Assembly (NCBI GenBank): GCA_019690095.1
Contig: JADGGD010000017.1
Location: 1-33,391, forward strand
Reading direction: 5' to 3'
From: Chloroflexota bacterium
GTDB lineage: Bacteria > Chloroflexota > UBA6077 > FW602-bin22 > CADDYW01
Length of the DNA: 33,391 nucleotides
The stretch's first letter is position 1, and every line of letters begins with the position of its first letter. Made by a program: the position numbers and the translations under genes. The notes beneath the pieces were generated by a model, which ran no database searches, was not told the DNA's origin, and worked only from the letters and a program-made list of their open reading frames with translations. Shown piece after piece: positions 1-33,391 of the stretch.

Positions 1-16
1 CCCCGGACCTCCGGGG
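1..16. other. GC-rich inverted repeat at window edge, downstream of ribF
   Basis: CCCCGG and CCGGGG flank a 4-nt spacer and could form a 6-bp hairpin. On the ribF (minus) strand it lies about 80 nt past the stop codon. No T-run is visible before the window ends, so whether it is a terminator or part of the next gene's leader cannot be decided. Confidence 0.35.
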
Positions 17-30
17 GGCTCCGCCGCCTC

Positions 31-56
31 TGGTTATTCCCTCTGATTACTCCCTC
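31..56. repeat. Two tandem 13-nt repeats downstream of ribF
   Basis: TGGTTATTCCCTC (31-43) is followed directly by TGATTACTCCCTC (44-56), differing at two positions, and preceded by a partial unit CCTC (27-30). It sits in the non-coding stretch after ribF. Its role is unknown; it could be a small repeated protein-binding site or chance. Confidence 0.5.
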
Positions 57-95
57 CGCATCCAGAGCACAGCTCCATGGCGCGGACCCGAACAC

Positions 96-1073
96 TCAAT
101 CGGTATCCGTGCACGCCCGGAGAGGGGACTCTCCACCGTGTCCGTCTGACCAATCACGGGCGAGGATGTCGCGTACCTGAACGATATCCTGTCGCATCTG
201 CGCAACCAGGCCGGAGATATTCTCAAAGCGCAGCTCCGGCCGCAAAAAGGCGATGAACTCGACCCTGCATCGCTTTCCGTAGAGATCGCCGTCGAAGTCA
301 AGAATATAGACCTCCAGGCGGCGTTCACTGCCCTGGAAAGTTGGCCGAAAGCCGATGCTGGCAGCGCCAGGAAGACGCTTCCCGTCGATGGTAATGTAGA
401 CAGCGTAGATCCCATCGGATGGGAGTACGCTCCACGACGGTGTCGCGATATTGGCCGTGGGAAAGCCGAGTGCTCTTCCTCTTCCATCACCGTGGACCAC
501 CTCGCCTTCAACGGCATGGTAGCGGCCCAGGAGCTCCGCTGCCCGCCGGACGTCACCCGCCAGAATGAGCTCGCGCACCACACTGCTGCGGACCGGCAGT
601 CCGCCGAGTACGAGCGGAGGAACGATGGTCAGCGTGAACCCAAGCTGATCGCCAAGGCGCCGCAGTACCTCCGGCGTTCCCTCGCGGCGATGCCCGAGAG
701 CCATATCCGGTCCCCCCACGAGTTCGCGCATGCGGAGCCGCTCGACCAGGATGGTCACGAACTCGAGCGCACTCACCCGGGCAATCTCCGGCGTAAAGCG
801 GACGGTGATGACGTGATCAGCGCCAGCCGCGCGCAGATAGGCCGTGCGCTGCTCGAGCGAGCAAAGGTAGGACGGAGGCAGGCCGGGCCGGAGAACCTCG
901 GCCGGGCGCGGCTGAAAGGTAATGGCGACCGCAAGGCCACCGCGCGCGCGGGCATGCTCGCGCGCCTCGGCCAGGACCTGCTGGTGCCCGCGGTGGACGC
1001 CATCGAACGTTCCTACAGTGATAACGGTCGGTTGGCTGATCTCGAGGGCAGTCAGTGTTTCAAGAAGATTCAC
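96..1073 (-). CDS. ribF: Bifunctional riboflavin kinase / FMN adenylyltransferase
   Basis: Phosphorylates riboflavin to FMN and adenylates FMN to FAD in the cytoplasm. The 325-aa protein has the usual two domains: an N-terminal nucleotidyltransferase with GTFDGVHRGH at residues 21-30 and a VRSSVVRELI segment near 161-170, and a C-terminal flavokinase with FPTAN at 204-208. The GTG at 1073 was chosen because it begins just before the conserved core; upstream codons in this frame lie inside truB and look unrelated. It overlaps truB by 14 nt and is the last gene of the nusA operon, so translational coupling is likely. The truB-ribF pairing is common in bacteria. Confidence 0.96.
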   Translation of the reverse strand: MNLLETLTALEISQPTVITVGTFDGVHRGHQQVLAEAREHARARGGLAVAITFQPRPAEVLRPGLPPSYLCSLEQRTAYLRAAGADHVITVRFTPEIARVSALEFVTILVERLRMRELVGGPDMALGHRREGTPEVLRRLGDQLGFTLTIVPPLVLGGLPVRSSVVRELILAGDVRRAAELLGRYHAVEGEVVHGDGRGRALGFPTANIATPSWSVLPSDGIYAVYITIDGKRLPGAASIGFRPTFQGSERRLEVYILDFDGDLYGKRCRVEFIAFLRPELRFENISGLVAQMRQDIVQVRDILARDWSDGHGGESPLRACTDTD

Positions 1074-1992
1074 GATTGGCCTCGGCGAACACTTTGTCCG
1101 GGTGCCAGCGTCCATCGGCGTGGCGATAGCGGACCAGCCCGACCATGTATCCGTCCTCGGAGTACGCGCGAGCGGGCTGGCCGTCGTGAGCGGGCGGCCC
1201 CGGCACTGGCAGACCGCGGCTGAGCGCGCGCACCAGCTCGGCCGGTAGAAAGAGCGCAGGCCAGTTTGAGACGGCGACATCAGGCGGATAAAGAAGTCGG
1301 TCAAGGTAGCCGAGCGCGGCTGCACGTGCGATTTCCTCGAGAGAGAGGCTGTCATCCAGGCGGAAGGATCCCGAAGCCGTCCGCAGAAGGCTTCGAAGGT
1401 ATCCCCCAACACCGAGGACGCGGCCGATATCACGCGCCAGCGCCCGGATGTAGGTTCCTTTTGAGCAGGTGACATCAATGGTGAGGTCGGGGGGTATCCA
1501 GGTCAGGATCTCAATGCGGTCAATTCGGACGCGACGGGACGGAGCTTGAACAACCTGGCCAGCCCGAGCGCTCCGGTACAGGGCCTGTCCCCCGACCTTG
1601 ATCGCTGAGAAGGCGGGCGGCACCTGCTCGATCTCTCCCTGGAACCGGCGGAGCACAGCAGTGATCGTTGGGAGAGCGAGGTGATCAACCGATGATGCTG
1701 AGGGTGTGATGATGCCCTCGGCATCATCAGTGGTACTGACGGCCCCCAGACGAATCGTGGCACGGTACTGTTTATTGCTCTCCAGGAGGAATTCGCTGAG
1801 CCGGGTGGCGTCGCCGAGACACACGAGGAGAACGCCGGCCGCAGCGGGATCGAGCGTGCCTGCGTGCCCGACCCGGCGCTGGCCCGTCTGACGTCGGACG
1901 AAGGCGACAACATCGTGAGATGTCATGCCGACCGGCTTGGCCACGTTGAGGATGCCAGAAAGCCCCTCAGGATTGACCGGACCGGCCGGCAT
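1060..1992 (-). CDS. truB: tRNA pseudouridine(55) synthase TruB
   Basis: Converts U55 of the tRNA T-loop to pseudouridine. The 310-aa protein carries the catalytic motif GHAGTLDP, with the nucleophilic Asp at residue 48, the KPVGMTSHD segment near 19-27 and the KGTYIRALARDIG motif in the C-terminal half. The ATG at 1992 is preferred because AGGGAG lies about 7 nt upstream; another ATG five codons earlier is in frame but less well placed. The start overlaps the end of rbfA by 26 nt. A PUA-like region makes up the C-terminus. The setting nusA-infB-rbfA-truB-ribF is the classical translation operon. Confidence 0.97.
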   Translation of the reverse strand: MPAGPVNPEGLSGILNVAKPVGMTSHDVVAFVRRQTGQRRVGHAGTLDPAAAGVLLVCLGDATRLSEFLLESNKQYRATIRLGAVSTTDDAEGIITPSASSVDHLALPTITAVLRRFQGEIEQVPPAFSAIKVGGQALYRSARAGQVVQAPSRRVRIDRIEILTWIPPDLTIDVTCSKGTYIRALARDIGRVLGVGGYLRSLLRTASGSFRLDDSLSLEEIARAAALGYLDRLLYPPDVAVSNWPALFLPAELVRALSRGLPVPGPPAHDGQPARAYSEDGYMVGLVRYRHADGRWHPDKVFAEANRESS

Positions 1993-2374
1993 CTGTTTCT
2001 CCCTCATCGGCCTGCTGATCGGGCGGCATAGTGTGTTCGATCTCGTGGAGAAGCCGGAGGATGCGCTGGCCGCGCTCGATCGATATATCTGGGACGAAGT
2101 GAAGCTCAGGTGCACGCCGGGTCGTCATCCGCGCAGCGAGCTGACTTCGGAGAAATCCCGTAGCACTGCGCAGTGCCGCGAACGTCTGGCGGCGCTGTTC
2201 CTCAGTCCCATACACACTGATAAAAATGCGCGCATGGCGGAGGTCGGGACTAAGCTCAACAGCGGTCACCGACACAAGGCCGGCGATGCGTGGGTCCTTC
2301 AGCTCGCGCGTAATGAGCTCGGCCAGGTCTTCCCGGACTTGCTCGTTCAGACGAGCGAGGCGTCGCGACAGCAT
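1967..2374 (-). CDS. rbfA: 30S ribosome-binding factor A
   Basis: A single KH-like protein that binds the 30S subunit during late 16S rRNA maturation and cold adaptation. The 135-aa product starts with the family pattern RLNEQVREDLAELI and contains LKDPRIAGLVSVTAVELSPD (residues 26-45) and the conserved LRHARIFISVYG strand, ending its core with PELHFVPD. Its start lies 6 nt after the infB stop and its 3' end overlaps truB. Length is normal for the family, with a short polar tail rich in Gln, Asp and Glu. Confidence 0.96.
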   Translation of the reverse strand: MLSRRLARLNEQVREDLAELITRELKDPRIAGLVSVTAVELSPDLRHARIFISVYGTEEQRRQTFAALRSATGFLRSQLAARMTTRRAPELHFVPDISIERGQRILRLLHEIEHTMPPDQQADEGETDAGRSGQS

Positions 2375-2380
2375 AGGCGA

Positions 2381-4261
2381 TCAGAGCGGCACGTCACCGG
2401 CCACTCGCTCCTTTCGGAACGTGTTGATGATATCGCCGACCTCGAGTTTCGGCCCGCCAGCCAGCATCAGCCCGCACTCGTAGCCTGCGGCGACCTCTCG
2501 GACGTCATCCTTGAACCGGCGGAGGCTTTCGATCTGCCCTTCACCCACGAGCTGACCATTGCGCATCACGCGGGCCAGGGTGTTTCGCACGATCTTCCCA
2601 TCAAGGACCACACATCCGGCGACCTCGCCGTTCCGACCGAAGAGCTTCCGCACTTCGGCCCGGCCTTCCTGGATCTCGACGAATCGAGGCTCCAGCATGC
2701 CGGCCATGGCCTTCCGGATATCATCAACCGCATCGTAGATGATGTTGTACAGCCGAATATCCACGTTGGCCATCTCTGCGGCCCGACGGGCACCTGGCTC
2801 GACTCGGACATTGAAGCCAACAATAATGCCGCGCGAGGCCTGGGCCAGAAGCACATCGGACTCGGTCACATTCCCGATACCCTGGTGGATGACCTTGACC
2901 TTCACCTCGTCTCCCGAGAGCCGCTCGAGTGAGAGGCGGATTGGCTCGATCGAGCCCTGAACATCGGCCTTGAGGATGATGTTCAGCTCCTTGACCTGAC
3001 CATCCTGCTTGAACATCTCCTCGAGGGTCGTCGGGCGAGCCTGAACCTGGGCTTCCTGTGCCATCTGCTGGGCGTACTGTTGGGCGAACAGCTTCGCCGC
3101 CTGCTCGCTCGGCGCCACGTGAACCTTATCCCCGGCTCGGGGCACATCACTCAGGCCGAGAACCTCCACCGGTGTGGAGGGCTCGGCTGCCTTCAACCGC
3201 TTGCCCCGGTCGTTGAACATCGCCCGGACCTTGCCGTAGACCGGGCCGGCCGCGATGAAGTCTCCGACGTGGAGGGTGCCGTTCTGGACGAGAACTGTTG
3301 CCACGGGACCTCGGGTCTTGTCCAGTCGTGCCTCGATCACCGTGCCAGTTGCCGGCCGGTTTGGATTAGCCTTCAGCCCCTGGAGTTCCGCGACCAGGAG
3401 GATGGTCTCGAGCAGGTCCTCGATGCCGGTCTTCCGACGCGCGGACACCTCAACGGCTTCTACATCGCCGCCCCAGTCGTGGACAACGACGCCCGCCTCG
3501 GCGAGCTGCTGCTTAACGCGATCAGGATTGGCCTCAGGCTTGTCGATCTTGTTGATCGCCACGATCAAGGGGACATTGGCGGCTCGGGCGTGGCTGATCG
3601 CCTCCAGGGTCTGGGGCTGAACGCCATCATCGGCCGCAACTACCAGCACCGCGATGTCGGTCACCTGAGCACCGCGTGCCCGCATGGCGGTGAATGCCTC
3701 ATGACCCGGCGTATCGAGAAAGGTGATCTTCTGTCCCTTGATTTCGACCTGGTAGGCACCGATGTGCTGGGTAATGCCGCCAGCCTCCTGCGCCGTCACG
3801 TTCGTCTGGCGGATCGCATCAAGCAAGCTGGTCTTGCCGTGGTCGACGTGGCCGAGGATCGTGACAACCGGCGGGCGTGGGCGGAGATTCTCCTCCTCCT
3901 CGATCTCCGCAGCGATCACCCCCTCGCTCGCGTCCACTGGCTTCGGGGTGACCTGAACGTTGAAAGCCGCGGCGACATCGGCTGCCGTCGCGAAGTCCAC
4001 GCTCTGATTGACCGTCAGCATCAGCCCGCGTGTGATCAGTTCCTTGATGACCTGACCCGTTCCCACGTTCAGGAGCTCGGCCAGCTCCTTCACCGTTACC
4101 GTCTGCGGTAGCTCAATGACCACAGGCTCGCGCTTGCGCGGAGCGGGAGCAGAAAGCGAGGACCGGCCTGGATCCGGGCGTCCCGTGTGTGGTCGCGACG
4201 GTCGTCCCCGCGGCGGCTGGCCCGGCCGGTGGGGCCGTCCGTTTCGAATCTTCGTACTCAT
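2381..4261 (-). CDS. infB: Translation initiation factor IF-2
   Basis: GTPase that brings fMet-tRNA to the 30S subunit and promotes subunit joining. The 626-aa protein is a compact form: a basic Arg/Pro/Gly-rich N-terminus of about 45 residues, an IF2-N module near 50-105, then the G domain with GHVDHGKT (137-144), DTPGH (183-187) and NKID (237-240), followed by domain II and IF2-C domains ending in GDIINTF. The long charged N-terminal region of E. coli IF2 is absent, as in many non-proteobacterial IF2s. A strong AAAGGAGG lies 8-9 nt before the ATG. The gene is 177 bp downstream of ylxR, the largest gap within this operon, and 6 nt before rbfA. Confidence 0.98.
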
Positions 4262-4438
4262 TCTTGTGCCTCCTTTCTGCTGTTACCATCTTCGATCGAC
4301 CGGCCGGGCCTCCACCGGGCGCGATCCAGGACCGGAGCCGTTGGCACCGGACATCCATCCAGTCGCGGCCCTGATCAACCAGGATGCCGAAGCTGCTCGC
4401 GCCGGACCGGCCGACCTCGCGAGGATGGTCCGACCCGC
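4262..4438. other. 177-bp gap between ylxR and infB with no gene seen
   Basis: In many bacteria this position holds ylxQ, an L7Ae-like protein. No frame here reads as that family, and I see no good promoter. The only clear element is the infB ribosome-binding site (AAAGGAGG) at the low-coordinate end. It may be a leader or a vestige of a lost gene. Confidence 0.5.
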
Positions 4439-4750
4439 CTAGACGGAGCCCGCCGGGGCCTCGGAGAGGCTCGTGGGCAGACCCGTAGCGAACTGGACCA
4501 GGGCCGCCCGGCTCTCCGGGGGAATTGCCTGCTTGAGCGCGCGCTCCAACGCCCCGCGCTGGAGCGCGACATCCCAACACGTTCGCTGACGGCAGAGGTA
4601 GGCGCCCCGTCCCGATCGCTTTCCCGTCGGATCGATGACGACAGTGCCATCCACCGTGCGGACGATGCGGATGAGATCTCGCTTCGCGCGGACGGTACGG
4701 CACCCAACGCACGTCCGCTGCGGGACTTTCTTGGGACGACGCGGGCTCAT
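4439..4750 (-). CDS. ylxR: YlxR/RnpM family RNA-binding protein
   Basis: Small protein of the YlxR family; its Bacillus subtilis member, RnpM, is reported to bind and modulate RNase P. The 103-aa product has the family signature TCVGCR (residues 13-18), a LIRIVR strand (26-31) and the GRGAYLC loop (47-53) thought to contact RNA. The C-terminal 35 residues look poorly conserved. The ATG overlaps the nusA stop as ATGA, indicating translational coupling. The position between nusA and infB is the usual one for this family and supports the call. Confidence 0.93.
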   Translation of the reverse strand: MSPRRPKKVPQRTCVGCRTVRAKRDLIRIVRTVDGTVVIDPTGKRSGRGAYLCRQRTCWDVALQRGALERALKQAIPPESRAALVQFATGLPTSLSEAPAGSV

Positions 4751-5865
4751 TCCGCCTGCTCCTCCCGCGATCCGGTCAGGCGCGCGAGCGACTCCTCGCG
4801 CGTGAGCGGCGCACCCGCCTCCTCCAGGCGCGGCAGGCTGGCCGCTTTGATGTCAATCCGCCAGCCTGTAAGCTTCGCGGCGAGGCGGGCGTTCTGCCCC
4901 TCGCGTCCGATCGCCAGCGACAGCTGGCGTTCCGGTACGACAACTGTCGCGGTCTTCTCCGCTTCATTCAGGTCAACAGACAGCACCGTGGCCGGGCTCA
5001 GCGCATTCGCAACAAACACGGCTGGATCGGGGCTCCAGGCAATGATATCTACCTTCTCGCCATTCAATTCATTGACGATGTTCTGGTGGCGGACGCCCCG
5101 CACCCCTACGCACGATCCGACCGGATCAACGCCTTCCTGCCGCGCAACCACAGCAACCTTCGATCGGGAGCCAGGCTCACGCGCGATCGCCTTGATCTCC
5201 ACAACGCCGCTGAAGACCTCCGGGACTTCCAGTTCGAACAGCCGCCGAACCAGCCCGCGATGCGTCCGCGAGACGATAATCTGGGGGCCTCGCGGCGTGC
5301 GCGCGACCTCAACGACGTAGACCTTCAGCCGCTGGCCGTGTCGGTACACCTCACCGGGCACCTGCTCTGTCGCGGGCAGCGTTGCTTCCGCCTTCCCCAG
5401 GTCGATGATCACGGCCTTCGCCTCGACGCGCTGCACGACCCCGGTCACGATATCTCCCTCGCGGTCCGTGAATGCCTCGTAGATCAGCTCTCGCTCCGCC
5501 TCACGGAGCCGCTGCAGGACAACCTGCTTGGCCGTCTGTGCGGCGATCCGCCCGAAGTCGCGCGGCGTTGTCTCGATCTCCACGGTGCCGTCAATCTGCG
5601 CTGCTGGATCGACTGTGCGTGCCTCGTCGAGTCCGATCTCGACTCGGGGGTCGGTAACCTCGGCGACCACCCGTTTGACGGTATAGACGCGGACCTCGCC
5701 GGTCTGTCGGTTGATGCGGACCACCACCTCCTGGTTCGGTGCGCCGCCGAAGTTGCGCTTGTAGGCCGAGACGAGCGCCGCCTCGATCGCCTGAATAACG
5801 ACCTCGGGGCTAATGCCCTTCTCGCTGCTGACCTGATTGATCGCAGCCATGAAATCTGTCTTCAT
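4747..5865 (-). CDS. nusA: Transcription termination/antitermination factor NusA
   Basis: Binds RNA polymerase and nascent RNA and affects pausing, intrinsic termination and antitermination. The 372-aa protein has an N-terminal RNAP-binding domain (about 1-125), an S1 domain (about 135-200, starting REGDIVTG), KH1 (about 225-290) and KH2 with IGREGQNARLA (319-329). The C-terminal acidic repeats of the E. coli protein are absent, as in most other phyla. The ATG at 5865 was chosen from the family N-terminus; a TTG at 5913 lies inside the leader hairpin. It is the first gene of the operon: no rimP lies between its promoter and its start. Confidence 0.97.
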   Translation of the reverse strand: MKTDFMAAINQVSSEKGISPEVVIQAIEAALVSAYKRNFGGAPNQEVVVRINRQTGEVRVYTVKRVVAEVTDPRVEIGLDEARTVDPAAQIDGTVEIETTPRDFGRIAAQTAKQVVLQRLREAERELIYEAFTDREGDIVTGVVQRVEAKAVIIDLGKAEATLPATEQVPGEVYRHGQRLKVYVVEVARTPRGPQIIVSRTHRGLVRRLFELEVPEVFSGVVEIKAIAREPGSRSKVAVVARQEGVDPVGSCVGVRGVRHQNIVNELNGEKVDIIAWSPDPAVFVANALSPATVLSVDLNEAEKTATVVVPERQLSLAIGREGQNARLAAKLTGWRIDIKAASLPRLEEAGAPLTREESLARLTGSREEQAE

Positions 5866-5912
5866 CGGGCGAGCCGGACCTCTGGTCTGGTGTTGCGCTT
5901 TCCCCAACAACA

Positions 5913-5941
5913 AGAAAAGTGGGTCTGGAGCCCACTTTTCT
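5913..5941 (-). promoter_or_regulatory. Leader hairpin of nusA operon, possible attenuator
   Basis: An 11-bp perfect stem (AGAAAAGTGGG with CCCACTTTTCT) closes a 7-nt loop. Read on the minus strand, it lies about 20-50 nt after the predicted nusA transcription start. Its 3' arm ends TTTTCT and runs into TTGTTGTTG, a moderately U-rich tract. This resembles an intrinsic terminator within the leader, which could be a site of NusA-dependent autoregulation. It could also stop readthrough from proS. Function is inference. Confidence 0.6.
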
Positions 5942-5968
5942 GATCAGCGAACTTTATTCAGCAAGTAG

Positions 5969-5997
5969 AGTATACCATTTCCAGGGTACCGCCGCAA
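5969..5997 (-). promoter_or_regulatory. Promoter of nusA-ylxR-infB-rbfA-truB-ribF
   Basis: Read on the minus strand: TTGCGG (5992-5997), a 17-nt spacer and TATACT (5969-5974). TGG directly precedes the -10, giving an extended -10 element. The start site is expected near 5962, leaving a leader of about 97 nt before nusA. Confidence 0.75.
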
Positions 5998-6000
5998 GCC

Positions 6001-6018
6001 CGGGCGACCACCCGCCCG
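6001..6018. other. GC hairpin between proS stop and nusA promoter
   Basis: CGGGCG and CGCCCG form a 6-bp stem around a 6-nt loop, 51 nt past the proS stop. No U-run follows on the minus strand, so it is at best a weak terminator for the upstream unit. It lies only 4 nt upstream of the nusA -35. Confidence 0.35.
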
Positions 6019-6068
6019 AACGCATGCTGGCTAAGCGGTGCTTGCCCAGCCTCCCATCAGCAGGATCG

Positions 6069-7784
6069 CTAGGTCGAGCCGGTGACGACCGGATGCCGGG
6101 CGACGTGCTCGACGACGTCGTCCAGCGAGACGAGCGTTGTCTCTCCGGTCCGCCGGATGGTGACCTCAGCAGCGCCCTGACGTATGGTCCGCGGGCTTAT
6201 CGTGAGCCGGAGCGGCAGGCCCAGCAAGTCTGCATCTGCGAACTTCACACCGGGGCTTTCAGGGCGATCATCGAAAAACACCTCGATCCCCCGTCGGTGC
6301 AGGCCTTCGTACAGCCTGTTCGCCGCCTCCAGGACTTCTGGACGATCGAGCCCGAGCCCGAGAAGATAGACGCTGTACGGTGCGACAGCAGCGGGCCAGA
6401 TGATCCCCTTCTCATCGTGATTGCTGTCGACGATGGCGGTGAACAGACGATCAAGGCCGATGCCGTAGCATCCCATGACGACCATGGCTTCTCGACCATC
6501 AGGGCCGAGGTAGCGAATGCCCATGGCCTCACTGTACCGTGTGCCGAGCTTGAAGGTGTGACCGAGCTCCAGGCCGGTCTCCTCGACCAGCGCGCTGCCG
6601 CAGAGGATGCAGGCCTCTCCGCCGCGGACGGTCGCGACATCGGCCCGCGCCGTTACCGGGAAGTCGCGCCCGGGCAGGACGTTCCGGAGATGGTAGTCTG
6701 GCCGGTTTGCGCCCGCGATATAGGGATGCGCAGCCACGCTTTCGTCGATGATCAGGCGGATATCCCGGAGGCCGACCGGCGAGACAAAGCCAGGCGTAAG
6801 GCCTGCTGCCGCCAGCTCGTCGTTCGTGGCCAGGCGAAGGCGAGTTGCTCCGAGGAGGCGGCCGAGTTTGAGCTCATTCACCTCAACCCCGCCGCTCAGG
6901 ATGACTGCCACCAGGTTTCCATCGGCGCTGTAGACCACTGTCTTCAGAAAAGCGTCCGGGGGAAGGCCAAAGACGTGCTCCAGGGCCTCGATTGAGGTCA
7001 CGCCTGGCGTGTGGACAGGCTGGGGCGGTGGTGCTGCGGCGGCGATATCGGTAAAGAAAGCGGGCCGCCGCGCGACTGCGACCTCCTGGCTGGCGATGTA
7101 CTGGCACGAGGTGCAGCGGATGATCGTCGTTTCGCCAAGCTCTGACCGCGCGACGAACTCGTGACTGCCGGTTCCGCCGATCATGCCAGGATCGGCCTGG
7201 ATCGCGACCACCGGAACGCCGACCCGGCGGTAAATATTGATGTAGGCCTGGTACACGCACGGGTAGAAGCGATCCAGGTCGGCTGCATCGGCGTGGAAGC
7301 TGTACGCATCCTTCATCAGGAACTCTCGCATGCGCACCAGGCCGCCGCGTGGACGCGGCTCGTCGCGGACCTTTGTCTGGATCTGGTAGAGCAGGAACGG
7401 AAGCTGACGATACGACCGCAGATCGTGCCGCACGATGTCGCTTGCGACCTCCTCGTGGGTCATAGCGAGGACGAACGGACGATGATTGCGGTCCTCGATC
7501 CGCCACAGGCTCTGGTCGAGCGAGAACCAGCGTCCGGACTCTTTCCAGAGATCGGCGGGGACAAGCACCGGCATGCGGATTTCCTGTCCACCGATGCTAT
7601 CCATCTCTTCACGGAGGATAGACTCGATCTTCCGTATCACGCGCCAGCCAAGTGGTAGATAGCTGAAGATCCCAGCTGCGACCTGTCGTGCCAGGCCGGC
7701 CCGCAGGATCAGGCGGTACACCTCGGTATCCGCCTCGGCTGGTGCCTCGCGCAGGGTCCGCCAGAAGCTCTGTGATACGCGCAC
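6069..7784 (-). CDS. proS: Prolyl-tRNA synthetase, bacterial type with editing insertion
   Basis: Class II synthetase charging tRNA-Pro. The 571-aa length matches the bacterial form: class II core with LREAPAEA at residues 11-18, THEE at 109-112, and a motif 2 region ending RMREFLMKDAYSF (151-163); then an INS editing domain from about 220 to 400 including a GGVEVNELKLG segment that deacylates Ala-tRNA-Pro; then the rest of the core and an anticodon-binding domain. The GTG at 7784 fits the family N-terminus and has GGAG 9 nt upstream. It follows rseP by 31 nt and appears to be the last gene of the rpsB unit. Confidence 0.97.
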   Translation of the reverse strand: MRVSQSFWRTLREAPAEADTEVYRLILRAGLARQVAAGIFSYLPLGWRVIRKIESILREEMDSIGGQEIRMPVLVPADLWKESGRWFSLDQSLWRIEDRNHRPFVLAMTHEEVASDIVRHDLRSYRQLPFLLYQIQTKVRDEPRPRGGLVRMREFLMKDAYSFHADAADLDRFYPCVYQAYINIYRRVGVPVVAIQADPGMIGGTGSHEFVARSELGETTIIRCTSCQYIASQEVAVARRPAFFTDIAAAAPPPQPVHTPGVTSIEALEHVFGLPPDAFLKTVVYSADGNLVAVILSGGVEVNELKLGRLLGATRLRLATNDELAAAGLTPGFVSPVGLRDIRLIIDESVAAHPYIAGANRPDYHLRNVLPGRDFPVTARADVATVRGGEACILCGSALVEETGLELGHTFKLGTRYSEAMGIRYLGPDGREAMVVMGCYGIGLDRLFTAIVDSNHDEKGIIWPAAVAPYSVYLLGLGLDRPEVLEAANRLYEGLHRRGIEVFFDDRPESPGVKFADADLLGLPLRLTISPRTIRQGAAEVTIRRTGETTLVSLDDVVEHVARHPVVTGST

Positions 7785-7815
7785 CTTACCGGTCTCCGAT
7801 CGCAGTGATCTGCGG

Positions 7816-8889
7816 TCAGTGTGGAGCAAAGTCGATGGTAATCGGAAACAGCAGATCGAAGTAGGTAATGACAATGACGAGCGACATCAGCAGGGCCAGA
7901 CCGACGAGATGGATCTGTCCCTCGCGTCGGGGATTCACGCGTCGTCCGCGGATGATCTCGATCAGTACGAACAGCAGCCGGCCGCCGTCCAGCCCCGGGA
8001 TGGGCAAGAGGTTTGCCAGGCCGAGGCCGGCGCTGATTGTCCCAGCGACGCTGAGGAGCGGGAACAGCCAGCCGGTCGCAACGGTCTCGGTCGCTGCCTG
8101 CGAGGTGATCTGGTAGATGCCGTATGGGCCAACGGGCCGGGCCATATCGGCTGGAACGAGGCCGCGCAGGACGAGCACCGGCAGGCTGAGCGTCATGATC
8201 AGACTGCCGGCCGTCTGCTCAGCACCCAGAACAATCGCCCGGGGGAGGGGATACCGCACCGGCTCGATCCGGAGGGGATGCTCTGCAATGGCGATGCCCA
8301 TGGGCCCCTGGTTCGACGGCCAGGCGGTCCGGGGGATCAGGGTCGTGGATATGGTCTGCTGTCCCCGGCGCACTTCCAGGGTGACTGGCCGTCCGAGCCA
8401 GGATCTGGTCATTGCGGCGAGTTGATCCGGCGTACTGATCGGCTGGCCGTTGAAGCGCACGATCACATCCCCACTCTGGAGCGCGGCCCGTTCGGCCGGT
8501 GAATCCGGCGCAACCTCGGTGATGATCACCTCGCTTCGGGTCACCTGGGGCCACCCGGCCACGTAGGCGCCAGCGAAGAGGAATACCGCGGCGATAATGT
8601 TCATCACCGCACCGGCCATGAGGATGGCAATCCGCCACCGCCGGCGAGCTGCGGCGAAGCTCCGCGGGAATGTCGGGTCCTCTTCGCCGAGCATCTTTAC
8701 ATAACCGCCAAGCGGGACGAGATTCAGCGAGTAGCGCGTTTCACCGTGCTGGATACTCAGGAGGCGGGGGGGAAACCCGATTGCGAACTCCTCGACCTTG
8801 ACTCCCGCGCGCTTGGCCAGGATGAAGTGGCCGAGCTCGTGGACGATGATAAGCAGACTCAACAGGGCGACAAAGATCAACAGTGTCAC
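7816..8889 (-). CDS. rseP: Site-2 intramembrane zinc metalloprotease RseP
   Basis: Membrane protease of the S2P family that cleaves substrates such as anti-sigma factors or leftover signal peptides within the membrane. The 357-aa protein has a first helix carrying the zinc motif HELGH (residues 17-21), a second helix near 88-110, one PDZ domain (about 118-185), and C-terminal helices with NLLPIPGLDGG (293-303), where Asp301 is the third zinc ligand. GTG start with GGGGAG 9 nt upstream. The dxr-rseP neighbourhood is conserved in many bacteria. Its substrate here cannot be told from the sequence. Confidence 0.95.
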   Translation of the reverse strand: MTLLIFVALLSLLIIVHELGHFILAKRAGVKVEEFAIGFPPRLLSIQHGETRYSLNLVPLGGYVKMLGEEDPTFPRSFAAARRRWRIAILMAGAVMNIIAAVFLFAGAYVAGWPQVTRSEVIITEVAPDSPAERAALQSGDVIVRFNGQPISTPDQLAAMTRSWLGRPVTLEVRRGQQTISTTLIPRTAWPSNQGPMGIAIAEHPLRIEPVRYPLPRAIVLGAEQTAGSLIMTLSLPVLVLRGLVPADMARPVGPYGIYQITSQAATETVATGWLFPLLSVAGTISAGLGLANLLPIPGLDGGRLLFVLIEIIRGRRVNPRREGQIHLVGLALLMSLVIVITYFDLLFPITIDFAPH

Positions 8890-8914
8890 GATCCGGATCT
8901 CCCCTCATTGGTGT

Positions 8915-8939
8915 CCCCAGCCACCTCGCTGTGCTGGGG
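8915..8939. other. Hairpin in dxr-rseP intergenic region
   Basis: CCCCAGC (8915-8921) and GCTGGGG (8933-8939) form a perfect 7-bp stem with an 11-nt loop in the 69-nt gap between dxr and rseP. No U-tract follows on the minus strand. It may be an mRNA processing or stability element, or chance in GC-rich DNA. Confidence 0.4.
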
Positions 8940-8958
8940 CGGCTTGATCTTGGCGGTT

Positions 8959-10116
8959 TCAGGCACGCGGCGTGCCCGCCGCCCGCGATCCTTCCAGGAA
9001 GCGTCTCACCTGAGCATCAACCTCCAGGATCTCTTCCACCGACGGATCAGCGATCGGCCGATGCGCCTGCAGGGCCGCATCGATGAGGGCGGGAATATCG
9101 GTGAAAGCGATCTCGCCGCGGATGAACTTTTGCACTGCCACGTCATCGGCCGCGCTCAGGGCCGCCGTTGCCGTCCCATCGGTCCGGGCTGCGGCGAGCG
9201 CGAGATCGAAGCACGGGTAGCGAGCGCGATCGAGCGGGGCGAAGTTGAGCTTTCCTAACTCCGCGAGCTGGAGGCGCCGCCAGGGCCCGGGCAGTCGGCG
9301 CGGGTAAGTCAGTGCATGCTGGATCGGGATGCGCATATCGGGTGGGCCGAGTTCGGCTCGGAATGATCCGTCAGTGAACTCCACGAGCGCATGGACGACA
9401 CTCTCCCGGTGCAGGACAACGTCGATCTGCTCGTACGGCAGGCCGAAGAGCCAGTGGGCCTCGATCACCTCAAAGCCCTTGTTGATGAGGGTCGCTGCAT
9501 CGATGGTGACCTTGGGCCCCATGACCCACGTCGGGTGTGCGAGGGCCTCGGCCGGGGTGACCTCGCGCAACTTTTCGAGCGGCCAGTCCCGGAATGCCCC
9601 GCCGGATGCGGTCAGGATGACTCGCTGAATTGGTCCTCGGGTCTGACCGGGTGACAGGTCGCAGTCTCCCATGAGGCATTGCCAGAGGGCATTGTGCTCG
9701 CTGTCCACCGGCAGGATGGGGACGTTCACTGCGCGGGCTTCCCGCATCACCAGTGCGCCGGCCATGACCAGGACCTCTTTGTTGGCCAGCGCTACCACCT
9801 TCCCCGCCCGAATCGCGGCCAGGGTCGGCAGCAGGCCAGTTGCTCCGACCGTCGCGACGAGGACGCGATCGACCTCCGGCATCTCGCACAGCGCGACCAG
9901 CGACCGGACGCGGCTCTCCTTCCAGATGCTCCCCTCCTTGAGCGCGGGCGCGCTCACGTATAGGGGACGAAACTCCTCGACCTGCCGTCCTAACAGATCG
10001 AGATTGCGGCCGGCTGCCAGGCCAACGACGCGAAACTGCTCTGGGTGGGCCCGAACGACCTCAAGAGCTTGCTGCCCGATCGAGCCGGTGCTTCCGAGAA
10101 CCACCAGTCCCGTCAC
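8959..10116 (-). CDS. dxr: 1-deoxy-D-xylulose 5-phosphate reductoisomerase
   Basis: Second step of the MEP isoprenoid pathway: NADPH-dependent rearrangement and reduction of DXP to MEP. The 385-aa protein has the Rossmann motif GSTGSIGQQAL (residues 8-18), LANKEVLV, the metal-binding PVDSEHNALWQC segment, TASGGAFRDW, and NKGFEVIEAHWLF. The GTG at 10116 lies 3 nt after the cdsA stop. The neighbours uppS and cdsA also make membrane lipids from isoprenoid or phosphatidate precursors, giving an isoprenoid/envelope block. Its presence indicates that isoprenoids are made by the MEP route. Confidence 0.97.
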   Translation of the reverse strand: MTGLVVLGSTGSIGQQALEVVRAHPEQFRVVGLAAGRNLDLLGRQVEEFRPLYVSAPALKEGSIWKESRVRSLVALCEMPEVDRVLVATVGATGLLPTLAAIRAGKVVALANKEVLVMAGALVMREARAVNVPILPVDSEHNALWQCLMGDCDLSPGQTRGPIQRVILTASGGAFRDWPLEKLREVTPAEALAHPTWVMGPKVTIDAATLINKGFEVIEAHWLFGLPYEQIDVVLHRESVVHALVEFTDGSFRAELGPPDMRIPIQHALTYPRRLPGPWRRLQLAELGKLNFAPLDRARYPCFDLALAAARTDGTATAALSAADDVAVQKFIRGEIAFTDIPALIDAALQAHRPIADPSVEEILEVDAQVRRFLEGSRAAGTPRA

Positions 10117-10119
10117 GAT

Positions 10120-10977
10120 TCACATCCAGCCTGAAGGGACACCGAGGATCACACCGCTCCCCAGCGCTCTCCCTAAGGATACCACGAGCACGGCGAAGAG
10201 CAGACTATCAACCCGATCGAGCATACCGCCGTGCCCGGGCATCAGGAAGCCGGAGTCTTTTGCACCGGCTGCCCGCTTCAGGGCCGACTCGGCAAGGTCG
10301 CCGATCACCGCAGCTCCACTGGTCAGCAGGCCGAGGGCCGCGCCGCCCACCAGCGGGAACCCGAGGCCCGTTGCCCAGGCCAGGCAGATGCTTGTGCCTG
10401 CGATGAGCCCGGCGATCGTGCCTTCCCAGGTCTTACCAGGGCTGACTGCTGGCCAGAGATGCCGTCGACCGAGCAATCGCCCAATAAGATAGCCCGCCGC
10501 ATCAACGCCCCACACCGTGGTGACAACCAGGAGGGTCCAGCGGGTTCCCTGATCAAGCAGCAGACCGAGGACCGGCACCGGCATGCCGCTGATCTGACGC
10601 AGGCTGACCAGCAGGGAGAGCGGGAGACCGCCGTAGACCGCACTGGCAAGGCCCGCGGCCCAGTCTCGCGCTGAGCCGGCTGGATGCAGCGGGTGAAGGG
10701 CGAGGGCGATGCACAGGCTGATCGAAGTGGCCAGGGCGAGGACGGCGACCTGAGCGCTCGGCCCGAGGACGGAACTGGGGACAATGACAACTGCAAGGAG
10801 AGCGGTAGCGATCCTCCAACGGCGTCCGCTCTCCGGAGCCACCAGGCGAACACACTCGTATGCTGCGCTTCCTGCGACAGCGGCCGCAACTATCCAGAAG
10901 ACTGGACCGCCGGTCAGAGTAACGAGCAAGACCAGGGGAATGCCGACTGAGGCCGTCGCGGCGCGGAGAATCAGCAC
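10120..10977 (-). CDS. cdsA: Phosphatidate cytidylyltransferase
   Basis: Makes CDP-diacylglycerol from phosphatidate and CTP, the branch point of phospholipid synthesis. The 285-aa integral membrane protein has about seven or eight hydrophobic segments and the CDS signature: SPGKTWEG (179-186) and, near the C-terminus, [10 protein letters not shown] (226-235), KDSG and [12 protein letters not shown] (247-258). GTG start, overlapping the uppS stop by 7 nt, so translation is probably coupled. The uppS-cdsA-dxr-rseP order is a widely conserved cluster. Confidence 0.96.
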
Positions 10978-11720
10978 GAGCCCGACAAGATGCCCCCGAA
11001 CTTCCGCTGGCGGTTGGCATACGCCTCGAGAGCCCGACGGAGCTCGTCGCGTCCGAAGTCCGGCCAGTACGTCGAGGTCGAGTAGTACTCCGCGTAGGCG
11101 GCCTGCCAGATGAGAAAATTGCTCAGGCGCATCTCCCCTGCAGTCCGGATGATCAGGTCGGGATCAGGCTGGCCGCCAGTGTAAAGATAGCGCGAGATCA
11201 GCTCCTCGGTGACCGCCTCGGCCGGGATACCGTCCCGAATAATGCGGCGGACTGCATCAACCAGTTCGGCCCGCCCGCCGTAATTGAAAGCCACGTTCAG
11301 GATAATCCGGCGGTTGTCCTTCGTCAGCGTCGTCGCCTCGTGGATCGCGCGAACCAGATCTGCCGGCAAGCCCTCCGAGCGTCCGATATGGCGGACGCAC
11401 ACCCCGTTCCGGTGAAGCTCTGCCGTCTCATCGCGGATGACCTCGGCCATGATCTGAAACAGGCCGTTGACCTCGTCAGCCGGGCGGGTCCAGTTCTCGG
11501 TCGAGAAGGCATAGATAGTCAGGTACTCGATGCCGAACTCGACGCTCGCCTTCAACACCTCGCGGACGTTATCCGTGCCCGCCCGGTGGCCGTGCAGGCG
11601 AGGGAGCCCGCGTGCGGTTGCCCAGCGCCCGTTCCCATCCATGATGATGGCGACGTGACGCGGCAGGGGGCGCGGGAGGGCCTCGGTCGAGCCCGCACCC
11701 GATGTCGAATGAACGGTCAT
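10971..11720 (-). CDS. uppS: Isoprenyl (undecaprenyl) diphosphate synthase
   Basis: cis-Prenyltransferase that extends farnesyl-PP with isopentenyl-PP to make the lipid carrier for peptidoglycan. The 249-aa protein carries [10 protein letters not shown] with the catalytic Asp28, the HxxG-type segment [16 protein letters not shown], and the C-terminal [14 protein letters not shown]. The N-terminal 18 residues are Ser/Gly/Thr-rich and probably disordered. It overlaps frr by 4 nt as ATGA and cdsA by 7 nt. The exact chain length of the product cannot be read from the sequence. Confidence 0.97.
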
Positions 11721-12286
11721 ATCTCCATGACTTCTTGCTCTTTTCGCTGTCCGATGCGTTCGATCTCCTGGATGGCGGCATCGGTCGCCTTCTGGACGCG
11801 CTCCTGACCCCGGCGGGTGTCATCCTCGGAGATCTTCTTCTCTCGCTCAAGCTTTTTGAACTCCTCGATGGCATCCCGCCGACAGTTGCGGACGGCGACC
11901 CGCCCCTCTTCCACCCGTCGGCGAATGAGGCGGACCAGATCACGGCGGCGTTCCTCCGTCAGGGGTGGAATGCTCAGCCGGATGACCTTGCCGTCGCTGA
12001 CCGGGGTCAGACCAAGGTCGGACTTGAGGATAGCTTTCTCGATCGCCCCAAATGCCGACTTATCCCATGGCTGAATCACGAGTAGTCGCGGCTCCGGGGT
12101 GGAGATCGCGGCGAGCTGGGTCAGGGGCGTTGGTGTACCGTAGTAGTCAACTCGCACCCGCTCGAGCAAGGCAGGAGAAGCACGCCCGGTCCGGATCGAT
12201 GCCAGGTCGTGGGTCAGCGCCTCCTCGGCGTGGCGCATGCATTCCTCGCAGCGGTGGATGATCGTTCCGACCAGATCCTGGGCCAT
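11717..12286 (-). CDS. frr: Ribosome recycling factor
   Basis: Splits post-termination ribosomes together with EF-G. The 189-aa protein is the usual length, with the conserved [15 protein letters not shown] segment in the first helix, YYGTPTPL (hinge to domain II), [15 protein letters not shown], and [13 protein letters not shown] in domain I. The ATG at 12286 has GGAGG 8 nt upstream; longer in-frame starts lie within pyrH. The gene follows pyrH by 31 nt and overlaps uppS by 4 nt. The rpsB-tsf-pyrH-frr order is one of the most conserved gene strings in bacteria. Confidence 0.98.
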
Positions 12287-12317
12287 GGTGACATCCTCCA
12301 GCGGGGTGTCCAGCCGG

Positions 12318-13567
<1,250 letters not shown>

Positions 13568-13584
13568 TCTGATATCACCCTCTA

Positions 13585-13603
13585 TGGGGCATTTCAGGCC
13601 CCA
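13585..13603. other. Hairpin upstream of tsf
   Basis: TGGGGC and GCCCCA form a 6-bp stem with a 7-nt loop, just upstream of the tsf ribosome-binding site. It may influence tsf translation or mRNA processing between rpsB and tsf. No U-tract supports termination. Confidence 0.4.
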
Positions 13604-13678
13604 GAAAGTCGCTGGCAAAACCCGCGCGTATCATACGACGCGCACATCCCCGGCGCGCCCATATGGATGGAAGTTGCG

Positions 13679-13692
13679 CGTGAACGTTCACG
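13679..13692. other. 14-bp perfect palindrome in rpsB-tsf spacer
   Basis: CGTGAACGTTCACG is self-complementary over all 14 bases and lies in the 148-nt rpsB-tsf gap. The form suggests a dimeric protein-binding site. It resembles GAAC/GTTC-type operators but lacks the 4-nt spacer of the known GAAC-N4-GTTC LexA box. No promoter clearly adjoins it. Confidence 0.4.
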
Positions 13693-13715
13693 TGCCACCC
13701 GTGACGGCCGCGGCG

Positions 13716-14585
13716 TTATACCGCTGCCGTTTCCTCGCTGAGATCTTCCTCGTCTTCTTCGTCATAGTCCTCGAGGTCATCGGGCGAAGCCGAGTAGGCA
13801 ACCTCGCCCACCTCCTCGAGGGCTTCGGGCTCGGCCACCTTCTCCGCGGCCTCCTCGGCGACTTGCGCCTCAGCGGCCTGTTGCTCCTCGGCCGCCTTCC
13901 GCATATTCAGGCCTTCGATGACCGCGTCCGCGATCTTCGCAGTCAGGAGCTTCACCGCCCGAATCGCGTCATCATTCGCCGGAATTGGGTAGTCGATCTC
14001 TTCCGGGTTGCAGTTCGTATCAACGAGCGCGACGATCGGAATCTCCAGGCGCCGGGCTTCCGCTACCGCCAGTCGCTCCTTGTGGGGATCGATGATGTAG
14101 AGCGCGTTCGGAAGCCGCCGCATCGCCTTGATCCCACCGAGCAGGCGATTAAGACGAATGATCTCGTCCTCGAGCTTGCTCGCCTCCTTCTTGGGGAGTA
14201 GCTCGAACTGTCCGGCCGCCTTGCTGGCCTCGAGCTCCTCCAGACGCTTGATCCGGCTCTGGATTGTGCGGAAGTTCGTCAGCAGGCCACCAAGCCAGCG
14301 CTGCTTGACATAGAACATCGATGCCCGCTTGGCCTCGGTCTCGATCGCCTCCTGCGCCTGCTTCTTCGTACCGACGAAGAGGACTGTACCGCCCGCCGCC
14401 GCGAGATCGCGGAGGAAGTTGTACGCCTCGGTCAGCTTCGCGACAGTCTGCTGAAGGTCGATAATGTGGATGCCGTTGCGCTCGGTGAAGATATACGGCT
14501 TCATCCGGGGATCCCAGCGCCGCGTCTGGTGGCCAAAATGGACCCCGGCTTCGAGCAGCAACTTCATCGAAACGACGTTTGCCAT
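13716..14585 (-). CDS. rpsB: Small ribosomal subunit protein uS2
   Basis: Binds late to the 30S subunit. The 289-aa protein contains the S2 core: [19 protein letters not shown] (residues 10-28), [23 protein letters not shown], and [22 protein letters not shown]. After about residue 230 comes an extra Ala/Glu- and then Asp/Glu-rich tail ending in a strongly acidic segment, probably disordered and not part of the fold. The ATG at 14585 has a strong GAAGGAGGG upstream. The gene is first in its unit and has a long structured leader; S2 commonly autoregulates rpsB-tsf in other bacteria. Confidence 0.98.
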
Positions 14586-14620
14586 TGTGTTAAACCCTCC
14601 TTCGTTCGCGTCGGCCCATG

Positions 14621-14637
14621 AAAAAGGGCCGCCCCTT
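14621..14637 (-). terminator. Short terminator-like hairpin before rpsB
   Basis: On the minus strand, AAGGG-GCGG-CCCTT is followed at once by TTT and C, about 36 nt before the rpsB start. The 5-bp stem is short, extendable by G-U pairs, but has a true U-run. Within a 5' leader this would act as an attenuator. Confidence is limited by the short stem. Confidence 0.45.
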
Positions 14638-14651
14638 CCGCCCTCGTCATC

Positions 14652-14731
14652 CTGACCGGAGCCCGGCTCGACCACCTCCGGACACGACCGATTCAGTCAG
14701 AGGGCGTGCAGAGTACGCCCTAAAAAGGGCG
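14652..14731 (-). promoter_or_regulatory. Structured rpsB leader RNA with competing hairpins
   Basis: The leader (minus strand) opens with CGCCCT-TTTT-AGGGCG (14716-14731), whose 3' arm AGGGCG is shared with a second hairpin AGGGCGT-N7-ACGCCCT (14701-14721), so the two cannot form together. Next comes a nested stem: CTGAC/GTCAG (14696-14700 with 14652-14656) enclosing CCGGAG/CTCCGG (14676-14681 with 14656-14661; the two stems share one base). The terminator-like hairpin at 14621-14637 follows. The layout suggests an autoregulatory leader, possibly bound by S2. The regulatory role is inference. Confidence 0.5.
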
Positions 14732-14738
14732 CCACGAA

Positions 14739-14767
14739 AGTATACCATCCACCATCGGCCCGAGCAA
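14739..14767 (-). promoter_or_regulatory. Promoter of rpsB-tsf-pyrH-frr and downstream genes
   Basis: On the minus strand, TTGCTC (14762-14767), a 17-nt spacer and TATACT (14739-14744), with TGG directly before the -10. The start site is expected near 14732, at the foot of the first leader hairpin. No other convincing promoter is seen until nusA, so it may serve nine genes. Confidence 0.7.
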
Positions 14768-14939
14768 CCAGACCCGCGCCCCGGACACCCCGGTTCCCCG
14801 GGACTCTCCAGGACGCGAGCATACCAGAAGGTATGATGCGCTTCGAGCGATCGGATGGAACCGGCATCGAGTTCTGAGTTCGCTCGCTACAGCGTCTCGC
14901 CTCGCCAGTCACGGCCAGAGGTGCGGCTCAGAACGCGCT
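14768..14939. other. Non-coding stretch between rpsB promoter and hslU stop
   Basis: Completes a gene-free region of about 350 bp. It holds an inverted repeat, CATACC-AGAA-GGTATG (14820-14835), and a GC-rich segment near 14781-14812. No convincing terminator for hslU with a U-run is visible, and no reading frame resembles a protein. Confidence 0.5.
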
Positions 14940-16331
14940 TCAGAGAATGTAGCGGGTCAGGTCGTCGTTCACCAGGATAGGACGCATCCGCTCGTGGACA
15001 TATGCCGCATCGATGGTGACCGTTCGGCCTGCATATATCGGGGCATCGAACGAGATATCTTCCAGCACCCGCTCGAGGACGGTCTGGAGCCGCCGCGCCC
15101 CGATGTTTTCGGTCGTCTCGTTAACCCGGCAGGCAACGTCCGCGATGGCATCGATAGCATCGTCGGTGAAGCGTAGATCAACGCCTTCCGTCTGCAGGAG
15201 GGCCTGGTACTGCTTCACCAGGGAGGTATCGGTTTCGGTCAGAATCCGTCGAAACTCATCGCGCCCGAGCGGACTCAGTTCGACTCGAATCGGGAAGCGC
15301 CCCTGGAGCTCCGGGATCAGGTCAGACGGTTTGCTTTGATAGAACGCTCCAGCGCCGATGAACAGGATATGATCGGTCTTCACCGGCCCATACCGCGTCA
15401 TGACCACCGATCCCTCGACGATCGGCAGGAGGTCCCGCTGGACGCCCTCGCCGGAGATGTCCGCCCCGACCTCGACCCGCGGTCCGGCGATCTTGTCCAG
15501 CTCGTCGATGAATACGACGCCGCTCTGCTCGACGCGATCCAGGGCCGCGTCGATCACCTCATCGAAGTCAACCAGTTTGTTCGCTTCTTCCCGGGTGAGC
15601 AAACGGCGCGCCTCTTTCACCGACACACGACGGATGCGCTTCGACGGCTGACGATAGGGTGGGCCGTACCACTCATAGCCGTCATCGTAGCCGGGCGGGG
15701 GCTCAACGTACCCATCGTAGCCTACCGCATCGCCCGTGAGCTCGATCTCGACCATCGTATCGTCGAGCTGGGACTTCTCCAGCAGATCCCGCAGGTGGGC
15801 GCGCTCGTAGAGCGGTACCGCTGCATCCTCGGAGCGGCTGGCAGCCGAGCCCACCTCGCGCCGACTGCTCTGACGGCGAATCCGGGCCCGCCGGTGGCCC
15901 GGACGCGATCCGTTCAGCTGCTTGTACAGATAGCTGACGAGACGCTCCTTGGCAAGCCGCTCGGCCTTGTCCTGAACCTGGGCCAGATGACGATCGTGCT
16001 CGAGGTCGATTGCTACCTCGACCAGATCAAAGATGATCGATTCGACGTCGCGTCCAACGTATCCGGCTTCGGTGAACTTGGTGGCCTCTACCTTCACGAA
16101 GGGCGCGTCGACGAGCTGGGCAACGCGCCGTGCGATCTCAGTCTTTCCCACACCGGTTGGGCCAATCATCAGGATATTCTTGGGCAGAATATCGCGGCGC
16201 AGATCGGGAGGCAGCTGCTGTCGTCGATAGCGGTTGCGCAGGGCAATGGCGACGGCCCTCTTGGCCGCCTCCTGACCGACGATGTACTTGTCAAGTTGCG
16301 CGACGATCTCGCGCGGTGTCAGATTCTCCAC
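14940..16331 (-). CDS. hslU: HslU (ClpY), ATPase subunit of the HslUV protease
   Basis: AAA+ unfoldase feeding HslV. The 463-aa protein has Walker A GPTGVGKT (residues 57-64), the pore loop GYVGRD (90-95), Walker B VVFIDELDKI, sensor residues in ELQGRFPIRVEL, and the typical C-terminus ending YIL that inserts into HslV. The intermediate I-domain (about 110-240) is unusual: a basic Arg-rich stretch and then a Tyr/Gly/Pro-rich stretch (roughly 205-230). The GTG at 16331 starts at the family N-terminus with GGAGG 6 nt upstream. It is separated from hslV by 215 bp with a terminator and possible promoter. Confidence 0.95.
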   Translation of the reverse strand: MENLTPREIVAQLDKYIVGQEAAKRAVAIALRNRYRRQQLPPDLRRDILPKNILMIGPTGVGKTEIARRVAQLVDAPFVKVEATKFTEAGYVGRDVESIIFDLVEVAIDLEHDRHLAQVQDKAERLAKERLVSYLYKQLNGSRPGHRRARIRRQSSRREVGSAASRSEDAAVPLYERAHLRDLLEKSQLDDTMVEIELTGDAVGYDGYVEPPPGYDDGYEWYGPPYRQPSKRIRRVSVKEARRLLTREEANKLVDFDEVIDAALDRVEQSGVVFIDELDKIAGPRVEVGADISGEGVQRDLLPIVEGSVVMTRYGPVKTDHILFIGAGAFYQSKPSDLIPELQGRFPIRVELSPLGRDEFRRILTETDTSLVKQYQALLQTEGVDLRFTDDAIDAIADVACRVNETTENIGARRLQTVLERVLEDISFDAPIYAGRTVTIDAAYVHERMRPILVNDDLTRYIL

Positions 16332-16376
16332 CCCCGTCCTCCTGGCAGAGGTGCGATAGTGATGAATCTCAAGTCT

Positions 16377-16405
16377 AGCATACCGCAGTCGGCCGCAGTG
16401 AGCAC
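16377..16405 (-). promoter_or_regulatory. Possible hslU promoter
   Basis: On the minus strand, GTGCTC (16400-16405), a 17-nt spacer and TATGCT (16377-16382), about 45 nt before the hslU start. The -35 is weak and there is no TGN before the -10. Support comes mainly from position, downstream of the hslV terminator. Confidence 0.45.
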
Positions 16406-16510
16406 ACCCCAAATCGGGGCCACCAATAGTAGCCAGGGCCAGCGGTGCCAGACGCCGCTGGCACGGCGTGACGGCCGCACAGAGCCGGACGACTGAACAA
16501 GACCGAGGAA

Positions 16511-16536
16511 ATAGAAAAAGCGGGTTAGCTTACCGC
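16511..16536 (-). terminator. Intrinsic terminator after hslV
   Basis: On the minus strand, GCGG and CCGC pair across a short loop, with one bulged base and an extra T-A pair, then TTTTTCTATTT follows. It starts about 10 nt past the hslV stop. It should end the larC/alaS-to-hslV unit and separate hslV from hslU. Confidence 0.6.
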
Positions 16537-16546
16537 GCCCCAAGGG

Positions 16547-17170
16547 TCATCCCTCGGGTTGGGTCGGTGGGGACGGCAGCTCGAGAATGGTAATGTTGGT
16601 ATTCGTATAGATGCACAGCGATGCGGCGATGTTCATGGCCTTGCGGACGATCTCAGCTGCTGAGAGGCTTGTATTCTCGATGAGAGCCTTGGCGGCTGCC
16701 TGGGCGAAGGCGCCGCCGGAGCCAACAGCGACGATGTCGTCATCCGGTTCGATGACCTCGCCGTCTCCCGAGACGACGAGAATCTGCGAGAGGTCGGCGA
16801 GGCAGAGCTGGGCCTCGAGCCGGCGAAGGTAGCGATCTGTCCGCCATTCCTTCGCCAGCTCGACCGAAGCCCGGCGCAGCTGGCCGTGGTGTTTCTCCAG
16901 TTGCGCCTCGAACCGCTCGAACAACGTCAGTGCATCGGCGACCGCGCCGGCGAAACCGGCCAGGATGGTCCCGTGATGGAGCGTCCGCACCTTGCGAGCG
17001 GTGTGTTTCATCACCACATCGCCCACGGTCACCTGACCGTCACCTCCCATGGCAACGTGCCCGTCCCGCCGGACGACGAGGATCGTCGTTGCCCGGAGGC
17101 GCGTTCGGGAGGACAAGAGCGGCAGGCCCGTTCTACGTGCCGGCCTCACAGTGCGTCTGTACTCATCCAT
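16547..17170 (-). CDS. hslV: HslV (ClpQ), peptidase subunit of the HslUV protease
   Basis: Threonine protease of the proteasome beta-subunit family. The 207-aa protein has the mature N-terminus in [11 protein letters not shown], with the catalytic Thr expected at residue 28, then [25 protein letters not shown] and [17 protein letters not shown]. The ATG at 17170 has GGGAGG 6 nt upstream, which leaves a 27-residue propeptide, much longer than the 1-9 residues usual in this family. A TTG at residue 19 would shorten it but lacks a ribosome-binding site. It overlaps aroE by 8 nt. Confidence 0.95.
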
Positions 17171-18044
17171 GGAGTGCCTCCCGCGCGCGCGCCCGCATAA
17201 CCTCAATAGGTGCGGCACGGCCGGTCCATCGTTCGAAGGCGGCAGCCCCCTGGTAGATCAGCATCCCCAGTCCATTCAATGTACGGGCGCTGCGTGCAGC
17301 GGCCGCGGCCAGCAGGGGCGTGATCGGCGGGTTGTAGATGAGGTCAACCACAAGTGTCCGCGGTGAGATCCACGCCGGGTCAATCACCGTGGATGCGGGT
17401 GATGGATGACCGGCCATGCCCACTGGTGTTGCGTTCACCAGAACATCACAGGTCTCGATCGTTCTGCCAAGCATCTCCCCCGGACACGTGAGCCCGAGCA
17501 CGCGTGTCTCCATGCCCGGACCAAGCAGTTCTGTGCGTACCAGCATATCCCGGAGATCTTCGGCCTGCTCGATTCGTCGGGCACATATCGTGAGGATCGC
17601 CGCACGCTGCACGGCGGCCGCGGCGGCCACTGCTCGTGCCGCACCCCCCGCGCCGAGCAGGACAACGCGGCATCCGCCGAGATCCGTGCCTGCCTCGTCA
17701 CGGAGCGACCGCGTAAACCCCTCGACATCGGTGTTGTAGCCGACGAGCGTGCCATCCTCCTGACGGACGATCGTGTTCACTGCTGCAATGGCGCGGGCGA
17801 AGGGGTCGACAGCATCGAGCAGTGAGATGACGGCCTGCTTATGCGGGATCGTGACGTTGGCACCGAGGTAATCCGGTGCGCGGAGTCTGGCAATTGTCGT
17901 GGGGAGTGATCCCGGCGGCGTATCCCACGCCTCGTACCGGACCGGGAGGCCCAGCGCGTCGAACGCCGCCTGCTGGAAAGCAGGGGAGATCGAGTGGCCA
18001 ACCGGGTGACCGATCAGTCCGACGATCTGCATTGCCAGACTCAC
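17163..18044 (-). CDS. aroE: Shikimate dehydrogenase
   Basis: NADPH-dependent reduction of 3-dehydroshikimate to shikimate, the fourth step of the common aromatic pathway. The 293-aa protein has the substrate-binding GHSISPAFQ (residues 16-24), NVTIPHK with catalytic Lys69, YNTDVEGF with Asp106, the nucleotide motif GAGGAARAV (131-139), NATPVGM and [10 protein letters not shown] near the C-terminus. The GTG start overlaps the mltG stop as GTGA; an ATG four codons in is an alternative. It sits apart from aroF, aroC and aroA, so the pathway genes are spread over several units. Confidence 0.96.
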
Positions 18045-19159
18045 TGCTGACCGGAGGTGCCTTGATAGAGTGCTACGTTTCGCTCGTGCTCCTCAAGCGT
18101 CCGAGCGAACGCGTGAGAGCCGTCCGGCCGGGCAACGAAGTACAGGTACTCCGTCGAAGCGGGATGCGCTACGGCCTCGAGGGAGGACAGCCCCGGGTTG
18201 CAGATCGGGCCGGGCGGCAGTCCCGTCACGACGTAGGTATTGTAGGGCGAGCGGATCCGGAGGTCGAGCGCACTCAAAGCGCTCTTCCAGTACCCGCCCG
18301 GCGGCTCGGCCGCGGGATTGGGGCCAACCAGGGCGAACTGAACCGTTGGATCTGCCTGCAGGCGCATGCCCCGCTGGAGGCGGTTCAGGTACACCGAGGC
18401 AATCACCGGGCGCTCGTCGGGCCGTACTGCTTCCCGCTCTACGATCGAGGCCAGGGTGACGGCCTGGCGCAGGGTAAGCCCGTGGGCAGTGAAGCCCTGG
18501 AGGAGATCGGGGGTTAGGCGGTGCGCGAATGTTGCGACCATCGTCCGGGCGACTTCTGCGGCTGGCATTCGCGGCAGGAGCCGATAGCTGTCCGGATAAA
18601 GGAATCCTTCGAGTGAGCCCTGACCGATTGCCGGGGCAAGGACCGGTGGAAGGGGAAAGTCAGGGTGCTCTACCTCTGCCATGAAATCGGCACGGCCCGT
18701 CACACCGCCGTGTTCCAAGGCGTCGGCGATCTCGGTTGCTCGCCAGCCCTCTGGAATAGTCAGGAGATCACCGACCACCCGACCCTGTGCCAGGATCGAG
18801 ATCACGCGAGCCAGCGACATGTTCGGCCGAAGCTCATATTCGCCAGCCTCAAGGTGGGATCCGAGACCGGCCAGCTCAACCGCAAGCCGGAAGCCGAGTG
18901 CACTGCGCACGAGCCCGGCTGCCTGCAATTGCTCGCCCACCGCCGCCGCCGTCTCCCCCCGGCGGACCACGAACCGGACCGCACGATCATCACTGGAGAC
19001 AGGCTGGCCCAGGGTCACTTCAACAACCTGGAATGCCGCGCTGGCGGCCGAGCCCGTCTTCCAGATCAACAGCCCGGCTGTGACAATCACCAGGGCAAGA
19101 AGAGCGCCGAGAACAGCGCCCGCGCGAGTGAAGCGTGGCCACATCCTTGGAGTGCGCAT
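18041..19159 (-). CDS. mltG: Endolytic murein transglycosylase MltG
   Basis: Membrane-anchored lytic transglycosylase that cuts nascent glycan strands and so sets their length. The 372-aa protein has one N-terminal helix (about 13-33) after a short basic cytoplasmic stretch, a LysM-like region (about 60-125), and the YceG core with EGFLYPDSY (184-192), LASIVERE with the catalytic Glu241, VYLNRL, LQADPTVQF and SPYNTY. It lies downstream of ruvX; the ruvX-mltG-aroE order is common in several phyla. The start at 19159 lacks a clear ribosome-binding site. Confidence 0.95.
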   Translation of the reverse strand: MRTPRMWPRFTRAGAVLGALLALVIVTAGLLIWKTGSAASAAFQVVEVTLGQPVSSDDRAVRFVVRRGETAAAVGEQLQAAGLVRSALGFRLAVELAGLGSHLEAGEYELRPNMSLARVISILAQGRVVGDLLTIPEGWRATEIADALEHGGVTGRADFMAEVEHPDFPLPPVLAPAIGQGSLEGFLYPDSYRLLPRMPAAEVARTMVATFAHRLTPDLLQGFTAHGLTLRQAVTLASIVEREAVRPDERPVIASVYLNRLQRGMRLQADPTVQFALVGPNPAAEPPGGYWKSALSALDLRIRSPYNTYVVTGLPPGPICNPGLSSLEAVAHPASTEYLYFVARPDGSHAFARTLEEHERNVALYQGTSGQQ

Positions 19160-19175
19160 GCTCGATTTTGGTCGG

Positions 19176-19184
19176 ATTCTATCA
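19176..19184 (-). promoter_or_regulatory. Extended -10-like element before mltG
   Basis: TGATAGAAT on the minus strand fits TGN-TANAAT and overlaps the ruvX stop. No matching -35 is seen. It would place a start site about 10 nt before the mltG ATG. The strength of this site is uncertain. Confidence 0.3.
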
Positions 19185-19613
19185 CATTGACGGTGTCGGC
19201 CTGGCGCGACGTGCGGTCAGCCCGGGGGCGCGCATCCCCGCGGCGCCCGCCGCATCGACCATCTCGGGGCGCGGGCGCGGGCGCACCCCCATGGCGACGA
19301 GCTCACGCATGGCATCCTGAGTCGAGAAGCGCTCATCCCAGGTCTCAACCGGGCGTGTCAGGCGCCTCTGCAGATAGCGTACGAATGCGAGTGTCTTCTC
19401 GGCCTGCTGTCCACGCGTTCCATCTGCGAGCAGGGGGATTCCAACAACGACAACGTCGACCCTGAGCTCGTCTATCAGGGCCTGGATCGCTTCGGCCACC
19501 TGCGGCTCGGAACGGCGGCGAAGGACAGTCAGGGGGCGGACGACCAGACCAGTTGGATCGCTGACGGCGACCCCGATCCGACGGTCACCGATATCAAGGC
19601 CGAGCGCTCTCAT
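19182..19613 (-). CDS. ruvX: RuvX/YqgF family putative pre-16S rRNA nuclease
   Basis: RNase H-like fold; in E. coli the family member YqgF is linked to maturation of the 16S rRNA 5' end, and it was first annotated as a Holliday junction resolvase. The 143-aa protein begins LGLDIGDRRIGVAVSD, with the first catalytic Asp at residue 7, and has VVVGIPL and the DERFST motif. The usual C-terminal helix with a hydrophobic ILQ-type pattern after VDAA is replaced by an Ala/Gly/Arg/Pro-rich tail. The ATG at 19613 overlaps the upstream gene as ATGA. Confidence 0.9.
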   Translation of the reverse strand: MRALGLDIGDRRIGVAVSDPTGLVVRPLTVLRRRSEPQVAEAIQALIDELRVDVVVVGIPLLADGTRGQQAEKTLAFVRYLQRRLTRPVETWDERFSTQDAMRELVAMGVRPRPRPEMVDAAGAAGMRAPGLTARRARPTPSM

Positions 19614-21112
19614 GGTGCAACTGCAGGTGCTGGTCTGGAGGAGCTGGAGTCGATGATCTGGACGCGGAGGGCGACCGGCATCCAATGGGGGATGATCTCG
19701 ACCCGGGCTGGTTTCGCAAGGCCGGGCAGGTGGGCAAGGTCGCGCTGGGCATCGCCAGGCGGTCGGAGGCGCACATACGAAGCGATTACATCGGTATTCA
19801 AGGCAGCCTCAACCGTTGCCGTCAGTGGAACATCGAAGATGATGCCATGATCAGCGGTCCTGCTCACGATCCGCGATGATCCGACGCGGATCGAGCCGGC
19901 ACGCGGCACGTAGCCGCCTGGGATTTGCGGCTGCCAGCGCAGCGCGGCGACCGTGGCAAGGTCGCTCTGGCTCACGATTATGGCGTGGGCCCGTGCTGTG
20001 AGGTGGACGGTTACGCGCGATGCTGCCTCTCCCGGCAAGTGATCGAATACCTCCTCAATCGGTTGGATATCGACCGTCTCCGGTACGACCGTCTCACCAG
20101 GAAGGGTCTGCGCTTCAAGGGCTGCTGCCGCCCTGCGCCGCGCCTCGGCCATAGCCTGATCCACGGTCGCTTTGGTTTCCCAGGCGGTCACGAACGGCTC
20201 CCCTGGCGGGCCACCTCCGACGATCGGCTCCGCGTTGACGGCCGTGATGAGCCAGCGGAGACGTCCTCCGACGACGATGACCTGTCCGCGCTCCGCATTG
20301 CTGGCCGTGCCGGCGAACAGCGCGATAATCGGTATCGTTGCCGTCGCGCCAACACGTGGGGGAAGGGTAACCGGTTGGGTTGTCTGATAATGGATGCCGG
20401 AGATCGTGCTGAAATCGCTCCCCGCTGGGACGACGACCGGTTCAGTTGTGCGATTTTCAACGGTGATATAGCCCACGGCGCGGCCATCCGTGGAACGCCC
20501 GGGACCGGGCACCCGTGCTGTGGCGGAAGTGTGGATTTCCAGGTAGACATCACGCGCCGGAATCAGTCCCCGTGAGGGATCAGCGTGCGTAGCCTGGGTG
20601 TCCGCCTGCACGCGCACAGTTCCGCTGATCGATTGGGAGATCGGCTGCACGTAGACGACAGCACGCGGGACGAGGAGGCCCACGACCAGCGCGAAACTAA
20701 CAACAAGGGTGATCGCAGCAAGCCAGGTCAGACTGCCTGCCACGTGATCCTGCAGATCGTGAAGGCTGGCGCGCAGGGGGGATGGAAGTTGATCCTCCGG
20801 AGGGGAGAGAGATCTCAAAGAAGAAAAGGTTGGCAATCCCTCTGCGTGCGCCAGGCGGCGAAGTGGCCGCGCCCGGGACACGAGGGCAAGACGGATAGAC
20901 TCGCGCGCGGCGGCCCGGGCCAGGAGTCGCAGGGCGAGCGGGACGGCCAGTCGCGGGTTGTGGTCGGGTATCACGAGTGCGACCCGCCGGTGCGTCACCG
21001 CGAGAAGCTTCGCCCGCAGTGATGCAGCATCATCAGCGGCATCAGCGACGATACAGCGGAATGCCCCTCCCTCTGACGGCTGGTCTTCTCCCGGAGACGG
21101 TCCGTTCCACAC
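19610..21112 (-). CDS. Baseplate-J-like single-pass membrane protein, function unknown
   Basis: 500 aa. An N-terminal alpha/beta-looking cytoplasmic region (about 19-100, with VALVIPDHNPRLAVPLALRL at 44-63) is followed by a linker, one membrane helix (about 128-149) and a large beta-rich domain. The part around 212-250 (GYITVENRTTEPVVVPAGSD at 214-233) resembles the phage baseplate J/gp47 family, and the C-terminus has a conserved-looking IIPHWMP motif (473-479). Similar proteins are known to me from Chloroflexota; this is recollection, not a search. GTG start with GAGGG 8 nt upstream. It lies 44 nt after alaS and is coupled to ruvX by ATGA. There are no other phage genes nearby. Confidence 0.7.
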   Translation of the reverse strand: MWNGPSPGEDQPSEGGAFRCIVADAADDAASLRAKLLAVTHRRVALVIPDHNPRLAVPLALRLLARAAARESIRLALVSRARPLRRLAHAEGLPTFSSLRSLSPPEDQLPSPLRASLHDLQDHVAGSLTWLAAITLVVSFALVVGLLVPRAVVYVQPISQSISGTVRVQADTQATHADPSRGLIPARDVYLEIHTSATARVPGPGRSTDGRAVGYITVENRTTEPVVVPAGSDFSTISGIHYQTTQPVTLPPRVGATATIPIIALFAGTASNAERGQVIVVGGRLRWLITAVNAEPIVGGGPPGEPFVTAWETKATVDQAMAEARRRAAAALEAQTLPGETVVPETVDIQPIEEVFDHLPGEAASRVTVHLTARAHAIIVSQSDLATVAALRWQPQIPGGYVPRAGSIRVGSSRIVSRTADHGIIFDVPLTATVEAALNTDVIASYVRLRPPGDAQRDLAHLPGLAKPARVEIIPHWMPVALRVQIIDSSSSRPAPAVAP

Positions 21113-21156
21113 CCTTCACCCTCGTGTTCCGGTCCGGAACGCCGGCCGCCTGTCAC

Positions 21157-23763
21157 TCAGCGGCCGAGGTGAGCCCGTACGTACGGAACGACCTCGGCGA
21201 GCGCTTCGGAGAGTTTCTCCGGATGTCGGCCACCAGCTTGCGCGAGATCGGGCCGGCCGCCTCCGCTTCCCCCGATCCGGATGGCTACCGTTCGCGCGAG
21301 ATCCGCCGCGTTGATCCCGACCCCGGGCGTTACCATGGCCACAAGACCAGGCCTACCGTTAAAGACGCTCCCGAGGACAACCACGCCGCGCTGGACGCGA
21401 TCGCGCAGGACATCACCCATCTCGCGAAGGGCCTCAGTGCTGGGAGCATCAACCCGCGCTGAGACAACCGTGATTCCATCAACCTGCACCGCCTCGTTCA
21501 ACAACCGCTCGGCCTGGCTCGCTGCTAGCTGGCGCCGCAGCTGCGCGACAGTGCGACGTTCTGCCTGCAACTCTTCTAGCAAGGCCTGTACCCGCACTTC
21601 GGGTTCGCCGCCCAGCCGGCTGCTCATTCGATCAAACGCGGCCAGGCGCTCCCGGATAAAGCGCACGGCAGGCTCGCCCGCGAGCGCCTCGATCCGCCGC
21701 ACGCCTGCCCCGACGCTCTGCTCGGAGACAATGACGAAGGCGCCGATATCGCCGGTGCGTTCCACATGCGTGCCGCCGCAGAGTTCACAGCTGTAGTCAC
21801 CGAAGCACACCATGCGGACGCGCTCGCCGTACTTCTCGCCGAACAGCGCCATGGCCCCGGCTGCCAGCGCTTCCTGATAGGTCGTGATCGTCGTGCCCCG
21901 AGGGAGGTTCGCTCGGATCTCCTCGTTGACCCGCGCTTCGATCGCCGCCAGCTCCTCGGGGGTGACCGCTTGGAAGTGCGTGAAGTCAAAGCGAAGCCGG
22001 TCCGGAGCGACCAGGGATCCGGCCTGCTGGACGTGTGTTCCAAGAATCTCCCGAAGTGCCTTGTGGAGAAGATGGGTCGCGGAGTGATGGCGGGCGATGC
22101 TCGCTCGCCGCTCTGCGTCAACCGTCGCTTCGACGATGTCCCCTGCCAGCAGAGCACCCTCCAGGATGCGCACGCGGTGGACGATCAGGTTTGGCACTGG
22201 CCGTTGGGTATCGAGAACCTCGGCAACTCCCCGTTCGTTGGCGATCCGTCCTGTGTCACCAACCTGGCCGCCCGCTTCAGCGTAGAACGGGGTTTCTCGC
22301 AGGACAATCTCACCCTCATCGCCCGCGGCCATGTCACCGACGATTCGTCCTCCCATAATCATTCCAACGATCTGGGACGTTGCCGCAAGACGGGTATAGC
22401 CCAGAAACTCCACCTCCAGGGGGAGTTGGGCGTATGCCTCGGCGTTCTGCCGTGCGCCTGCGCCGAATTTGGACGCTGCCCGCGCCTTCTCTCTCTGCTC
22501 GGCCATCGCCTGCTGGAATCCCTCAAGATCCACCCGGAGGCCAGCTTCTCGCGCCAGCTCAGTCGTGAGCTCGACCGGGAAGCCGTAGGTGTCATAGAGG
22601 CGGAACACGTCGCTCCCGGCGAGTTCGGTGCGGCCGGCCTGCCGCGCCTCGGCGATGAACTGATCCAACAGGTTGAGCCCAACGGCGAGCGTCTGGCCGA
22701 AGCGGCTCTCCTCCATTTCGATGACCTTACAAATGAAGTCACGCCGCTGGACAAGCTCGGGATAGGTCGTGCCCATCAGGTCGATCACTACACCAGCCGT
22801 CTCACCGAGGAAGGTGCGCTCGATCCCGAGCCGCCGTCCGTGGCGAACAGCGCGGCGAAGGACGCGCCGAAGGATGTAGCCGCGCCCCTCGTTACTGGGA
22901 AGTACGCCGTCAGCGACCAGGAACGTCACAGCCCGGCTGTGGTCGGCGACGACGCGCAGGGAGTAATCAGCCGACTCATCCGCGCCGTAGCGCACCCCGG
23001 CAATGTCCGCGGCCTTCTGGATGATTGGAGCAAAGAGGTCAGTCTCATAGACTGTGCGCTTGTCCTGGAGGAGCATGGTCAGGCGCTCCAGCCCCATGCC
23101 CGTATCGATATTCTTCCGCGGCAAGGGGGACAGGGCACCGGTTTCGTCGCGGTAATACTGCATGAAGACCAGATTCCAGACCTCCAGGAAGCGCGGGCAG
23201 TCACAGCCGGGCTGGCAGGTCGGTCGTCCACACCCAAACTCTGGCCCGCGGTCGTAGTAGATCTCCGAGTCAGGGCCATTCGGGCCGACGGGTCCGGCTT
23301 CCCACCAGTTATCCGGGAGGCGGATGATCCGCTCGGCGGGGACGCCGGTCACCCGCTGCCAGGCCACGAAGGCCTCCTCGTCATCTGGATAGATTGTTGG
23401 CCAGAGACGCTTCGGATCAAAGCCCGCCTGCTGTGTGAGGAACTCCCAGGCAAAGGCGATGGCTCCTTCCTTGAAGTAGTCGCCTACGGAGAAATTGCCC
23501 AGCATCTCGAAGAAGGTGAGATTCCGCTCATTCCCGACCGTTTCGATGTCCACGGTTCGGAAGCACTTCTGGACGCTGGCCAGACGCGGTCCCGGAGGCG
23601 TGGCCTGGCCGAGGAAATACGGCTTGATCTGGACCATCCCGGCGTTGGTCAGCAGCAGGGAGGGATCCCCCTCTGGCACGAGCGAGGAGCTTGGAAGGAC
23701 AATGTGATCCTTTTGCTGGAAAAACCGGAGAAAGGCGTTCCGGATCTCGCTGCTGGTCTTCAT
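21157..23763 (-). CDS. alaS: Alanyl-tRNA synthetase
   Basis: Class II synthetase with editing activity. The 868-aa protein has the catalytic core (motif 1 area; FFEMLGNFSVGDYFK at 84-98; NIDTGMGLERL at 218-228), a cysteine cluster at 178, 183, 187 and 189 seen in several AlaS lineages, a tRNA-recognition helical domain with GRGYILRRVLRRAVRHG (293-309), an editing domain with HHSATH (559-564) and CGGTHV (662-667), and a C-terminal coiled coil and C-Ala globular domain. The ATG at 23763 fits the family N-terminus. It follows larC by only 11 nt, so it probably shares that transcript. Confidence 0.98.
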   Translation of the reverse strand: MKTSSEIRNAFLRFFQQKDHIVLPSSSLVPEGDPSLLLTNAGMVQIKPYFLGQATPPGPRLASVQKCFRTVDIETVGNERNLTFFEMLGNFSVGDYFKEGAIAFAWEFLTQQAGFDPKRLWPTIYPDDEEAFVAWQRVTGVPAERIIRLPDNWWEAGPVGPNGPDSEIYYDRGPEFGCGRPTCQPGCDCPRFLEVWNLVFMQYYRDETGALSPLPRKNIDTGMGLERLTMLLQDKRTVYETDLFAPIIQKAADIAGVRYGADESADYSLRVVADHSRAVTFLVADGVLPSNEGRGYILRRVLRRAVRHGRRLGIERTFLGETAGVVIDLMGTTYPELVQRRDFICKVIEMEESRFGQTLAVGLNLLDQFIAEARQAGRTELAGSDVFRLYDTYGFPVELTTELAREAGLRVDLEGFQQAMAEQREKARAASKFGAGARQNAEAYAQLPLEVEFLGYTRLAATSQIVGMIMGGRIVGDMAAGDEGEIVLRETPFYAEAGGQVGDTGRIANERGVAEVLDTQRPVPNLIVHRVRILEGALLAGDIVEATVDAERRASIARHHSATHLLHKALREILGTHVQQAGSLVAPDRLRFDFTHFQAVTPEELAAIEARVNEEIRANLPRGTTITTYQEALAAGAMALFGEKYGERVRMVCFGDYSCELCGGTHVERTGDIGAFVIVSEQSVGAGVRRIEALAGEPAVRFIRERLAAFDRMSSRLGGEPEVRVQALLEELQAERRTVAQLRRQLAASQAERLLNEAVQVDGITVVSARVDAPSTEALREMGDVLRDRVQRGVVVLGSVFNGRPGLVAMVTPGVGINAADLARTVAIRIGGSGGGRPDLAQAGGRHPEKLSEALAEVVPYVRAHLGR

Positions 23764-23774
23764 TGCTCGTGTCC

Positions 23775-25064
23775 TCACCCTCGCATATCCACAGAGAAAG
23801 GTCTGGCGCTCGCCCGGTCGTTCTCCTGATCGGCCCGATCCGACGATGCCCCGGAAGGCCGGCGATCGGCTGGCGGATCGAAATCTTCTGTATATTTTAT
23901 CCTTCCCGTCTGGGCACACGCAATCGCAGCGCGGTATACCTCGGCGATAGGGACCCCGGCTGCTCGGGCGGCCTGGCGGCATGCCTCAAACTCCGGCGCG
24001 GCGACCAGTCGCTGGCCGATCTGCTTCACCTTGACCGCTACCTCACCCCACGGCGTTTCCACCACCCCATGGCGGCGCGGGCTCTTCAGGCGCCGCGCTT
24101 CCCAGATCCGAACGCCGAGGGTCGAGGTCTCCTCGAGCACACGGGCGGCGAGGGCATCAATGCGCGCTGGCTCAGCCAGCACGGTGAGCTTCACCGCGGG
24201 ACGGTTCTTCTTCATCTGGATCGGGGTAAACGATACGTCCAGGGCCCCCGCATCCAGGAGGGTTTCCATGGCCGCCCCCAGGATCTCCGGCGACTCGTCG
24301 TCAAGGTTGGCCTCGAGGATGCTCACGCGGTCGCTCTCGAGGGCTGGCGTTCCCTCGCCAAGCCACAGGCGGAGTACGTTCGGCCAGGGAAGGGTTTTCT
24401 GGCCGAAGCCGTAGCCGACCGCTTCGAGAGAGAGAGCCGGCTGCTCGAAGCGGGCCAGCGCGGCCAGGAGAGCGGCCCCGGTCGGGGTAACCAGCTCGGT
24501 CATGGCTGGGCTGGCCCGCAAGGGGGCCCGGCAGCGCGCGAGCAGGGCCATGGTCGCGGGGGCCGGGACCGGGAGTGTTCCGTGGGCTGTCTCCACCGTG
24601 CCGGTGCCGGTGGGCACCGGTGATGCATAGACCGCCCTGATGCCCAGCGTGTGCAGGCCCCATGCCGCCCCGACAATATCGACAATCGAGTCGACTGCCC
24701 CCACCTCGTGGAAATGCACCTCCTCTGGCGTCACGCCGTGGATCTGTGCCTCGGCCTCGGCTAGAAGACGAAAGACGCGCCCGGCAGTCTCGCGAACCGG
24801 AGGCGGCAGGGAACCGTGGTCAAGGATCTCCTGGATCTCGTGCAGGTGTCGGGCTGTCTTCGCCTGCTCATCCGGGATCACCCGGACCACGTGCCCGGTG
24901 ATCCCCTGGCGGGTGATCCGTTCGGCTTCAATCCGGACCCGTTCAATGGGGAGCGATGCTACCATTGCCCGTAGATCGGCCAGAGAGAGGCCCAGATCGA
25001 GCATCGCCGCGAGAACCATATCCCCACTGATGCCCGAGAAGCAGTCAAAATACAGGATCTTCAT
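23775..25064 (-). CDS. larC: Nickel-pincer cofactor biosynthesis protein LarC
   Basis: Inserts nickel, in a CTP-dependent step, into the pyridinium-bis-thiocarboxylate precursor to complete the nickel-pincer nucleotide used by LarA-type enzymes. The 429-aa protein begins KILYFDCFSGISGDM (residues 2-16) and contains HFHEVGAVDSIVDIVGAA, ETAHGTLPVPAPAT, LEANLDDESPEILG and KKNRPAVKLTVLA. It is one continuous frame, unlike Lactiplantibacillus plantarum, where larC needs a programmed frameshift. The His-rich linker seen in some family members is absent. The last 35 residues are a charged tail. ATG with GGAGG upstream, 15 nt after a terminator. Confidence 0.93.
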   Translation of the reverse strand: MKILYFDCFSGISGDMVLAAMLDLGLSLADLRAMVASLPIERVRIEAERITRQGITGHVVRVIPDEQAKTARHLHEIQEILDHGSLPPPVRETAGRVFRLLAEAEAQIHGVTPEEVHFHEVGAVDSIVDIVGAAWGLHTLGIRAVYASPVPTGTGTVETAHGTLPVPAPATMALLARCRAPLRASPAMTELVTPTGAALLAALARFEQPALSLEAVGYGFGQKTLPWPNVLRLWLGEGTPALESDRVSILEANLDDESPEILGAAMETLLDAGALDVSFTPIQMKKNRPAVKLTVLAEPARIDALAARVLEETSTLGVRIWEARRLKSPRRHGVVETPWGEVAVKVKQIGQRLVAAPEFEACRQAARAAGVPIAEVYRAAIACAQTGRIKYTEDFDPPADRRPSGASSDRADQENDRASARPFSVDMRG

Positions 25065-25079
25065 CGCTCCTCCACATAG

Positions 25080-25116
25080 AAAAAAGGACCACCACCCATC
25101 CACGCAATGGTGGTCC
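25080..25116 (-). terminator. Strong intrinsic terminator between larB and larC
   Basis: On the minus strand, GGACCACCA pairs with TGGTGGTCC (9 bp, 13-nt loop) and TTTTTT follows directly. It begins 24 nt past the larB stop and its U-run ends 15 nt before the larC ATG. This is the clearest intrinsic terminator in the window. Confidence 0.85.
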
Positions 25117-25140
25117 GCCCGCGCTAGATCACCGCCGGGG

Positions 25141-25896
25141 TTAACGGCCGCGTGCCTGCGCCACCCGTCGGGCGATGAGCGCGGCGCTGATGCCCGCGCC
25201 GACCCCGTTGTCGATATTGACGACAGAGAGTCCGGGTGCGCAGGTCTGCAGCATGCTCAGGAGCGCCGCGAGCCCACCGCCGCCGATCCCGTAGCCGGTT
25301 GACGTTGGCAGGCCGATCACCGGCACGTCGACCAGCCCGGCGACGACCGAGGGAAGGGCCCCATCCATGCCGGCGACGACGATGATGACATCGACACCGG
25401 CATCGAGCATCGCCTTCAGGGGGGCGAAAAGGCGGTGCAGTCCGGCCACGCCCACATCGGCGACCATGGTGACTGTGCATCCCATCTCCTCGGCCATGAT
25501 CCGTGCCTCGGCGGCAACGGGGAGGTCAGCCGTGCCGGCGGCGATGATCCCGACAGCCCCGCCGGTCGGGATGCGGAGATCCGGCTGGCGGATAACCAGC
25601 ATGCGCGCCCGCCGCTCGTGATGGACCCAGTGATCTGGATACTCGCCCGCGATATCGCGCGCCAGGTCATCCGCGATCCGACTCACGATGGCGCGACCGG
25701 TCCGCTCGACGAAGGTGCGGACGAGCGTTCGAATCTGCTCCGGTTCCTTCCCCCGGGCCAGGATCACCTCGGGCACACCGGTCCGCGCTTCGCGCCTGAG
25801 GTCCGGGTGGATATCCGGGTTCCCGCAGAAGCCAGGTGACGCCTGCTCTAGACCGGCGACCGCCGCGACAACATCCGCCAGCGGAGAATGCTCCAT
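25141..25896 (-). CDS. larB: Nickel-pincer cofactor biosynthesis protein LarB
   Basis: Carboxylates the pyridinium ring of nicotinic acid adenine dinucleotide and cleaves the phosphoanhydride, the first step of the nickel-pincer nucleotide pathway. The 251-aa protein has a PurE/AIR-carboxylase-like C-terminal domain with VVAGMDGALPSVVAGL (173-188), GLPTSTGYG (195-203) and a cysteine at 219 in LQTCAPG, in the context of the cysteine reported to act in the L. plantarum enzyme. The ATG at 25896 has GCGAGG 4 nt upstream. LarE and the LarA-type enzyme are not in this window. Confidence 0.94.
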   Translation of the reverse strand: MEHSPLADVVAAVAGLEQASPGFCGNPDIHPDLRREARTGVPEVILARGKEPEQIRTLVRTFVERTGRAIVSRIADDLARDIAGEYPDHWVHHERRARMLVIRQPDLRIPTGGAVGIIAAGTADLPVAAEARIMAEEMGCTVTMVADVGVAGLHRLFAPLKAMLDAGVDVIIVVAGMDGALPSVVAGLVDVPVIGLPTSTGYGIGGGGLAALLSMLQTCAPGLSVVNIDNGVGAGISAALIARRVAQARGR

Positions 25897-25918
25897 AACG
25901 CCTCGCTTTCTGCTCGGG

Positions 25919-25948
25919 AATCTATCATGAGTTGACCGGGGGATGCAA
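25919..25948 (-). promoter_or_regulatory. Possible larB promoter
   Basis: On the minus strand, TTGCAT (25943-25948), an 18-nt spacer and TAGATT (25919-25924). It overlaps the oppositely directed promoter at 25932-25960. Match is moderate. Confidence 0.45.
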
Positions 25949-25960
25949 GCCAACTAAACT
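25932..25960 (+). promoter_or_regulatory. Promoter for the 105-aa membrane protein
   Basis: TTGACC, a 17-nt spacer and TAAACT. The start site is expected near 25967, leaving about 43 nt before the TTG start at 26010. It is interleaved with the divergent larB promoter. Confidence 0.65.
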
Positions 25961-26009
25961 GTAACGGACAGGCCCCACCGGCGCGTTTGACGAGATCAGG
26001 AGTCGCCCA

Positions 26010-26327
26010 TTGGCCGCCCGCTGCGCGTTCTGGCTGCTCGTCAGCGCGCTGCTCGTTCTGCTGTTCCTCTTTGCCCGGAAGCGGTTCAATCAGGTCGTCC
26101 TCCTCTTTGGCCTCTCGACGGCGGTCATTGTGCTGTTCCGGCTTCTTCGCCTGCGGGACAGTGATCTGCCTGAGCTTATCTCCGAGGCGTATTTCCTGGC
26201 TGGCATCGGGGCGGTCTATGGTCTGCTCTGGCTGGTGACGCGCCGCTTGCGGAGCAGGCGGGGATCTCCGCCGGACGGCGCCGCCGGGCGATATGGTCCG
26301 GAGCGTCCCCCGCGCCGATCGCGTTGA
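26010..26327 (+). CDS. Small hypothetical membrane protein
   Basis: 105 aa, not recognised. Three hydrophobic segments are visible at about 6-22, 28-46 and 59-76, joined by a basic loop (ARKRFNQ) and an acidic loop (RDSDLPEL). The C-terminus is a polar tail of about 28 residues rich in Arg, Pro and Gly. A TTG start is supported by AGGAG 7 nt upstream and by the promoter at 25932-25960. The aroF promoter's -35 overlaps its stop codon. A role in larB or aromatic metabolism cannot be inferred from position alone. Confidence 0.7.
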   Translation: MAARCAFWLLVSALLVLLFLFARKRFNQVVLLFGLSTAVIVLFRLLRLRDSDLPELISEAYFLAGIGAVYGLLWLVTRRLRSRRGSPPDGAAGRYGPERPPRRSR

Positions 26328-26353
26328 CAGCGCCGGACGGACGTTCCTATAAT
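26324..26353 (+). promoter_or_regulatory. Consensus promoter of aroF
   Basis: TTGACA (26324-26329), an 18-nt spacer and TATAAT (26348-26353): both hexamers match the housekeeping-sigma consensus exactly. The expected start near 26360 leaves a leader of about 180 nt before aroF. Confidence 0.85.
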
Positions 26354-26359
26354 GCCGCC

Positions 26360-26541
26360 AGGTAATAACCCTTCCCGGTACCGTCGCGGCGCCCGGTGAT
26401 CGCACGTCCAGCGTCGGGCGGTGTCGATGGCCGATCGGGGAGACGGGGGAGGGCTGGATTCATGGGGTTTGGCAGGTGCCGGTCAACGCAGGCGAGTGGA
26501 ATGCTGGTCGAGAGACTGTCGAGGAAAGGTCAGCTGGGCGC
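26360..26541 (+). promoter_or_regulatory. Long aroF 5' leader with one hairpin
   Basis: About 180 nt without a convincing gene. CGCCCG (26390-26395) and CGGGCG (26415-26420) form a 6-bp stem with a 19-nt loop. No U-run or T-box feature is seen. Regulation by aromatic amino acids is possible but unproven. Confidence 0.35.
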
Positions 26542-27555
26542 ATGATCGTCATCATGGAGCGGCGCGCGACCGAGGAGCAAATTCAGCAGGTGGTCGCGCG
26601 GATCGAGGAACTGGGATTTCGGGCGCATCTTTCCCGCGGCGAGGAGCGAACGATCATCGGGATCATCGGTGACGAGCGACCGCTTTCGGTTGAAGCACTG
26701 GAGGTGCTGGATGGTGTCGAGCGGGTTGTGCCAGTGCTCCATCCGTTCAAGCTGGCCTCGCGCGACTTCAAGCCCGAGAATACGATCGTGACGGTAGACG
26801 GGGTGCGAATTGGCGGCGACGAGATCGTGGTTATCGCCGGCCCGTGTGCCGTGGAGAGTCGGGAGCAGATCTTCGAGGTCGCTGCGGCGGTGAAGGAGGC
26901 CGGCGCAAAGATGCTGCGCGGTGGGGCCTTCAAGCCGCGGACGTCGCCCTATACCTTTCAGGGCCTGGGGATCCCGGCGCTTGAGCTCCTGGCCGAGGTG
27001 CGCGAGACCTTCGGCCTGCCGGTCGTGAGCGAGGTGATGGCGGCCGCGGATATTGAGACGATGCGGGCTCACGTGGATATGCTCCAGATCGGCGCGCGGA
27101 ATATGCAGAACTACAGCCTGCTCCAGGACGTGGGCAAGGCGGCGATGCCGGTCCTCCTCAAGCGCGGCATGATGTGCACGATCCACGAATGGCTGATGTC
27201 TGCAGAGTATATCCTCTCGAACCGCAACTACGATGTTGTACTCTGCGAGCGCGGCATCCGCACCTTCGAGACGGCGACTCGTAATACGCTCGATATCAAC
27301 GCGGTCCCGGTGGCGAAGCAGTTGACCCACCTGCCGGTGATCGTGGATCCCAGTCATGCGACCGGCAAGGCAAATCTGGTGGCAGCGGCGGCGAAAGCGG
27401 CGATCGCGGCCGGGGCAGACGGTCTGATTATCGAGGTACATCCGAATCCCGACCGCGCGCTCTCCGATGGAGCGCAGTCCCTGCGTCCGGAGGCGTTCGC
27501 CAAGCTGATGACCGAGCTTCGCCAGATCGCCCACGCAGTCGGGCGACGGCTGTGA
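26542..27555 (+). CDS. aroF: 3-deoxy-7-phosphoheptulonate synthase, type I-beta
   Basis: Condenses phosphoenolpyruvate and erythrose 4-phosphate, the entry step of the shikimate pathway. The 337-aa protein has an N-terminal ferredoxin-like (ACT-like) domain (about 1-70, with [11 protein letters not shown]) as in the Thermotoga maritima enzyme, where it mediates tyrosine feedback, then a TIM barrel with [40 protein letters not shown] and [11 protein letters not shown]. The ATG at 26542 aligns with the usual MIV start; a longer in-frame GTG at 26476 is less likely. The neighbour aroC lies 13 nt downstream. Sensitivity to tyrosine here is inference. Confidence 0.96.
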
Positions 27556-27568
27556 CAGGTGATCTCAC

Positions 27569-28702
27569 GTGGCGCTGCGTTGGCTGACCGCAGGTGAATC
27601 GCACGGTCCATGTCTGACCGGCATCCTGGATGGGATGCCGGCCGGCGTGCCGCTCTCACCTGATGATCTCGCGCGTGACCTCTGGCGGCGCCAGCAGGGG
27701 TACGGACGCGGAGGACGCATGAAGATCGAGTCCGACCGGGCAGAGATCCTCGGGGGGGTCTGGCGCGGTCGGACGACCGGCGGGCCAATTGCCCTGCGCA
27801 TCGAAAACCGCGACTGGCCGAACTGGAAAGACAAAGAGTATGAGCTGCCGCGGATGACCGTGCCGCGGCCGGGGCATGCAGACCTGGCCGGCCTGCTGAA
27901 GTACGGCCTGGACGATATCCGACCGGTGCTGGAGCGGGCGAGTGCGCGGGAGACAGCGATGCGCGTGGCGATCGGGGCGATCGCTAAACGCCTGCTGGCA
28001 GAGTTCGGGATCGTGATCCGGTCGCAGGTTCTCCAGATCGGCACTGCGAAGGCGACGCCGGGCGACCTCTCGGACCCTGCGGTGGTCGAACGGGTGGAGG
28101 CGTCATCAGTGCGGGTGGCTGATCCTGAGAGCGAGGAACGGCTTCGCGCAGCGATCGACGCCGCCAAGGAGCGCCACGATACGCTGGGCGGGGTCTTTGA
28201 GGTCGTGGCCTTCGGAGTAATGCCGGGGCTGGGGAGTTACGTCCAGTGGGACCGGAAGCTGGATGGTCGTCTGGCCCAGGCCGTGATGAGTATTCACGCC
28301 ATCAAGGCAGTGGCGATCGGAGACGGCTTCGTCGCCGGTGAGCGCTACGGGACCGAGGCGCACGACGGCATGACCATGCGGCGTGGGCGTCTGGAGCGGC
28401 TGACTAATCGGGCCGGTGGCCTGGAGGGCGGTGTGACGAACGGCCAGCCTGTGGTCGTGCGCGCGGTGAAGAAGCCAATCTCAACAACTGCCACCCCTCA
28501 GCCAACGGTAGACCTGGCCACCGGTCAGGATGTACCGAGCCAGTACGTGCGGTCGGATGTATGCGCGGTGCCTGCCGCAGCGGTCATCGGCGAGGCGATG
28601 GTCGCGTACGTCCTGGCGGATGCCCTGCTTGAGAAGTTCGGTGGCGATAGCCTCGACGAAGTGCGGCGGCACGTTGAGGCCTTCCTGGCATCCCTCCCAT
28701 GA
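27569..28702 (+). CDS. aroC: Chorismate synthase
   Basis: Converts EPSP to chorismate using reduced FMN, the last step of the common aromatic pathway. The 377-aa protein begins LRWLTAGESHGPCL with the conserved GESHG, and has RGGRMKIESD, RPGHADLAG, RASARETAMRVAIGA, and TPQPTVDL near the C-terminus. GTG start with AGGTGAT 8 nt upstream. It lies 13 nt after aroF, so the first and last enzymes of the pathway share a transcript. The FMN it needs is made by ribF, elsewhere in this window. Confidence 0.97.
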   Translation: MALRWLTAGESHGPCLTGILDGMPAGVPLSPDDLARDLWRRQQGYGRGGRMKIESDRAEILGGVWRGRTTGGPIALRIENRDWPNWKDKEYELPRMTVPRPGHADLAGLLKYGLDDIRPVLERASARETAMRVAIGAIAKRLLAEFGIVIRSQVLQIGTAKATPGDLSDPAVVERVEASSVRVADPESEERLRAAIDAAKERHDTLGGVFEVVAFGVMPGLGSYVQWDRKLDGRLAQAVMSIHAIKAVAIGDGFVAGERYGTEAHDGMTMRRGRLERLTNRAGGLEGGVTNGQPVVVRAVKKPISTTATPQPTVDLATGQDVPSQYVRSDVCAVPAAAVIGEAMVAYVLADALLEKFGGDSLDEVRRHVEAFLASLP

Positions 28703-28894
28703 TATGCCTGCCGGTGCTTCGCGAGGGGACTCATGCCGCCTATTCCAGTTGCTGATACCCGCTGTTGGAGCAGCTGGTGCAGACAGCCGGTGCCCCTCGG
28801 GGTCGCCCTTGACCGGGCAGGATGATCGAGCCTGCCGCCCCTCTTCCACCTCCGCGCTGGGGAAGGCCGCGCACGGTCAGGCTGAGGTCACGAC
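28703..28894. other. 192-bp gap between aroC and membrane-protein gene
   Basis: No gene or clear promoter. CCGGT and ACCGG near 28789-28817 could enclose a small CCCC/GGGG stem, but no U-run follows. GAGG, 7 nt before the next ATG, serves the downstream gene. Confidence 0.4.
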
Positions 28895-29605
28895 ATGGGG
28901 ATAGAGCGCGACCTGCTGATCGGTGGTGCACTCCTTCTCCTGATCGCCCTGGTTGGATGGTCGGTCATCGGCGTCGGGCTCCAGCAACGGCGGGTCCGCT
29001 TCCTCGCACGAACGCTGGCGCAATCGCTTTCCGAGGTCGGGCCGGTCAGCCGCGTGCGGGTGCTGGGTGTGGGACGAATGGAACTCCGGATCGATCAGCC
29101 GGTCGCGCCATTCACCAGCATACGGATTGTTCTCTGGCTTCAGCCGATGACATTCCTCCCTCTCTGGCTGTTCCAACGCCTGCGGGGTGAGCGCGATGTG
29201 GTGGGGATTGGCGCAGACCTGAGCCGTATGCCATCGATCCGCTTCGAGCTGGTCGACCCGCTGAGTCGGGTCGGTCGGCGTGTCCTGAGTCGGGCGCGCG
29301 GACTCGGCTGGTCGCTCGATCAGCGCGGTTTCTGCGGCCGGCAGCTGATGCTGGCCGCGCCGGATCTCCCTGCGGCCGCGCGGGTGCTCGGACGCATCGA
29401 CTGTCGTGGGCATGCGGCCGGAATGCCGATTCTTCGGCTGGCAGTGCCGGCCGAGGGGGCATCGCTGATCCTGACGGTTGCCAATCCGGAACAGTTCGCG
29501 ACTGCGGGGTCTCGGCCGGGCGCGTGGCTGAACCGGATCGGTCGGGCGATCCTGACACCGGGGCGGCGAGATGCGCGCGACAGCGATGGACGGTCGGACA
29601 GCTAG
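28895..29605 (+). CDS. Hypothetical protein with one N-terminal membrane helix
   Basis: 236 aa, not recognised. A hydrophobic helix spans about 8-28, followed by a basic stretch (QQRRVRFLARTLAQ) and a soluble domain of mixed alpha/beta appearance; a second hydrophobic run near 77-93 (IRIVLWLQPMTFLPLWLF) may be membrane-associated. Two cysteines lie in the second half. The C-terminus is a basic, polar tail. ATG with GAGG 7 nt upstream. It lies between aroC and prfA, with the prfA promoter starting inside its last codons. Codon and base use match the neighbours. Confidence 0.75.
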   Translation: MGIERDLLIGGALLLLIALVGWSVIGVGLQQRRVRFLARTLAQSLSEVGPVSRVRVLGVGRMELRIDQPVAPFTSIRIVLWLQPMTFLPLWLFQRLRGERDVVGIGADLSRMPSIRFELVDPLSRVGRRVLSRARGLGWSLDQRGFCGRQLMLAAPDLPAAARVLGRIDCRGHAAGMPILRLAVPAEGASLILTVANPEQFATAGSRPGAWLNRIGRAILTPGRRDARDSDGRSDS

Positions 29606-29622
29606 AAAGCACATGGTATAAT
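29595..29622 (+). promoter_or_regulatory. Promoter of prfA-prmC-tsaC
   Basis: CGGACA (29595-29600), a 16-nt spacer and a perfect TATAAT (29617-29622), preceded by TGG, giving an extended -10. The expected start is near 29629, leaving a leader of about 190 nt before prfA. Confidence 0.7.
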
Positions 29623-29820
29623 ACATATTTGGCCGCGATGATCCCGGTCGTGCGGAAAGGGATTGTCGGGCCGGTTTGTTTTGATACGCCTGGCTCGTGT
29701 GAGTGGATGCCTGCGCTGGGCAGCTTGCCCTTATCACGCTGTCAGCCGATTGCGCGGGCGCCGCGGTGAGTCAGGAGAGAGCCAGAAACGCATGCATGTG
29801 CCTGGAAAGGGGGAACGTTC

Positions 29821-30900
29821 ATGATCGATACGGTCGAGGCCATGGCCCGGCGATACGATGAGCTATTGAGCGCGATGGCCGACCCGGACGTTCTCGCCGA
29901 TCCGGAGCGCCTCCAGAGCATCGCCCGCGAGCGGGCCGCGCTCGAGGAGATCGTGACCCGTTACCGCGATTACCAGAAGGTCACCCGCGAGCTCGCGGAT
30001 GCCCGGCAGCTCGTGCGCACGGAGAGCGACCCGGCGATCGTCGAGCTGGCCCGCGAGGAGGTCGCCGCTCTCGAGCGGAGGCAGGAGGAGCTTCTAGCCG
30101 CGATGCGCGAGCTACTCGTGCCGTCCGATCCGAATGATGAGCGCGATGTCATCGTCGAGATTCGGGCCGGGGCGGGAGGCGATGAGGCAGCGCTCTTCGC
30201 CGCCGATCTCTACCGCATGTACACGCGGTTCGCGGAGCGGCAGCGCTGGAGCACGGAGGTCATTGATGCCCATGAGACGGGTATCGGTGGCTTCAAAGAG
30301 ATCATCTTCGAGATCCGCGGCCGGGGTGCCTATTCGCGGCTAAAGTACGAGAGCGGCGTCCACCGCGTTCAGCGCGTTCCCGTAACTGAGGCAAACGGGC
30401 GGATCCACACGTCGACCGCGACGGTGGCGGTCCTGCCGGAGGTGGATGAAGTACAGGTGCAGATCAATCCGGACGATCTGCGGATCGACGTCTTCCGATC
30501 CTCTGGCGCGGGTGGACAGAATGTTCAGAAGAACAGCACCGCGATTCGCATTACTCACCTGCCCACCGGCATCGTTGTGACGTGCCAGGACGAGCGATCG
30601 CAGCTCAAGAACAAGAACAAGGCCATGGCGGTCCTGCGCGCCCGCCTGTACGACCTCGAACAGCGCAAGCAGGCACGGGAGATCGACGCCGTTCGCCGTC
30701 AGCAGGTCGGAACCGGCGAGCGCAGTGAAAAGATTCGCACTTACAACTTTCCTCAGGACCGCATGACCGATCACCGGATCGGGCAGACCTGGCATAATCT
30801 GGAAAGTATCCTCGACGGTGACCTGGACGAGCCGATCGAAGCCTTGATCGCGGCCGATCGCCGCGCCCGCGCACTTGCGGGGGAGCAGGGACGGTCATGA
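29821..30900 (+). CDS. prfA: Peptide chain release factor 1
   Basis: Reads UAA and UAG stop codons and triggers peptide release. The 359-aa protein has an N-terminal helical domain (1-100), GAGGDEAALFAADLYRMY, the PVT codon-recognition motif at 187-189 that marks RF1 rather than RF2, and the catalytic GGQ at 231-233 in the context SGAGGQNVQKNSTAIRI, followed by QDERSQLKNK. AAAGGGGG lies 7 nt before the ATG. Its stop overlaps prmC as ATGA; prmC methylates the GGQ glutamine, so substrate and enzyme are co-translated. Confidence 0.98.
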   Translation: MIDTVEAMARRYDELLSAMADPDVLADPERLQSIARERAALEEIVTRYRDYQKVTRELADARQLVRTESDPAIVELAREEVAALERRQEELLAAMRELLVPSDPNDERDVIVEIRAGAGGDEAALFAADLYRMYTRFAERQRWSTEVIDAHETGIGGFKEIIFEIRGRGAYSRLKYESGVHRVQRVPVTEANGRIHTSTATVAVLPEVDEVQVQINPDDLRIDVFRSSGAGGQNVQKNSTAIRITHLPTGIVVTCQDERSQLKNKNKAMAVLRARLYDLEQRKQAREIDAVRRQQVGTGERSEKIRTYNFPQDRMTDHRIGQTWHNLESILDGDLDEPIEALIAADRRARALAGEQGRS

Positions 30901-31838
30901 CCGTGGCCGAGGCTATTCGTCAGGGGGAGGCGTGCCTCCGGCCGATCGCCGGCGATGACGCGCGTCTGGAGGCTCGTTTGCTCCTGGCGGCGGTGCTGGG
31001 CCGGCCCAGAGAATGGCTTTACCTGTACCCGGCTTTCTCCCTCAGCCCGGCGGCGACAGCACAGTTTCATCGGCTCCTCGCGGCCCGCTGCGCGGGCGAG
31101 CCGCTCGCTTACCTGCTGGGCACCCGTGAGTTCTACGGGCGATCTTTCAGGGTTGATGCGCGGGTCCTGGTGCCGCGCCCGGAGACCGAGTCCCTGCTTG
31201 AGGCAGCGCTTGCGTTCGTCCGGAGTACCGGCGCGGTCCGAGTCGTCGACGTCGGTACGGGGAGTGGAATCCTGGGGATTACCATCGCTCTGGAGTGTCC
31301 ATGGGTTCGGGTCGTCTTGCTCGATGTGAGTGCCGATGCGCTCGCCGTGGCGCGCGAGAACGCACAGCGGCTCGGTGCCGCCAGCAGGGTCCAGCTCGTC
31401 CAGTCTGACCTCCTGGCGGCGCTCAGCGGCCGTTATGATCTCATCATCGCTAATCTCCCGTATATTCCGACCGCGGCAATGCCTGGGCTTCCCCCAGAGG
31501 TGCGGCGCGAACCGCGAATCGCGCTTGACGGCGGTCCAGACGGCCTGGCACTGTACCGACGATTGTTCGCAGAGGTCCCGCCGCGCCTATCGCCGACGGG
31601 CGCACTCTTCGCCGAGATTGGCAGTGACCAGGGAACAGCGGTCCTTGCGCTGGCGCGCCACTGGCTCCCGAATCACCATGCTCGGGTGCTGCCGGATCTC
31701 GCCGGCCTGGATCGAGTCATCGCAGTGACACCGCCCGGGTGGCAGGCGGAGCAGAGCCGGGCGAGACAATGCCATGAGATGGAGGTGCACGCGCGTGAGC
31801 TCGACAGTCCTACCAGCCTATGCGTCCACTGCGCTTGA
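30897..31838 (+). CDS. prmC: Release factor glutamine methyltransferase
   Basis: SAM-dependent N5-methylation of the glutamine in the release-factor GGQ motif. The 313-aa protein has an N-terminal helical release-factor-binding domain (about 1-75), the LLGTREFYGRSF segment (73-84), VPRPETE (92-98), the SAM-binding VVDVGTGSGILGI (117-129), and NLPY at 186-189, a variant of the usual NPPY substrate motif. About 30 C-terminal residues beyond the family core include ARQCHEMEVHARELDSP and overlap the next gene by 44 nt. It is coupled to prfA by ATGA. Confidence 0.96.
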   Translation: MTVAEAIRQGEACLRPIAGDDARLEARLLLAAVLGRPREWLYLYPAFSLSPAATAQFHRLLAARCAGEPLAYLLGTREFYGRSFRVDARVLVPRPETESLLEAALAFVRSTGAVRVVDVGTGSGILGITIALECPWVRVVLLDVSADALAVARENAQRLGAASRVQLVQSDLLAALSGRYDLIIANLPYIPTAAMPGLPPEVRREPRIALDGGPDGLALYRRLFAEVPPRLSPTGALFAEIGSDQGTAVLALARHWLPNHHARVLPDLAGLDRVIAVTPPGWQAEQSRARQCHEMEVHARELDSPTSLCVHCA

Positions 31839-32439
31839 ACGTGCGGCAGAGGTGCTTCGCCAGGGCGGCCTGGTCATTGTGCCCACCGATACGGTGTACG
31901 GGGTTGCCGCGGCGCTTGATCGGCCGGAGGCCGTGGCGCGCATCTACGAGGCCAAGGGACGAATGCCCGAGAAGCCGATCGCCCTCCTGGTCGATCGGAT
32001 CGAGGATGTCGAGGCAGTGGCGCTCGAAATTCCCAAGACTGCCCGCATCCTTATGGAGCGATTCTGGCCCGGTGGGCTGACCATCGTTCTACCGCGGCGG
32101 GTGGGGGTCCCGGATATCGTCGCGGCCGGTGGGCCGACGATCGCGGTGCGCATGCCGGATCATATCGTCCCCCGGGCCCTGGTTCGGCGTCTTGGCCGTC
32201 CGCTTCCCACGACCAGCGCGAACCGCTCGGGTGAACGGAGCCCGCGGACTGTCGAGGAATCGGTAGCCGCGCTGGGTGATCGTGTGATGATCGCGCTTGA
32301 TGCGGGACCAGCGCCGGGCGGCATCGACTCGACTGTGATCGATGTGACAACCTCGCCGCCAGCTGTCACGCGGGTGGGAGCGGTCTCGATCGCCGATCTC
32401 GAGAGCGCTCTCGGCGGAGTGGTGGCCCGCTCGTCGTGA
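31795..32439 (+). CDS. tsaC: Threonylcarbamoyl-AMP synthase (Sua5/YciO/YrdC family)
   Basis: Makes threonylcarbamoyl-AMP from threonine, bicarbonate and ATP for the t6A37 tRNA modification. The 214-aa protein has GGLVIVPTDTVYGVAAA near the N-terminus, KGRMPEKPIALLV, FWPGGLTIVLP, TIAVRMPDH, PTTSANRSGE and GGIDSTVIDV. It is the single-domain form without the extra Sua5 C-terminal domain. The GTG at 31795 is preferred because GGAGGT lies 8-9 nt upstream; an ATG at 31774 is in frame. It overlaps prmC; prfA-prmC-sua5 is a common bacterial order. Confidence 0.93.
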   Translation: MSSTVLPAYASTALERAAEVLRQGGLVIVPTDTVYGVAAALDRPEAVARIYEAKGRMPEKPIALLVDRIEDVEAVALEIPKTARILMERFWPGGLTIVLPRRVGVPDIVAAGGPTIAVRMPDHIVPRALVRRLGRPLPTTSANRSGERSPRTVEESVAALGDRVMIALDAGPAPGGIDSTVIDVTTSPPAVTRVGAVSIADLESALGGVVARSS

Positions 32440-32460
32440 TACGGCGAGCGGAGCCCGAAG

Positions 32461-32478
32461 CAGCCCCGTTGAGGGCTG
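32461..32478. other. Hairpin between convergent tsaC and aroA
   Basis: CAGCCC and GGGCTG form a 6-bp stem around a 6-nt loop, 22 nt past the tsaC stop. No U-run lies on either side. A second small stem, TGATC-ACG-GATCA, is at 32492-32504. A weak bidirectional terminator is possible. Confidence 0.35.
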
Positions 32479-32548
32479 GCCCGGGGCCGCCTGATCACGG
32501 ATCAACGCATCGAGCAGCGTCGTGCCGTCTGATGGGCCATACTGATCG

Positions 32549-33391
32549 TCACGCCTCGACCAGCCGTGCGAAGCGATCGAAGAAGTCAGGGAAGGTCTTC
32601 GTGACGCAGGATGGATTGGCGATCGACAGGCCAGGTACACGCAGACCGACGACGGCGAAGCTCATCGCCATGCGGTGATCATCGTAGGTCTGCACAACAG
32701 CCGGGTGGAGCGGTGAGGGAGAGATTTCCCAGCCGTCCTCGTACTCGTGCACGATCGCCCCGAGGCGGGTCAGCTCAGTAGTGACGGCTCGGATCCGATC
32801 GGTTTCCTTCAAGCGCATATGCGCAACGCCGCGGATGCGCACTGGCTCGGCGGCGAAGGGGGCGATCGCAGCCAGCGTCGGTGCAACATCTGACATGGTG
32901 TTCATGTCGACATCCACTCCTCGTAAGCGAGAAGGACCGCGTACCTCGACGTAGCCGCTTCCCCATTCGACAGTACACCCCATCTGCTCCAGTATATCGG
33001 CGAGCCGCAGATCCCCCTGGACCGAGGACCGATCAATGCCCATAACGCGGACCCGTCCGCCGGTCACCGCAGCGGCGGCCAGAAAGTAGGAAGCAGCACT
33101 CGCATCCGGTTCCACGTCATAGACCCGTGCTCGGTATCCCTGGCCGCCAGGCACCACGATCACGCGACCGTCGCGGTTCTCCGCGCGCGCCCCGAACGCG
33201 GCCATGGAGTGGAGGGTCATCTCTACATAGGGCCTGGAGACCAGGTCACCGCGGATCCGGAGCTCGAGGCCGAGCGGCGTGCACGGGGCGACCATGAGCA
33301 GGGCGCTGATGAACTGACTGCTCAGGTCGCCCGAGATCTCGACCGTCCCGCCACGCAGGCCGTTGCTCTGGAGAATCACCGGCGGACATCC
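32549..33391 (-). CDS. aroA: 5-enolpyruvylshikimate-3-phosphate synthase, partial
   Basis: Transfers enolpyruvyl from PEP to shikimate 3-phosphate, the step before aroC. Only the C-terminal 280 residues are present; the frame runs open to the window edge and begins GCPPVILQSNGLRGG. Visible motifs are the SSQFISALLM phosphate-binding segment, EPDASAASYFLA, LKETDRIRA, and YDDHRMAMSFAV, and the last conserved lysine lies in CVTKTFPDFF. It is convergent with tsaC, so it is not part of the aroF-aroC unit. The start and promoter lie outside the window. Confidence 0.95.
   Translation of the reverse strand, partial: GCPPVILQSNGLRGGTVEISGDLSSQFISALLMVAPCTPLGLELRIRGDLVSRPYVEMTLHSMAAFGARAENRDGRVIVVPGGQGYRARVYDVEPDASAASYFLAAAAVTGGRVRVMGIDRSSVQGDLRLADILEQMGCTVEWGSGYVEVRGPSRLRGVDVDMNTMSDVAPTLAAIAPFAAEPVRIRGVAHMRLKETDRIRAVTTELTRLGAIVHEYEDGWEISPSPLHPAVVQTYDDHRMAMSFAVVGLRVPGLSIANPSCVTKTFPDFFDRFARLVEA

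Follow-up and report, generated by a model that had tools for sequence, protein, structure and literature searches.

A single-pass envelope protein with a baseplate-J-type barrel, encoded between alaS and ruvX-mltG in two bacterial phyla

Gene X, an open reading frame between alaS and ruvX in a Chloroflexota genome, encodes an ancient cell-envelope membrane protein that occupies the same position across two bacterial phyla. A role at the envelope is well supported, and a direct partnership with the lytic transglycosylase MltG is plausible. We think it just probable that X serves peptidoglycan synthesis as a receptor or scaffold, with a ligand, a partner and a direction of signalling that we infer.

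The window, i.e. the whole stretch of DNA that we analysed, comprises 33,391 nucleotides. X is a 500-codon frame with a GTG start on the minus strand, and the plus strand contains four stops across the same interval. A sequence-only reading of this DNA had proposed the 500-aa protein without giving a strand; the frame is real and lies on the minus strand. The order on this strand is alaS, X, ruvX and mltG, followed by aroE, hslV and hslU. The stop codon of alaS, the upstream gene, is separated from X by 44 nt, and the stop of X overlaps the ATG of ruvX as ATGA (19613-19610), an overlap that had been pointed out before and is directly visible in the sequence. The genome holds one copy of X. AlaS has its best relative in an uncultured Anaerolineae (52% identity), and named Chloroflexota loci share the gene order, which makes a Chloroflexota host very probable. 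The genes and the parts of X are as follows:

21157..23982, minus strand: alaS (PF01411, 4.9e-195)
19610..21112, minus strand: gene X, bitopic membrane protein of the baseplate-J-barrel family, 500 aa (open reading frame, Pfam and AF2 model)
20798..21058, minus strand: X residues 19-105, cytoplasmic Rossmann-like alpha/beta domain (AF2 model; conserved in 44 homologues)
20675..20731, minus strand: X residues 128-146, single membrane helix with the N-terminus inside (AF2 helix 111-146; charge bias)
20501..20671, minus strand: X residues 148-204, first strands of the ectodomain, starting at the invariant Pro149 (alignment and AF2 model)
20213..20500, minus strand: X residues 205-300, baseplate-J-like beta barrel (PF04865, PHROG, PDB profile and Foldseek)
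19625..20209, minus strand: X residues 302-496, C-terminal alpha/beta domain (AF2 model of the domain alone, pLDDT 92.4)
19182..19613, minus strand: ruvX (PF03652, 8.4e-33; ATGA overlap with X)
18041..19159, minus strand: mltG (YceG), membrane lytic transglycosylase (PF02618, 2.8e-84)

A search with the single protein matched 182 of 400 genomes of the phylum, and a family profile matched 237 of 300 near-complete Chloroflexota genomes, although a few of these 237 matches are weak, cover the barrel only and may represent true tail proteins. The order alaS, X, ruvX, mltG is found on one strand, as far as the contigs reach, in 54 of 60 loci fetched from the phylum. Of the six exceptions, five are additional copies in one family, f30, and the sixth is a locus of family f69 (L051:4965-6527), where X lies outside the operon beside a glycosyltransferase, a TnpB-like gene and proteins without Pfam families. 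Among loci of named genomes, which were retrieved through alaS, X is present in Anaerolineae, other Chloroflexi and Herpetosiphonaceae; alaS and ruvX occur without X in one Dehalococcoidia, in Actinobacteria, in Nitrospira and in several Bacillota. A Bacillota sample around Desulfosporosinus gave matches in 49 of 199 genomes; in about 32 the match spans most of the profile, and in the others the barrel alone. In all 19 full-length Bacillota loci that were fetched, ruvX comes after X on the same strand, and mltG is usually next. The survey of gene order that had been suggested thus shows conservation across two phyla rather than sporadic occurrence outside this synteny. In six MltG-positive loci without X, alaS directly adjoins ruvX and mltG, indicating that X is a cleanly separable module.

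The ATGA overlap with ruvX and the direct neighbourhood of alaS could mean that X belongs with one of these two proteins, for example as a membrane tether for translation or recombination. However, RuvX and AlaS are widespread without X, the bulk of X is outside the cytoplasm, and the correlation between X and RuvX distances, given AlaS and composition, is only 0.08-0.13. Such an association is highly improbable.

We modelled X with AF2 from an alignment of 47 homologues. The model has a mean pLDDT of 90.6 and a pTM of 0.60, and the relative placement of the domains is therefore uncertain. The cytoplasmic alpha/beta N-domain that the sequence-only reading had predicted appears in the model as a Rossmann-like fold, and the single membrane helix, also predicted, is placed at about residues 128-146 by the model and by the charge bias across homologues. 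The 25 residues before the helix contain a mean of 4.5 Lys and Arg residues in the 47 homologues, versus 1.6 after it; by the positive-inside rule, 38 of the 47 homologues are N-in and 5 are N-out. The ectodomain comprises residues 148-496 (approximately 350 residues). Alignment and synteny show that N-domain, helix, barrel and C-domain occur together in the family encoded in the alaS-X-ruvX-mltG order. Neither X nor its homologues match a Pfam family in the N-domain, which also gave no convincing PDB profile match, and a fold search with the model of the C-domain returned no PDB match with E <= 0.001.

The barrel, residues 205-300, is truly homologous to phage baseplate J (Mu gp47, PF04865, phiCD508 gp65), both by sequence profile and by fold. 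X matches PF04865 with 24.3 bits (cut-off, 21.1 bits), and the barrel of X matches the PHROG family phrog_6 (2.3e-12); PF04865 is found in 42 of 47 homologues. PDB profile matches were obtained to baseplate proteins of phi812 (9.1e-7) and phiCD508 (9.5e-7), and Foldseek superimposes the barrel on phiCD508 baseplate J with an rmsd of 2.5 Å over 102 columns. Gly214 and Gly268 are invariant in the barrel, which ends in a conserved N..P..GG pattern. The matches to J proteins end near residue 300, and the full-length J architecture is not seen in X. The likeness to baseplate J claimed for the whole ectodomain therefore stands, in sequence and in structure, for these ~95 residues but not for the rest of the ~350. 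Unlike baseplate J, X is anchored in the membrane, has an added cytoplasmic domain and a different C-domain, and is a chromosomal protein linked to mltG without tail partners. Foldseek also matches X to the beta-barrel domain of GlxA, a Streptomyces copper oxidase (PF21110; E about 5e-6), with weak Pfam matches to PF21110 in three homologues. GlxA is a secreted oxidase and shares no membrane or cytoplasmic domain with X. The resemblance of the X barrel (window 20213-20500) to this domain indicates that J-type barrels are not confined to phage-like machines.

The homology of the barrel raises the question of whether X is a domesticated phage or contractile-injection baseplate protein with a continuing role in such a machine, for instance as its membrane anchor. 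The same genome does encode an unlinked contractile injection cluster (contig C57:9000-20977), which comprises CIS tube, Phage_base_V, PAAR, gp25, a 753-aa baseplate J protein and Tail_P2_I. However, this cluster has its own J protein, and the rest of X is unlike J, with its cytoplasmic domain and helix added and its C-domain without a match. There is no phage or tail gene among the neighbours of X, as the sequence-only reading had noted for this locus; the neighbours are housekeeping genes, and they recur in relatives. A single-protein search found no relatives of X in viral contigs, and the same type of search in the collected genome contigs gave no match. Since the distribution of X moreover follows that of MltG and the peptidoglycan genes (see below), we regard continued service in a baseplate as very unlikely. 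We likewise reject an origin of the locus from a phage or prophage, given the housekeeping neighbours and the separate injection cluster with its own J. With the automatic label that it is likely to receive (baseplate J/gp47, phage tail), X would go unrecognised as a conserved envelope gene of entire phyla.

In the same 300 near-complete Chloroflexota genomes, MltG is present in 263 and RodA/FtsW in 265. X is found in 235 of the 263 genomes with MltG and in 2 of the 37 without it (Fisher p 5e-26, computed ignoring shared ancestry, so that the independent losses are fewer than those counted); it is found in 1 of the 35 genomes without RodA/FtsW. The families that lack X, MltG and RodA/FtsW include one with genomes of 1.4-1.9 Mb (f21), which we take to be Dehalococcoides and Dehalogenimonas, i.e. 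Dehalococcoidia. Loss of peptidoglycan within Dehalococcoidia has been published (PMC10284905). That X hardly occurs outside genomes with MltG and peptidoglycan genes supports the earlier proposal of a cellular rather than a prophage role. On the other hand, 28 genomes have MltG but no X, which shows that X is not needed everywhere for MltG function. Across all loci, the distances of X correlate with those of MltG beyond what AlaS explains (partial correlation, 0.46) and favour MltG over RuvX, and this co-evolution looked specific. Within Chloroflexota alone, however, it does not clearly stand out: the distance correlation there is 0.29 for X and MltG versus 0.26 for RuvX and MltG. Of the suggestion that X acts at the envelope with the murein transglycosylase, the envelope role is supported, whereas direct partnership with MltG goes no further than plausible.

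The main rival to a receptor or scaffold is a purely structural envelope role, with X an adhesin, an S-layer or wall anchor or another structural element that is merely housed in a housekeeping operon and needs a walled cell, with neither a tie to MltG nor signalling. The beta-rich ectodomain, the unrelated housekeeping partners AlaS and RuvX, the MltG-positive genomes without X and the unspecific co-variation within Chloroflexota are all in keeping with such a protein. Nevertheless, a conserved cytoplasmic alpha/beta domain would not be expected of a purely structural surface protein, nor would the kinase fusions described below, and the position beside mltG has been kept in two phyla. We therefore consider the structural role rather unlikely.

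Family f30, presumably Ktedonobacteria, has genomes of 3-14 Mb. The canonical X of this family is still in the operon and has a long linker, and further copies of the X-type helix and ectodomain occur elsewhere in these genomes. In at least six f30 genomes, this helix and ectodomain are fused in a single open reading frame to a Ser/Thr kinase (L089:5013-10248, L245, L246, L248, L249 and L243); the fused kinase domain matches PF00069 with 1.6e-40 and 3.8e-46. The fusions are paralogues restricted to this one family, lie outside the operon and often stand in tandem with further ectodomain genes. X itself has no kinase domain in Pfam. The fusions show that the X ectodomain is modular and can be connected to a signalling enzyme, and their layout, which is that of a PASTA receptor kinase, speaks for an ectodomain that senses or binds something extracellular.

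The PASTA-type Ser/Thr kinases (PknB, PrkC, StkP and IreK) have the same single-pass arrangement of a cytoplasmic signalling domain, a helix and an ectodomain, and they are linked to cell-wall genes, as X is. In contrast, X carries a Rossmann-like domain where these proteins have the kinase, and it lacks PASTA repeats, none appearing among the Pfam matches listed for X and 46 homologues. The membrane transglycosylase MltG cleaves nascent peptidoglycan strands alongside the PBPs (PMC8135044), and the PASTA kinase StkP putatively targets it in pneumococcus (PMC7011611), which makes a regulator encoded beside mltG plausible. As a receptor or scaffold, X would be a component of the peptidoglycan-synthesis machinery in the inner membrane, maintained by vertical descent. 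Its J-type barrel and C-domain would bind either a ligand in the cell wall or a partner in the envelope, for which MltG and the synthases that work with it are the likeliest candidates. The single helix would pass the bound state to the Rossmann-like domain, which would relay it to a cytoplasmic partner; in one Chloroflexota family, a Ser/Thr kinase would have taken over this relay. Used in this way, a phage-type barrel would serve as a receptor-like ectodomain. More tentatively, barrel and C-domain may together constitute an undescribed cell-wall sensing module, a counterpart of the PASTA repeats, which in Chloroflexota and part of Bacillota couples the state of the peptidoglycan to a novel output domain in the cytoplasm or, in a single family, to Ser/Thr kinases.

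A comparable operon slot is occupied by IreB/YrzL (DUF965), a small protein adjoining alaS in many Bacillota. It is linked to alaS and to regulation of the wall (PMC9425974). However, IreB is small and cytoplasmic, and X has no Pfam match to it. The barrel as a domain and single-pass sensors as a kind are already known; the combination of domains, the conservation and the wall link of X appear undescribed, and we found no published description of the gene in the open-licence PMC literature. X is a testable candidate for control of wall synthesis beside MltG in Chloroflexota, whose walls are poorly understood, and in deep Bacillota.

X is essentially absent from an Actinomycetota sample. One genome from this sample has a 9.9-kb contig that encodes an AT-rich X of 610 aa with a long linker (L231:172-2001); it looks like a Patescibacteria-type sequence and may be contamination. 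In one of the 19 Bacillota loci, X and ruvX are separated by a gene that encodes an aldo/keto reductase with ferredoxin-type cysteines and overlaps the start of ruvX (L214:5002-5964).
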